Notes under the pieces: model-generated
Told to the model about the DNA's origin: nothing
The model's database searches: none
What the model saw: the letters and a program-made list of their open reading frames with translations, nothing else
Program-made: the position numbers and the translations under genes
Shown: in pieces, positions 1 through 54,998 of the stretch
Layout of the letters: each line of letters opens with the position of its first letter
Numbering within the stretch: the first letter of the stretch is position 1
Assembly: GCF_017656495.1 (NCBI RefSeq)
Contig: NZ_JACDNS010000014.1
Coordinates: forward strand, 1 to 54,998
Source of the DNA: Thermococcus sp.
GTDB lineage: Archaea; Methanobacteriota_B; Thermococci; Thermococcales; Thermococcaceae
Reading direction: 5' to 3'
DNA length: 54,998 nucleotides

Positions 1-52
1 GTGGAAGCCGCTGGAGGAGGGTTCCCACCCTCGGGCATGTCCGCCGCCGTAA
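1..52. ncRNA. Edge of a GC-rich structured RNA (unidentified)
   Basis: The first ~50 bases are about 72% G+C, with several self-complementary blocks (for example GAGGG/CCCTC at 15-30), and drop abruptly to AT-rich DNA at about 55. In AT-rich hyperthermophile genomes such islands are usually stable RNAs. It is not a complete tRNA. It could be one end of SRP RNA, RNase P RNA or another ncRNA. I cannot identify it or fix its strand from this fragment. Confidence 0.4.
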
Positions 53-272
53 GAATTCTTCTGAGCAGATTTTAATCAAACAAGAGTTTAAAATAGACTA
101 CCTCCAATATATAAACTGTGATTAGTTCTTTGAGATATTCAACTATAATGATCAAAAATGCTTATTCTTTTACTCAGATTTCTTTTGAGTAATGGAGAGA
201 ATAAAACTATAGTTTGGAAGATTTTTTCTCAAAAGAAAAGATACAAAAAATTAACACTAACAAAAAGAAAAG

Positions 273-280
273 TTTATAAA
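273..280 (+). promoter_or_regulatory. TATA box of the secreted-protein gene at 328
   Basis: TTTATAAA lies ~25 nt before a predicted transcription start near 302. A strong SD (AGGAGGT, ~312-318) and the ATG at 328 follow. The preceding 60-272 stretch is AT-rich and I see no gene in it. Confidence 0.6.
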
Positions 281-327
281 ATCCAAAAGAATACATATAT
301 GCAGTAGCCTACAGGAGGTAATTTGAA

Positions 328-1257
328 ATGAAAAAACAGATGTTTTTAGTGGGACTCTTTATTTTAGTTTTGGTGTTTTCAAGTTTTGGTGTAGCAATGT
401 CTCAACGGGACAGAGGAGTATGGAAAGAAATAGATGCTTTTGTTCTCCAGAACCTAAACACGGTAAAAGAGCCCAATGGCGTTAATATTCTCACAAAAAT
501 GGTCCTCAAAAGATTCGGAAATGAACTTGACGCTGAGATTAAAACCTATGGGAAAGAATTGACACCAGCTCAAAGGGAGCAACTCAAATATCTATTGGTT
601 AGCGACTACATTTCATACCTCTATCAGAAGAGCCTAATTCCTAAAAATGCAAAGAAAGTCATTGTAAAGCCGATAAAGGTCCTTTCATACAAAGAAAACG
701 GAAAAGTATACAACTGGTACTATGCCCCATTAAGCTCTTCAATTCCATATCCAATTCACTGGTGGGTTCAGGTCAACGTGGATATAAATGGTGGAAGGGG
801 AATAGATAATAGAGCAAATCCATATAGTGTTGATGGAAAAAATGATCTGTTTGAGATAGTGGTTTATTACACCTCCAGTAGCGTCCAGTATGAGCTCCAC
901 TTTTACGATGAAGATCACCCAATTCCTAGCGTAGATTCGTGGTATGATGACTATAGATGTGAGCATTATCCGGGAAGAGATGACACTTATGGATGTGAAG
1001 ATATAGAGAGCATCAGAGTTGAAAATGGGGTTATAGAGTTTCCAACCACTTGGAGTAGGATATACGAATGCCATAACAACTATTGTACATGGACAGAACA
1101 AACATATGGAGAGCCCATACCTACTCATGAAAGTGGAGAAAGAACATATTCTCCTTCAGTTGTTATCTATATCAGTAACACATGGAATCATCTTATGGAC
1201 ACTGTTGATTCAAATCCAAGTATGAGCAAGAAATGGTGGTATACATCATGGAACTGA
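328..1257 (+). CDS. Secreted protein of unknown function
   Basis: 309 aa. A classical signal peptide is visible: KK at residues 2-3, a hydrophobic core at ~5-22 and a cleavage region near AMSQ (23-26). The mature part is soluble, rich in Tyr/Trp, and has four Cys in two close pairs in its second half (C-x11-C and C-x4-C), which suggests disulfides in an extracellular protein. There is no C-terminal anchor. I recognise no family. It has its own TATA box and SD and overlaps the following membrane-protein gene, so the two are probably one operon. Start chosen from the AGGAGGT SD about 9 nt upstream. Confidence 0.75.
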   Translation: MKKQMFLVGLFILVLVFSSFGVAMSQRDRGVWKEIDAFVLQNLNTVKEPNGVNILTKMVLKRFGNELDAEIKTYGKELTPAQREQLKYLLVSDYISYLYQKSLIPKNAKKVIVKPIKVLSYKENGKVYNWYYAPLSSSIPYPIHWWVQVNVDINGGRGIDNRANPYSVDGKNDLFEIVVYYTSSSVQYELHFYDEDHPIPSVDSWYDDYRCEHYPGRDDTYGCEDIESIRVENGVIEFPTTWSRIYECHNNYCTWTEQTYGEPIPTHESGERTYSPSVVIYISNTWNHLMDTVDSNPSMSKKWWYTSWN

Positions 1258-1586
1258 AAAGTATATTAGGATTCGTTATAAAACTTTTTATTTTATTTTT
1301 TCTCCTTCTTAACCTAATGACTGTTATGGCAATCTTGTGGATTAACCCAGGACTCCATATCTGGCAGGTTCTCCTGTATGTTGTTTCAATGATTTTGGGA
1401 ATCTACTCCCTATTTGCAATTTTCCTTGATGAACAGAAGGGAATTCTCAGTGCACTTTTATGCTTTGGATTAATAATTTTCATGAACTTTGAGATCGAAT
1501 TTAGAGATAAATACCCATTTCTCGGTATTTTAGCCATCTTTGTTCTTTGGTTAAGCAATAAGATGGGAGAAATTAGGCAAAAGTAG
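1248..1586 (+). CDS. Small membrane protein, partner of the preceding gene
   Basis: 112 aa from the ATG at 1248 (MELKSILG). An earlier in-frame ATG at 1233 precedes the SD (GGTGG, 1235-1239), so 1248 is preferred. The gene overlaps the end of the previous one by 10 nt. About four hydrophobic helices (residues ~5-30, 35-55, 60-75, 80-105) and almost no soluble loops make it an integral membrane protein. No family recognised. Translational coupling to the secreted protein suggests a joint role at the cell surface, which is inference only. Confidence 0.65.
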   Translation: MELKSILGFVIKLFILFFLLLNLMTVMAILWINPGLHIWQVLLYVVSMILGIYSLFAIFLDEQKGILSALLCFGLIIFMNFEIEFRDKYPFLGILAIFVLWLSNKMGEIRQK

Positions 1587-1693
1587 ATCCTGTGAATACT
1601 GAGTTTGGAGTCTTCTTTTTTCTTCTTTCTTTACGATTAAATGTTAGCCTAGAAAATAATAAAAAACTTAAACTTAAAAACATTTAGACTATC

Positions 1694-2077
1694 ATGAAGA
1701 TGGTAATCATGGGCTGGTGTAAATTCAAAATACAATACATTGCCTTCAGCTACTTCTTAACTTCCATGACCTTAGGGATAATAAGCTTTGTCCAAGATTA
1801 CCTGCACTATCTCCACGATCCAAATCACATACCCTTCTCTCCCCTTTTTTCATGTCTTTGTAAACTTCCTCTGGCTTCTTGTACCCTTTCCATATAAGCT
1901 CTGGATTTTTGGGATTGTGTTATTCTCCACCCTTACATACACCCTCTTGAAAGCTGATTCAAAAATCTAAGAGAAGTAAACGCAGTCATTGACGTTGGCG
2001 CTGGAGTTACAGTTATTATTTTGCTCTTTTTTGCATTTCAAAACCTCCTGGCTCTTATCATGTTAGTTCATAAGTAG
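1694..2077 (+). pseudogene. Frameshifted remnant of a small membrane-protein gene
   Basis: Coding-like hydrophobic sequence runs through this stretch but changes frame twice. Frame 2 carries a start at 1694 and the segment ending HYLHDPNHI. Frame 3 continues at ~1830-1967 with FHVFVNFLWLL and LWIFGIVLFSTLTYTLLKA. Frame 2 then resumes at 1964 with NLREVNAVIDVGAGVTVIIL and stops at 2075-2077. Joined, this gives a ~125-aa protein with about four membrane helices, similar in style to the intact gene at 1248. Two compensating shifts imply a decayed gene. Sequencing error is less likely because two would be needed. Confidence 0.5.
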
Positions 2078-2176
2078 TCAAGCAGAAATGGAAGCAACGC
2101 TTGGAAAATAAGGTTTCTCATTTTTCAGGCAAAACCTTAATAACTCATCGCTCCCTTTGCCTCTTAGGTGTAAAAG

Positions 2177-3076
2177 ATGCTGAGCATTAAAGTTGCTAAA
2201 CTTAAACTTGAGAATCCTCTCATCTTGGCTTCTGGTGTCGCAGATATGACTCCAGACCTGCTTAGGCGAGCATACAAGGAAGGAGCTGGAGCTGTTGTGA
2301 CAAAGTCAATTGGGATTGAACCGAGAAAAGGCTACGATAATCCCACGATAGTTGAGCTTCCTTACGGTCTGATTAACGCTATGGGACTTCCAAACCCCGG
2401 TTGGGAGGCGTTTTATGAAGAATTCAAAAATGAGAAATTTGATTTCCCTGTAATAGTGTCAATCTTCGGAAAAGACGAGAGAGAGTTTGCTTTTCTCGCT
2501 GAAAAGCTGAGTGAAGTTGCAGATGCCTTTGAGCTCAATTTAAGTTGCCCTCATGCTAAAGGTTATGGCATGGAAATTGGACAGAACCCAGAGATGGTGT
2601 ACAAGGTTGTTAAAGCTGTCAAGGATGCAACGGATAAGCCAGTGATAGCAAAGCTGACTCCAAACATTGATGATATAACAAAAATCGGACTAGCAGCAGA
2701 AAAGGCAGGAGCTGATGCAGTCTCTGCAATTAACACTATCAAAGCTATTGCAATCGACATTTATGCGAGAAAGCCAATTTTAAGCAATAAAGTTGGGGGT
2801 TATTCTGGGCCAGGGGTTAAGCCAATCGCCCTGAGAGCTGTGTATGATTTAGCAAAAGCTCTGGATATTGATATCATCGGAATTGGAGGAATAACAACGT
2901 GGCAAGATGCAGTTGAGTTCTTAATGGCAGGTGCAAAGGCTCTGCAGATTGGAACTGCAGTCTCATTGAGAGGATTTAAAGTTTTTAAAGAAATCAACGA
3001 AGGAATAGAGAGATTTTTAAATGAAGAGGGGTTTAGTAGCATAGACGAGATAATCGGAATAGCTTTGGAGGGATAA
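2177..3076 (+). CDS. pyrD: Dihydroorotate dehydrogenase, catalytic subunit (class 1B-like)
   Basis: 299 aa, FMN-dependent TIM barrel that oxidises dihydroorotate to orotate in pyrimidine synthesis. N-terminal NPLILASGV, the substrate loop NAMGLPNPG (68-75) and the signature NLSCPHAKG with active-site Cys124 are present. The C-terminal phosphate site is [12 protein letters not shown] followed by [10 protein letters not shown]. Class 1B enzymes work with PyrK (Fe-S/FAD); no pyrK lies next to it here, so the electron-transfer subunit must be encoded elsewhere. SD AGGTG lies before the ATG. The stop is two bases from queC, so the pair is an operon. Confidence 0.93.
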
Positions 3077-3078
3077 AA

Positions 3079-3798
3079 ATGGAAAGAGCAATTGTCTTAT
3101 TTAGCGGTGGTTTGGACTCAACAGCTTGCCTATACTGGGCAAAGAAAAATTATGATGAAGTCATTATGCTCACGATAAATTATGGCAGCAATGAGGAGAA
3201 AGCAACAAACAAGGTAGCAGAGTTCTTCTCAAAAGAGCTGAACATTCCACTTAAAATTATTAAACTTGACTTCTTAGAAGAGTTCTCCAAGCTTAGAGGA
3301 ACTACACTAGTCAGAGGAGAAACACCAAAGGTCACAGCAAAGGATTTGGAGAGCATGGAAGTTGCTCAAAAAACAGCTAAAAGCGTTTGGGTTCCAGCAA
3401 GAAACGTGGTTTTGATATCTGTGGCAGCATCACTTTTAGATGCCCTTGGTGGAGGAGATATTATAGTGGGCTTCAATGCGGAGGAAGGAGCAACTTTCCC
3501 AGACAACACACCAGAATTCGTTGAAAAGATGAACGAAATGCTAAAGTATGGAACACTTAGTGAGGTTAAAGTTGTTGCACCGCTGATAAACCTTGATAAA
3601 AAAGGTATTGCAAAACTTTTGAAAGAGCTAAATGCAAAATATGAGTACTCAAACTCGTGCTACATGCCCAAAGGATTTACCGAGGATGGGAAACCCATTC
3701 ACTGTGGAGAATGTGAGAGTTGTGTAAGAAGGCATCGCGGTTTAATTGCGGGAATTGGGGAAGACAAGACAGTTTATGTTGTTAAGCCTAAGCTCTAA
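3079..3798 (+). CDS. queC: 7-cyano-7-deazaguanine (preQ0) synthase QueC
   Basis: 239 aa. Converts 7-carboxy-7-deazaguanine to preQ0 with ATP and ammonia, a precursor of archaeosine at position 15 of archaeal tRNA. The PP-loop SGGLDS (9-14) binds ATP. The zinc site is Cys194, Cys209, Cys212 and Cys215 (CGECESC). Length and ends match the family. It starts 2 nt after pyrD. Because the SD lies inside pyrD, the two are probably translated from one mRNA. A T-rich stretch just after the stop (3799-3825) probably ends transcription. Confidence 0.95.
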
Positions 3799-4057
3799 AA
3801 TTTCTTTTATTCTTCTGTTCTTTTGATATTTACTGAAACTTGAGAAGGTTAACAAAACTATTTACAAACGCAAGTATTTACTTGTACAGTTCAAGGCATA
3901 CAAATCAATTTACAAAAAAGGCATGATAAGGCTTTATTTTGCGATATTTCAAATATTTTAACCTTTTGTTAAAAACTAAGCTGTAGAAAAAGAGTTTTAT
4001 ACAAAAAATCCGAGGATAATGTGAAGATGACACTTTGACAAATTGGAGGTGAGAAAG
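3799..4057. other. Intergenic region upstream of the Lrp-like gene
   Basis: 260 bp of AT-rich DNA without a gene. It starts with the T-rich end of the pyrD-queC unit and ends with the TATA box (TTTTATAC, ~3993) and SD of the Lrp-like gene. GTTAAAAAC at ~3968 resembles the first half of the SurR redox-regulator motif (GTTn3AACn5GTT), but the third element is TGT, so I do not call a site. Confidence 0.4.
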
Positions 4058-4528
4058 ATGGAGGGAGAGATGAAGCTCACATCAAAGCAAATTGAGCTTT
4101 TAAGGAAGTTATACAATGAAGGAAAGCCCATTGAAGTCCATACTGTAGAAAAAAGCCAAGAAGAGCTTGCAAAAGAACTTAAAGTCACAAGACAAGCATT
4201 AAGCTTCCACCTAAAGACTCTCAAAGAAATGGGATATGTCAGAACTGGGAGGGGATTCATAGATTTAACCAGGAAAGCAGTTGACTTTCTCGAAAATGGC
4301 AGGAATAATAAAGCATTCATTTTTGTAAAAATAGACCCCATGAAAAGAAAGGAAGTCTATGAAAAGATAAAGAGACTTAACAGTATAAGGGCATATAGAG
4401 TTACAGGGAACATCGACATGGTAATTGAAGTTGATAGAACAAAATTTGAAGAGGTTCTCGACAAAATCTCCTCAATTGATGGAGTTAGGGAGACAATAAC
4501 CCACTTTATAATCGAGCCAGTTGCCTAA
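4058..4528 (+). CDS. Lrp/AsnC-type transcription regulator (HTH + RAM-like domain)
   Basis: 156 aa from the ATG at 4058, which sits 6 nt behind the SD GGAGGTG (4045-4051). The open frame extends to a TTG at 4043 that precedes the SD. The N-terminal half is a winged helix-turn-helix (SQEELAKELKVTRQALSFHLKTLKEMGYV). The C-terminal ~65 residues look like the alpha/beta ligand-sensing and oligomerisation domain of Lrp-like proteins (AFIFVKIDP ... GNIDMVIEV ... TITHFII). The ligand is unknown. It is monocistronic, convergent with the THUMP gene and overlaps it by 4 nt. A TATA-like TTTTATAC lies near 3993. Confidence 0.8.
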   Translation: MEGEMKLTSKQIELLRKLYNEGKPIEVHTVEKSQEELAKELKVTRQALSFHLKTLKEMGYVRTGRGFIDLTRKAVDFLENGRNNKAFIFVKIDPMKRKEVYEKIKRLNSIRAYRVTGNIDMVIEVDRTKFEEVLDKISSIDGVRETITHFIIEPVA

Positions 4529-5019
4529 AGCTCAACTTCTTTTTTAATTATCTCCTCCGGTCTGATAACACTTATTGCTGTTCTATTCCCCAAAACCTCA
4601 ATCCACACATACCACTCAGGATTGTCCAAGTTTACCACAGCATTCACCTTTTCCTTAATCTTTGCACCGAGTTCGATCTCTATTTCCTTGCTTGAACGTA
4701 TCCAATTTCCTCTTCTCTTACAGCGAACAGCAAAGCTTTCTCCTTCCTTAATCCTGGCCTTTGCGAGTTTGAATCCCTCTTCAATAATTTCTTCCTTCTT
4801 GCTCTTGACAAACTTCTCAAGGGGGACAATCTTGAAAATTGCAGTGGTTTCAAAGTCCTTTAGAATTCTCAAGGCTTCTTCTTTTGTTAGGTTAGTTCTA
4901 ACGATTAAGACTCCTCTCCATCTCGTTCTCCTTATTTTAACATCTCCTAGTGCCCATTCAAGCTCTAAGCTTGCATCTCCCTCCCTACCTGAGGGCACAG
5001 TGACGAGTAGCGTTGCCAT
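4525..5019 (-). CDS. THUMP domain protein, probable tRNA-modification factor
   Basis: 164 aa from the ATG at 5019 (MATLLVTVPSGREGDA). The open frame begins at a TTG (5040) upstream of its SD AGGAGGTG. The protein consists of little more than a THUMP module: an N-terminal ferredoxin-like part (residues ~1-75), then a domain with ESFAVRCKRRGNW and IELGAKIKEKVNAVVNLDNPEWYVWIEV. THUMP domains bind the tRNA acceptor end. Stand-alone versions act as partners of acetyltransferases (Tan1/NAT10 type) or other modification enzymes. It shares a 65-bp divergent promoter with the AAA+ gene at 5085. Confidence 0.8.
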   Translation of the reverse strand: MATLLVTVPSGREGDASLELEWALGDVKIRRTRWRGVLIVRTNLTKEEALRILKDFETTAIFKIVPLEKFVKSKKEEIIEEGFKLAKARIKEGESFAVRCKRRGNWIRSSKEIEIELGAKIKEKVNAVVNLDNPEWYVWIEVLGNRTAISVIRPEEIIKKEVEL

Positions 5020-5084
5020 TTTTCCACCTCCTATGGACAAGCTTTTATATCTCTACGCTTTAAAATTTAAACTTGGTGGGTAAA
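5020..5084. promoter_or_regulatory. Compact divergent promoter (THUMP protein / AAA+ ATPase)
   Basis: Only 65 bp separate the two starts. On the plus strand CTTTTATAT at ~5042 serves the AAA+ gene. On the minus strand AAGTTTAAATTTTAAAG at ~5055-5070 offers TATA boxes for the THUMP gene. Both leaders must be very short, and the two promoters overlap. Confidence 0.5.
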
Positions 5085-6293
5085 ATGGAAAAGTCAAGTA
5101 CACTTAAAGTTTATCCCTCTCCTTCCTATGAGGTCTACGGGTTATCGAGAAATCCCTTTGGAGAGCTGGCAAGCGAAGGCATCGAAGACATAGAGAGTAT
5201 TCACGTTTATCAAGAAATTGACATGAAATTGTCAATGATAATCTCTGAGGTTATTGGGAATAAGAGCTCAATTGCTTTTTCTATTGTTGGACCTTTGGGA
5301 ATGGGGAAAACTCAAAGATTAAAGAGTATCGCCAAAGCTATAAGTGAGCAAGGAGGAAAAGCCATTTATGTTAAAGTTGACACCAATGACATTTTGAAAA
5401 TTACACGTGACCTTTTCAATTCAATGAAGCCTCCAAAGAGTAAGACAAACATTTTCTTAGAAAATCTTTCAAGAAAACTTGGCTTCATTGATCGTCTAGA
5501 GAAGATGCTCTCATCAACTCAAGAGTATAAGTCTAGGGATATAGCTGAAATGCTGACAAAAGAGCTGAACAAATACCCATATTCAGCTCTGCTTTTGGAC
5601 GAGCTTGAGAACATGCAAACTGCAAGAGAACAAGATAAGATTCAGTTCTTTGAAATGTTAAGACATTTCATAAGTAACATGCCTCAAGGATGCATAGTTG
5701 CATTTGCATGTATTCCAGAGGCGTATGAGGAGTATACAAAAATTTTCCCAGCATTTTTCATGCGTCTGCACTATGAATTCAGGCTCAGACCTATGAGCCT
5801 TGAGGAAACATTTGAGCTCGTTAAGAAGAGGTTAAACAAAGTTAGGATTAGAGACACTGATGATCCAATTTATCCTTTCACAGAGGGTGCAATAAAGCTT
5901 ATTCATGAACTTGGGAAAGGAAATCCAAGACAGATTTTAAGATTACTCCATTACGTGCTGAGTGAAGCCAGCAAACATAAGTTTGATCCAATTGACGATT
6001 ACGTTGTTACGACAATTCTTGAAGAGCCAAAGAGTCTAGAAGAATACCTTACGAGAATTCCAAAGGACTATAGGGATTTAGTTGAAGCAATAGTTTACAA
6101 GTTTAACGGAGGACCAGTAAGCTATATCCAAATTGCAAAGGAAGTCAAAAAGCCAGGTATTCAGGTTTATGAACAGCTTGAAGAGCTTATAAGACTGGGA
6201 TTCTTGATTGGTGATCCAAAAGGCAACTACAAAGTTCCAGACTATGTAAGAAAATTCTTGGAGAAGAGGCAACAAGAGGAGGAAAGTGAATGA
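5085..6293 (+). CDS. AAA+ ATPase with C-terminal winged helix (Orc1/Cdc6-like fold), function unknown
   Basis: 402 aa from the ATG at 5085, behind the SD GGTGG; a TTG at 5073 overlaps the SD. Walker A is GPLGMGKTQ (residues ~68-76). Walker B is SALLLDELEN, followed by a MPQGCIVAFACIPE strand in the sensor-1 position. RLRPMSLEE and KGNPRQILRLL (sensor-2-like) close the AAA+ module. The last ~80 residues (GPVSYIQIAKEVKKPGIQVYEQLEELIRLGFL) form a winged helix that may bind DNA. The plan resembles Orc1/Cdc6 and MoxR/STAND-like archaeal ATPases, but the sequence is not a canonical Cdc6. The gene overlaps the next one by 4 nt (ATGA), so they are co-translated. Confidence 0.75.
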   Translation: MEKSSTLKVYPSPSYEVYGLSRNPFGELASEGIEDIESIHVYQEIDMKLSMIISEVIGNKSSIAFSIVGPLGMGKTQRLKSIAKAISEQGGKAIYVKVDTNDILKITRDLFNSMKPPKSKTNIFLENLSRKLGFIDRLEKMLSSTQEYKSRDIAEMLTKELNKYPYSALLLDELENMQTAREQDKIQFFEMLRHFISNMPQGCIVAFACIPEAYEEYTKIFPAFFMRLHYEFRLRPMSLEETFELVKKRLNKVRIRDTDDPIYPFTEGAIKLIHELGKGNPRQILRLLHYVLSEASKHKFDPIDDYVVTTILEEPKSLEEYLTRIPKDYRDLVEAIVYKFNGGPVSYIQIAKEVKKPGIQVYEQLEELIRLGFLIGDPKGNYKVPDYVRKFLEKRQQEEESE

Positions 6294-6820
6294 ACTATGA
6301 CGAACATGTGCTTGGGGGGATTATTACATATCCCCTCGCCATTTTAATTGCCTCTCTTCTCAAATATTACTTGGCTGTTCCTTTTCAGCTTAGTTTTATA
6401 GCAATGATACTGGGATATGCCTTCTATGTTCTGGGAAGTGACTTACCAGACATGGATCATCCAGATGCCATCATTCACCGAGGAACAAAGCCACTTGTGG
6501 CAGTTGCTATGGGCGCTTCAGCTTTTTTAAAATTTAGCAGAATTTCTATAACGGAGTATGAATGGGCAAATCTAACGATAGCATGGGGAATTGCTTCACT
6601 CTTTGCATTTGCTTCTTGGTACGTTTTCTCAGCAGTAATGCCCAAGCACAGAGGTATAATTCACTCAGTGGGTTTTGCTATCATATATGGCCTACTGAGC
6701 TTCGCAATAACCGTTTATGGTCTGGGCTTGAAGTTAGGAGAAGGACTATTTATAGGGTTTGCAGCGTTTATGGGTTACTTGTTGCATTTAATTTTAGACA
6801 AGCATATTAAACTGATTTAG
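6290..6820 (+). CDS. Membrane-bound metal-dependent hydrolase (YdjM/DUF457 family)
   Basis: 176 aa, integral membrane protein with about five helices. The family metal-ligand pattern is visible: H6 (DEHVLGG), SDLPDMDHPD (~50-59), an MPKHRGIIHS segment (~119-128) and a final LLHLILDKH. Family members are annotated as LexA-regulated membrane hydrolases, but their substrate is not known. Its ATG overlaps the stop of the AAA+ gene (ATGA), which points to a shared function, perhaps an ATPase acting with a membrane partner (inference). Confidence 0.75.
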   Translation: MNYDEHVLGGIITYPLAILIASLLKYYLAVPFQLSFIAMILGYAFYVLGSDLPDMDHPDAIIHRGTKPLVAVAMGASAFLKFSRISITEYEWANLTIAWGIASLFAFASWYVFSAVMPKHRGIIHSVGFAIIYGLLSFAITVYGLGLKLGEGLFIGFAAFMGYLLHLILDKHIKLI

Positions 6821-6892
6821 GATAAAATTACACAAATTTGCTCAATAATGCTTTTAAAATGTTCAATAGGAGGTAGCTTGGAGGTGAGAAAG

Positions 6893-7882
6893 ATGTTCAG
6901 CTTAACTGGATTTTCAAGAGGAAAAGAAGAAAAAGCAACGTGGGATGTTATAATTATCGGTGCTGGACCAGCCGGATATACAGCGGCAATTTATGCAGCA
7001 AGATTTGGGCTTGAGACAATAATCATCAGCAAGGATCTTGGAGGAAACATGGCACTAACGGATCTCATTGAGAACTATCCAGGATTTCCAGAAGGAATAA
7101 GCGGTTCAGAGCTCAACAGAAGGATGTACGATCAGGTCAGGAAATACAACGTTGACATAGTTTTTGATGAAGTCGAGAGGATTGACAAGGGAGAGTGCCC
7201 ATACTACGAGGGCAAGTGCTACTGGCTAGTTTACACCAAGAACGGGAAAGTTTACAAGGCAAAGACAATTATCATAGCGGTTGGGGCAGAGCCAAGAAAA
7301 CTCAATGTTCCTGGAGAGAAAGAGCTTACAGGAAGAGGAGTAAGCTACTGTGCAACTTGTGATGGCCCCCTGTTTGTTGGGAAAGAGGTGATAGTTGTCG
7401 GTGGTGGAAACACTGCACTGCAAGAGGCATTATATCTCCACAGCATTGGTGTTAAGGTTACACTGGTTCACAGGAGAGATAAATTTAGAGCTGATAAAAT
7501 TTTGCAAGACCGCTTTAAGGAAGCTGGAATTCCAACAATTTTGAACACTGTGGTAACCGAAATAAAAGGGAAGGAAAAGGTTGAGGCTGTTGTGCTTAAG
7601 AATGTAAAGACTGGAGAAGTCTTTGAAAAGAAAGTTGATGGTGTGTTCATATTCATCGGATATGAGCCAAAGACAGAATTTGTTAAGCATCTTGGTATTA
7701 CAGACGAGTGGGGATACATACCCGTTGACATGCACATGAGGACTAAAGCTCCAGGAATATTCGCCGCGGGAGACATAACAAATGTTTTCAAACAGATCGC
7801 TGTAGCAGTAGGTCAAGGTGCAATTGCAGCGAACTCTGCAAAGGAGTTCATTGAAAGCTGGATAGAAAAGAATGGTGTCTAA
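6893..7882 (+). CDS. trxB: Thioredoxin reductase (FAD/NAD(P)H)
   Basis: 330 aa from the ATG at 6893, 6 nt behind GGAGGTG. The in-frame ATG at 6848 is inside the TATA region (CTTTTAAAA, ~6850) and cannot be used. FAD site GAGPAG (23-28), redox-active CATC (153-156), nucleotide site GGGNTA (170-175) with HRRDKFR (193-199), and a C-terminal FAD motif GIFAAGDITN. It reduces thioredoxin/glutaredoxin-type proteins such as Pdo, using NAD(P)H. An extra Cys pair (102 and 109, in GECPYYEGKCYW) lies before the active site. Two SD-like blocks occur in tandem (AGGAGGT and GGAGGTG). Confidence 0.95.
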   Translation: MFSLTGFSRGKEEKATWDVIIIGAGPAGYTAAIYAARFGLETIIISKDLGGNMALTDLIENYPGFPEGISGSELNRRMYDQVRKYNVDIVFDEVERIDKGECPYYEGKCYWLVYTKNGKVYKAKTIIIAVGAEPRKLNVPGEKELTGRGVSYCATCDGPLFVGKEVIVVGGGNTALQEALYLHSIGVKVTLVHRRDKFRADKILQDRFKEAGIPTILNTVVTEIKGKEKVEAVVLKNVKTGEVFEKKVDGVFIFIGYEPKTEFVKHLGITDEWGYIPVDMHMRTKAPGIFAAGDITNVFKQIAVAVGQGAIAANSAKEFIESWIEKNGV

Positions 7883-7985
7883 CTTCAACTTTTTCTACTT
7901 TTTCTCGAAACTTTTTCGAACAAAGCTGTTCACTAATGAGCATAGAATTATATAGCATAACTACAACTCTTCTTTGGTGAGCCAA

Positions 7986-9323
7986 ATGGTGAAGAGACCT
8001 GTTGTTAAAGAACTACCTGGGCCAAAGGCAAAAGAGGTTATTGAGAGAAACTTTGAACTTCTGGCAGTTACGACCCAAGATCCAGATGCCTTGCCAATTG
8101 TTATTGATAGAGGAGAAGGAATAATGGTTTACGACATTGATGGCAACGCTTTCTATGACTTTGGAAGCGGTGTTGGTGTTCTTAACGTCGGCCACACCCA
8201 CCCAAGAGTCATCGAGGCTATAAAGAAACAAGCTGAGAAATTCACACACTTTGCATTAAACGACTTCTTCTATGAGAACGCTGTAATCTTGGCTCAAAAG
8301 CTTGCTGAGCTTTCTCCAGGAGACTTTCCAAAGAAGGTAGTCTATCAGAACAGCGGTGCTGAAGCTAACGAGGCTATGATGAAGCTCGTCAAGTACGGAA
8401 CAGGAAGAAAGAGATTCATTGCATTCTACCATGCATTCCACGGAAGAACACAGGCTGTTCTCAGCTTAACAGCAAGCAAGTGGGTTCAGCAAGAGAGATT
8501 CTTCCCAACAATGCCCGGCGTTGAGCACGTTCCATATCCAAACCCATACAGAAACCCGTGGCACATTGACGGTTATGCCGATCCAAAGGAACTCGTGAAC
8601 AGAGTCATTGAGTTCATTGAAGAGTACGTCTTCAGGCATGTTCCACCAGAGGAAGTTGGAGCAATTGTCTTTGAGCCAATACAAGGTGAGGGTGGATACA
8701 TTGTTCCACCAAAGGAGTTCTTCAAGGAACTCAAGAAACTTGCAGACAAGTACGGCATACTCTTGGCAGACGACGAAGTTCAGATGGGTGTTGGAAGGAC
8801 TGGAAAGTTCTGGGCAATTGAGCACTTTGGCATCGCACCAGACACAATTCAGTTCGGTAAAGCTATTGGTGGAGGAATTCCACTAGCTGGTGTCGTACAC
8901 AGAGCTGACATAGCTTTTGACAAGCCAGGAAGACATGCATCAACATTCGGTGGAAACCCAGTAGCAATCGCTGCTGCTCTTAAAGTCGTTGAAATTGTCA
9001 AAGAGTTATTACCTCACGTTCAAGAGGTCGGTGACTACTTACACCAGAGACTTAAGGAGTTTGAGGAGAAATATGAAGTTATCGGCGATGCAAGAGGTCT
9101 CGGCTTAGCTCAAGCAGTAGAATTCGTTAAGAACAAGGATACAAAGGAGAAGAACCCAGAGGTTAGGAACAAAGTTGTTAAGGAAGCCGCAAAGAGAGGA
9201 TTAATTCTCCTTGGCTGTGGTGACAATTCACTGAGATTCATTCCACCACTGATCGTTACCAAGGAAGAGATTGATGTCGCCATGGAAATCTTTGAAGAGG
9301 CCCTTAAAGCTGCTCTTAAGTGA
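7986..9323 (+). CDS. Class III PLP aminotransferase / broad-specificity amino-acid racemase family
   Basis: 445 aa from the ATG at 7986 (SD GGTGA, 7977-7981). Fold-type I PLP enzyme: [16 protein letters not shown], a HAFHGRT segment, [18 protein letters not shown] with the PLP-pyridine Asp, and Schiff-base Lys292 in QFGKAIGGG. Thermococcales carry several close paralogues. Biochemically studied Pyrococcus and Thermococcus members include ornithine aminotransferase and amino-acid racemases. This sequence resembles the ornithine-aminotransferase-like branch, but substrate cannot be read off the sequence. It is monocistronic with a TATA box (TTATATAG, ~7948) and a T-rich terminator. Confidence 0.85.
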
Positions 9324-9338
9324 TTTTCTCTTCTTTTT
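9324..9338 (+). terminator. Oligo-T terminator after the aminotransferase gene
   Basis: A T-rich run (TTTTCTCTTCTTTTT) begins right after the stop codon. Archaeal RNA polymerase terminates at such U-rich transcripts without a hairpin. Confidence 0.45.
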
Positions 9339-9386
9339 AAGTTTTCAAATTTTAGATTGCCATTTTACAAAAAAGCTTTTAAGTAC

Positions 9387-9412
9387 TAATTTCAAGTTAA
9401 AACTTGAAATTA
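9387..9412 (+). promoter_or_regulatory. 26-bp perfect palindrome: probable operator of the ECF transporter gene
   Basis: Ten-base arms TAATTTCAAG (9387-9396) and CTTGAAATTA (9403-9412) flank a TTAAAA spacer. The TATA box CTTTTAAG is at 9376-9383, so the palindrome covers the predicted start site (~9406) and ends 10 bp before the SD. That is the classic position for a repressor. The regulator is unknown; a vitamin-responsive repressor is plausible given the gene. Confidence 0.6.
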
Positions 9413-9434
9413 ATGTAAAGTGGAGGTGCGAAAT

Positions 9435-10037
9435 ATGGAGTTCGAAGCAATTGGAGTATATGCTAAGCCTATACTAACGCTCGCTGTTTTAATATATCTT
9501 GTGTACATTTTCGTTATTAAAAAAGAAGAATTCAAAAAAGCTCAAGTTGTGGCAATCTCAGCAATTATGACAGCTTTAGTGACAGTTGCAACAATTGTAA
9601 TTCAGGTTCCAACCCCTCCAACAAGGGGATACATCAACCTTGGAGATACAATGGTCATGCTGAGCGGTGTGCTGTTTGGTCCGCTGGTTGGAGCATTCGC
9701 TGGAGGATTTGGTTCAGCTCTGGCAGATGCAATCACTGGCTATGCACACTGGGCACCTTTTACATTGATAATTAAGGGTCTCGAAGGATTAGTTGTTGGA
9801 TATATAGCTCACAAGAGAGAAGACTTCACAGGAATACTTATAGGAACTATAATCGGCGGATTCATCATGGTCTTTGGATACTTCCTTGTTGAAGTGTTCT
9901 TCTACGGCTATCCAAATGCTATAGTTGAAGTTCCAGGAAATACTCTCCAAGCAGTCAGTGGAATAATAGTTGGTGGAGGATTAGGATACACAATAAAGAA
10001 AAGATATCCAGACATAGTCAATCTCATTCAAGGTTAA
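9435..10037 (+). CDS. ECF transporter S component (riboflavin/vitamin type, PF07155-like)
   Basis: 200 aa from the ATG at 9435, 6 nt behind GGAGGTG. The frame opens at a GTG (9420) ahead of the SD. Six hydrophobic helices are visible. Motifs typical of the energy-coupling-factor substrate-binding subunit with the riboflavin-transporter fold are present: GYINLGDTMVMLSG, then GAFAGGFGSALADAITGY, then WAPFTLIIKGLEGLVVGY. The S component captures a vitamin and docks onto a shared EcfAA'T module, which is not in this window. The first helix (residues ~10-30) is an extension before the S-core. A 26-bp palindrome overlaps its start site, which suggests ligand-dependent repression. Confidence 0.82.
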   Translation: MEFEAIGVYAKPILTLAVLIYLVYIFVIKKEEFKKAQVVAISAIMTALVTVATIVIQVPTPPTRGYINLGDTMVMLSGVLFGPLVGAFAGGFGSALADAITGYAHWAPFTLIIKGLEGLVVGYIAHKREDFTGILIGTIIGGFIMVFGYFLVEVFFYGYPNAIVEVPGNTLQAVSGIIVGGGLGYTIKKRYPDIVNLIQG

Positions 10038-10315
10038 ACTCTCTGTATTTCTTCCCACATTTCCCTTTCTTTGAAAAGAGGTTCTATTGATATTCTCCTC
10101 GAAGCCCTCTTAAGTTGTCCCAAGTATTGAGAGTCCGCAATCACAGCATCGGAATTAAGCTCTTTTATCTCATAGACAGCAAGCTGACAATCTTGAATTA
10201 TCTCAGCTGCATGCTTCAGAAATTCAGGGCCAGCAAGCATTATATCTGGATTTAAGCCCTCCTCTTTGAGCTCCTCAATGGCAGATTTTAAGATTTCATA
10301 AAGCTCTTCCTTCAC
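10034..10315 (-). CDS. Family 4A (A-domain-only) encapsulin shell protein
   Basis: 93 aa. Its pattern matches the small single-domain HK97-fold proteins of Thermococcales (PF0899/PDB 2PK8 type): an N-terminal helix, [14 protein letters not shown], a variable middle, then a hydrophobic strand, [25 protein letters not shown]. These proteins correspond to the A-domain of viral capsid and encapsulin shells and are classed as family 4 encapsulins, found in two-gene operons with metabolic enzymes. Here the partner is deoC: the start codon overlaps the deoC stop by 4 nt, so both are made from one mRNA. Whether it forms a compartment or only a scaffold around the aldolase is unknown. It overlaps the end of the ECF gene by 4 nt (convergent). 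Confidence 0.75.
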
Positions 10316-10983
10316 TTCTTAGCACCCTCCACAATTTTTACTCCACTTGATGTGCCGATTCTGTTTGCTCCCGCTTTTATCATTTCTAAAGCCTGCTCAT
10401 ATGTTCTGATTCCCCCAGCAGCTTTAACTCCAAGCTTGTCTCCGACAACTCTCCTCATCAGCTTAACATCCTCCACCGTGGCTCCTCCTGTTCCAAAGCC
10501 TGTTGAAGTCTTTACAAAGTCAGCTCCCGCTTCCATTGCCAGCTTACAAGCCATTTCTTTCTCCTCATCTGTTAGATAGCACGTCTCAATAATTACCTTC
10601 ACTATAGCTCCTTTTTCGTGAGCAACTCTAACAACCTCTTCTATGTCCCTCTTGACGTAGTCATAATCTTGATCTTTCAATGCCCCAATGTTTATGACCA
10701 TATCAAGCTCATCAGCACCGTCTTCGAGGGCTTTTTTTGCTTCAAAGACCTTGACCTCTGTGGGTGTTGCACCTAATGGGAAGCCGATAACAGATGCAAC
10801 TTTTACATTAGTGTCTTTCAATTGTTCCTTTGCTAGCTTTACGCGATAGGGATTTACACATACAGCATAAAAGCCGTATTTCTTAGCCTCCTCACATAAC
10901 TTGATTATATCCTCCTTTGTAGCATAAGGTTTCAAATTGGTGTGATCAATATACCCAGCAATATCAATCCCCACAACCATCAC
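10312..10983 (-). CDS. deoC: 2-deoxyribose-5-phosphate aldolase, probable encapsulin cargo
   Basis: 223 aa TIM-barrel aldolase that interconverts 2-deoxyribose-5-phosphate with acetaldehyde and glyceraldehyde-3-phosphate in deoxynucleoside breakdown. Catalytic residues are all present: Schiff-base Lys158 (DFVKTSTGF), Lys187 (GVKAAGGIR) and Asp94 (DELDMVIN). The phosphate site GTSSG is at the C terminus. Start is uncertain among ATG 10983, ATG 10980 and a nearby GTG, because GGTG directly abuts the first ATG. A TATA box (minus strand CTAAATATA, ~11005-11013) gives a short leader. It is the first gene of a two-gene operon with the family 4A encapsulin. Confidence 0.95.
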
Positions 10984-11076
10984 CAGATTAAGTATTCCCT
11001 TGCGTATATTTAGAGCTTTTCCTTCAAATATGAAGAGTTTTTAATTAAAAATTGGAGGTTTTAGACTGAAATTTAA

Positions 11077-11166
11077 ACAACTCTATTCAATATCATCTCG
11101 GAACAAGACTTGCTATCACAAAAATTAGAAAGAAGACCAAAAATCAAGAAGTTTCTCGATGAATAA
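11077..11166 (+). pseudogene. Possible 3' relic of a lost gene
   Basis: In the 196-bp gap between deoC and the DUF4349 gene, one plus-strand frame is open for 30 codons after a stop at 11074 and reads like a charged helical C terminus (SEQDLLSQKLERRPKIKKFL) before TAA at 11164-11166. There is no start. I cannot assign a family; a transposase or regulator tail is possible. It may also be chance. Confidence 0.2.
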
Positions 11167-11179
11167 AAATTCAAAAGAA

Positions 11180-12115
11180 CTACTCTTGAGGATTACTTTC
11201 TTTGGACTTTTCTATGTGCTTGTAAATTTTCCTCCCAACCAAATAAAGCACTGCAAATGGGGAGAGTATTATGAGAAGAGCGATTATGCCTCTAATTATC
11301 ATTAACAGAATTGCCACTGCCTGGTATACTGTTTTTCTGAAGCCTAAATCAATCTCAAATACAGGTTTTTCTTTACTCTCTATTGTAACATGGTATGTTA
11401 TGTAGTCTGTGACCTTTTCATAGTAGTCTTTCTGGAGGTAGAGATAATTCAAACGGGAGTTTATGCTACTGATTCTAGACTCAATTCTCATTAAATCATC
11501 GATGTCCTTTGAAAGATTATAGAATTCAAGGAGTTTCTTTTTCTCAGCCTCAAGACTTTCAATCTCAGCAAGAATCTGGTTGTATTTGCTTGTTACATCT
11601 TGAGTATCTAAGCGGAGACTTTTAACATTGTATTTTTCCAAGAGTGCCCCAACTTTATTTTCATTTTCTGCCGTATTTGGAATCCTAAACTCAATGTAAT
11701 AAACAACCCTTTCTTCACTCTTGTCAAGATTTTCAGAAGTCACGTATCCTCCTAATGAATAAACCTCAGCTTTTATTTCATTAGCAACCTTTTCAGGGGT
11801 CTCATCTTGGATAATAACATAATAGTCCTTCTTCAGTCTTTGGATTACTTCTTTGGACTTTTCATTATTTGTAATTCCCACTGAGGTTTGGGTGGCAGTT
11901 GGCTTTGTATAAGTCGGAGCATATGCCATCGTTTGCGTGTATGTAATCCTTTCAGCTTCAATGTCCCAACCTTTTTCTTCATAAAGCGGGGGTTGATACT
12001 TCGGCTCACTTCCAACTCTAAAAGAAGCCCCGCTCTGAAAAACCTTTGAGACAACAAACCCAGCGACGATTATCACCACAACCAAAAGAACTATCCCAAT
12101 ATTTCTTTTATGCAT
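11180..12115 (-). CDS. DUF4349 membrane-anchored extracytoplasmic protein
   Basis: 311 aa from the ATG at 12115 (MHKRN); the frame starts at a TTG upstream of the SD GGTGAG. An N-terminal signal anchor (residues ~4-24) is followed by a Tyr/Thr-rich stretch. The DUF4349 core then runs through VIIQDETPEKVANEIKAEVYSLGGYVTSENL, a DVTSKYNQILAEIESLEAEKKKL coiled coil and a second coiled-coil strand. A C-terminal helix (~270-295) and a basic tail close the protein. DUF4349 proteins are exported, membrane-tethered and of unknown function. Its promoter carries the same palindrome, in the same position, as the next CGP-CTERM gene. Confidence 0.78.
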   Translation of the reverse strand: MHKRNIGIVLLVVVIIVAGFVVSKVFQSGASFRVGSEPKYQPPLYEEKGWDIEAERITYTQTMAYAPTYTKPTATQTSVGITNNEKSKEVIQRLKKDYYVIIQDETPEKVANEIKAEVYSLGGYVTSENLDKSEERVVYYIEFRIPNTAENENKVGALLEKYNVKSLRLDTQDVTSKYNQILAEIESLEAEKKKLLEFYNLSKDIDDLMRIESRISSINSRLNYLYLQKDYYEKVTDYITYHVTIESKEKPVFEIDLGFRKTVYQAVAILLMIIRGIIALLIILSPFAVLYLVGRKIYKHIEKSKESNPQE

Positions 12116-12165
12116 AGCTCTCACCAAAAAATATTACTCATGATCACATTTAAGAGTTATTAAAG

Positions 12166-12183
12166 CTTCAAAATGATTTGAAG
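12166..12183 (-). promoter_or_regulatory. Palindromic operator upstream of the DUF4349 gene
   Basis: CTTCAAA-N4-TTTGAAG. On the minus strand it directly abuts the TATA element CTTTAATAAC (12156-12165). An element with the same arms and spacing occupies the same place at 13471-13488. Confidence 0.6.
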
Positions 12184-12199
12184 TGAAAATAAAAATATA

Positions 12200-13417
12200 C
12201 TAAAGCCTCCTCTTGAGCAACAAAGGTAGTAAAGCACCTAATATCACAAAGCCAGGCCCACAAATTATATGGCGAGTAGGTATTTCTGAAGTTGATGGGG
12301 TTTGAGTTGTCTCAGTTTGTTGAGGTTTCTCAAGCTCAACTGCGCCTTTTGGCAATCTGTATGTCATTGGCTCTCTAATGCATTTTACAAGCTTAGCCTC
12401 TTTGCTTTCATAATAAGGAATCCATGCATACTTTCCATCTTTAGTCTCATACCATCCTATATGAGAGTTGTAGCCAGCATAACCCCTCTTTGCAACTTTC
12501 ACGATTTCTTCAATGTCTTCATCGCTTATCTTTAGAATTCCATTCTCTTTGAGCCATTCAATTTCAACTCTCAGTGCCTCTTTAAAGTTGAATGTATATG
12601 GATCAACAACTCCCTCCGGCATACTGGTAACTCTCTCCTCAAACTTTATGTTCTCCAAAACACAGCTCATCCCCAAAACTGAAAACAGCTCTTTTATCTC
12701 AGCTCTTTTTTCCTCACTTAGTTCTTTTTGCCCGTAAATTGCAATGTAAACATCCGCTTGTGGCATCTTTATAACTTTACTCGGATCAATTCCATGCTCC
12801 TTAAGACATCGTTCAAAAGCATCATTCGGCTTCCAAGTGCACACACCATTCACACAGCCACAGGTTGTAAGCTTCAAACAGTCATACCAGTCCTTATAAA
12901 CACAAATTGAAACTACTTTTGTCGCATTTTCTCTAGTTGTGCATATTTCCCCAGAGCAGCCTCCTGTAGCACAGTCAGAATCTTTTGAACACTCTCTTCC
13001 CTTTTGAGGTGTTATTTGGACCAGAATGTTCTCTTTCCTAAAAGCATATTTTCCTTCAACTTCCCATCCAAGCTCCTTAGCTTTCTCGATGCTGTTTTCT
13101 GGGAGTATTATTGGTGTTGTAAACTTTGCAGAGAGAACAGTTGAGCTCCAGTTTTTTACGGGGATTTCAATTCTTAAATGAAGTCCTTTGTCTTCCCATA
13201 GCATAACAGCAACTCTTTCGTCGTAATGAGAACGGTAAATTATCCTTCCGCCTTCAATTAAGACATTTTCAGCATTTTTGAGCGGCTCAAGGTTGTATTC
13301 AACTCCAGGTTTGTTGAAGTAAACTTCGACAGCCAAGTTATCGGTTGGACTAAAACATGCCCAAGCGAAAGGAAGTACCGCTAAGAGTAAAATGAAAACC
13401 ACAACATATCTTTTCAT
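12200..13417 (-). CDS. CGP-CTERM-anchored surface protein with an eight-cysteine cluster
   Basis: 405 aa from the ATG at 13417; the frame starts at a GTG (13426) upstream of the SD GGTGAG. It has a signal peptide (~3-22), a beta-rich region, then a compact Cys-rich module at ~145-200 (pattern includes CSKDSDCATGGC, then C..C..CGC...C). After an alpha/beta region comes a Thr/Pro/Gln linker and the Thermococcales sorting signal CGPG plus a hydrophobic helix and KRRL at the very end. CGP-CTERM proteins are exported and processed or lipid-anchored at the cell envelope. Function of the eight-Cys domain is unknown. It shares a palindromic operator with the DUF4349 gene. Confidence 0.85.
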   Translation of the reverse strand: MKRYVVVFILLLAVLPFAWACFSPTDNLAVEVYFNKPGVEYNLEPLKNAENVLIEGGRIIYRSHYDERVAVMLWEDKGLHLRIEIPVKNWSSTVLSAKFTTPIILPENSIEKAKELGWEVEGKYAFRKENILVQITPQKGRECSKDSDCATGGCSGEICTTRENATKVVSICVYKDWYDCLKLTTCGCVNGVCTWKPNDAFERCLKEHGIDPSKVIKMPQADVYIAIYGQKELSEEKRAEIKELFSVLGMSCVLENIKFEERVTSMPEGVVDPYTFNFKEALRVEIEWLKENGILKISDEDIEEIVKVAKRGYAGYNSHIGWYETKDGKYAWIPYYESKEAKLVKCIREPMTYRLPKGAVELEKPQQTETTQTPSTSEIPTRHIICGPGFVILGALLPLLLKRRL

Positions 13418-13470
13418 GACTCTCACCCATTTCTAGTTAATGCTCCCAAGGTATTTATCTTTGCTTATAG

Positions 13471-13488
13471 CTTCAAACCAATTTGAAG
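13471..13488. promoter_or_regulatory. Palindromic operator between the CGP-CTERM gene and enolase
   Basis: CTTCAAACCAATTTGAAG. On the minus strand it abuts the TATA element CTATAAGC (13463-13470) of the CGP-CTERM gene, in the same register as the copy at 12166-12183. It also sits ~20 bp upstream of the enolase TATA (TTTAAG, ~13498), so it might affect both genes. Confidence 0.6.
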
Positions 13489-13536
13489 TGCAAAAGCTTT
13501 AAGTTCTAAAAGTTAACATCACTCGAGGTGATTAAC

Positions 13537-14829
13537 ATGGAGAACCCATTTGAAATTACTGCAATTGTAGCAAGGGAAATCCTAGACTCAAGAGGGAATC
13601 CAACAGTAGAGGTAGATGTCTACACCCCAGTTGCCATGGGAAGAGCTGCTGTGCCAAGCGGAGCATCAACAGGAACGCATGAAGCTTTGGAGCTTAGAGA
13701 TGGTGGAAAGAGATTCCACGGAAAAGGAGTTAGAAGGGCTGTTGAGAACATCAACAAGATTATTGCTCCAGAACTCATTGGAATGGATGTAACATTACAG
13801 AGAGATATTGACATGCTCATGATTGAGCTTGATGGAACTGAGAATAAGTCAAACCTTGGAGCAAACGCTATTTTGGGAGTCTCATTGGCTGTTGCTAAGG
13901 CCGCCGCAAACACCTTAGGCTTGCCGCTTTACCAATACATCGGTGGAACTAACGCTTATGTGTTGCCAGTTCCAATGAGCAATGTCATCAATGGTGGAGT
14001 TCATGCCGGAAATGACCTCGACTTCCAAGAGTTCATGATCATGCCTGTTGGTGCTAAGAGCTTTAAAGAAGCCATTCAGATGGTCAGTGAAACATACCAC
14101 ACACTCAAAAAGATTCTCATGGAGAAATACGGAAAGTTAGCGGTTAACGTTGGTGATGAAGGTGGATTTGCGCCACCAATGAAGGAAGTTACAGAGCCAC
14201 TGGAAGCTCTCGTCAAGGCAATTGAAGAGACTGGATACAAAGTTGGAGATGAAATCGCATTTGCATTAGATGCTGCATCAAGTGAGTTCTACAACGCTGA
14301 AAAGGACAAATACATTGTTGGAGGTAAAGAATACACAAGGGAGGAGCTCATTGACCTTTACAAAGAATTAGTTAGCACTTATCCAATAGTCTCAATTGAG
14401 GACCCAATGCACGAGGAAGACTTTGAGGGGTTTGCAATGGTAACAAAAGAACTTGGAAAGAAGATACAGATTGTTGGTGACGACCTCTTTGTTACAAACG
14501 TGAAGAGATTGAGGAAAGGAATTGAAATGGGTGCAGCAAATGCTCTGCTCTTAAAAGTCAACCAGATTGGAACCTTAAGTGAAGCAATCGATGCAGCTTA
14601 CTTAGCTTTCAGAGCTGGTTACGGAGTTGTTGTTTCACACCGCTCTGGAGAAACCGAGGACGCAACAATTGCAGACTTAGCGGTAGCAATAAACGCTGGG
14701 CAGATTAAGACAGGTGCTCCAGCAAGGAGCGACAGAAACGCAAAGTACAACCAGCTCATCAGAATTGAGGAAGAGCTTGAGGGCATAGCATATTATCCCG
14801 GAAAGAAGTTCAGGAACCCATTCTTCTGA
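13537..14829 (+). CDS. eno: Enolase
   Basis: 430 aa from the ATG at 13537 ([28 protein letters not shown]); a GTG at 13528 lies in the SD GAGGTG. Converts 2-phosphoglycerate to phosphoenolpyruvate. Visible hallmarks: [27 protein letters not shown], the Mg ligands around [20 protein letters not shown] and VGDDLFVTN, catalytic Lys in [10 protein letters not shown], and SHRSGETED. Full length for the archaeal family. A very short leader follows TATA TTTAAG (~13498). T-rich terminator follows. Confidence 0.97.
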
Positions 14830-14830
14830 G

Positions 14831-14845
14831 CTTTCTTTTCTTTTC
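14831..14845 (+). terminator. Oligo-T terminator after enolase
   Basis: CTTTCTTTTCTTTTC starts immediately after the eno stop codon, matching the U-rich archaeal terminator pattern. Confidence 0.45.
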
Positions 14846-14935
14846 ATTAATTCGAAGGTAAAATTTGTGGGAAAATTTTAAAGACTTCTTCTTCGAAATC
14901 TAATAAAATAAATAAAACTAACTGGAGGGATGGCA

Positions 14936-15814
14936 ATGTTTGACGTGGTTGCAATAGGCAACCTCAACTACGACATAATAATGCTCGTTGACCGCTTTCC
15001 TGAATTCCACGAAAAGATACCAGCAAGAGATGCCTACTTTGGGCTCGGAGGGGCGGCGGGAAACACAGCAACGTGGTTAGCTACTATGGGTCTTAAAGTG
15101 GGATTTATAGGAGCTGTAGGAAAAGACGAAATTGGAGAAGCCCACATAAACTTCTTTAAAAAGATTGGCGTTGATGTAAAAGGCATAAAAATCGTTGATG
15201 TCCCCTCAGGTGTTGCCGTGGCAATAATAAAAGGCGAAGACAAAAGGATTGTGAAGTATTTGGGAGCCAATGCATACAGAGAGCTTGATTTTGAATATTT
15301 AGCTGAAACAAAGCATATTCATCTTTCATCAAATCCAGAAAAGCTCATCATTGATGCAGTAAACTTCGCTCACGAACATGGAATTACAGTTTCACTCGAT
15401 ATTGGAGAGGCAAAAATCCCAGAGGAAATCGAAGAGAAAATAACATATTTGCTCATGAATGAGGATGAGTTCAAAAGAAAGTTCGGAAGCTTGGAGAAGA
15501 TTACGGAGGTTAAAGCCAAAAATGTCATTATAACGCTGAATGGTGGGGGTGCTTTGATTAGAGATGAAAGTGGGGATGTCTTTGAAGTAAGAGGCTTGAG
15601 TGCCGAAGTGATAGATTCCACAGGTGCAGGTGATTCCTTTGATGCTGGACTTATTTATGGAGTTCTCAAAGGTTGGAGTTTGAGAGATGCCGCGAAACTT
15701 GGAATGCTTCTGGCTTATCTCACTGTTCAGAAAGTTGGTGCAAGAAGTGCAGTAATCCCCCTTGAGGAGATAAAGAAGAAAGCAAAAGAGCTAAATCTCA
15801 ACTTGCCTTTCTAA
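14936..15814 (+). CDS. PfkB-family carbohydrate/nucleoside kinase
   Basis: 292 aa from the ATG at 14936, 7 nt behind GGAGG; another ATG at 14930 is too close to the SD. Ribokinase-fold signature 1 ([32 protein letters not shown]) and signature 2 with the catalytic base Asp in [12 protein letters not shown] are present. The family phosphorylates sugars, nucleosides or sugar phosphates with ATP or ADP. In Thermococcus, paralogues include the ribose-1-phosphate kinase of the pentose bisphosphate (NMP-degradation) pathway, cytidine kinase and myo-inositol 3-kinase. I consider the ribose-1-phosphate kinase a candidate but cannot decide. Its end overlaps the convergent ABC permease by 4 nt. Confidence 0.8.
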
Positions 15815-16632
15815 TAGCTCTTTAACCCAACTATTCTCGCCTGCTTTTCACTCCATTTATACGCGAGATAGCCGAGAAGAGCATACAGTGTTGAGATAAA
15901 GACGAGATACGTTATTTCATTAATTGAATTTAAGTACCCAAAAGCAACAACTTTTCTCACAGCTTCGCTCGTTGGAGCATATGGCATTGCCTTAGCTAAG
16001 AGTTGGAGAGGCTTTGGAAGAATCTTTATCGGATACATTGCTCCGCTCAAGGCAAAAACAAGCATTTCCAAGATGTTTATGAACGGCCCTGGGTCTTTTA
16101 AGTAGAGCACAACTCCAGCAGCAGTCATTCCAAGGCCAATCATCCCCACGGTTCCAAGGAGAAGAACGGGTATGCCTTTGAAAAAACCAACCGGATCTAT
16201 ATGAACGCCAAACATAAGGACGAAAAGCGGAATGTAAACTGCCATATAAACGAACGATAGAAAAATTCTGACTAAAACGTTGCCCAGAAAGAATGTTATT
16301 CTCCTCATTGGAGCCGCAAAGGAATATTCAAGAGTGCCGGCATAGAGTTCATCAACAACGCTCCACACAAAACCGCTCATGAAGGTTAAGCCGAAGCCAA
16401 GAACCATGAAGCCCAAAACGGCAAAAGTCAGATAGTCAGAATAGCCAGTCATCTGCTGTAAAGCGGGTGAGTTCCTCTGTCCCGTTAATCCAATCCCTAT
16501 TAGCAGAGCTTGTCCCACGAAGAAGAATCCAAGCATTATATCACTAACCATCCACAGCTTGTAGCTCAAAAAGATTCGCCAGCTCTTCGTTGCCACTCCA
16601 TAGAGCGCTCTCAGCTCTTCAGTAGCCGCCAT
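15811..16632 (-). CDS. ABC-2 type exporter permease (second subunit)
   Basis: 273 aa with six membrane helices and the ABC-2 layout. [31 protein letters not shown] is the re-entrant signature before the fifth helix. It overlaps the upstream permease by 14 nt and forms an ATPase-permease-permease operon with 17425-18399. Both permeases are of the DrrB/NodJ type, so the complex is probably a heterodimeric exporter of a lipid, drug or polysaccharide. Substrate cannot be inferred. Confidence 0.85.
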
Positions 16633-17422
16633 AACCCATCACCCTTGTTATTCTCTCAGCCCATCTAAAGAGGATATAACCCACTAGCCAGTAAACGAGA
16701 ACTAGAAGGAGAAGCCAAGTTATTGATGGGGCGATTTCAGCATAGGTCTTTCCAACAAAAATGCCTCTGATAGCAGTTACCGAATGAGTCAAAGGAAGAA
16801 TCTTTGAAAACTCTATTATTGCTTTGGGCATTACATTGAGTGGGAAGAAAACTCCAGAGAAGAAAAGCATTGCAAATTCAAAGATTTGGGCAAAAGGTCC
16901 TATGTGCTTGAGCATCATGACTAACCCAGCGAAAATAAAGCCGAAGCCCAAGAAGGCTAAGAAAGACAGTAGTAGGATTGGCAAAGACTTCAGTAGAATA
17001 GAGAATGTTAAAGAAATGCCAAAAATTAAAATCCCAAACGCAAAGACTATCATCATCAAAACTGAATCCATGATGAGCCAGCTCAAAGCTAAGCCAAGTA
17101 AAAGCTCAGTAATTCTTATTGGAGCAGCTATGTTGGTTTCAAAAGTTCCTCTCTGGAGTTCTCTTCTGATTCCCCAAACGTAAGCCTCCATCGGAGAAAC
17201 GGACAACCACCACAGAACGTATCCTACCAGTGCATAAGTTGGATAGTCTCCAATTCCAGTTGAAGATGCCAAGAGCGGGGAATATCTCCCTCCAAGAACT
17301 GCCTGCCCAAAGAAAACAAACTGAAGAAGGAAAACAATACCAACTAAGACTGCACTAAAAACTCTCAATGGATAGCGGAAGAACATTCTAAGTTCTTTCT
17401 CAATTATAGCGATAAGAGGCAT
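16619..17422 (-). CDS. ABC-2 type exporter permease (first subunit)
   Basis: 267 aa, six helices. Cytoplasmic N terminus MPLIAIIEKELRMFFRYPLRV, then the ABC-2 signature FFSGVFFPLNVMPKAIIEFSKILPLTHSVTAIRGIFVG. It is a paralogue of the downstream gene, with a similar helix plan and C terminus. Starts 2 nt after the ATPase gene, so translation is coupled. Confidence 0.85.
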   Translation of the reverse strand: MPLIAIIEKELRMFFRYPLRVFSAVLVGIVFLLQFVFFGQAVLGGRYSPLLASSTGIGDYPTYALVGYVLWWLSVSPMEAYVWGIRRELQRGTFETNIAAPIRITELLLGLALSWLIMDSVLMMIVFAFGILIFGISLTFSILLKSLPILLLSFLAFLGFGFIFAGLVMMLKHIGPFAQIFEFAMLFFSGVFFPLNVMPKAIIEFSKILPLTHSVTAIRGIFVGKTYAEIAPSITWLLLLVLVYWLVGYILFRWAERITRVMGYGGY

Positions 17423-17424
17423 TT

Positions 17425-18399
17425 TTAATCCCTCAATGTTCTACCTGTAAGTTTTATGAAAACATCCTCAAGAGTTGGCTCTTTTTGTTCAACGCTTAAA
17501 ATCCTCGCGCCGCTCTTTACTAAAAGCTCAACAACTTTTGGTAAATCTTCTTCGGTAATCTGGCCTCTAAGTGTTGTTATTCCTCTCTCGACATCTTCCC
17601 TTACAATAGCAAGCTTCCAAGGGAAGTTTTTCAGCTTTTGAACTGAAAAGTCTCTGACCCTTATTTCAACAACATCCTCTCCTTTTACAAGCTTTTTTAA
17701 GCCTTCTGGAGTATCAAGGGCAATTATCTTCCCATGATCAATTATTGCAATTCTATCACAGAGCTCTTCAGCCTCAGCCATGTAGTGGGTCGTTAAAAGA
17801 ACAGTCTTTTTCTGTTCATCAACGAGCTTTCTTATGAACTCTCTCACAAAGATTGCACTCTGAACATCAAGTCCTAAAGTAGGCTCGTCAAGAAAGAGAA
17901 CTTCTGGGTCATTTATCAGAGCTTTTGCTATGGCTAACCTTTGTTTCATTCCTCGAGAGTAATTCATTACTAAATCATCTTTCCTCTCCCACAGTCCAAC
18001 TAGTTTCAAAAGACCTTCAATTCGCTCATTCTCCTCGCTCTTGGGGATATAGTAAATCCTCGCAAAATATTTCAAGTTCTCATATGCTGATAAACGCCAA
18101 TAGAGAGTCCTCTCCCCTTCGGCAACTAAATTAATTCTCTTCCTAATCTCTCTCGCATCTTTCCTAATATCAAACCCAAGAATTTTTGCTGTTCCTCCGC
18201 TTGGCTCAAGAAGGGTTGTGAGAATTTTAATTGTAGTAGTCTTTCCTGCTCCATTAGGTCCTAAAAGTCCGAAAAGCTCTCCCTTCTTGACCTTAAAGCT
18301 TATCCCTTTAACAGCCTCAATCCACTCAACTTTCCTGAAAGGCAAGGGAATTTTCTTGGGATAGCTTTTTCTGAGTTCACTGACTTCAATTGCATACAT
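17425..18399 (-). CDS. ABC exporter ATP-binding protein (DrrA-like)
   Basis: 324 aa from the ATG at 18399 (MYAIEVSELRKSYPKK), behind the SD AGGTGAG; the frame opens 18 codons earlier without support. Walker A GPNGAGKTTT, signature YSRGMKQR (a variant of LSGGQ typical of DrrA-type exporters), Walker B VLFLDEPT and switch His in LLTTHYMAEAEE. A C-terminal ~80-residue domain (DVVEIRVRDF ... EPTLEDVFIKLTGR) is typical of DrrA-like ATPases. It energises the two ABC-2 permeases downstream. TATA-like sequences lie ~45-80 bp upstream on the minus strand. Confidence 0.92.
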   Translation of the reverse strand: MYAIEVSELRKSYPKKIPLPFRKVEWIEAVKGISFKVKKGELFGLLGPNGAGKTTTIKILTTLLEPSGGTAKILGFDIRKDAREIRKRINLVAEGERTLYWRLSAYENLKYFARIYYIPKSEENERIEGLLKLVGLWERKDDLVMNYSRGMKQRLAIAKALINDPEVLFLDEPTLGLDVQSAIFVREFIRKLVDEQKKTVLLTTHYMAEAEELCDRIAIIDHGKIIALDTPEGLKKLVKGEDVVEIRVRDFSVQKLKNFPWKLAIVREDVERGITTLRGQITEEDLPKVVELLVKSGARILSVEQKEPTLEDVFIKLTGRTLRD

Positions 18400-18560
18400 T
18401 TTACTCACCTTAATTTTATAGCTCTGCTCAATTGATATAAACTTAGTGCTCACAACTTTTAAAAAGGATTCACACAGAAGAAATACTTAAAAATCAAGAA
18501 GCTAAAAGATTTAGAATGACCAAAAACTTTTAAACTCTCAGCATTTCGGAGGTGACTTCA

Positions 18561-18842
18561 TTGGAAATCATAGTTGAAAAGTTCAAACCGAAAATAACAA
18601 GACCTTTCAAGAGAAAGAATGAGTACTGGGTCAAGCTCATTGATGAAAGTGGCGAGTATATTATGAAGTTTAAGAGTCCACTAGAGGCAGAAGACGCTGT
18701 TTATGGTCTGTTAGATTTGCAGGTTTATGGGGGCAAAGTGAAGCTTAAGCTCAGAGAAGGGAATGTTATTGAGGATATTGAAATTTTGGAGCTTTACAAA
18801 CCTTCAGCAAAAGAACTCGTTAATGAGTATTTTACTGACTAA
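18561..18842 (+). CDS. Conserved small protein, unknown function (TTG start)
   Basis: 93 aa. SD GGAGGTG (18548-18554) is followed 6 nt later by TTG at 18561, which I take as the start; the frame opening at GTG 18552 is within the SD. The protein is compact alpha/beta (EIIVEKFKPKITRPFKRK ... YWVKLIDESGEYIMKFKSPLEAEDAVYGLLDLQVYGGKVKLKL) and has no membrane segments. I do not recognise a characterised family. Single-gene unit ahead of tfe. Confidence 0.7.
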   Translation: MEIIVEKFKPKITRPFKRKNEYWVKLIDESGEYIMKFKSPLEAEDAVYGLLDLQVYGGKVKLKLREGNVIEDIEILELYKPSAKELVNEYFTD

Positions 18843-18999
18843 CCCTCTCAATTTTCAATGCCCGTAAATGTGCACCACTAAGCCAATTTTAACAAAAACA
18901 TATATATATTACAGGGGGCATAATACTATATTGAGACGCATCCTATTAGCGTTATAGAAACCAAATTTTGCTAAAATAAGTTGTTAAGGAGGTTTTTTC

Positions 19000-19515
19000 A
19001 TGCCAAGAAGAAAGAACAAGGAGCTCATAGAACTTGCAATGGACATCGGAGGAGAGGAAGCCGTTGAGATAATTAAGGCTCTTGAGAAAAAAGGTGAGGC
19101 TACAGATGAGGAGCTCGCTGAAATGACAGGCATTAGGGTGAATACCGTTCGTAAAATCCTTTATGCTCTTTATGATCACCAGCTTGCAGAATTCAGAAGA
19201 ACAAGGGACAAAGAAACTGGTTGGTACTACTATTACTGGCATCTAGAAACTAAGAGACTACCTGAGATCATAAGAGCAAGAAAAATGCAAGAGCTTAAAA
19301 AGCTCAAGCAGATGCTTGAAGAGGAAACAAGTGAGATTTATTATCACTGTGGCACTCCTGGACATCCAAAGCTGACTTTTGATGAAGCTCTGGAATATGA
19401 ATTCCAATGCCCAATATGTGGCAAAATGCTCCAGCAATATGACAACACTAAAATTGTAGAGGATCTCAAAAAGCGAATTGCACAGCTTGAGAAGGAGTTA
19501 GGGATTAAAAAGTAA
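19000..19515 (+). CDS. tfe: Transcription factor E (TFE alpha)
   Basis: 171 aa. Archaeal homologue of TFIIE-alpha that stabilises the open pre-initiation complex. The N-terminal winged helix (residues ~8-85) ends with the aromatic [11 protein letters not shown] coiled stretch follows, then the zinc ribbon. Its ligands here are Cys117, Cys137 and Cys140 plus probably His122 (HCGTPGHPK), in place of a fourth Cys; as far as I recall this is a Thermococcales feature. SD AAGGAGG lies before the ATG. Strong TATA (ATATATATA, ~18900) implies a ~70-nt leader with a short ACGC/GCGT inverted repeat. Confidence 0.95.
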
Positions 19516-19558
19516 GTTCTTTTGTGTTTATGATTTATGAACTTCGGGGATGGTGAAA

Positions 19559-20290
19559 ATGCAGGAATTAGTGATTTTGGAGAAGATTTATGGAGATAGG
19601 AGCGGTTTTGAGAAGCTCGAGAAAAAGCTAAAGTCTCTAATCGGAGATTTAGAGGTTGAATGGAAAATAGGAATTACCCAGAAGCAATGGGTCAAGATTA
19701 GACTTGAAGGGGAAGATGAGGAAATATCCGCCAACCTGATAAGAGAGGAATTTGGGGAAGTTCCTTACAAGCTCAGCAATGTAAAAGAGGGACAGATTTA
19801 TAGAGGAAGATTTATTGACTTAGGGAAAGTTGGATACGGAGTTTATGTCGACATTGGAATTTTTTCTCCAACCCCTAAAGATGCTCTAGTTCCCCTCTAT
19901 TACCTAAAGAGAGAGTTCGGAGAAAAACCCGTAAGACAGATGATTAGGGAGTTTGGATGGGTTGATTATTTGCCCATTGAAGTTCAAGTAGAGAAAGTAG
20001 AATTTGGAGCAAGAGAAGTTGAGGCTCATTTTGCAGAAAAACAACTAAAGAGAATTAAATCTTGGATAAGCGATGGATATGACAAGCTTTTCATTGCAGG
20101 GACAATTAGCGAAAAAGTAGAGGATGCCCTTATAAGAACAGGACACTCAAGGGACGTTAAGAGGCTAGAAGAGCTCGGACTTATGGAAACTCTCTTAGTC
20201 CTGAAAAAAGGAACACAAGCTCCTGGAATAATAAAAGAAATCGGACCATACATAAAGTCTGCAATAATTGGGGCAATTAAGTTTGAGTAA
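19559..20290 (+). CDS. DUF2110 family archaeal protein
   Basis: 243 aa from the ATG at 19559 (SD GGTGA); an ATG at 19550 precedes the SD. Soluble protein conserved in euryarchaea, often beside tfe as here. An S1/OB-like strand pattern (GQIYRGRFIDLGKVGYGVYVDIGI) sits mid-protein, which suggests nucleic-acid binding, and the C terminus is helical. Function unknown. It lies ~40 bp after tfe on the same strand, probably co-transcribed. It overlaps the convergent membrane gene by 14 nt. Confidence 0.8.
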   Translation: MQELVILEKIYGDRSGFEKLEKKLKSLIGDLEVEWKIGITQKQWVKIRLEGEDEEISANLIREEFGEVPYKLSNVKEGQIYRGRFIDLGKVGYGVYVDIGIFSPTPKDALVPLYYLKREFGEKPVRQMIREFGWVDYLPIEVQVEKVEFGAREVEAHFAEKQLKRIKSWISDGYDKLFIAGTISEKVEDALIRTGHSRDVKRLEELGLMETLLVLKKGTQAPGIIKEIGPYIKSAIIGAIKFE

Positions 20291-21284
20291 TCAGATAAAG
20301 CTTCTGAGTTAACCTAATAGAGAGGGCAGATGTCACAATGACAAGTGAGGCAAAAAGCCAAGGATGAACAGTTAAAAGCGGAAGATAAGCAATTGTTAAA
20401 ATCAACAGGAACAAAACCTGCCCTCTCATTCTAATTGCTATCTTGAAGTTTGTAACAAATAAATAGCAAAGGAGAACAAGCTGAACTAAACTCTCTTTTA
20501 TAAACCTAGCCAGTATATAAAGGCTACTTTTGTCGAACAGCTTTGTTGAAATACTTATCCCAAAGACTTTTGAGAAAATTATTATGCCAATTATCGTTAG
20601 TCCAATGTAAACGTAATTCCTCCGGTGTCTCTTAGGAAAGGCAATTATGAATGCTGGCAATATTACAGAAGCGTAAGCATTTAGTCCAATGCTGACTACG
20701 GTGAAAACAGATAACAAAAACGTCTCTAGAATTGCCCTAAAAGTTTTCGGGGTAAAAGAAAAATTCATGATGAGAGTTAAAGTCACGACAAAAAAGAAGA
20801 GTGCAAAAAATTGTTTGTCAAATGTTTTTATAATCCCTCTAAAAGTTGGAGATGCAAAAGCCAGTCCATAAATTAGAAAACCAAGCTCCCGAGATGGCTT
20901 TGGGGCAAGGTAAAAGATAAGACATGACAAAAGGAGCAGAAAAGAAAAATGGATGAGGGAAGAAGAAAGGGGGTCCAAAATAATCATACGAACAGTAAAT
21001 TCATTTGAGTTAGCAAACCACAGAATACTTATGAAGAGCACTATGGTATACAGAACAAAAGCATCACGACTTTCTCTGAACAAATTATAGGCCAAGACGA
21101 AAAGAAGAACAAATAAGACACCTAGGATAATTATGCGCATGCTGTCAGGATGGCTCTGAGGCCAGTTGAATATAAGTGGAAAAAGCTGACCTAGTAAAAC
21201 ACTTACTTGAATACCCACCACCTTTCTAACTTTAATCTCAGCATCATTAAAAAAGTTATGTAGCCCGGTCCAGCGCGGCATCAC
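20277..21284 (-). CDS. Polytopic membrane protein, unknown function
   Basis: Up to 335 aa with about nine or ten predicted helices and short loops. Nothing catalytic is recognisable. The ATGs at 21284 and 21281 fall inside a GC-rich kink-turn RNA element (21256-21319). Either the RNA is the leader of this gene, or the true start is downstream (GTG at 21221 or 21218, neither with a good SD). Low-complexity hydrophobic composition makes homology by eye unreliable. O-antigen-ligase-like or flippase-like proteins have this shape, but I see no diagnostic motif. Confidence 0.65.
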   Translation of the reverse strand: MMPRWTGLHNFFNDAEIKVRKVVGIQVSVLLGQLFPLIFNWPQSHPDSMRIIILGVLFVLLFVLAYNLFRESRDAFVLYTIVLFISILWFANSNEFTVRMIILDPLSSSLIHFSFLLLLSCLIFYLAPKPSRELGFLIYGLAFASPTFRGIIKTFDKQFFALFFFVVTLTLIMNFSFTPKTFRAILETFLLSVFTVVSIGLNAYASVILPAFIIAFPKRHRRNYVYIGLTIIGIIIFSKVFGISISTKLFDKSSLYILARFIKESLVQLVLLCYLFVTNFKIAIRMRGQVLFLLILTIAYLPLLTVHPWLFASLVIVTSALSIRLTQKLYLITQT

Positions 21285-21319
21285 AGTTCCGGGTTTCCCC
21301 GACCTCAGCCGCGCATGCC
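21256..21319 (-). ncRNA. Kink-turn RNA: candidate H/ACA guide RNA or L7Ae-binding leader
   Basis: A 60-nt, ~65% GC patch in AT-rich DNA. On the minus strand, stem GCGCGGC/GCCGCGC is followed by the kink-turn boxes CTGA and GTGATG and an apical hairpin GGG-GAAA-CCC. Eleven nt after the stem comes the triplet ACA (21261-21259). A TATA element (TTAAATTT, 21348-21341) lies ~25 bp before the G at 21319, so transcription should begin exactly at the patch. The kink-turn plus ACA is the layout of a one-hairpin archaeal H/ACA RNA, but I could not find a convincing lower stem. A leader element bound by L7Ae is the alternative. Confidence 0.5.
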
Positions 21320-21340
21320 ATTAAAACATAAAGGGGAAGA

Positions 21341-21348
21341 AAATTTAA
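21341..21348 (-). promoter_or_regulatory. TATA box for the kink-turn RNA / membrane gene
   Basis: TTAAATTT on the minus strand, immediately after the mrp stop codon. Spacing of ~25 bp to 21319 matches archaeal promoters. Confidence 0.45.
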
Positions 21349-21351
21349 GCT

Positions 21352-22230
21352 TTACTCCTCTTTTTTCATTTCTTCAAGCTTTTTCACAAACCTCTGGGTA
21401 ATTTCCATGAATGCTTTAGCTGCTGGAGTGTCTTCATAAAGGACAATTGGAATTCCCAAGTCGCTCACTTCCCTAGCTTTTAAGTCAATTGGGACTTTTC
21501 CAAGAAAGTCAACTTCTTCTTTCTGAGCTAACTTCTCTCCGCCTCCCTCTCCAAAGAGATCGATCTTGTTTCCACAGTGTGGACAAATTAGATAGCTCAT
21601 GTTTTCAATAACAGCTACGTAAGGAACGTTCATCTGCTTCATCATGTTTACAGCTTTTCCAGTATCTAGCAAAGCAACTTCTTGAGGAGTGGTCACAATT
21701 ATCGCAGCATCAAGTTCTAGAGTTTGAGTAATAGTCAGTATCTGATCCCCAGTTCCTGGAGGAAAGTCTATTATCATGAAGTCAAGTTCACCCCATTTGA
21801 CATCCCCCAAAAGTTGCTTGAGTGCCTTTGTAACCAGAGGGCCTCTCCAAATGATTGGTTGATCTTCTGGAACCATCATGCCCATGCTCATGACTTTGAT
21901 TGGTGTCACTTGACCCATGAAATCTGTAGTTGGAGGTATCATCTCGAAGTGGTCATCCACTTTTTCGGCTAAGATTTCTGCTTTCTCAACCCCAAGCATT
22001 TTTGCTATATTTGGCCCATGGACATCAGCATCTAAAACACCTACAAAATAACCAAGCTTAGCTAAAGCCGCTGCTAGATTAACAGCAACTGTGCTCTTTC
22101 CAACGCCACCTTTACCACTGAGAACTGCTATTTTGTATTTCCATTTTTTCTGCTTTTCGTTTATCCTTTGAGTTAAAGGATCAACACCCAACCCGGGCAC
22201 ATTAAATGATGGAGGAGTCTTTATTGTCAT
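21352..22230 (-). CDS. Mrp/NBP35-type P-loop ATPase, Fe-S cluster carrier
   Basis: 292 aa from the ATG at 22230, 6 nt behind GAGGTG; the frame opens at a GTG within the SD. Deviant Walker A SGKGGVGKST (residues ~38-47) and switch segments VLDADVHGPNIAKMLG and MIIDFPPGTGDQ. The CPHCG motif near residue 215 binds a bridging Fe-S cluster in the dimer. These proteins (ApbC/Mrp/NBP35) assemble and deliver Fe-S clusters to apo-enzymes. A position directly downstream of the Fe-S-rich POR/VOR genes fits that role. Own TATA (GCTTATAAGC) upstream. Confidence 0.92.
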   Translation of the reverse strand: MTIKTPPSFNVPGLGVDPLTQRINEKQKKWKYKIAVLSGKGGVGKSTVAVNLAAALAKLGYFVGVLDADVHGPNIAKMLGVEKAEILAEKVDDHFEMIPPTTDFMGQVTPIKVMSMGMMVPEDQPIIWRGPLVTKALKQLLGDVKWGELDFMIIDFPPGTGDQILTITQTLELDAAIIVTTPQEVALLDTGKAVNMMKQMNVPYVAVIENMSYLICPHCGNKIDLFGEGGGEKLAQKEEVDFLGKVPIDLKAREVSDLGIPIVLYEDTPAAKAFMEITQRFVKKLEEMKKEE

Positions 22231-22396
22231 CTTCATCACCTCTTCATATTGCTGAAATTAGGTTTATCTAAAAGCTTATAAGCTTTGTCATAAATAAATG
22301 CATTACTGGACAAAAATGTGTAATTAAAAGTCCAGAGTCTAGATTACTAGAAACAACACTAACCCACGTGGAAATAAAAAACTTAAGAAGAAAGAA

Positions 22397-23344
22397 TCAA
22401 GGAAGTTCAACTTCCTTTCCGAGAACTCTCCACATTTCTTTGATTTGCTCTTTCAGCTCTTGTATTGCCCCGGGTCTCTTGAAGAGGTGCTTGAATCTTC
22501 CTTGCAACTTAAGGTATTCCTCAATTGGCTTCTTGAACTTTCCATCCTTGGGGAATCTCTGGAACTTGATGTTTCTGATATCTCCATTCTCAATTTCAAA
22601 AAGTGGCCAGACGCCTGTTTCAATTGCTAATTTTGCAACTTCAACTGTCTTCTCTGGTGGAATACGCCATCCTGGGACACATGGACCGTGTATCTGGAGG
22701 AATGCTGGGCCATCAACTTTTGCCGCCTTCTTAACTTTTCTATAGAGGTCATATGGATCTGCAATGCTTGCTGTTGCGACGTATGGAACCATGTGGGCTG
22801 CCGCTATTAGAGCAACCCATTTCTTAGGCTTGTCCTCACCTATTGAGTACTTTCCTGGTGGGGAGGTTGTTGTCCATGCTCCGTATGGTGTTGATGATGA
22901 CCTCTGAATACCAGTATTCATGTAAGCCTCATTATCATACATGATGTAAACGACGTTGTGCCTTCTCTCGAGCATTCCAGAGAGTGCTTGAAGACCAATA
23001 TCAGCCGTACCACCATCTCCACCAAATGCTAAGATTTTGCCCTTGTAACCGAGCTTCTTCCATGCTGCCTCAATTCCACTTGCAACAGCGGCGGCGTTTT
23101 CGAATGCTACATGAATCCACGGAGCCTTCCAAGCTGTGTATGGAAAGACTGCAGAAACAACCTCCATACATCCAGTTGCGTGGGCTATTGCAAAAGCGTT
23201 TGGATCGCCGTATTTCTCTTCCATAGCTTCGCTAAATGCTTTAGTAGCCAAACGCATGATTATTGCACATCCACATCCTGCACATGCAGCGTGACCAGGT
23301 GCCCAGTACTCGCGAGTTGTGATAGGGGGTTTTCTTACGGCCAT
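22397..23344 (-). CDS. porB: Pyruvate:ferredoxin oxidoreductase, beta subunit
   Basis: 315 aa TPP-binding subunit. CAGCGCAI near the N terminus and a further conserved Cys bind the proximal [4Fe-4S] cluster. The TPP/Mg motif is [10 protein letters not shown] ... [13 protein letters not shown] oxidises pyruvate and CoA to acetyl-CoA and CO2, reducing two ferredoxins. Last gene of the cluster. SD GAGGTG precedes the ATG and lies 3' of porA. An 82-bp stretch (22867-22948), coding from [10 protein letters not shown] onward, is identical to vorB although the rest of the genes differ. Confidence 0.96.
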
Positions 23345-23355
23345 TTTTAATCACC

Positions 23356-24540
23356 TCACAAAATCTCCTTCCTTAAGCCGATCCAATAAACATCCTCCTC
23401 AACGCCTTCCTTCATGGCCTTCTCTGAGATGCTTAATGCCTCCTCGAGCTGCTCGAATGTGACGTCTCTTCCACCAAGACCAATTATGAAGTCAAGGACT
23501 ATTGGCTTCTCCTTTTCGTTGATGAGTGATCTTGAAACATCAGCGAAAACTGCTCCTCCTAAACCAAAGCTGACATCCTTCTCAAGGATTGCCAAGACCT
23601 TTGCCTTCTTAGCCAAAGCCCTAATTTCCTCAATTGGGAATGGTCTGTAAACTGTAATCTTTGCAGCACCAACTTTAACTCCTTCTTCTCTCTTCTTGTC
23701 AATGAACTCTTTGAGTGTTCCAGCGAGTGAGCCCATTGTTATCATGATAATCTCAGCGTCATCAGTCTTGTACTCTTCAACCATCTGATACTTTCTTCCA
23801 AACTTCTTCTCAAACTCCTCAAAGGCTTCCTTAATGACTTCTCTTGCGTTCTCCATTGCTTCCCATACCTTGTATCTGGCCTCCATGTAGTGAGCTGGAA
23901 ATCCAAGTGTTCCCTGAGTAATTGGCCTCTTTGGATCGAGGTAAGCGTGCTTTGGCTTATACTCACCCAAGAATTCGTCAACAAGCTCTTGGTCTGGGAT
24001 TTCGACGGGCTCAACTGTGTGGGTCAGAATGAATGCATCGAAGCCGGTCATTGCTGGAAGGAGGACCCTCTCATCCTCAGCAACCTTGAATGCGATTAAG
24101 ATTAAGTCTAAAGCCTCTTGGTTGTTTTCAGCATAGAATTGAATCCATCCAGTGTCTCTCTCACTTATCATGTCCTGCCAGTCATTCCAGATGTTAATTG
24201 GGGCTGAAAGTGCTCTGTTACCAATAGCCATGACGATTGGCAATCTCATACCAGCTGCAATGAAGAGAATCTCGTGCATCAAAGCTAAACCTTGTGAAGC
24301 TGTTGCTGTGAATGCTCTCACTCCAGCGGCTGAGGCACCAACACATGCTGAAATTGCAGAGTGCTCACTCTCAACTTTGATGAACTCAGCATCTAGTTCA
24401 CCATTGGCAACAAATTCACTAATCTTTTCTGGAACGAGAGTTGATGGTGTAATTGGGAATGCAGCAATGACTTTTGGCTTAGCCAACTTTGCAGCCCAAG
24501 CAGCTGCCTCATTACCTTTCATAACCCTCTTCATGGGCAT
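23356..24540 (-). CDS. porA: Pyruvate:ferredoxin oxidoreductase, alpha subunit
   Basis: 394 aa. Contains the pyrimidine-binding domain with the conserved KGNEAAAWAAK start, AFPITPSTLVPEKISE and KVESEHSAISACVGASAAGVRAFTATASQGLALMHE. In the C-terminal half are MGSLAGTLKEFIDKKREEGVKVGAAKITVYRPFP and the GLGGRDV end. It completes the catalytic POR heterotetramer with PorB, PorD and PorG. SD GAGGTG, spacing 6. Ten bp after porD. Confidence 0.96.
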   Translation of the reverse strand: MPMKRVMKGNEAAAWAAKLAKPKVIAAFPITPSTLVPEKISEFVANGELDAEFIKVESEHSAISACVGASAAGVRAFTATASQGLALMHEILFIAAGMRLPIVMAIGNRALSAPINIWNDWQDMISERDTGWIQFYAENNQEALDLILIAFKVAEDERVLLPAMTGFDAFILTHTVEPVEIPDQELVDEFLGEYKPKHAYLDPKRPITQGTLGFPAHYMEARYKVWEAMENAREVIKEAFEEFEKKFGRKYQMVEEYKTDDAEIIMITMGSLAGTLKEFIDKKREEGVKVGAAKITVYRPFPIEEIRALAKKAKVLAILEKDVSFGLGGAVFADVSRSLINEKEKPIVLDFIIGLGGRDVTFEQLEEALSISEKAMKEGVEEDVYWIGLRKEIL

Positions 24541-24550
24541 CTAAATCACC

Positions 24551-24868
24551 TCACTTAACTTCTCTTACCATTGTTATAGCATTAGTTGGGCACTCATTCG
24601 CACAAATGCCACAACCCTTACAATAGTCGTAGTCAAAAACTGGGTAGTTCTCCTCATCCAAGTAGATCGCTGGCTCTGGACAATAAGTGTAGCATAAGAA
24701 ACATCTTACACACTTGTCCTTGTTAAACTCAGGCTTGAAGACTCTCCAAGAACCAGTCTTGTTTATTACGCTGCTTCCTGGGATGTATGCTATAGCTCCT
24801 GGGGTCATTTTTTCAGTTAACTCCTTTTCCGCTCTTTCTATATCGACCTTAAACGGGCTTTCAGCCAT
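24551..24868 (-). CDS. porD: Pyruvate:ferredoxin oxidoreductase, delta (2[4Fe-4S]) subunit
   Basis: 105 aa from the ATG at 24868 (MAESPFKV); the frame opens at GTG 24877 in the SD. Two ferredoxin motifs, CVRCFLCYTYCP and CKGCGICANECP, bind two [4Fe-4S] clusters that carry electrons from the TPP site to external ferredoxin. Length equals the Pyrococcus subunit. It begins a porDAB unit with its own promoter-like element in the 60-bp gap after vorB (minus strand GAAAAGTTTAAG at about 24900-24911). Confidence 0.96.
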   Translation of the reverse strand: MAESPFKVDIERAEKELTEKMTPGAIAYIPGSSVINKTGSWRVFKPEFNKDKCVRCFLCYTYCPEPAIYLDEENYPVFDYDYCKGCGICANECPTNAITMVREVK

Positions 24869-24894
24869 ATGTATCACCTCAAGTGAATTCTCAT

Positions 24895-24915
24895 AATAAA
24901 AACTTAAACTTTTCC
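24895..24915 (-). promoter_or_regulatory. Internal promoter for porDAB
   Basis: In the 62-bp gap between vorB and porD the minus strand carries a BRE/TATA-like GAAAAGTTTAAG, ~35-45 bp before the porD ATG. Separate transcription of porDAB from porG-vorDAB is consistent with what is known for Pyrococcus furiosus. Confidence 0.45.
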
Positions 24916-24930
24916 AAAATAAAAATGAAA

Positions 24931-25866
24931 TCAGCCGAAGACCTCGGCTTTCTTCTTAAGCTCTTTCCATTCCCTGAGTACCCATTCTTGAAGTATTTCG
25001 ATATCTTCTTTAGTCATGTATTTGAATCTTCCCTGGAGCTTGAGGAATTCTTCAATTGGTTTCGGTTCTTTCTTTGGTGATGGCATGTTTATCTTGTACT
25101 TACCGTTCTCGTATTCGAAGAGTGGGAAGTATGCTGTTTGGACAGCTAACCTTGCAAGCTCAATAGTCTTGTCAGTTGGGGCTCTCCAGCCAGTTGGACA
25201 TGGGGCAAAGAGCTGGATGAAGCTTGGTCCTGGTATCTCTTGAGCTTTTCTGAGCTTTCTCATGAAGTCCTCTGGGAATGCAATACTTGCTGTTGCCGCA
25301 TAGGGTATCTTGTGGGCTATAACAATGTCAATGACTTTCTTCTTGTGCCTTCTCTCAAGGAAGTGCTTCTTTCCACCAGGAGTGTTTGTTGTCCATGCTC
25401 CGTATGGTGTTGATGATGACCTCTGAATACCAGTATTCATGTAAGCCTCATTATCATACATGATGTATAAGGCATCGTGGCCTCTCTCAAGGAATCCACT
25501 CAATGCCTGAAGTCCAATGTCAGCCGTACCACCGTCACCAGCCCATCCAACAACCATTATTCCATCTTTTCCTTTGACTTTGTAGCCTTTTGCCTTAAGA
25601 GCGGCTTCAATTCCGCTTATAACTGCGCCTGTGGTTTCGAAAGCTGTGTGGAACAGAGGAGCACCAAAAGCTGAGTATGGCCATGGACCAGCTATGATTG
25701 TTGAACAACAAGCTGGAATTGCAAAGATTGCCTTCTTACCATATGCCTTAAGCACATACCTCAATCCCAGGGCAGCCCCACAACCTTGGCACGCTGTGTG
25801 TCCAGCGTAAAAGTGCTCTTCAAATGGGAGTGATAATCTCTTCTTTACGTTTTCGGGAATTTCCAT
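24931..25866 (-). CDS. vorB: 2-ketoisovalerate:ferredoxin oxidoreductase, beta subunit
   Basis: 311 aa from the ATG at 25866 (MEIPENVKK), 6 nt behind GAGGTG. A paralogue of PorB with the same CQGCGAALG cluster-binding start and TPP motif [11 protein letters not shown] ... [13 protein letters not shown] oxidises branched-chain 2-keto acids from peptide fermentation to acyl-CoAs. Starts 5 nt after vorA. Shares an identical 82-bp tract with porB (25386-25467). Confidence 0.96.
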   Translation of the reverse strand: MEIPENVKKRLSLPFEEHFYAGHTACQGCGAALGLRYVLKAYGKKAIFAIPACCSTIIAGPWPYSAFGAPLFHTAFETTGAVISGIEAALKAKGYKVKGKDGIMVVGWAGDGGTADIGLQALSGFLERGHDALYIMYDNEAYMNTGIQRSSSTPYGAWTTNTPGGKKHFLERRHKKKVIDIVIAHKIPYAATASIAFPEDFMRKLRKAQEIPGPSFIQLFAPCPTGWRAPTDKTIELARLAVQTAYFPLFEYENGKYKINMPSPKKEPKPIEEFLKLQGRFKYMTKEDIEILQEWVLREWKELKKKAEVFG

Positions 25867-25871
25867 CTTTC

Positions 25872-27050
25872 TCACCTCTTTAAGTGGTACCACTCTATCT
25901 CTCTATCAAGCTTGCCTCTCTCGATTATTTCCTTCATATTCTTAGCTATTGTCTTGATATCGCTGACAGTAAAGTCCCTTCCACCAAGCCCAACGATGTA
26001 GTTCTTCATTATTGGGTGAGCATCAGTGTTGTATAAGACACCCTTGGCCTCGTTGAAGAGTATCCCCTCTTGTCCGAAAGAGAAGTTTCTGTCAAGAACT
26101 GCAATTCCTTCCACGTTTTTGGCTAACTTATAGAGCTCTTCCTTGGGGAATGGTCTGAACCATCTCACTTTAGCAGCGCCAACTTTATATCCTTCTTTTC
26201 TGAGTAAGTCGACGGCTTCTTTAACTGTTCCCATCAGTGAACCCATTCCCATGAAGATGAACTCTGCATCGTCTGTCTTGTAAAGTTCGATCATTTGAGA
26301 ATAATCTCTTCTGAATTTCTCGCCAAACTCCTTACCTACTTCCTTGATAACTCTTCTAGCCTCCTCCATTGCTTTTTCGATTTTGTATCTGAACTCATAG
26401 TAATCAGCTGGAGTTCCCAAAGCTCCAACGGCAATTGGATTATCAAAGTCTGTTAATGTGTAAAGGGGTTCTCTTGGTGGTAAGAACTCGTCAATTTCTT
26501 CTTGTGGTGGCATGTCAACTATATCATATGTATGGCTCAGTATGAAAGCGCTCTCAATTATCATCACTGGGAGGTTTACTTTCCTGTGTTCAGCCACCTT
26601 AAACGCCATTAGAACGCCATCATATACCTCTTGATTATTTTCGGCATAGAACTGCATCCATCCAGTGTCTCTCTGGGCCAAAGAATCTGTTTGATCGTCC
26701 CAAACGCTCCATGGTGGAGCCATTGCTCTGTTGACATTAACCATCACTATTGGCAATCTTGCACCGCTTGCCCAGTGAAGCATTTCATGCATTAAAGCCA
26801 AACCTTGGGCCGATGTAGCGGTGAAAGCTCTTGCACCAGTAGCTGAAGCACCTATACAGGCTGCCATGGCAGAGTGCTCACTCTCAACAGGCACGTATTG
26901 TATTTCGGCTTCACCATTTGCGATGAACTCAGCAATCTTCTCAATGATTGATGTTTGTGGGGTAATTGGATAGGCAGCGACAACTTCAACTCTCGCATGC
27001 TTAGCTGCATAAGCAGCTGCGTAGTTTCCACTCACAACCTTTTTCGGCAT
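25872..27050 (-). CDS. vorA: 2-ketoisovalerate:ferredoxin oxidoreductase, alpha subunit
   Basis: 392 aa, paralogue of PorA: VSGNYAAAYAAKHARVEVVAAYPITPQTSIIEKIAE, ESEHSAMAACIGASATGARAFTATSAQGLALMHEM, and a C-terminal GLGGRDFTVSDI. The substitution of the porA-type AFPITPSTLVPE by AYPITPQTSIIE is one visible paralogue difference. SD GAGGTGG, ATG 27050, 9 bp after vorD. Confidence 0.96.
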   Translation of the reverse strand: MPKKVVSGNYAAAYAAKHARVEVVAAYPITPQTSIIEKIAEFIANGEAEIQYVPVESEHSAMAACIGASATGARAFTATSAQGLALMHEMLHWASGARLPIVMVNVNRAMAPPWSVWDDQTDSLAQRDTGWMQFYAENNQEVYDGVLMAFKVAEHRKVNLPVMIIESAFILSHTYDIVDMPPQEEIDEFLPPREPLYTLTDFDNPIAVGALGTPADYYEFRYKIEKAMEEARRVIKEVGKEFGEKFRRDYSQMIELYKTDDAEFIFMGMGSLMGTVKEAVDLLRKEGYKVGAAKVRWFRPFPKEELYKLAKNVEGIAVLDRNFSFGQEGILFNEAKGVLYNTDAHPIMKNYIVGLGGRDFTVSDIKTIAKNMKEIIERGKLDREIEWYHLKR

Positions 27051-27059
27051 GTTACCACC

Positions 27060-27377
27060 TCACTTCTCCTCTCTTACCATTGTTATTGCCTTGGTTGGAC
27101 ACTCATTTGCACAAATACCACAACCCTTACAATAGTCGTAGTCTATCGCCACATAGCCATCTTCTTTGATGTAAATTGCTGGCTCTGGACAGAACTTCCA
27201 GCAAATATAGCACTTGACACACTTGCTCTCATCAACTATTGGAATGAAAGTTCTCCAATCACCAGTGAAGTTTATGAGTGTAGTGCCAAGAGTTAGTGGG
27301 ACCTCTGGGTACTCATCAACAGATTTAAACACAAGCTTTTTCGCTTTTGCCTTCTTCTCCCCAAATAAAGTATTCAA
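27060..27377 (-). CDS. vorD: 2-ketoisovalerate:ferredoxin oxidoreductase, delta subunit (TTG start)
   Basis: 105 aa if started at TTG 27377, which lies 6 nt after the SD GGGGTG. The alternative GTG at 27386 is part of that SD. 105 aa is also the length I recall for the Pyrococcus protein. Two [4Fe-4S] motifs: CVKCYICWKFCP and CKGCGICANECP. The 3' half is nearly identical to porD at DNA level (for example the segment coding YDYCKGCGICANECPT). Confidence 0.93.
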   Translation of the reverse strand: MNTLFGEKKAKAKKLVFKSVDEYPEVPLTLGTTLINFTGDWRTFIPIVDESKCVKCYICWKFCPEPAIYIKEDGYVAIDYDYCKGCGICANECPTKAITMVREEK

Positions 27378-27412
27378 AGTGTTCACCCCTAAAGGATTTT
27401 AAAGGAAAGAAA

Positions 27413-27973
27413 TCAGAGTTCATAAACAACAGTTTTCTCAAAAGCTTCCCTTGCAGCCTTTGCGTTCTTCTCTCCGAGTTCACCAGAGAATGTGTCCTTA
27501 ATAGCTTCCTCAACTTTGTCAATGCTGACAATTCCTGTTGCTTTTGCAACTGCTCCGAGAATTGAAGTGTTTGTAATTGGTAATCCAAGAACCTCAAGAG
27601 CTATGGTTGTTGCATCGACTAAAGCTAACTTTGCTGGCTTCTTTTTGAGTTTCTCTAAAACTTCTTCCTTGCTCTTCTCTGTGTTAATTATGACAATTCC
27701 ACCCTCTTTTAGACCGGCCGTGACATCAACAGTCTCCAGAAGTGATGGATCCAAAACCACAACAATATCTGGCTCGTAAATCTGGGTCTTTATTCTGATT
27801 GGCTTGTCATCAATTCTTGTGAATGCCGTAACCGGTGCTCCTCTTCTCTCAACACCGAAGAATGGAAATGCTTGCACATACTTGCCCTCTAAGAAAGCCG
27901 CCTCAGCCAAAATGTTTGCAGCAGTAACTGCACCTTGTCCACCTCTACCATGAAAACGAACTTCTATCATCAT
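27413..27973 (-). CDS. porG: Shared gamma subunit of POR and VOR
   Basis: 186 aa (or 185 from the second ATG, 27970). Family hallmarks [38 protein letters not shown] and DPSLL. One gamma subunit serves both POR and VOR in Thermococcales, which explains its place at the head of both gene sets (porG-vorDAB-porDAB). SD AGGGGG. The upstream region carries two copies of an ATACCGAAAA element, the distal one overlapping the likely TATA (CTAAATAA). Confidence 0.96.
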
Positions 27974-27987
27974 CTTTGCCCCCTAAA

Positions 27988-28035
27988 GTTTTTCGGTATT
28001 AGTTTTGAAAGAATGCATTTATTTAGTTTTCGGTA
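27988..28035 (-). promoter_or_regulatory. porG promoter with a repeated ATACCGAAAA element
   Basis: On the minus strand ATACCGAAAAC (28035-28025) is followed by TAAATAAATG, and ATACCGAAAAAC recurs at 27999-27988 just before the SD. The first copy supplies the BRE plus TATA. The second could be an operator or a second promoter. Confidence 0.4.
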
Positions 28036-28078
28036 TAGAAAGAAGAAGCTTTCACTAGGTGTCTCTGGGTAAAAATGA

Positions 28079-28249
28079 ACACGCTTTGTGGTTGGTGTCT
28101 ATAAAAGAACATCAAGCACCATTAGAGTAGTACTTTACGTTTGTAAAGAAGTTAGGGGCGGAGACCCTGACCCTTTGTATTATGCCAACTTCACGCACCT
28201 TGATAAGAGTGGAAAGCAAAATCTTTTAAATGGCTTATTGTCTATATAG
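28079..28249 (+). pseudogene. Possible gene relic between porG and the phosphate transporter
   Basis: A 57-codon frame without ATG reads protein-like in its middle (RVVLYVCKEVRGGDPDPLYY, then ANFTHLDKSGKQN). Its downstream part runs into the transporter promoter, so only ~28085-28215 could be relic. A TATA-like TCTATAAAAG at ~28098 lies inside it. I recognise no family; an eroded transposase or similar gene is possible. It may be chance. Confidence 0.2.
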
Positions 28250-28251
28250 AC
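28224..28251 (+). promoter_or_regulatory. Promoter and palindromic operator of the phosphate transporter
   Basis: TATA TTTTAAAT (28224-28231) is followed by the perfect palindrome GTCTATATAGAC (28240-28251). TCTATAGA (28259-28266) is a second, shorter palindrome. The predicted start site (~28255) lies between them, so a repressor at these sites would block initiation. Confidence 0.5.
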
Positions 28252-28289
28252 TATATACTCTATAGATGCAGAGAGACGGAGGTGACACC

Positions 28290-29252
28290 ATGGACGGACT
28301 TGTGATAGCAGCACTTGCAGTTGGGTTTTACATTGCATGGAATATTGGTGCGAATGATTCAGCCAATGCAATGGGAACGGCTGTTGGAGCTGGAGTTTTA
28401 AGCTTCAGACAAGCCACTTTTACAATTGCAGTATTCGTTCTTCTGGGAGCTTACCTTAAAGGCTACAAAGTCATGAAAACCGTTGGTAAAGGAATTGTCC
28501 CTGAAGGATATTTAACAATTGAGATGGCTGTGATAGCCCTTTTAGCAGCTGGTGTTTGGGTGACTATCGCAACTATTAAGGGTTTGCCAGTTTCCACTAC
28601 CCAAGCAATTGTTGGTGGGGTTGTGGGAGTTGGCTTGGCTATTCACGCTCCCATAAAGTGGTTCACACTCACCAAGATTGCTGCGGCATGGGTAGTTTCA
28701 CCAATCGTTGCTGGTATTCTTGCAATGATTTTGTACAAGTTCTATGGATACCTCATCAATCAAATGAAAAGCATTGGACGTATTGAGCTTTTATACAAAT
28801 GGCTGGCTGTTTTGGGTGGTTCTTACATGGCCTTCAACTTTGGCGCAAACGAGGTTGCAAATGCTACTGGACCATTAGTTGGAGCAGGATTTTTAGTGCC
28901 AAAGGTCGCTGGCATTTTTGGCGCAATAAGTCTAGCTCTGGGCTCTCTAACATTCAGCTATGCTGTGATGTACACCGTTGGAAAGAAGATAACAGCTTTA
29001 GGACCAGCTTCAGCTTTCGCTGCCCAGTTTGGCTCAGCTATTGCTGTAAGTTTAGCTAACATCCTAGGATTACCTGTTAGTTCAAGCCAGGCAATTGTTG
29101 GTGGAGTCGTGGGGGTAGGTATAATAACAGGAGAGGGCATTGATAAATCGACTATAAAAGATATTATCTTCGGATGGGTTGCAACGCCAACCACGGCTAT
29201 AATAATCGCACTTGGAATTTTCAAGCTGTTCTCCCTGTTTGGGTTGATTTAG
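28290..29252 (+). CDS. Inorganic phosphate transporter, PiT family
   Basis: 320 aa from the ATG at 28290 (MDGLVIAALAVGFYIAWNIGANDSANAMGT), behind the SD GGAGGTGA; an ATG at 28266 precedes the SD. Ten or so helices arranged as an inverted repeat, seen as GANDSANA versus GANEVANA and GLPVSTTQAIVGGVVGVG versus GLPVSSSQAIVGGVVGVG. PiT carriers import phosphate with a cation. The DUF47 protein often paired with such carriers is 7.4 kb away at 36665. Ends overlap hflX (convergent) by 4 nt. Confidence 0.92.
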   Translation: MDGLVIAALAVGFYIAWNIGANDSANAMGTAVGAGVLSFRQATFTIAVFVLLGAYLKGYKVMKTVGKGIVPEGYLTIEMAVIALLAAGVWVTIATIKGLPVSTTQAIVGGVVGVGLAIHAPIKWFTLTKIAAAWVVSPIVAGILAMILYKFYGYLINQMKSIGRIELLYKWLAVLGGSYMAFNFGANEVANATGPLVGAGFLVPKVAGIFGAISLALGSLTFSYAVMYTVGKKITALGPASAFAAQFGSAIAVSLANILGLPVSSSQAIVGGVVGVGIITGEGIDKSTIKDIIFGWVATPTTAIIIALGIFKLFSLFGLI

Positions 29253-30547
29253 CTTTCTACTTTGCTCTCTTCTATTGACGCATACCTTATCTCAACTCCC
29301 AGCTTTGTTAGGCTTTTAATCATCCCAACCTGAATGTAGGCTAAAATCTTTGTAAATTCCCCATATTCAATGCTCAGCACTTCCCCAATTGAGTTTATCA
29401 GGGCAACTACTTGTGAAACTTTATCCCCCTCTTTAACAACGATCTCAAAGGGCTTATACTTCGGCAGAGTTAGTATTGCCCTCTCAAGGGCATCGTAAAG
29501 CTCTTCTAGCTGATTCAGCTTTGCTGAAATTCCTACAACATCAAAGATAACTACTCCCCTTTTATCTGCAAGCTCTTTAATTGCTCTCTTTTTATCTTCA
29601 ACATCAACTTTTGTCGTTAAGTCCTGCTTATTTAGAACAACAATTATTGGCTTGTCTAACGCTTTAAGCTCCCTCAAAATTTTAAGAGAAGCCAAAAACT
29701 TTCTTCTGATTTCATTCCAAGGCTCACTCACATCCAAAACGAGGAGGACTATATCAGCTTTTGTTATCTCTTCGAGGGTTGAGTGAAAAGCCTCAACAAT
29801 GAAGGGGGGCAAGTCATCTATAAATCCGACTGTATCCGTTGCCAACACTCTCTTTTGATTGACTTTGAACCTTCTCGTTGTGGTGTCGAGGGTTGTGAAC
29901 ATCTGATCTTTGGCTGGGATTTCCTCTCTCGCTAAAGCATTCAAAAGCGTTGATTTTCCGGCATTTGTGTATCCAGCAAGAGCTATAAGGATAAATCCCA
30001 CTTCTTCTCTTCTTTTTCTCTTGACCTCTCTATCCTCTCTAACTCTTTCAAGCTCTTTCCTTATTTTACCCATTCTGTAACGAATATGCTTCAGATACTG
30101 GTGGATTTGATACTCACCCATACCCTTAAAACCCGGTTGCTCACCCATTTTAGCCCTTCTAATCGCTTCTCTAACTAGAGGTAACTCGTATCTTAGATTA
30201 GCAAGCTCGACCTGAAGCTTTGCCTCTTTAGAATGGGCTCTCTTTTCAAATATTTCAAGGACAAGCTGCCACTTATCCATAATGTCAATTCTAAGCTCCT
30301 TTGCGATGTTAAAAGCCTGAGATGGCGTAAGCTGGTTTGCAAAAATTATTTTGTCGGGTTTAAGCTCCTCTGCCAGCTTTTTAATCTCTTGAAGCTTTCC
30401 CGGACCGATGTTGTACTTTGGATGTTCCTCCCTAACCTGCTCAACTATTGCAAGAACTTCATAGCCAGCACTACGCAGAAGCTCCTCAAACTCCGCTTTA
30501 TTTACCCTTTTTCTGGGCGAATGTCTAATAACACCAATTACTCTCAT
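29249..30547 (-). CDS. hflX: GTPase HflX
   Basis: 432 aa. N-terminal HflX domain with a glycine-rich loop (YNIGPGKLQEI) and a coiled coil (~155-182). The GTPase domain follows with G1 GYTNAGKST (192-200), G2 around TTLDTTTRRF, G3 DTVGF, G4 NKQD. HflX binds the 50S subunit and rescues or splits stalled ribosomes. No SD precedes the ATG. TATA ATATAAA is centred 27 bp upstream, so the mRNA is probably leaderless. Confidence 0.95.
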   Translation of the reverse strand: MRVIGVIRHSPRKRVNKAEFEELLRSAGYEVLAIVEQVREEHPKYNIGPGKLQEIKKLAEELKPDKIIFANQLTPSQAFNIAKELRIDIMDKWQLVLEIFEKRAHSKEAKLQVELANLRYELPLVREAIRRAKMGEQPGFKGMGEYQIHQYLKHIRYRMGKIRKELERVREDREVKRKRREEVGFILIALAGYTNAGKSTLLNALAREEIPAKDQMFTTLDTTTRRFKVNQKRVLATDTVGFIDDLPPFIVEAFHSTLEEITKADIVLLVLDVSEPWNEIRRKFLASLKILRELKALDKPIIVVLNKQDLTTKVDVEDKKRAIKELADKRGVVIFDVVGISAKLNQLEELYDALERAILTLPKYKPFEIVVKEGDKVSQVVALINSIGEVLSIEYGEFTKILAYIQVGMIKSLTKLGVEIRYASIEESKVES

Positions 30548-30570
30548 CGGATTGAGCTAATGTATAGGGG

Positions 30571-30577
30571 TTTATAT
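30571..30577 (-). promoter_or_regulatory. TATA box of a leaderless hflX mRNA
   Basis: ATATAAA on the minus strand, centred 27 bp before the A of the ATG. Transcription should start at or within a base or two of the start codon. Confidence 0.5.
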
Positions 30578-30614
30578 TCTTTTGGAAGAAAGAGAACATG
30601 AAGCAAGAGAGTGA

Positions 30615-30956
30615 TCAGGCTTCCTGAAGTTTGAGGATTGCTTCTGCTAAATCTCCTTTTGTTTCCTCTAAGGCTTTTTTAGCGGTCTCATAATCTACAC
30701 CAGTTTGCTCCATGACGAGCTTAATGTCCTCTTCTGGGATGTTCAGAATTTCCCTAACCTCTTCCTTGCCAACTATCTGGTAACTTTTCTCTCCCATGGC
30801 CTCTATAATGGTAACTATTGGCTCGCTGATTACAATCTCTTTGTTTTCAAAGCGTATTATGACTTCTTTGACACCCTCAAGCTCTTCCATCTTTATGCCA
30901 AGTTGCTTCATCATTTTTTTCATCTGCTTTGGATTCATGCCTTTCATTGGAAACAT
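30615..30956 (-). CDS. nac: Nascent polypeptide-associated complex protein (archaeal NAC)
   Basis: 113 aa. NAC domain (residues ~15-65: [25 protein letters not shown] ... SYQIVG) plus a C-terminal UBA domain (residues ~75-112: [35 protein letters not shown]). It homodimerises on ribosomes and contacts emerging chains. SD GGTGGTG precedes the ATG. A Met-rich N terminus is normal for the family. Confidence 0.95.
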
Positions 30957-31067
30957 TTACACCACCTACAAAAGCTCAGAAGTTTGGGGTATTTATAGTT
31001 AGCGTGAAAAACTAAAATAAGAGAAGACTAAAATCTCCTCTTCTTTTGGGCTTGTCCATGTATCTCG

Positions 31068-32216
31068 TTATTCTGCATTCTCATTCTCTCTACTAAAAGA
31101 CATCTTAAGGAGAGGTGGAGTGACGAGGGTGCTGAGGAATATCATGAGCACGATAACAACATAGGCATCTCCCCCAACTATGCCAGCATGCATAGCTATG
31201 GCAAGCATTGCCAGTTCAACTCCCATCCTTGGAATCATACCAATGCCTATTCTGAGCGACTGTCTTAGGTTAAGTCCAGCAATGAAAGCCCCAAGACCAC
31301 ATCCAATTATCTTGCTAACTATCGCCCCAATTGTAAAAGCGAAAGCAAAGATTCCAACATGAGATATAGCTTTGAGTGGAATGTTCATTCCAACATCCAC
31401 AAAAAACAGTGGGATGAATATTGAGTGCGCCACAATCCTTGTATGCTCAAATATTGGCTTCCTAAATTCAGTTTCACTTAAAGCCAAACCAAAGAGATAC
31501 GCTCCAAGGATTGATGCAAGGTTCATGTGCTCGGCGAGATAAGCAAATGCAAAGAGAACTGCCATCGAGAGAGTTATAGTCGAATCAGCAAAACCAAGGC
31601 GGACGACCTTCCTAAGAAGCCAGTCAATTGCTGGTGGGGTTATGTAAATAGATGCTAGAAGGAAGGCTATAACTTTGAGCAATATAAGACCTATACCGAT
31701 AGAATTTACCCCTCCTTGAACTAAGATTGAAATAACTACGCTGAGAATTATAATTCCAAGGATATCATCAACTATTGCAGCGGTTATTATCGCATTGCCT
31801 TCCACCGTCTTCAGGGCATCTAACTCCATAAGAACCCTAACCGTTAAGCTGACGCTCGTTGGAGTTGTCAATGCACCATAAAGGAGGGCCTGTTTAAACC
31901 CCTTAAACGGATATACAACAGCAAAGCCGATTAAGAAAGCAACTATGACACCCACAACAGCTGTTAAAAATCCAACCTTACCAGCTAGCTTAAGTTCATC
32001 AACACTACTCTCAAGGCCTGCCATGAAGAGAAGGAAAAGTACGCCCAGCATTGATATGTCTATAACTTCAGTAGTTGGAGGAAAGAGCATACCAAGAAGA
32101 ATTCCGCCGATTATCTGGCCTAAAACGACAGGTTGACCTATCCTTGCGAATATCCATCCAAAGGTCTCAGCAGTCATCAACATAAGCGCTAAATAAAGGA
32201 TAAGCTCAAGCTCCAT
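31068..32216 (-). CDS. Cation:proton antiporter (CPA2, Kef/NapA type)
   Basis: 382 aa from the ATG at 32216 (MELELILYLALMLMTAE), SD GGTGA. An alternative GTG at 32225 overlaps the upstream stop. About 12 helices. The ion-binding pair is visible as IVDDILGI (~148-155), typical of electrogenic Na+/H+ or K+/H+ exchangers. VLGQIIGGILLG and LFLLFMAGLE near the N terminus are CPA2 hallmarks. No TrkA-N domain is attached. Coupled to the CBS protein upstream, which may gate it by nucleotide binding (inference). Confidence 0.88.
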   Translation of the reverse strand: MELELILYLALMLMTAETFGWIFARIGQPVVLGQIIGGILLGMLFPPTTEVIDISMLGVLFLLFMAGLESSVDELKLAGKVGFLTAVVGVIVAFLIGFAVVYPFKGFKQALLYGALTTPTSVSLTVRVLMELDALKTVEGNAIITAAIVDDILGIIILSVVISILVQGGVNSIGIGLILLKVIAFLLASIYITPPAIDWLLRKVVRLGFADSTITLSMAVLFAFAYLAEHMNLASILGAYLFGLALSETEFRKPIFEHTRIVAHSIFIPLFFVDVGMNIPLKAISHVGIFAFAFTIGAIVSKIIGCGLGAFIAGLNLRQSLRIGIGMIPRMGVELAMLAIAMHAGIVGGDAYVVIVLMIFLSTLVTPPLLKMSFSRENENAE

Positions 32217-32221
32217 TAAGA

Positions 32222-32692
32222 TCACCGAGCGAAAATCCTAAGGAGCCTTATGACGTTTTGGGCAGAAAATGTGCCAACAACAATTTTCCCTTTATCTACA
32301 ATTGGAAATTGTCTAACCCCAGTTTCAACCATCATCTCAAGGGCATAGCCAAGACTGTCATTGGGACTTAGGGTTATCGGGCGAGTGTTCATGATTTCCT
32401 TCACTGGCCTGTCCCAGTCAAAGTGTGCTTCTTTAATTGCATCCAGACCAACTAAGACATAGTCAGATGGAGGAAGTGTTAAGTTGATTATCTCATCAAT
32501 TGAAATAAATCCAAGGAGCTTCCCCTCATCGTCCGTAACAACAGCACAAGTTTCGTGTTCAAGCTCTTTGATGAGCTTCTCAATCTTATCTTCTGGGGAG
32601 AGTCTTAGAAAGTTCCTCTCCATTGCAAGCTTTATTGGCATCTTTGATAGCTTAAAGATGTTAAGCTTGGGCTTTTCCTTGTCCTCTGACAA
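32222..32692 (-). CDS. CBS-domain pair protein (TTG start)
   Basis: 156 aa. Start is TTG at 32692, 5-6 nt behind GGAGGTG; no ATG is available upstream. Two CBS repeats fill most of the protein: LRLSPEDKIEKLIKELEHETCAVVTDDEGKLLGFISIDEI and RPITLSPNDSLGYALEMMVETGVRQFPIVDKGKIVVGTFSAQNVI. CBS pairs bind adenosine nucleotides. It lies 5 nt upstream of the antiporter in the same operon, so it is probably its regulatory subunit. Confidence 0.85.
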   Translation of the reverse strand: MSEDKEKPKLNIFKLSKMPIKLAMERNFLRLSPEDKIEKLIKELEHETCAVVTDDEGKLLGFISIDEIINLTLPPSDYVLVGLDAIKEAHFDWDRPVKEIMNTRPITLSPNDSLGYALEMMVETGVRQFPIVDKGKIVVGTFSAQNVIRLLRIFAR

Positions 32693-32723
32693 AATACCAC
32701 CTCCAAACAGAAAAGAGAAAAAT

Positions 32724-33755
32724 TCACCCGCTTCTCTCTTCCTTCGGACCTGTCCAAGTTTCCTCGTTAGCCTGCATTATTCTCTTTCTATATTCTTCAT
32801 ACCTCTTCCATGCTTCCTGAGCTTTCTCTTTCTCACCTAAAAGCTCATAGGTCTCTGCAACATGTTTCCACCATGCTTCATCTTCTTCCGCTTCTTTCAG
32901 ACAGTATTCAAGGAACTTTTGATAAGCTTCTCTTGCTTTTTCTTCATCTCCAAGTTTGCGGTAGATGTTTCCAACGTCCTCCCAGAATACACCCTCTTCC
33001 TGAGCCTCTTTCATATAGTACTCCAAAGCCTTCTGCCATGCTTCTCTCGCTTTCTCCTCATTGCCTAATTCCTCATAGAGCTTTGCAACATCCTCCCAGA
33101 ACCAAGGCTCTTCTTCAGCGTAACGCTCCAAAGCCTTTGCAGCTCTCTCCATGTTCCCAGCTTTCTTCCAGTACTCGTGAGCTTCCTTGAGATAATATGT
33201 ATCTTTCTCTTTCTCATAGAGTTGCTCATAAATTTCAGCAGCTTTTTCGTATCTTTCAGCTTTCTCATATGCCCATGCCGCACTCTCCATCCAGCCAAGC
33301 TTTTCATACATCTCAGCAGCTTTTAGATAGTTTCCTTTCTTTTCGTATTTCCTTGCAGCCGCTTTATAGTTACCCTCTCTTTCTAACTTTTCAGCACTTT
33401 TAAAGCGGTCAATTAACCCTAAGTCTGGCTCACTGATATACCATATTCCAAAAGCTAACCCTAAAATGAACAAAACTATTATTCCCCCAACAATCTTAAG
33501 CTTCTGCCAAGTTATGCTCAGATAAGTCGCATAGGCACTGAGAGCTGTTGGCACCGATAGATATGCTGCGTACTTCCAGCTCTCTGCATAGAGAGTCAGC
33601 ACAAGGAAGAAGCCAAGCATTAGGGTCAAACCCAGAAAACCTAAGCTGAGAACAATCCTAACGAGCATCCAAAAGCCCCATTTATAGATTATTCCTCCAG
33701 CTATCGCAATTATTAGGGCTAAAAATCCTATGACATAAAGCTTTAACTTGTCCAT
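32724..33755 (-). CDS. Membrane-anchored TPR-repeat protein
   Basis: 343 aa. Three to four N-terminal helices (residues ~5-105) followed by ~7 tetratricopeptide-like repeats rich in KA-R-Y-E-K (for example GNYKAAARKYEKKGNYLKAAEMYEKLG). The repeats face the cytoplasm or exterior depending on helix number. TPR units bind partner proteins; none is identifiable here. Reverse-strand translations of the repeats give spurious long frames. SD GGGTGA. Overlaps the upstream ogt gene end by 13 nt, so it is in one operon with it. Confidence 0.8.
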   Translation of the reverse strand: MDKLKLYVIGFLALIIAIAGGIIYKWGFWMLVRIVLSLGFLGLTLMLGFFLVLTLYAESWKYAAYLSVPTALSAYATYLSITWQKLKIVGGIIVLFILGLAFGIWYISEPDLGLIDRFKSAEKLEREGNYKAAARKYEKKGNYLKAAEMYEKLGWMESAAWAYEKAERYEKAAEIYEQLYEKEKDTYYLKEAHEYWKKAGNMERAAKALERYAEEEPWFWEDVAKLYEELGNEEKAREAWQKALEYYMKEAQEEGVFWEDVGNIYRKLGDEEKAREAYQKFLEYCLKEAEEDEAWWKHVAETYELLGEKEKAQEAWKRYEEYRKRIMQANEETWTGPKEERSG

Positions 33756-34270
33756 CCTTTCACCCCCTCTACCTCAAGCAAAAACTGCTTGTACTCTCTT
33801 TTTGGTGTGTAGTTCCCCAACCCTGATTTTAAAACAACCCTATGACAAGGAATGATTATCGGATATGGATTTCTTTGCATTGCATTGCCTATAGCCCTTG
33901 GAGATGTTGATAACATTCTGGCAAGCTCTCCATAGGTTATAACGCTTCCTCTTTTAATCTTTTTTGTTAAAATTTCATAAACTTTCCTTTCAAAAGGAGT
34001 GACACCTCTAAAGCTCAGAAATTCTAAAACGTCTTCGTTTTCAATCCTGCCAATTAACACATTATAAACAATCTTTGGGTAATCCGTTTTTTCTTCAACT
34101 AAATTTACCGAAACCTTTCTACGCTCAAGAAACGCTTTTAATGAGTTTGTTCGCTCCATAAGGTGTTTATACCCATCAAGAGAAAAAGTTATCCCATCAA
34201 TTTTCTCTTCAAAAACTACAGCAATCCAAATTTCCCTTCCAAAGATTTCAAACTTTTCAATGCTTATCAT
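33743..34270 (-). CDS. ogt: Methylated-DNA--protein-cysteine methyltransferase (MGMT/Ogt)
   Basis: 175 aa from the ATG at 34270, behind AGAGGTG. Transfers O6-alkyl groups from guanine to its own active-site Cys142 in the PCHRV motif. Helix-turn-helix RAIGNAMQRNPYPIIIPCHR and the GLGNYTPKREYK segment (Asn-hinge to active-site loop) are intact. N-terminal RNase-H-like domain ~1-85. Length matches the Thermococcus kodakarensis enzyme. Overlaps the TrmJ-like gene by 14 nt. Confidence 0.95.
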   Translation of the reverse strand: MISIEKFEIFGREIWIAVVFEEKIDGITFSLDGYKHLMERTNSLKAFLERRKVSVNLVEEKTDYPKIVYNVLIGRIENEDVLEFLSFRGVTPFERKVYEILTKKIKRGSVITYGELARMLSTSPRAIGNAMQRNPYPIIIPCHRVVLKSGLGNYTPKREYKQFLLEVEGVKGWTS

Positions 34271-34994
34271 TTTTACACCTCTTGAGTTTCTCAATTGCTA
34301 ACCTTAAAGGACCGTATAGGGAATAGATTTCCCTTGCATATATGAACGACCTACCAATGACACGACGAAACATTATGGTAAAGTATTTTCGCCTTATTGG
34401 GTCTTTTGGGTAATTTAGAGTTTCCAAAAGTTCACTCCAGTATTTAACCAAAATGTCCTTCTCTTTCCTAGTGGCTTTCCTTAAGTGTCTGTTTTCTTCT
34501 ATGGAGGTTTCTGCTTTTATCTTCTGCTTGTAAATCTCATAGAGAACAACAGCAACAGCATGACTTAGGTTCATTATTGGATACTCCTCACTTGTTGGTA
34601 TAGTTACTGTAAAGTCCATTTTTTCCAGTTCTTCATTGCTTAAACCTTTACTCTCTCTGCCAAAGAAAATCCCAATTTTGCCACTGTAAAGAAAAACCCT
34701 CTTTGCAAATTCTTCAGGGCTTATCGGGGTTCTCTCCGGAAGATAAACTTTCCCACTTACCCCTGTTGTTCCTACAGCTACATTAACCATTTTCAGCGCT
34801 TCATCTAGAGTTTTGACTATTTTCGCATTTTCTAAGACATCTCTGGCATGCATTGCAAATTTGTATGCCTCACCAGTAAGTTCTGGTGGATTAACTAATA
34901 TTAATTCTCTAACCCCAAAGTTCTTCATGGCTCTGGCAACAAAACCAATGTTCATCTGATACTCTGGCCCCACTAAAACTACTGAAACTTTCAT
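34257..34994 (-). CDS. SPOUT tRNA/rRNA 2'-O-methyltransferase, TrmJ-like
   Basis: 245 aa. The trefoil-knot SPOUT signature is complete: VLVGPEYQMNIGFVARAMKNFGVRELILVNP (motif 1), GKIGIFFGRESKGLSNEEL (motif 2), YPIMNLSHAVAVVLYEIY (motif 3). Archaeal TrmJ methylates the 2'-OH of C32 in tRNAs. The C-terminal ~70 residues form a helical RNA-binding extension. No SD. A TATA-like TTTTTAAT lies ~30 bp upstream, so the mRNA is probably near-leaderless. Divergent from the membrane gene at 35047 with only 52 bp between starts. Confidence 0.88.
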   Translation of the reverse strand: MKVSVVLVGPEYQMNIGFVARAMKNFGVRELILVNPPELTGEAYKFAMHARDVLENAKIVKTLDEALKMVNVAVGTTGVSGKVYLPERTPISPEEFAKRVFLYSGKIGIFFGRESKGLSNEELEKMDFTVTIPTSEEYPIMNLSHAVAVVLYEIYKQKIKAETSIEENRHLRKATRKEKDILVKYWSELLETLNYPKDPIRRKYFTIMFRRVIGRSFIYAREIYSLYGPLRLAIEKLKRCKNDKH

Positions 34995-35046
34995 TTTTAT
35001 CGGAAAGGATTTAAGGTAAGGGATTAAAAATGCTTGCGGTGGAAGA

Positions 35047-35721
35047 ATGAAAAGAGAGAAGTTTGCATTATTGATCTACCTTTCAGCTTTTATAATATCG
35101 CTTTACATGGGACTTGGTATTGTGATGGTAATTCTAACAAATGAGGCAATAGTTTTGGGGAGAAGTGTAGAAGGAAATATCTTGCTCATGATGGAGACAC
35201 CAATTATTGCCTTAGTTCTCCTATCTCTATCATACCTAAAGAGGAAAGCAAGGTTTTTTGCCGGCATCTCTCTCTTTTCAGCATTTGCCTTAATGATAGT
35301 CCAAAGAGCAGATATTACCATCCATGTGATTCCACTTGCTGGACTCGTGCTTTCTCTATTTGCACTCGTGATTGGTTTTCCAAAAGACGAGCAGCAGGTC
35401 AGCTTGAGCGAGAGAATGATAAATGTTGTCATAGGAATTGCCTCTATAGTTGTACTGGCAGAGGCATGGAATTTTGTCTGGCCCAATGATGTAAAGCCAT
35501 TGATATTTCTACTGGGAGCAATTGGCGCTTTATTGATGCTTTTCAAAAACAGAGTAATAGCGGGCGGTGGAATTCCTCTCCTAGCAATGTTTTACTGCTC
35601 AACTGCATACACACTGTACTCACTTAACTACAACCCACAAATAAGCTGGCAGACTTTTTGGGCAGTCTCAGTGGTTCTGTTGATGTACTCCCTAATTCCC
35701 TTAAGAAAGCTTTTGAGGTGA
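35047..35721 (+). CDS. Polytopic membrane protein, unknown function
   Basis: 224 aa with about seven hydrophobic helices spread evenly and a basic C terminus (LIPLRKLLR). SD GGTGG lies 5 nt before the ATG. No conserved motif recognised. It stands 4 nt before panE and is probably co-transcribed with it. Confidence 0.7.
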
Positions 35722-35725
35722 GAAA

Positions 35726-36631
35726 ATGGAGATTTGCATACTTGGAGCTGGTTCAATTGGTTCCCTTTTCGGTGCTTTATTGGTGAGAGCTGGAAATGAA
35801 GTAACACTCATAGGACGAGAAGAACACGTGAGAGCAATAAATGAAAAAGGACTCAAAATCGTTGGTGTTGAAGAGTTTACAGTCCATCCAAAAGCTGTAA
35901 CTTATGCCCCCGAGAATGAGCCCGATTTGATAATACTGGCAACGAAATCGTATTCAACAGCCTATGCTTTAAGCTGTGCCAAACACTGCATTGGAAAGAA
36001 AACTTGGATTTTGAGCATACAAAATGGACTTGGCAATGAAGACTTGGCATTAAAATATACAAAAAACGTTCTCGGGGGAATAACGACAAACGGGGCAATG
36101 CTTGAAGAATGGGGAGTTGTTAGATGGACAGGTAAAGGAATAACAAAAATTGGGGTCTACCCCAAGGGGAAAAACGAATTTGCTGAAAAAGTAGCCAGAG
36201 TGTTTAACGATGCTGGCATTGAGACTCAAGTGAGCGAAAACATAATAGGTTGGAAGTGGGTTAAGACACTAGTAAATTCGGCCATTAATCCTGTTGGGGC
36301 TCTGCTTGAAGTTAAAAACGGATTCTTGCTTGAAGATGAATATCTGCAAGCAATTTTGATGGAAATTGTAAAAGAGGGCTGTAAGGTTGCAATGCAGTGG
36401 GGAGTTGAGTTTGAAGAACATCCACTTGAAGTTCTCATAGACACACTTGAGAGAACCAAGGATAACTATAATTCCATGCTTCAGGATTTAAAAAGAGGCA
36501 AAAGGACTGAGATTGATTACATAAACGGCAAGATAGTTGAATATGCTGAAAATATTGGGCTTTCAGCACCCATGAATAATTTGTTGTGGAGTTTAATAAA
36601 AGCAAAGGAATTCATGACGCAAAGTAAATAA
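35726..36631 (+). CDS. panE: 2-dehydropantoate 2-reductase (ketopantoate reductase)
   Basis: 301 aa. N-terminal Rossmann motif [13 protein letters not shown] (residues ~7-19), ILATKSYST and [10 protein letters not shown] (substrate/NAD(P) loop), catalytic Lys in [20 protein letters not shown]-terminal [12 protein letters not shown] with AEN..L..P. Reduces ketopantoate to pantoate for CoA synthesis. The archaeal enzyme is part of the pantoate kinase route in Thermococcus. SD GAGGTG. Confidence 0.95.
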
Positions 36632-36664
36632 AGCAACTTGCGAATATTAATATGGGGGATGAAG

Positions 36665-37312
36665 ATGCCGATATTTGGAGGAAAAGAAAGCAATGTATTT
36701 GGAACAATAAATGAACACTTAGAGATGGTAAAGCTCACATTGGAAAAATTCCAGGAAATGATGAAAGTTTACCTCGATGGAGATTTTGAAAAAGCAGAGA
36801 AGTTAATGAGAGAAGTCGAGCAATATGAAAGAGAAGCAGATCACCTCAGAAGAGAAATCGAAACAATGCTTTACCAAGGAGCATTTTTACCTGCAAACAG
36901 AGGAGACTATGTTAGACTTTCAGAGCTCATAGACAATACAGCTGATGCTGCTGAGAGTGCCGCTCATGTACTTATTTTGGCAAAGCCAAGAGTTCCAAAA
37001 GAGCTCAAAGAGGAGATAATGCAACTTGTTGAGGAGTCCCTTAAAACGTACGAATACGTAAAGAGAGCGGTAGAACTGTTAAACGAAAATGTTAATGAAG
37101 CTCTTGAATATGCAAAGAGAACAGAAGAGCAAGAAGAAGAAGCAGACAAGCTTGAATATGACCTGCTTAAAAAGATATTTGAAAGTGAAAAGGTAACAAC
37201 CTATGCAAAGCTCATCTGGAATCAAGTCATAACTAAAATTGGAGACATAGCAGATAGAGCTGAAGATGCCTCAGACCAAGTTATGTTAATGGCAATAAAG
37301 AGGAGGGGCTGA
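36665..37312 (+). CDS. DUF47 / PhoU-like protein, probable phosphate-transporter partner
   Basis: 215 aa from the ATG at 36665 (MPIFGGKESNVFG), behind GGGGG; the frame opens at a TTG (36638). All-helical PhoU-like fold rich in Glu and Lys (EVEQYEREADHLRREIETMLYQGAFLPANRGDYVRLSELIDNTADAAESA). DUF47 proteins accompany PiT carriers and are thought to modulate phosphate uptake. Here the PiT gene is at 28290. SerA begins 1 nt after the stop, so translation is coupled. Confidence 0.85.
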   Translation: MPIFGGKESNVFGTINEHLEMVKLTLEKFQEMMKVYLDGDFEKAEKLMREVEQYEREADHLRREIETMLYQGAFLPANRGDYVRLSELIDNTADAAESAAHVLILAKPRVPKELKEEIMQLVEESLKTYEYVKRAVELLNENVNEALEYAKRTEEQEEEADKLEYDLLKKIFESEKVTTYAKLIWNQVITKIGDIADRAEDASDQVMLMAIKRRG

Positions 37313-37313
37313 G

Positions 37314-38237
37314 ATGAAGATTTTAGTTGCTGCTCCATTACATCCAAAGGCTATTGAGCTTTTGAAAAGTGAAGGGTTTGAGGTTATCTATGAGGAATAT
37401 CCAGATGAAGAGAAGCTCATTGAGCTTGCAAAGGATGTTGATGCTATAATCGTTAGAAGCAAGCCAAAAGTTACGAGAAAAGTCATTGAGGCAGCAGAGA
37501 AGCTCAAGGTAATTGGAAGGGCTGGAGTTGGTTTGGACAACATTGACCTTGAAGCTGCCAAAGAAAAAGGAATTGAAGTTGTGAATTCACCAGCGGCATC
37601 CAGCAGAAGTGTTGCAGAACTAACTTGGGCTCTAATTCTAGCAGTTGCAAGAAAAGTTGCCTTTGCTGATAGAAAGATGAGGGAAGGAGTTTGGGCAAAG
37701 AAGCAGTGTATGGGAATTGAACTTGAAGGTAAGACTATTGGAATTATAGGATTTGGAAGAATCGGTTACAACGTTGCGAAAATAGCAAAAGGCTTTGGTA
37801 TGAGGATCCTTCTCTACGATGTCATCAAGAATTATGAGAGAGCTGAAGAAGTGGGAGGAAGGTTCGTTGAGCTTGAGGAGCTTTTGAGAGAGAGCGATGT
37901 CGTAACAATTCACGTTCCACTATTGGACAGCACATACCACTTAATTGATGAGGAAAAGCTCAAGCTCATGAAAAAGAACGCAATTCTAATTAATCCAGCA
38001 AGAGGGCCAATAGTTGACACAGAAGCATTAGTTAAGGCACTCAAGGAAGGCTGGATTTATGGAGCTGGATTAGATGTCTTCGAGGAGGAGCCACTTCCGA
38101 AGGATCACCCGCTCACCAAACTTGACAATGTTGTCTTGACACCACACATCGGAGCAAGTACTTGGGAGGCTCAAGAAAGAGCTGGCGTCCAAGTTGTAGA
38201 AAAGGTCATAGAAATCCTCAAGCAGAAAAAAGAGTGA
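37314..38237 (+). CDS. serA: D-3-phosphoglycerate dehydrogenase-type 2-hydroxyacid dehydrogenase
   Basis: 307 aa short form without ACT domain. NAD motif GFGRIG (146-151) with a downstream Asp169 selecting NAD. Catalytic Arg (INPARGPIVDTEAL), Glu (GLDVFEEEPLP) and His (TPHIGAST) are present. GRAGVGLDNID binds substrate. The short archaeal form probably makes 3-phosphohydroxypyruvate for serine, but related 2-hydroxyacid dehydrogenases look alike. Starts 1 nt after the DUF47 gene. T-rich terminator follows. Confidence 0.88.
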   Translation: MKILVAAPLHPKAIELLKSEGFEVIYEEYPDEEKLIELAKDVDAIIVRSKPKVTRKVIEAAEKLKVIGRAGVGLDNIDLEAAKEKGIEVVNSPAASSRSVAELTWALILAVARKVAFADRKMREGVWAKKQCMGIELEGKTIGIIGFGRIGYNVAKIAKGFGMRILLYDVIKNYERAEEVGGRFVELEELLRESDVVTIHVPLLDSTYHLIDEEKLKLMKKNAILINPARGPIVDTEALVKALKEGWIYGAGLDVFEEEPLPKDHPLTKLDNVVLTPHIGASTWEAQERAGVQVVEKVIEILKQKKE

Positions 38238-38240
38238 TAT

Positions 38241-38269
38241 TTTCTTATTTTCTTTATTGTCTCTCTTTT
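38241..38269 (+). terminator. Oligo-T terminator after serA
   Basis: Several T runs (TTTCTTATTTTCTTTATTG, then CTCTCTTTT) follow the stop codon and directly precede the tRNA promoter. Confidence 0.45.
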
Positions 38270-38280
38270 AATGCGAAATC

Positions 38281-38288
38281 TTTAAATA
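38281..38288 (+). promoter_or_regulatory. TATA box of tRNA-Ala
   Basis: TTTAAATA, with BRE-like GCGAAATC before it, 28-36 bp upstream of the first tRNA base. Confidence 0.55.
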
Positions 38289-38316
38289 GATAGCTTTGTT
38301 TCTCATCAATGGGTGT

Positions 38317-38393
38317 GGGCCGGTAGCTCAGCCTGGGAGAGCGCTGCCCTCGCAAGGCAGAGGCCGCGGGTTCAAATCCCGCCCGGTCCACCA
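38317..38393 (+). tRNA. tRNA-Ala (anticodon CGC)
   Basis: Complete cloverleaf, 77 nt including an encoded CCA. Acceptor GGGCCGG pairs with CCGGTCC and carries the G3.U70 alanine identity pair. Anticodon arm CTGCC-CTCGCAA-GGCAG gives CGC. T arm GCGGG-TTCAAAT-CCCGC. No intron. The reverse-strand frame across it is spurious. Confidence 0.96.
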
Positions 38394-38424
38394 ATAACTT
38401 TGTCTTCTTCAGACCTGACCTCTT

Positions 38425-38445
38425 CCTCGCCCTGAAGGGACGGGG
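38425..38445 (-). mobile_element. Solitary IS200/IS605-type right-end hairpin (remnant)
   Basis: Thirty bases after tRNA-Ala the minus strand reads CCCCGTCCCTTCAGGGCGAG followed by a G. It is a near-perfect hairpin with a bulged base, embedded in GGAATCCCCG upstream and GAAGAGGTCAGG downstream. This closely resembles the subterminal hairpin found at the right end of IS605-family elements and in the omega-RNA 3' part of TnpB loci. No tnpA or tnpB is present, so it would be a footprint or a fragment. Confidence 0.45.
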
Positions 38446-38470
38446 ATTCCAAAGAAAATGTAAAAGAAAA

Positions 38471-39775
38471 TCAGCCATAAACCACATCAACGACATTCCC
38501 ATTCCCATCTATCACAAGAGCAATAGAATTTATCTCTTCATCAAGTGGAAAACCGTAACCAATCAACAGACCCTTCAAGAATTCTCCCACCAAAGCATCT
38601 GAGCTTTTATCAGTGCTATTTCCAGATATTACTGCTAACGTTGAATTTTTGAAGTAGTCATACGCTATAGACGTGCCTTCTCGTGTAAGACCTGCAATTA
38701 TGATGTCAAAAGCTTTGAAGTTCCCACGATTCACCCAATCTGTCATTTCCTGATAGTTGTTGTAAGATGGAATAAGTTCAATGACACCATAATTGCCTCT
38801 CCATGCTCTTTCTCCGCTCTTTAATATCCATTTGCCATTTTCTTTCTCAAATTTTACAGGCATTTTTGAATTTAGTTCCTTCGTATACTCATTAACAGCC
38901 GGACCTCCAACACTAATCACAATAATTCCAGTTCTATTTTCGTTTTTGACTTTCATTTCTTTGTCCGTTAGGATGGTTACATTGAACGACGTTATCCGTG
39001 TATAGTTCAAAAGCCATTCGTCTATAGGTTTTTCAAAAATTACTGGCACCCATTCATTGGCAGATGAATATATCCTTTTTGCCGTATCTAACCCATCAGA
39101 AACTAACTGCACATCAGAACTTGCTGCATTTAAACCCACAACAAATACAACTTGAGCTTTACCTTGCATTTTAGAAACACTTTTTGCTTTTTCTTTTTCA
39201 ACCTTTGTAATAACGAGGTAACCGCTGACTTCAAACTTTCTCACTTCAAAGAAAACTTTTGAGGTCATAAACCCCTGAACAAAGCCCTTGAATTCTATCG
39301 TCATATGTTCTGGATACGTTATCTCATAAGAGTCTCCAAGCTTGAGAGTTACTACTTTTCCATTAGGAGCGAGAATTTTAACACGGCTATTTAGCGTGTC
39401 CATGCTAATAACTTTGATCCCCTCACTTTCTTCACCCTCTGCAAGCCTAATATACAAATACTCTGAATAGTCTCTGACATCCTCCAGCTTGTAAAGGTAA
39501 CCATGCTCACTATCATAATAACCAACCTCACTAGCATTTATCATCTTCAACGGCTCTCCGAAATACTTAACCCACATTGAAATATACCATCCGTGGATTT
39601 CATTAAGATGAAACTGTGCTTGAGTCACGTCTACATATCCTATCTCTAACGGGATATGATAGCTGTCTCCCTCAGTGAGATAAATCTTTGCAATTGCTTT
39701 AGATAGTTCAGCATTAGCCATTGTGCTTGTAGAAATTGCTAGCAATAACACCATCATGATGCCAATCTTTCTCAT
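38471..39775 (-). CDS. Secreted protein with S-layer-like domain
   Basis: 434 aa from the ATG at 39775 (MRKIGIMMVLLLAISTSTMANA), behind GGTGAG. The signal peptide is cleaved near ANA (residues ~20-22). The body is beta-rich. A region at ~285-300 (GIIVISVGGPAVNEYTKEL) resembles the VGGP-N strand of archaeal S-layer/putative cell-wall-binding domains, and a second GGD-like strand closes the protein (SIALVIDGNGNVVDVVYG). No membrane anchor is visible. Probably an envelope protein; role unknown. Confidence 0.7.
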   Translation of the reverse strand: MRKIGIMMVLLLAISTSTMANAELSKAIAKIYLTEGDSYHIPLEIGYVDVTQAQFHLNEIHGWYISMWVKYFGEPLKMINASEVGYYDSEHGYLYKLEDVRDYSEYLYIRLAEGEESEGIKVISMDTLNSRVKILAPNGKVVTLKLGDSYEITYPEHMTIEFKGFVQGFMTSKVFFEVRKFEVSGYLVITKVEKEKAKSVSKMQGKAQVVFVVGLNAASSDVQLVSDGLDTAKRIYSSANEWVPVIFEKPIDEWLLNYTRITSFNVTILTDKEMKVKNENRTGIIVISVGGPAVNEYTKELNSKMPVKFEKENGKWILKSGERAWRGNYGVIELIPSYNNYQEMTDWVNRGNFKAFDIIIAGLTREGTSIAYDYFKNSTLAVISGNSTDKSSDALVGEFLKGLLIGYGFPLDEEINSIALVIDGNGNVVDVVYG

Positions 39776-39902
39776 GTGACTCACCAAACTGTGATACTAT
39801 AACAAGTTTAAAAATTTAACTCTTTAAAGTTACATTAAATTAAATTCACAATTTTATAATTAATTTCTGTTTGTAACTGGTATTAAAGGAGTGAGATAAA
39901 AC

Positions 39903-39935
39903 ATGGCACAAACGTTAATAAACTTAGTAACGTAA
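39903..39935 (+). CDS. Possible 10-codon leader peptide upstream of the M20 gene
   Basis: AGGAG followed by ATG-GCA-CAA... and TAA encodes MAQTLINLVT. It ends ~30 bp before the M20 gene start. A TATA-like TTAATAAA lies inside it, so it may instead be promoter DNA. Listed because the SD is good. Confidence 0.15.
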   Translation: MAQTLINLVT

Positions 39936-39965
39936 TAATACATGGTGATATTTGTGGAGGTTGAG

Positions 39966-41057
39966 TTGTTAAAAAAACTTGTTTCTATTCCATCACATTT
40001 TGGTGAAGAGAAAAGGATTTCTGAATTCATAGCATCGTTTCTTGAACCATATGCTAAAGTTGAAATCCAAGAAGTTGATGGTTTTGGAAACAATGTTATT
40101 GCATATTTAAAAGGTGTAAAAAATACAGTCGCGCTTAATGGTCATATGGACACAGTTGGATTAAGTAATGGATGGACAAAAAACCCATGGGGTCAAATTG
40201 AAGGGGACAGATTTTACGGTCTTGGAAGTGCGGACATGAAAGGTGGCCTAGCGGCATTAATGAGTGCTTTTATTGAGATTTCAGAACTCCCACGACGTGA
40301 AAGACCTAATGTAATATTCACTGCCGTTGTTGATGAAGAGGGTTATTCTCGAGGTGCTTGGGAGCTAATTAAGAGTAAAAAGCTTGACAAAGTGGATATT
40401 GTTTTATTGGGAGAACCTACAAATGAAAAACTCATGCTAGGAGCAAGAGGAAGATTTGTTATCCAAATTGAAGCCTTTGGTAAAAAAGCTCATGCTGCGA
40501 GACCTGAGCAAGGTATCAATGCAATAGAAGAGCTTTCAAAACTTCTAGCAAATTTAAATAGGACAAGGCTAAAGAAGCATCGAAAACTGGGAAAGGGTAG
40601 TTTCTGCACACTTGAGATTAAAGGAGAAGCGGATGGACTGAGTGTTCCCGAGTATGCAAGAGCAATAGTTGATAGACATACAGTGGTTGGAGAAGACTGG
40701 GAATTTGTTAAGGAAACACTTGAAAAGCTTGCCCAAAAACTTGACATAAAAGCCCAACTGAAGATTGAAAAATTCAAGAGACCCACCCCAGAAATGCTCC
40801 CCTATTATGTTAAAGAAAATCTTAAAGTCGTGAAGACGTTTAGACGGATATTCAAACAGAAAACAGGCAAAGAAGTGGAAATAACCTATGGAAAGAGCGT
40901 TGGAGATTTTAACTACTTTGGCACTTACTTAGGAAAGCCGACGTTGGTTTTTGGCCCAATCGGAGGCAACTGGCATTCTGCCGACGAGTGGGTCAGTATA
41001 AGCTCAGTGAAGAGAGTTAAGGAAATATATGTGAGCTTCTTGAAAGCCTTAGTTTGA
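39966..41057 (+). CDS. M20-family metallopeptidase/deacylase (ArgE/DapE/LysK type)
   Basis: 363 aa from TTG 39966, 5 nt behind GGAGG; an ATG at 39942 (8 residues longer) is the alternative. Di-zinc motifs: GHMDTVGL, GLGSADMKGGLAAL (bridging Asp), the VVDEEGYSRG catalytic Glu pair, GEPTNEKLMLGARG and a final HSADEW. A dimerisation domain is at ~170-280. Candidates are LysW-lysine/ornithine hydrolase or acetyl-ornithine/succinyl-DAP deacylase; no lysW-type cluster is nearby. A TATA at ~39915 agrees with a short leader. Confidence 0.85.
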   Translation: MLKKLVSIPSHFGEEKRISEFIASFLEPYAKVEIQEVDGFGNNVIAYLKGVKNTVALNGHMDTVGLSNGWTKNPWGQIEGDRFYGLGSADMKGGLAALMSAFIEISELPRRERPNVIFTAVVDEEGYSRGAWELIKSKKLDKVDIVLLGEPTNEKLMLGARGRFVIQIEAFGKKAHAARPEQGINAIEELSKLLANLNRTRLKKHRKLGKGSFCTLEIKGEADGLSVPEYARAIVDRHTVVGEDWEFVKETLEKLAQKLDIKAQLKIEKFKRPTPEMLPYYVKENLKVVKTFRRIFKQKTGKEVEITYGKSVGDFNYFGTYLGKPTLVFGPIGGNWHSADEWVSISSVKRVKEIYVSFLKALV

Positions 41058-41129
41058 TCCCCTTTTCTTTGTCTTTTCTTTCAAGAAGTTTATAACTGTT
41101 AGTTAGGAGCTAATTATGGGTGTTGGGTA

Positions 41130-41993
41130 TTGGAGGAAAACCTTATCAAAGCAGTTGTTGAAGCCATTCATCTGGCTGTGACAAATCTTCCCAAAGACGT
41201 TGTTAATGCAATAAAAGAAGCATATGAAAGAGAAGAAAGCAAAATTGCAAAATTTAATCTCGAGAACATTCTTAAATCGATTGAAATCAGCAAATCCGAG
41301 AAAATTCCAATCTGCCAAGATACTGGGACAATAACTTTTTTCGTTGAAGCTGGGATTAAAAATCCGTATCTTGGCAAAATTAGAGAAATTTTAGTGGAAG
41401 CAACGAGAAGAGCTACACGGGAAATTCCTCTAAGACCCAATGCTGTTGATATTCTCACAAATAAAAATTCTGGAGATAACACTGGTAGATTTGTTCCAAT
41501 ACTCCACTGGGAGCTTGTTGATGGAGATAGGATTAGAATCGCAGTTCTACCTAAGGGTGGCGGGAGTGAAAACTGCTCGGCTTTGGCAATGCTGAATCCA
41601 AGTGAAGGCTTTGAAGGCGTTAAACGTTTTGTTGTGGAGAGAGTTAGAGAATGTGGAGGTAAACCCTGTCCACCAATAATCCTTGGTATAGGAATCGGAG
41701 GAAGTGCAGATTTAGCTTTAAAGCTTGCTAAAAAAGCCCTTTTTAGACCTCTTGGAATAAGGCACAAAAATGAAATTATCGCACGACTTGAAAGGGAGAT
41801 TCTTGATGAAGTGAATTCTCTTGGGATCGGCCCGATGGGCATGGGAGGAAATACAACAGCTTTGGACGTTAAGATAGAATATGCCCACAGACATCCTGCA
41901 TCTCTTCCTGTCGGATTAATAATTCAGTGCTGGGCTCATAGGAAGGTTTTCATTGAGATTGATGAAAAAGGAAAAGCTAAGGTTTGGCAGTAA
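41130..41993 (+). CDS. Class I fumarate hydratase, alpha subunit
   Basis: 287 aa, TTG start (no usable ATG in frame). Interconverts fumarate and malate with an O2-labile [4Fe-4S] cluster. Cluster Cys are in IPICQDTGT, GSENCSAL and CGGKPCPP. Further conserved blocks are GGGSENCSALAML and GIGIGGSADLALKLAKKAL. Class I enzymes of archaea are alpha2beta2. The beta gene, normally adjacent, is 5.6 kb away at 47630 with a minus-strand block between them. TATA TTTATAAC at ~41088. The end overlaps the STAND gene by 17 nt (convergent). Confidence 0.9.
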   Translation: MEENLIKAVVEAIHLAVTNLPKDVVNAIKEAYEREESKIAKFNLENILKSIEISKSEKIPICQDTGTITFFVEAGIKNPYLGKIREILVEATRRATREIPLRPNAVDILTNKNSGDNTGRFVPILHWELVDGDRIRIAVLPKGGGSENCSALAMLNPSEGFEGVKRFVVERVRECGGKPCPPIILGIGIGGSADLALKLAKKALFRPLGIRHKNEIIARLEREILDEVNSLGIGPMGMGGNTTALDVKIEYAHRHPASLPVGLIIQCWAHRKVFIEIDEKGKAKVWQ

Positions 41994-44253
41994 TTTTTGA
42001 GACATCAAATACCTTCCCAAGTTCCTCCAAAACAGCATCATAAAGCCAGGTGTACTCTTTCAATCTCTCCTTTCCAATTTCAAAATACTCTTTTCCATCT
42101 TCTCCGTTAAGCTCCTTAACTGCACCTAAAAAGATGTACCCAGCCCAGCCAAGAGGATAATTCGTGCTTTGGGCGATTCTTATCATTTCTTCAGCATCAC
42201 TCTCAGCGCTGTCAAGATTTCTCAGTCCGATATGGGCTACGCACCTGTATGAAAGGGCATCAACAGCTCTGCGATAATTTCTGACTTTCAAAAAATAATC
42301 CACGGCTCTGTTTGCATACTCAACAACCTTATTGTAATTTTCCAACTGATAATATCCCTTGGTGAGTTCCATATATGAAGTATGTTCCATAAACGTTAAG
42401 TTGTATGCCCTTGCAATTTCCAGAGACTGAAGGTAATATTTAATGCCCTCCTCAAATTTTCCAATTCTCGTATAAATATCACCAATATGAAGGAGAACAA
42501 GGCTTTCAAGCTCTGGATAAGGCTCCATCTCTCTTATTATTTCAAGCTCTTTAAAGGAACTTTTGAGACTATCCTCAAGCTTTTCCATGAAGAAATAGAA
42601 CTTCGTAAGCTCCACATAGTACCAGAACTTAATCTCTGGGTCATCGGATCTCTCTGCAATGCTTTCAAGTTCTTTCAAGTATTTTTCAGCTTCCTTGAAG
42701 TTATTAAGCTCCATGTAAACATCCGCCAGAGAGCTTACGACGTCCGCCTTGTGGATTCCATCGACATCCCCCTTAACCTCAAGCCACAGTTTGAGTGCTT
42801 TCTTAAAGAAGCCTTTCTGAAAGTATATATGGCCCAATTCTTTCTTAGCGTAGGGATTATTTTTAATCTGGAAGAGGATCTTCATATATGCGTCAGGGAA
42901 ATCTTGAACGACTCTCTTGAATTTCCTCACCCTCAGTTCAACGAGGGATTTAATTTTCTCTTCATCGCCAAGCTTAACTGCATATCTGAATGCCGTTAAG
43001 AAGTTTTTGGCAGTTCTCTTTTTCAACAGATAATCCAAATACCTTAAATAGTATTCCCTCTCATCGATTTCTCTCACTTCTCTTGCAAAGCCCTTGAGTA
43101 AGTCATGAAGGAAATAAACTTCCCCTCTTTTTTCCACTATCCCTTTATTCAACAAAGAGTACAGCACAACAAAGGAATTCTTCTTCCTATACATTGCCTT
43201 AATTGCATCGTATTCAAGGGGTTCATCGAACAGAGAGATTATCTGAACCATCAGCTTTTCATCAGGAGTTAAGTGCTGATACACCTCACTGAAGAGGAAG
43301 TTAAAAAAGTTCTCCGTCTTTATTTTTTGGTTTTCCTTATATGCCTCTGCAAAGAGAGTTAGAGCCAAAGGATGACCCTTTGTTAAGCTGTAAACCTCGA
43401 CAAAATCAGATGCATCGAGATAGATACCCTTTGCCCTTAGAAGGGTGTACGCATCCTTAAGACTGAGACCCTTTAGTTGGAAATACAAAATATTTTCACT
43501 AGCGCCAAGATGCAACCTTTCTCTAGATATTAAAACAAGCCTTCCCTTTCTTATCCTCAGGGCTAAAAATGAAAGTAATTTGAGTATCTTTTCATCAGAG
43601 CACTTATGCACATCATCAACAACAATTTTGGCTTTTGTGTTTTCCACTCCCTCCAGTATCAGCTCGAATATATCCCTTTCCTCCCTACCTCCACTCCTCA
43701 AGTATTCCAAAAGCAGAGAATAATCAAGGGTATTTAAAAACAACCCAATCTGCCAGACAAAATAATCAAAACTATCAACTTCGCTCATCTGATACCAGAA
43801 AGCATCCTCAAAAACTTTCGCTGCCAAAGCAGTTTTTCCAATTCCGGCTATCCCATAAATCACTATTACAGGCTTTTTTGAGGATAATAAGGTCTTTATT
43901 TCAGTTTCTCTTCCAAAGAATGTCTCTACCTTTGGTATCTTACTCTCAAGAAGAGGGACTTCATAACTTTTATCCTCAGAAGTCTTGATTATAACCTCCC
44001 CAGGCTCAAAGCTGATCTTCACCTCTCCCACTTTTAGGGAGTAAACTCTGATATTTTTCTTTCTAACTCTCACCCATTTTCCTTCAACCAATCCCAATCT
44101 TTCTAGCATCCTTAAACGTCTTGAAATATCAGTCTCATCCCTTTGGAGAATTCTTGCAAGCTCTCTAGGATTAAACGAACCAGACTTAAGAATAGATAAG
44201 ATCTGAAGATTCACCTCATTAGAAAGCACCTTCATTAGTTGCGGGATGTCCAT
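41977..44253 (-). CDS. STAND-type regulator: winged helix + P-loop NTPase + TPR
   Basis: 758 aa in three parts. An ArsR-like winged helix (residues ~5-60: RELARILQRDETDISRRLRMLERLGLV). A STAND/AP-ATPase domain with Walker A YGIAGIGKTA (133-142), Walker B KIVVDDVH (209-216) and the GHPL motif (293-296). A C-terminal array of ~8 TPR-like repeats (~450-740). This is the MalT/NB-ARC layout: repeats sense a ligand, NTPase switches oligomerisation, HTH binds DNA. SD GGTG and TATA GATATAAAAA lie upstream. Probable targets are the secreted-protein genes beside it. A defence role is less likely because the effector is an HTH. Confidence 0.8.
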   Translation of the reverse strand: MDIPQLMKVLSNEVNLQILSILKSGSFNPRELARILQRDETDISRRLRMLERLGLVEGKWVRVRKKNIRVYSLKVGEVKISFEPGEVIIKTSEDKSYEVPLLESKIPKVETFFGRETEIKTLLSSKKPVIVIYGIAGIGKTALAAKVFEDAFWYQMSEVDSFDYFVWQIGLFLNTLDYSLLLEYLRSGGREERDIFELILEGVENTKAKIVVDDVHKCSDEKILKLLSFLALRIRKGRLVLISRERLHLGASENILYFQLKGLSLKDAYTLLRAKGIYLDASDFVEVYSLTKGHPLALTLFAEAYKENQKIKTENFFNFLFSEVYQHLTPDEKLMVQIISLFDEPLEYDAIKAMYRKKNSFVVLYSLLNKGIVEKRGEVYFLHDLLKGFAREVREIDEREYYLRYLDYLLKKRTAKNFLTAFRYAVKLGDEEKIKSLVELRVRKFKRVVQDFPDAYMKILFQIKNNPYAKKELGHIYFQKGFFKKALKLWLEVKGDVDGIHKADVVSSLADVYMELNNFKEAEKYLKELESIAERSDDPEIKFWYYVELTKFYFFMEKLEDSLKSSFKELEIIREMEPYPELESLVLLHIGDIYTRIGKFEEGIKYYLQSLEIARAYNLTFMEHTSYMELTKGYYQLENYNKVVEYANRAVDYFLKVRNYRRAVDALSYRCVAHIGLRNLDSAESDAEEMIRIAQSTNYPLGWAGYIFLGAVKELNGEDGKEYFEIGKERLKEYTWLYDAVLEELGKVFDVSKITAKP

Positions 44254-44422
44254 TAGCTACACCTTCTTTATTTAATTATGCATTTTACATTTTTATATCC
44301 ATCGCCGTATAATTTTAAAAAATTGTTAGAAGTTTGGAATCTAATTACATGTTGAAGATTTTATTTTCAAGTAAAAAGTGATAAATATTTAAAAGTAGAA
44401 AAGAAGAATGAAAACCCAGACC

Positions 44423-45103
44423 TTAACTGTTTTGCAGCAGTGTTAGGGCTTGTTTTATGTAGAGGTATGCTTTTCTCATGTGTATTAGTGCTCTGATGTC
44501 TGCTTGTAAGAGTGAATGATAATGCTCCTCCACCCAGCTGTACTCAGCCTTTGCCTGATCAACAAGAGTCTGCACGGTATTTAGAGTCTCGTTATCAAGC
44601 ATGTCAATTGTTTGGTTGTACAGGTTGTAGAATTCTTCGAGGGTCTTGTGATAATAACGGTAGTACATATACGTTAAAAGCACAACGGAGGATTGGCTGA
44701 GTGTGGTGTTTTCACTCAATTCCTGAACAATCACCGTGAATTCAACAGCATCACTTGCAGAATTCCCCGCAATGTCGTAAGCATAAACCCTTATTACGTG
44801 GTGTCGGTGTCCTTCGCCGAGGTTCACTTTACCCACGTAATATTCCCCGTCAAACTCCAGTGTAACCCATGTTGAACCATCGACTAATGCTTTAACCTCC
44901 CCAATCATGTGATCATCACTGGCACTAACTCTTATTTCCGTGATATTCTGACTGTATGTATTATTTTCTGGGAAAACTATCCTAACTTCTGGCGGCGTCG
45001 TGTCAAATGATACCATTAAGGGCAGATAGTCCACATTGTTTTCATCGATGATGAATGGAACGTCGCAGAACCCGTCCAGGTTCTTATCTTCCCACTCCCC
45101 CCA
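44423..45103 (-). pseudogene. 3' remnant of a NosD/beta-helix-type surface protein
   Basis: The frame opens just after a stop codon (45106-45104) and has no start with SD. Its first residues (DKNLDGFCDVPFIIDENNVD, then YLPLM) are the typical C-terminal closing motif of NosD/CASH right-handed beta-helix proteins, which normally follow hundreds of residues of repeats. Then come an Ig-like domain (TTPPEVRIVFPENNTYSQN ... DIAGNSASDAVEFTV) and a helical C-terminal part with DNETLNTVQTLVDQAKAEY. The 5' portion is missing. A shortened protein from GTG 45034 cannot be excluded but would lack a signal peptide. Confidence 0.6.
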
Positions 45104-45109
45104 CTAAAA

Positions 45110-45268
45110 TTAAAGAGAGGAGGAGTGCTTTTCCTTTTCAAGGGCTTTTTGAATCTGCATCATGAAAAAAGCCTCTTCAGCTCTCAGCACCTTTATAACA
45201 GTCTTCTTATCGACCCCCGTGCTCCTGCTTATGTACTCCACGAGCTCTTTCTTTATCTCCCTGATCAT
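45110..45268 (-). CDS. 52-aa protein coupled to the secreted-protein operon
   Basis: A small gene easily missed by length cut-offs. Its ATG overlaps the stop of the gene at 45265 (ATGA), so it is translated by coupling. It is cytosolic and helical, starting MIREIKKELVEYISRSTGVD followed by KKTVIKVL, and ends with a charged KALEKEKHSSSL tail. The GVDKKTVIKVL segment resembles the second helix of small DNA-binding folds (HU-like or HTH), so it may be a regulator of the operon. No family assigned. Followed at once by the surface-protein remnant. Confidence 0.6.
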   Translation of the reverse strand: MIREIKKELVEYISRSTGVDKKTVIKVLRAEEAFFMMQIQKALEKEKHSSSL

Positions 45269-45885
45269 TGCCTTTCCCTCTTCAGAGGGATGTTGAGAAG
45301 CACAAGACCAATCACCGCAACTCCCGCAAGGGCTAAGAAGATGGGACTTCTGCTGCTCTCCTTGTATGGAAGTTCGTACTTAATGACCCCATTTTCAAAG
45401 CGAATGTTCTTTGCATCCTCAGGCAGAACGATGGTGATTGTCTCGACCAATCTACCCTGCCCCCCGAAGAGAGGCTGAACTGACGTGAGAACAACGGTGT
45501 TCCCAGTCTGTGTTGAAAGGGTTAAGTCGCTTTCCCCAAGCTTGAATTCCCAGTAGGAGCCCTTATTTACAGCCGCTCCAAGCATTACGTATGTGGCTTT
45601 AATCTGGTTGTTGGAGTCATCCCACTCAATCTTCATGTTCTTGTACTCCGTATCGCTTCTCTTGTTCTCAAATTCCCTTTTCAGCATGTACGTCGTTGGA
45701 TAAGCCTGCTTCATCTGGAGGTAGAGGTTTGGAGTAAATTTCCACACTTCAGTAACGTGGGCATTGCCTACCTCATCAATCGTGACCTTCATGGTGCCGT
45801 CAATCTTAAACTCCACTATCTTTATCTCCTGAGCCACTGCCAAAGGAAGGAGCAGAAGGAGGGATAAAACCAGGACCTTCCTCAT
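45265..45885 (-). CDS. Secreted, C-terminally anchored protein of unknown function
   Basis: 206 aa from the ATG at 45885 (MRKVLVLSLLLLLPLAVAQ), 6 nt behind GAGGTG. Signal peptide ~1-18. A beta-rich ectodomain with VTIDEVGNAHVTEVWKFTPNLY is similar in style to proteins that place N-terminal DUF-type beta sandwiches outside the membrane. A single C-terminal helix (~180-198) with KRERQ inside the cell anchors it. SD and upstream stop overlap (gene at 45891), so it belongs to one operon with the transglutaminase-like gene. Confidence 0.75.
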   Translation of the reverse strand: MRKVLVLSLLLLLPLAVAQEIKIVEFKIDGTMKVTIDEVGNAHVTEVWKFTPNLYLQMKQAYPTTYMLKREFENKRSDTEYKNMKIEWDDSNNQIKATYVMLGAAVNKGSYWEFKLGESDLTLSTQTGNTVVLTSVQPLFGGQGRLVETITIVLPEDAKNIRFENGVIKYELPYKESSRSPIFLALAGVAVIGLVLLNIPLKRERQ

Positions 45886-45890
45886 TTCCA

Positions 45891-47516
45891 TCACCTCAAC
45901 TTAAAGGTGCTCACAATGTATTCACCCAGCTGGTTGTACTCACTATTACCAGCTGGGAAGTCGTAAACCACCGCAAATCCCATTCCATTTGCCGTAAAGT
46001 ATCTTGCAACTGCTGAGTAGTCCCCATAGCCTGTGTCAATGGTGTATAGAACAGTGTAAACTGTTTGACCGGCTATGCTTGCCTGGGTTTCTTGCCTATC
46101 TTTTATCGTTGCCCCTATATCGGCTAAGCTCTGCTCAAAGGCATGAACCATATCCTGAACACTTGCGCCCGGCGAGTAAATTACTAGAAACTCAAATTCT
46201 CCATCGGGGCTCAGCAAGTAGACATAGCCTCCATAATCTTCGGGAGCATCCCAGTTAGCGGGATAGTCGAAGGAGAAGTAGTTCCCGAGATAGGTGTTCC
46301 ATTGGGTTTGTGTGCCTCCACCGGTTGTTCCACCCGTTTCGCCTCCTGTTTCTCCCGTTCCTCCTGTACCTCCAGTACCCCCGGTTACACCGCCAGTTGT
46401 GCCTCCACCAGCGGGCTGCAGTGTTATCCCCCACTTGCTCAGTATGTCAGCAGGAAGTTGAGGCAATTCGGGAGGAACTATCCCTTCACTGTGCATTTCC
46501 GCAACGTTGATGATTATATGCGGTCCATTCATCGCCTCTGCCCATGTTTTCTGAATTCCAATCTGCACAGCTTCTTGGAAAGATACCCCTCCGTTTATTG
46601 CCGTTGCTTCAACGGGAATTATTGCTCCGCTGGGCAGCTCTATCAGGGGGAAGGCATGCCCTGGCATCAAAACGATATACGCTTTGAGACCCTGAGACAT
46701 TGCCAAAGAAGCAAACCACAAAGCTAAATCAACGCAGGTTCCGCTCTTATCCCTGATTACATCACGTGGAAACATTATATGCTCGGAGAACTTGCCAGTC
46801 CAGTAGCCTTCACCTTCAGTTTTGTATGAGAAGCCGTTCATAACAGCCAAAGCCCACATGCCGCTGAGACTTTTGATGGCTTCTTCATCACTTAGGCTGG
46901 CTCCAGCTCCCCCTGCCAGTTTGTTGCCCATGTCAGCGAACTCCCTGACAACTGGGTCACTTGGGGTGACCCAAGCCGCTAAAAGCGGAGCGTTGCTGAA
47001 GGTGTCGTAAAAGCTGCCAGTGCTTTCCTCCGGACTGAGTGAAGAAAATACAAAGTCGTTAACTCCCAATATGTTCAAAGGCTTTGTTATACTCTCCTCT
47101 TTGGTCTCTCCGTTCACTTCGTAGGTTATGGTTATCCTTATGTTCGAGGGCGTTGAGGCTGAAAGTTTTGTAACTTCACTTGATAGAATCGGATAGTAGA
47201 GATCAACTATCGTCCCATTGGGCACAAGAATTGGGTAGCTTTTCTCAGTCTCTGAAGCGTAGTTGTCAATCGAATACTTTATCTTTATGTTCTTTATTGC
47301 ACCGTTTCCTGAGTTGTGGAGAACAACTTTTGCAACCCAAAAGCCAAGCTTTGGATTGCCGTAGACTTTGTATGCTCCAGACATTATCTGCTCTTTTGCA
47401 TAAACTTTATACTCAAGCTTTCCTTCTCCTCCGCCTCCAAAGGCTCCGACGTAGCCCACTATAGATAGCACAAGCAGTGCAACAAGGACTCCCGAACCAA
47501 TAATTTTGGCGTTCAT
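45891..47516 (-). CDS. Secreted transglutaminase-like protein with PsbP-like C-terminal domain
   Basis: 541 aa from the ATG at 47516 (MNAKIIGSGVLVALLV), behind AGGTGG; the open frame begins earlier at 47543. Signal peptide ~5-27. A beta-sandwich of exported type (~40-150) precedes a transglutaminase/protease-like core with Cys261 (DKSGTCVDLALWFAS), His287 (MPGHAFPLI) and an acidic residue in VEAT (~303). A low-complexity Gly/Thr linker (~365-400) leads to a PsbP/DUF1795-like domain (~410-541: YFSFDYPANWDAPEDYGG). The catalytic triad appears intact, so it may act on peptide or wall bonds. First gene of the operon. Confidence 0.75.
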   Translation of the reverse strand: MNAKIIGSGVLVALLVLSIVGYVGAFGGGGEGKLEYKVYAKEQIMSGAYKVYGNPKLGFWVAKVVLHNSGNGAIKNIKIKYSIDNYASETEKSYPILVPNGTIVDLYYPILSSEVTKLSASTPSNIRITITYEVNGETKEESITKPLNILGVNDFVFSSLSPEESTGSFYDTFSNAPLLAAWVTPSDPVVREFADMGNKLAGGAGASLSDEEAIKSLSGMWALAVMNGFSYKTEGEGYWTGKFSEHIMFPRDVIRDKSGTCVDLALWFASLAMSQGLKAYIVLMPGHAFPLIELPSGAIIPVEATAINGGVSFQEAVQIGIQKTWAEAMNGPHIIINVAEMHSEGIVPPELPQLPADILSKWGITLQPAGGGTTGGVTGGTGGTGGTGETGGETGGTTGGGTQTQWNTYLGNYFSFDYPANWDAPEDYGGYVYLLSPDGEFEFLVIYSPGASVQDMVHAFEQSLADIGATIKDRQETQASIAGQTVYTVLYTIDTGYGDYSAVARYFTANGMGFAVVYDFPAGNSEYNQLGEYIVSTFKLR

Positions 47517-47629
47517 GGTACCACCTAGGTTATAACTGCCCAAACTGGTACTTACGAGCTGGGTTTGAGAAAATTAATCAAACCCAAAAAAGCTTTAAGG
47601 AAAGAGATTAACCTTATTATGGTGATATT

Positions 47630-48154
47630 ATGGAGCTAAAAGTCCCTTTGAGCGAGAAAGATGTCCTAAAACTTAAAACTGGCGACATCGTTCATCTTTC
47701 TGGAATCATATACACGGCAAGGGATTTAGCCCACAGAAAGATTGTTGAGCTTGCAAGAAAAGGAAAGCTACCTTTTGATTTGGAAGGTGCAATTATATAC
47801 CACTGTGGACCTATTGTCCGAAAAAAGGAGAGAGTATTTGAAATAATATCAGCAGGTCCAACAACAAGTGCAAGGATGAATCGTTATCTCGACGAAGTTT
47901 TGTCTTTAGGAGTTAAGGGAATCATTGGAAAGGGAGGAATGAATCCTGAACCCTTTAAAAAACATGGCGCTGTTTACTTCGCCTTCACCGGCGGTGCGGG
48001 TTCGTTAGCAGCTAAAAGTATTAAGAAAGTTTTGGATGTTTTCTGGCTCGATGAACTTGGCATTCCCGAGGCAGTTTGGGTGCTAGAGGTTGAAAGATTC
48101 CCGCTTTTGGTTGCTATTGACGCATATGGAAATTCAATTTATAAAAAGAGTTAA
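47630..48154 (+). CDS. Class I fumarate hydratase, beta subunit
   Basis: 174 aa. Corresponds to the C-terminal domain of class I fumarases: LKTGDIVHLSGIIYTARDLAHRKI, IIYHCGPIV (substrate Cys/His region), SAGPTTSARMNRYLDEVLSLGVKGIIGKGGM, and AVYFAFTGGAGSLAAKSIKKV. It needs the alpha subunit encoded at 41130. The pair is split by a 5.5-kb block of opposite orientation. SD GGTGA precedes the ATG. The last codons contain the TATA box of the downstream C/D sRNA. Confidence 0.9.
   Translation: MELKVPLSEKDVLKLKTGDIVHLSGIIYTARDLAHRKIVELARKGKLPFDLEGAIIYHCGPIVRKKERVFEIISAGPTTSARMNRYLDEVLSLGVKGIIGKGGMNPEPFKKHGAVYFAFTGGAGSLAAKSIKKVLDVFWLDELGIPEAVWVLEVERFPLLVAIDAYGNSIYKKS
48138..48145 (+). promoter_or_regulatory. 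TATA box of the C/D box sRNA
   Basis: TTTATAAA lies within the final codons of the fumarase beta gene, ~33-38 bp before the start of the sRNA stem, so the sRNA is likely an independent transcript. Confidence 0.45.
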
Positions 48155-48176
48155 AAGCTAAACAAAGTTATTCACT

Positions 48177-48240
48177 ATAGCCGATGATGGCAACAGGGTA
48201 GCTGCCGATTGATGACGAAGCCGTTCCAGTCTGAGGCTAT
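48177..48240 (+). ncRNA. C/D box sRNA guiding 2'-O-methylation
   Basis: A 64-nt element with all four boxes: C (ATGATGG, 48184-48190), D' (CCGA, 48205-48208), C' (TTGATGA, 48209-48215), D (CTGA, 48231-48234). The terminal stem ATAGCC/GGCTAT is perfect. The D' guide (CAACAGGGTAGCTG) predicts methylation of a U in CAGCUACCCUGUUG. The D guide (CGAAGCCGTTCCAGT) predicts a G in ACUGGAACGGC. I cannot place the targets without rRNA/tRNA sequences. It lies between two convergent genes and overlaps the Usp stop by 4 nt. Confidence 0.85.
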
Positions 48241-49079
48241 TCACACGGCACCAAAAGCACAGGCAGCTTTGAATCCCTTATGACCCTTTCTGCCGTGCTT
48301 CCAAGGAGTAAATCTTTAATAATGCTTCTTCCCTTCTTGCCCATTACAATAAGCGTTGCACCTTTTGCTATTGAAAGGCCTATTATCCCTTGAGATGCAA
48401 CGCCAGCTACTACCTCTGTTTCAACTGGAAACTTCACGATTTTTACATATTTCTCAAGGTTCTGCTTAGCCTTTGCTATATTTTCCTCAAGCTCCTCAGC
48501 TTTGCCATAATCAACAACGTGAAGAAGGATTCCTTCCTTAACAAGCTCCTCAAACTTCCTAACAGCCTCCATTATCCGTATTGAACATGGTGAGAAATCC
48601 AAAGCCACCAGTGGTTTGTCAAAAATTTTCTCGCAGTCACTCAGACACTTTATCCTCTTCTCTTCCTCATCCCATTCGTATCTAATTAAGAGAACAGGCT
48701 TTTTAGTTGCCCTTACAAGATTTGAGGCAGTACTGCCTAAAAACATCTGGCGCAAGATGTTTTCTCCTTTTGAGGGGCTTATAATAAGATCAACATTCTT
48801 TTCTTTGGCAATTTCGGCTATTTCCAATGAAGGGATTCCAAGCTTTACAATTGGTTCAACTTCTATTCCTCTCCCTCTAAGCTCATCCGCCAAGTTGTTT
48901 AGTTGTTCCTCATCAATCTTCATAAGCTCAAGAGCTTCAATATCGGTTGCAGTAATATCAACTATGTGTACAAGGTAGAGCTTTTTAGCTCCAAGCTCAA
49001 AGAACTTTGGGACACAGTTCCTTAAAGCATGTAAGGACACTTCAGAAAAATCCGTTGGGAAAAGTATCTTCTCAAACAT
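48237..49079 (-). CDS. Tandem universal stress protein (UspA, two domains)
   Basis: 280 aa from the ATG at 49079 (MFEKILFPTDFSEVSLHALRNC), SD GGTGA. Two Usp domains, ~1-140 and ~150-280. The second has the full ATP-binding motif G-x2-G-x9-G-S (MGKKGRSIIKDLLLGSTAERV); the first has a shorter SPSKGENILRQMFLGSTASNLV. Usp proteins bind ATP and respond to stress; partner unknown. Divergent from the ABC ATPase gene with ~85 bp between starts. Confidence 0.88.
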   Translation of the reverse strand: MFEKILFPTDFSEVSLHALRNCVPKFFELGAKKLYLVHIVDITATDIEALELMKIDEEQLNNLADELRGRGIEVEPIVKLGIPSLEIAEIAKEKNVDLIISPSKGENILRQMFLGSTASNLVRATKKPVLLIRYEWDEEEKRIKCLSDCEKIFDKPLVALDFSPCSIRIMEAVRKFEELVKEGILLHVVDYGKAEELEENIAKAKQNLEKYVKIVKFPVETEVVAGVASQGIIGLSIAKGATLIVMGKKGRSIIKDLLLGSTAERVIRDSKLPVLLVPCE

Positions 49080-49165
49080 CAGATTCACCAATAATATTTT
49101 ATGCAGTTGAAGTATTTAGGTGTTGCCGAAGGGAATATAAACACTCACACGTATTATCCTTTGTA

Positions 49166-49861
49166 ATGGAGCGAAGAGTTGTCTTAGAGACCGTCAATCT
49201 TGTTAAGAATTATTACATTGGGAGAAAGATAGTGGTTCCAGCTCTTAGGGGGGTTAGTCTAAAGATTTATGAAGGAGAATTTGTTGCAATAATTGGACCC
49301 AGCGGAAGCGGAAAAACTACACTTCTTAATATGCTCGGCCTATTAGACAGACCCACAAGCGGAAAAGTGTATATTGATGGAATTGATGTTAGCAATCTTA
49401 ACGATAATCAGCTTTCTGAAATCAGATTGAGGAAAATTGGCTTTGTTTTCCAATATTACAACTTGGTTCCCATTTTGACAGCATTAGAAAATGTTGAGCT
49501 ACCAATGCTCCTAGCGGGAATTCCAAAGAAGAAAAGAATCAAAAGAGCAAAAGAGCTTCTCAAATCCGTTGGATTGGAAAAGTTCATGCATCACAAACCA
49601 AATGAAATGAGCGGAGGACAACAACAAAGAGTTGCTATTGCAAGGGCTTTAGCTAATAATCCAAGCATAGTCTTAGCAGATGAACCAACTGGAAATCTTG
49701 ACACCCAGACATCGAAAGAGATAATAGCTTTAATGAAGAAAATAAATCTTGAGAGAGGAACAACCTTTGTAATAGTGACTCACGATGTTGAGATCGCAAA
49801 AGAAGCAGAAAGAATTCTTCAAATAAGGGATGGGAAGATTAGTGAGGTGAAAAAGTTATGA
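49166..49861 (+). CDS. MacB/LolD-type ABC transporter ATPase
   Basis: 231 aa from the ATG at 49166 (MERRVVLETVNLVKNY). The frame extends 53 codons upstream into the Usp gene without support. Walker A GPSGSGKTT, Q-loop FQYYNLVP, signature MSGGQQQR, Walker B IVLADEPTGNLD, H-loop VTHD. TATA ATATAAAC at ~49135 puts the start site ~5 nt before the ATG (near-leaderless). It forms one operon with the next two genes, which are linked by overlaps. Confidence 0.93.
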   Translation: MERRVVLETVNLVKNYYIGRKIVVPALRGVSLKIYEGEFVAIIGPSGSGKTTLLNMLGLLDRPTSGKVYIDGIDVSNLNDNQLSEIRLRKIGFVFQYYNLVPILTALENVELPMLLAGIPKKKRIKRAKELLKSVGLEKFMHHKPNEMSGGQQQRVAIARALANNPSIVLADEPTGNLDTQTSKEIIALMKKINLERGTTFVIVTHDVEIAKEAERILQIRDGKISEVKKL

Positions 49862-51690
49862 AAAAGCTTGCCATACTGTTAATATTCATGTTAATTGTGC
49901 CAAGCATAACCAAAGCCCAGCCTCAGGAAGAGGAATATTTGCTAACATTTTCTGGCTATTTAGGAATTGGGGATGTCTTAACTTTCGGGAACTACACTCT
50001 CGTGCTAGAAAACATCCTAAACCCCAATGCCCCCGGTGAGAGAGCACTTTTTAAGATTAGAGACAACGTGATGTTCGAAGAAAAGGAGTTTGCCTTAGCC
50101 AGAGGGGAAGAGTATCAGTACAAAGACGTGAAGATTAAGCTCGTTGTTATAACCCTTGAAGACAATCCCAGAGCGTTGATCAGGATTTACTCAAAAGCTG
50201 TTGATGTGTTTTATGGAGATGCCTACGAGAGGTCAATCTTTAGATACGGGCCTATAAAATTCATAATCCTCGAGATAAAAAATGAAACCTTTTTGGCGAG
50301 ATATGAGAAGAAGGGAGAGGTTGACTACCGTTATTTTGGAACTGGTTATTACTATTGGAATGAGCTTTCCATCTATGTGGAGAACATAACAAACAAGACA
50401 GTGAGACTGAAAATTAGAGCACCAAAATATGCTCAGTATGCAATTATTAGAGGAGCGGAAATAGCTATTGAGAAAGTTGATTTTGGAGAGGTTGAAATAG
50501 GTTCACCCTTTAAGCTGACTATAACGCTGAGAAATGTAGGGAACAAAAACGCTCGATTTATAAGCATCTATTTGTATTCCAAAGAGCAGATTCAAGAAGA
50601 ACAAATCCAAACGATTCTCCCAACAATCACGATTCCCCAATTTGAATCTTCTTTGCCCTTCGCTGCTTATAGAGAGAGCCCAATTAAATATCTCGAAGTT
50701 TTAGCTCCAGGAGATGAGAAGACAATTGTTTTCACATTAATTTCCTCAAAAAATCTCAAAGAAGATGTTTATCCACTTTACATTAGGATTGAATACCAAG
50801 ACGAAGATGGTGCAAAGAAAAGCAAGGAAGTTCAAGTGGGAATTCCAGTTGAAGACAAAATAAGACCAAAAGTCATTATCGAGGAGTTTAAGATAATCCC
50901 ACCTGTTGTTCAGCCTGATTCAAACTTCACAGTTAGAATAAAGCTCAGAAATATTGGAAATTCAATTGCTAAGCATGTTAAAGTTAAAGTTACGAGTGAA
51001 AAGCCGGAAGAGGAAAAGCAAGCAACCTATCCATACTTCCCCTCCGGTGAAGGAACAGTGCAACAGGAAGTTGACATATTCCCAATAAGCAAACAGAGCC
51101 TTCTTTACTTCTCTGAAGTTAATACAACAGCCGAAGGAGAGCTGTATTTTAAGATAAAGCAAGTTCAGAGAGGAATTTACCCCCTATATGTCACAATTAC
51201 CTACGAAGATGAAAACGGTGTTGTCTACAAGGAGGAAACTATGTTTGGAGTTGAGGTGAGTGCCTATCCTCTTCTCGACCTTTATATAGGGAACATCTGG
51301 GAGAGCGGTGGAAGGTACAACTTTGAAGTTTATGTTGTTAATGAGGGCAAAGATGTTGCAAGAGGAGTAACCCTCGATGTCACTTCAGAGCAGCTTGAGC
51401 TGTTTCCAATCGGGCAAAGATACGTGGGGAGTATTGCTGGATTAGACTACGACAGTGTAAACTTCCAAATTCTAAACAAGACTATCCCAAAGGGAGAATA
51501 CGTTATCCATGCCAAGGTATATTATAAAGATGAAAAAGGTCAGGAAAAGACTTTCGAGAAAGATTTGGTCATTAGAATTCCTGAAACCCTCACGTATACG
51601 GAGAAGAGACCCTATGAGTACTACATCGGTGGAGGGCTTCTATTGCTGCTTATAATAATCCTTCTATGGAGGAAAAAAGGTGTGGAGTGA
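49858..51690 (+). CDS. Exported COG1361-like protein with CARDB-type repeats
   Basis: 610 aa. Signal peptide ~1-20 (KKLAILLIFMLIVPSITKAQ). At least two repeats of an Ig-like CARDB/S-layer-type domain (GSPFKLTITLRNVGNKNARFISIYLYS; DSNFTVRIKLRNIGNSIAKHVKVKVTS) and a third, GGRYNFEVYVVNEGKDVARGVTLDVTS. A C-terminal membrane helix (~588-606) and RKKGVE tail follow. Its ATG overlaps the ATPase stop (4 nt). Such proteins occur with MacB-type transporters in archaea and probably bridge the permease to the cell exterior. Confidence 0.8.
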   Translation: MKKLAILLIFMLIVPSITKAQPQEEEYLLTFSGYLGIGDVLTFGNYTLVLENILNPNAPGERALFKIRDNVMFEEKEFALARGEEYQYKDVKIKLVVITLEDNPRALIRIYSKAVDVFYGDAYERSIFRYGPIKFIILEIKNETFLARYEKKGEVDYRYFGTGYYYWNELSIYVENITNKTVRLKIRAPKYAQYAIIRGAEIAIEKVDFGEVEIGSPFKLTITLRNVGNKNARFISIYLYSKEQIQEEQIQTILPTITIPQFESSLPFAAYRESPIKYLEVLAPGDEKTIVFTLISSKNLKEDVYPLYIRIEYQDEDGAKKSKEVQVGIPVEDKIRPKVIIEEFKIIPPVVQPDSNFTVRIKLRNIGNSIAKHVKVKVTSEKPEEEKQATYPYFPSGEGTVQQEVDIFPISKQSLLYFSEVNTTAEGELYFKIKQVQRGIYPLYVTITYEDENGVVYKEETMFGVEVSAYPLLDLYIGNIWESGGRYNFEVYVVNEGKDVARGVTLDVTSEQLELFPIGQRYVGSIAGLDYDSVNFQILNKTIPKGEYVIHAKVYYKDEKGQEKTFEKDLVIRIPETLTYTEKRPYEYYIGGGLLLLLIIILLWRKKGVE

Positions 51691-52903
51691 GTTAATTAAA
51701 ATTGCAGTCAGAAACTTGACAAGGAGGAAGCTTAGAACACTTTTCACAATGCTAGGAATTATAATAGCTGTTGGCTCAGTTACTGCTTTAGTTTCTATAA
51801 CCCAAGGTTCTCGAATGGCAATAGAGCAAGAGCTTGAGAGCACAAGCAATGTTCTCATGGTAATGCCCGGAGTGAGCGTTTCCATAATTAGAGCAGCAAC
51901 AAGTACAATGAGTGAGGACATCGTGAAGAAGATAGAGAGGATTGACCATGTTGAAGCTGTAAATCCGGCTTTGATAAAATTTACAACAATTCAATATGAT
52001 GACTGGATTCTGGAGCTCACAATTATGGGTGTTGATCCGAAGAGGGCAGAGAAGTTTTTCGCTCTCCGTGGCCTTCACTTAGAGAGGGGTGTATTTTTGA
52101 GAAAAAATGACAGATACAAGGCTATTCTCGGTTATTTGTTAGCTCACGGGAAGTTCGCAACTTTTGAGGGAGAACCTATAAACTGGGACATCACACCTGG
52201 GCAAAGGATAATAATCTTTGATGATCAAGGAAATGCCTATGAATTTAAGGTTATTGGGAATCTGGAGGAAAGTGGGCAGTCTTTCTTAGCAGGTTTCTTG
52301 GATATGATGGTAGTTGTCCCATTAGATACACTTCAAGAAATGTTCCATGAAGAAGGAAAAGTGAGCATAGTTGATGTTTGGGTTGATGACGTTGCATTCA
52401 TTGATGAAGTTAAGAAAGAAATTGAAAAAGAAGTGCCCGGAGTTACAGTCATCACGGCAAGACAAAGCGTTCAAATGGTTCTTATGATTCAAAAAATGAT
52501 GCACAATCTTTTAATTGGAATTGGCAGCATTGCTCTCTTTGTGGGAGCTCTTGGAGTTATGAACACGCTTTTAACTTCAGTAATGGAGAGGACGAGAGAG
52601 ATTGGGACTTATAGGGCAATTGGGGCAAAGAAGAGCTTTATTCTAAAAATGATTTTCATTGAGGGAATAATATTGACAAGCATTGGTGGAATTTTGGGCT
52701 TTTTCTTTGGAATTGGAGCTGCAAAGATGGTGGTATTTATATTCAGGCAGAGAGGTCAGTTGTTACCGGATCCTATAATTGACATAAATGTCATTGCAAT
52801 AGCTTTTGTAATAACAATCCTAATTGGAATACTTTCAAGTCTGTATCCAGCAAAGAAGGCATCTGACTTAAGCCCAGTTGAGGCTTTGAGGTATATAGAA
52901 TGA
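51680..52903 (+). CDS. MacB/FtsX-type ABC transporter permease (GTG start)
   Basis: 407 aa. GTG start at 51680, 7 nt behind GGAGG, overlapping the upstream stop. One N-terminal helix (~18-42), a periplasmic-type MacB domain (~45-270) and three C-terminal helices with the FtsX signature ([58 protein letters not shown]). With the preceding ATPase it forms a MacB-like mechanotransmission or lipoprotein/peptide exporter. Substrate unknown. Confidence 0.9.
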
Positions 52904-52947
52904 AAAGGATTATATTATCATCGAAGCAATTCAATTTGGGTGGTATC

Positions 52948-54141
52948 ATGAAGAGGGTTCATCTTTTTGACTGGCATAAGGAGCATGCAAAAAAGGTTGA
53001 AGAGTTTGCTGGTTGGGAAATGCCAATTTGGTATTCAAGCATAAAAGAGGAGCACTTGGCTGTTAGAAATGGTGTTGGAATTTTTGATGTTTCCCACATG
53101 GGAGAGATATTCTTCCGCGGTAAAGATGCCCTGAAGTTTTTGCAGTACGTTACAACAAACGACATAGCAAAGCCTCCTGCTATAAGTGGAACATACACCC
53201 TAGTTCTAAACGAGAGAGGTGCAGTCAAAGATGAGACTTTGGTCTTTAACATGGGGAATGATACTTATATGATGGTCTGTGACAGCGATGCCTTTGAAAA
53301 GCTCTATGCATGGTTCATTAGCATTAAGAGGGCAATTGAGCAGTACACTGATCTGGATTTGGAGATAGAGAACAAAACCTACGACATGGCAATGTTCTCA
53401 ATTCAAGGGCCGAAGGCTAGAGACATAGCTATGGAGCTCTTTGGAATTGAGATAAACCAGCTCTGGTGGTTCCAAGCTAAAGAGGTTGAACTTGATGGAA
53501 TAAAGATGATTCTCTCAAGGAGCGGCTACACCGGAGAGAACGGATTTGAGGTTTACTTTGAGGATGCAAATCCATATCATCCCGATGAGAGCAAGAGAGG
53601 AAAGCCAGAGAAGGCTCTCTACGTTTGGGAGAAGATTCTTGAAGTTGGGGCTAAATATGGCATAAAGCCCTGTGGACTCGGAGCGAGAGATACACTCAGA
53701 TTAGAGGCTGGCTATACACTCTATGGAAACGAGACAAAGGAATTGCAGCTTTTGAGCACGGACATTGATGAAGTCACTCCACTTCAGGCCAACTTAGAGT
53801 TTGCAATTTTCTGGGACAAAGAGTTCATAGGAAAAGAGGCTTTACTCAAGCAGAAAGAGAGAGGACTGCCAAGCAAGATGGTGCACTTCAAGATGGTTGA
53901 CAAGGGCATTCCAAGAGCCGGCTATAAAGTTTACAAGGATGGAAAAGAGATTGGAGAAGTCACAAGCGGTACAATGTCACCGCTCTTGGGCATAGGAATT
54001 GGAATTGCATTCGTCAAACCAGAATATGCTGTTCCTGGAGTTGAGATTGAAGTAGAGATCAGAGGACAGAAGAAGAAAGCAGTAACTGTTTCACCACCAT
54101 TCTACGACCCGAAGAAGTACGGAGCATTTAGAGAAGAGTGA
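52948..54141 (+). CDS. gcvT: Aminomethyltransferase, glycine cleavage T protein
   Basis: 397 aa from the ATG at 52948 ([29 protein letters not shown]), SD GGGTGG; the frame starts 16 codons earlier inside the permease end. Family marks: [12 protein letters not shown], the folate site with catalytic Asp ([19 protein letters not shown]), [32 protein letters not shown], and a C-terminal [19 protein letters not shown] barrel. It transfers the methylene of glycine to a folate (tetrahydromethanopterin-type in archaea). Other glycine-cleavage genes are outside the window. TATA TTATATTA at ~52911 gives it its own promoter. Confidence 0.95.
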
Positions 54142-54150
54142 GGACGGAGA

Positions 54151-54167
54151 TTTTTTCCTTCTTTTCT
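54151..54167 (+). terminator. Oligo-T terminator after gcvT
   Basis: TTTTTTCCTTCTTTTCT shortly after the stop codon; typical U-rich archaeal terminator. Confidence 0.45.
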
Positions 54168-54186
54168 ACCACCAAACAGTTGTTAA

Positions 54187-54804
54187 CTAAGTCAAAAACT
54201 TCCTTTTAAACTCATAAAACAACTCGTCCTCACCGAGCTCTTCTTTTAGCTTTTCAAAGTTCTCTTTAAGCCTCGGGAGACGTGATTTTGCTCTTGTAAG
54301 CATTGTATTGCCCAACTCAACCGCAAACTTGAGGTATTCATCATCAACCAGAACTTTGCCATCTTTTCCTAAAGGTGCTGTTAGATACTCAGTTCCGTTT
54401 ATCTCGACGAGAATTCTCTCTTTCACAGCTTTGAATGTTGTATACTTGAAGCCAGAGGCTAAGCCAAGTTCATGGAGTTTTTTGGCTATCTCAAAGCTCT
54501 CTGCAACTATATGGAAAATTGGTGGCTGAGATTTTAGGAAGATGAAGCCCCTTTGAGCTTTCTTTAGACTATCTTTTGCCTCTTCAAATGTTATTGGTCT
54601 ATGCTCCTTTATGAGCCACCTACTTAGTGGTTTGGCCCCTAAATCAGGCTCCTCTATGATTCCAATTCTACCGGAGCATGAGCTTGTAGTGTAAACACCT
54701 TTAATTGAATTGATGAGCATGAGTAGATCAATAATGTCCTCATCAACTTTTTTCTCCCTTATTGCTGTGAACAGGCTTTGGAGTGCTTCTCTCTTGGCTT
54801 TCAT
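54187..54804 (-). CDS. taw3: tRNA wybutosine-synthesis protein Taw3 (TYW3 family)
   Basis: 205 aa from the ATG at 54804 (MKAKREALQSLF), behind GGGGTGA. Signature LMLINSIKGVYTTSSCSGRIGI (TYW3 methyltransferase fold) and a HIVAESFEIAKKLHELGLASGFKYT motif. Taw3 methylates the wyosine-type base at G37 of tRNA-Phe. Conserved SSCSGR loop present. Convergent with gcvT. Confidence 0.92.
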   Translation of the reverse strand: MKAKREALQSLFTAIREKKVDEDIIDLLMLINSIKGVYTTSSCSGRIGIIEEPDLGAKPLSRWLIKEHRPITFEEAKDSLKKAQRGFIFLKSQPPIFHIVAESFEIAKKLHELGLASGFKYTTFKAVKERILVEINGTEYLTAPLGKDGKVLVDDEYLKFAVELGNTMLTRAKSRLPRLKENFEKLKEELGEDELFYEFKRKFLT

Positions 54805-54910
54805 TCCAATTTCACCCCTCACAGCTCAGCTAGTTTAAAACTCCATAAATTCTAGGCTAAATTAGATTAAATGCCCTGAGGTTTGTTCTTTGATGTATTT
54901 TGGCGAAAAC

Positions 54911-54918
54911 TTTATAAA
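54911..54918 (+). promoter_or_regulatory. TATA box of tRNA-His
   Basis: TTTATAAA preceded by BRE-like GCGAAAAC, ~28-35 bp before the tRNA. Confidence 0.6.
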
Positions 54919-54945
54919 GATATCCCAAAAAGCTAAGTTGGAAGT

Positions 54946-54998
54946 GGCCGGGGTGGTGTAGCCTGGTTAGCACAGGGGACTGTGGATCCCCTAGCCCG
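54946..54998 (+). tRNA. tRNA-His (anticodon GTG), truncated by the window end
   Basis: Begins with an extra G(-1) at 54946 (a histidine tRNA hallmark) and acceptor GCCGGGG (54947-54953). D arm and anticodon arm GGGGA-CTGTGGA-TCCCC give GTG. The T arm and acceptor 3' strand lie beyond the window. Confidence 0.92.

Follow-up and report, generated by a model that had tools for sequence, protein, structure and literature searches.

SurR and TrmBL1 are Thermococcales regulators with short palindromic sites, that of TrmBL1 (the TGM) being TATCAC-N5-GTGATA. Both are soluble and have metabolic targets. ArnR and ArnR1 of Sulfolobus acidocaldarius, reportedly described by Lassak in 2013, are one-component regulators; as far as the accessible parts of the literature go, they have an N-terminal helix-turn-helix (HTH) and two transmembrane segments, they act at inverted repeats upstream of the BRE and TATA box, and they control surface structures. 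For the boxes bound by ArnR, the available part of PMC6396743 gives positions -43 to -84. Transmembrane transcription regulators (TTRs), which join a DNA-binding domain to a predicted transmembrane region, are a known class for which a census exists; the available part of that census (PMC10269533) notes that Thermococci are rich in TTRs when these are set against other signalling genes, and contains no description of the factor family reported here, its operator or its targets. Here we describe a Thermococcus palindrome that we believe, with a probability of roughly three in four, to be the operator of an autoregulated, membrane-integrated one-component factor controlling exported proteins, a proposal drawn from sequence comparison. 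Like SurR and TrmBL1 this factor would act at a short palindromic site of its own, but unlike them it would not be soluble or have metabolic targets.

The stretch of DNA that was analysed (the window; 54,998 nucleotides) is contig C14 of a host genome of 2,048,078 bases. A pattern search found CTTCAAA-N4-TTTGAAG twice in the window, at 12166-12183 and 13471-13488, exactly where an earlier note had placed it, and not at all in 100 dinucleotide shuffles. The note had also held that the motif is neither a SurR site nor a TGM, and this was borne out: the SurR motif, GTTn3AAC (available part of PMC12162507), is absent from the palindromes, and the TGM differs by inspection. Operator 1 (13471..13488, minus strand; CTTCAAATTGGTTTGAAG) is assigned by its exact match and by orthologous upstream regions to a gene at 12200..13426 (minus), which a profile match (578 bits, cut-off 200) identifies as encoding a CGP-CTERM-anchored, Cys-rich protein of TIGR04292. 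This gene could start with the GTG at 13426, but the ATG at 13417 is more likely. Operator 2 (12166..12183, minus; CTTCAAATCATTTTGAAG) is assigned by its exact match and by 10 orthologues to a gene at 11180..12115 (minus, ATG at 12115), whose product has a DUF4349 domain match and an N-terminal membrane segment. Two CGP-CTERM proteins, which may or may not belong to TIGR04292, have been reported to go down in stationary phase (available part of PMC4870337). Nearby, at 10034-10315 and 10312-10983 (both minus), there is an overlapping pair of genes, one for a shell protein of the family 4B encapsulin type (NF041191, 147 bits) and one for a deoC aldolase. We take deoC-linked encapsulins to be a different subfamily, so the model name and the deoC neighbour disagree.

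The two copies in the window are the sole exact ones in the genome. When two mismatches were allowed, the whole genome gave 44 matches compared with 51 in the reversed control, and another such scan gave an uninformative 319 compared with 281. As these counts are at control level, only near-exact copies are meaningful genome-wide. The relaxed form, CTTCAA-N6-TTGAAG, has four exact sites in this genome, every one upstream of a gene: the two in the window, one at C4:86764 before a small secreted protein gene, with a divergent DUF134 gene on its other side, and one at C7:98248 before a DUF4139-like gene. Places with one mismatch number 28, and 10 of the 11 loci examined lie inside an open reading frame of at least 100 amino acids. 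Thus, with all four exact sites upstream of genes, exact copies are not as frequent in coding DNA as at promoters; equal frequency was the outcome that the note had named as fatal to its idea. The small secreted protein gene on C4 (86360-86707; L255, L109) has an in-frame TAG in its signal-peptide region in this genome and is open in relatives.

Comparison across 94 Thermococcaceae genomes was more telling. Summed counts gave 36 sites of the exact CTTCAAA-N4-TTTGAAG, in 26 of the genomes, against one reversed-control site, and 150 sites of CTTCAA-N6-TTGAAG against 33 (149 against 24 when genus g3 is excluded). The palindrome arms are kept while the spacers vary. These results bear on whether the palindrome is a product of chance or a structural DNA feature, such as A/T richness, a cruciform or a terminator, with no regulator at all. 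The whole-genome two-mismatch count, being equal to its control, would fit such an origin, but the excess of both exact forms, the kept arms, the scarcity of exact copies in coding DNA and the constant TATA distance in unrelated genes described below make it extremely improbable.

Reading 53 exact-site loci (25 of the strict and 28 of the relaxed form), we found CTTCAA-N6-TTGAAG in front of six gene families: TIGR04292, DUF4349, DUF4139/MuiA-like proteins, serpins, a small secreted protein and one transcription factor. For TIGR04292, which was followed in 68 genomes, the 59 upstream regions outside g3 carry the site with zero, one, two or three mismatches in 20, 20, 16 and 3 cases, with little variation in the distance to the start and with the same TATA after it; at most one mismatch is found in 40/68 regions (dinucleotide-shuffle mean 0.03). 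The DUF4349 orthologues have nine exact sites and one with a single mismatch among 10 (shuffle mean 0.00), after removal of L319, a partial copy; L438, the same gene as L216, was also dropped before counting. DUF4139/MuiA-like genes show 16 exact, 16 one-mismatch and 19 two-mismatch sites among 75 (at most one in 32/75; shuffle mean 0.07). Among the 30 serpin loci that were read of those listed (L279-L308), whose windows reached up to 330 bp upstream because the starts are unfixed, 6, 7 and 14 sites were found in these classes (at most one mismatch in 13/30). The small secreted protein has 6, 8 and 7 among 23 (14/23; shuffle mean 0.07), seven of 30 loci (L264-L270) having been dropped beforehand as partial paralogues. 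Finally, the factor gene has an exact site in 33 of 75 upstream regions (74 regulators plus the G041 remnant; G049 was left out) and at most one mismatch in 53/75 (shuffle mean 0.07). In the shuffle controls, which cover all of these families except the serpins, the mean number of regions within one mismatch thus ranged from 0.00 to 0.07. As the sequences are related, the sites counted do not represent independent events; what is independent is the occurrence of the element in six unrelated gene families. Three secreted Ig-like (Big_14) proteins (L019, L026, L117) also have the site. In two genomes (L018, L121) the palindrome lies between divergent genes for a DUF389/TIGR00341 membrane protein and an unknown membrane protein.

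When the six promoter families were aligned on the palindrome, using sites with at most two mismatches, an A/T-only box appeared about 13-18 bp past the palindrome in all six; in this profile arm conservation is partly selected, whereas TATA positions and flanks are unselected. The TATA boxes assigned from the alignment are ATAAATA for the TIGR04292 gene (13452..13458, minus) and TTAAATG for the DUF4349 gene (12147..12153, minus), both at positions 13-19 past the palindrome. The earlier note had put the TATA element directly after the last G of the palindrome. Its letters, CTTTAATAAC and CTATAAGC, are present there, but the aligned box starts about 13 bp further on in the six families, and abutting TATA boxes were rejected. 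The bases next to the palindrome are themselves conserved, with C at +1 in 83% and T at +4 in 94% of the six-family alignment. They are part of a non-palindromic C-N-N-T-S-R extension at +1 to +6, conserved in all six promoter families, which may provide an additional contact or serve as an unusual BRE.

This geometry suggests an activator, because the gap of about 12-13 bp between palindrome and TATA leaves room for the BRE. Archaeal activators typically sit upstream of the BRE, as the palindrome does. Additionally, the promoters of three families, TIGR04292, DUF4139 and serpin, have no A-run at the BRE position, which suggests that these target promoters need activation; GAAAAG is often present in the promoter of the factor gene itself. 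The same membrane factor might instead bind the palindrome as a repressor that an envelope signal releases. Most ArsR-fold proteins are repressors, and autoregulated genes are often repressed. However, in all six families the palindrome is clear of the TATA box and of its immediate upstream region, and the three promoter families without an A-run look like promoters in need of help. The known analogue ArnR acts as an activator from a position upstream of the BRE (available part of PMC6396743). We therefore consider repression unlikely and favour activation by the membrane factor.

The enolase gene (13537..14829, plus) is divergent from the TIGR04292 gene, and the note had suggested that it might share the regulon through a TATA box about 20 bp from the second palindrome. 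Its TATA box, CTTTAAG (13497..13503, plus), starts about 9 bp past the palindrome. Among 22 enolase genes that do not adjoin a TIGR04292 gene, none carries the site; one of them (L333) has a two-mismatch match 101 bp upstream, out of register. In G026 and G039, where the two genes are apart, the site remains with the TIGR04292 gene. In G093 an exact site lies 134 bp from the enolase start. Membership of enolase in the regulon was rejected on the 22 non-adjacent genes, the adjacent cases having been read in part. Comparison of enolase promoters thus marks this gene as probably a bystander that is not regulated by the palindrome.

The candidate regulator is the transcription factor mentioned above, encoded outside the window at G000:C4:95851-96513. 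The note had proposed a shared regulator of neighbouring surface-protein genes. This part is supported, but the regulator gene and the other members had escaped it, as they lie outside the window. Overall, its palindrome observation is partly confirmed and its interpretation partly supported. The factor gene is present in one copy per genome in 75 of the 94 family genomes. In most relatives the site lies 49-54 bp before its start; in our own genome the promoter has a two-mismatch site only (GTTCAGTTTATGTTGAAG). The homologue-locus search returned 17 regulator loci, labelled in every case as Thermococcus, Thermococcaceae, Thermococcales or Thermococci, and a search across genomes reached further. 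Members of the regulator family also occur in four more families of the class (L446-L462), with the site kept in three and absent in f3. Of the 17 factor genes from class-level relatives, nine, in the three families, have a site with at most two mismatches, two of them exact, while the eight f3 relatives have none at the factor gene; the f3 operator may have changed. Retention of the site at the factor's own promoter, distant families included, is the main link between factor and site.

A second link is that both are missing from genus g3, which is probably Pyrococcus. None of nine g3 genomes has the factor, and relaxed sites there number one compared with nine in controls. All nine g3 TIGR04292 genes lack a match better than five mismatches, whereas all 59 others are within three. 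The four g3 DUF4139 orthologues and the one serpin examined of two are likewise without a site. This joint absence may reflect a single evolutionary event. The pattern has exceptions. In one g4 clade at least seven regulator genes have no site in their own promoter, while DUF4139 genes there keep a G-variant. The regulator of G020 is broken by five stops and exact sites are kept; in G029 and G041 the regulator gene has lost its winged helix (matches only from residue 85) and the site is kept (L465, L209). Stops also occur in the DUF4139 and serpin genes of G029. The persistence of sites in these three genomes counts against a simple story of factor-site loss, and would be expected if another, soluble regulator owned the palindrome and the membrane factor were just one of its targets. 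That the factor binds the palindrome is, moreover, a prediction. Conversely, the factor promoter has retained its site in three more distant families, no other transcription-factor gene recurs behind the site in the 53 exact-site loci that were read, and factor and site vanish together in g3. We judge a soluble owner less probable than even the repressor, and continue to regard the membrane factor as the owner of the site.

The factor consists of an ArsR-fold winged helix followed by two transmembrane helices with a disordered loop between them. In the A2 set of 33 sequences, HTH_20/HTH_5 was found in all and two hydrophobic segments above 1.4 in 32, so that DNA-binding domain and transmembrane region are joined in one protein, as in TTRs. 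The loop is 27-104 residues long, rich in Ser/Thr/Asn/Pro/Ala and in most of the 33 members has N-glycosylation sequons, and the tail is basic. None of the 33 contains a cysteine, which speaks against Cys-based metal or thiol sensing; the factor thus has the winged-helix fold of ArsR/SmtB without the sensing cysteines. In the AlphaFold model the winged helix is mostly above pLDDT 90, helices span 99-133 and 197-219, the first directly following the wing, and the loop at 138-192 is disordered. Structure matches are led by ArsR-family proteins (CzrA: Z 11.7, rmsd 2.5, 79 aligned; Phr 2p4w: Z 11.4, rmsd 3.3, 87 aligned). Phr, PH1932 (1uly) and AbfR2 (6cmv) share the winged-helix fold with the factor, but are soluble and have other C-terminal parts.

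Compared with ArnR and ArnR1, as the accessible literature presents them, the factor has the same N-terminal HTH, two transmembrane segments and one-component design, and the position of its site fits. However, in ArnR a HAMP and a sensor domain precede the two C-terminal transmembrane segments, whereas the factor has a disordered loop between its helices, and the Pfam list for our own factor, with almost only HTH-type models, contains no HAMP or sensor model. The ArnR operator is a paired TCGAC-N5-GTCGA, unlike the single CTTCAA-N6-TTGAAG found here, and the ArnR targets, archaellum and pili, differ from those of the factor. The best reading is that the factor would work like ArnR but is not a member of the ArnR family. 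CsmR of Haloferax was tried as an analogue and set aside; the available part of PMC13286277 gave only background on ArnR and EarA. Our search of the open literature, which leaves most subscription journals outside, returned no description of the factor, its site or its regulon.

Based on these results, we propose a model. Comparison supports the site, its fixed geometry, its members, the link to the factor promoter and the joint absence in one genus, and from these we infer binding, activation rather than repression, autoregulatory amplification and the signal. A dimer of cytoplasmic ArsR-type winged helices would bind CTTCAA-N6-TTGAAG while the factor remains held in the membrane by its two transmembrane helices. 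Most likely, binding just upstream of the BRE would recruit TFB/TBP. The factor would thereby switch on its own gene and the exported-protein genes (TIGR04292, DUF4349, DUF4139/MuiA-like, serpin, small secreted protein and Ig-like), and autoregulation would amplify the response. The signal would presumably be a state of the envelope or of the surrounding medium, perceived through the membrane or through the extracytoplasmic loop rich in Ser, Thr and Asn. As the targets read so far are mostly exported or membrane proteins, including protease inhibitors, they fit the content of an envelope-maintenance response. More tentatively, this could be an archaeal counterpart of the bacterial envelope-response systems: a class-wide membrane factor of the Thermococci, lost in one genus, that might sense the state of the cell surface, either by its short, disordered external loop or by the membrane itself, and, while still embedded there, directly activate the genes of exported protease inhibitors and anchored surface proteins at one palindrome upstream of each.

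Such a membrane-to-gene control circuit for the cell envelope would apparently be undescribed in this lineage. To our knowledge, a site or a set of targets has been assigned to few membrane-bound transcription factors of archaea, and ArnR of Sulfolobus is the one for which both are known; here comparison alone gives the factor along with its operator, promoter geometry and targets. The way in which archaea sense and repair their envelope thus becomes directly testable. T. kodakarensis has genetic tools, and T. barophilus is genetically tractable, as mutants in the available part of PMC12162507 indicate. The factor-free genus and the genomes with a broken factor are natural mutants. Additionally, the uncharacterized exported families TIGR04292, DUF4349, DUF4139-like and the Thermococcales serpins are placed in one functional group.
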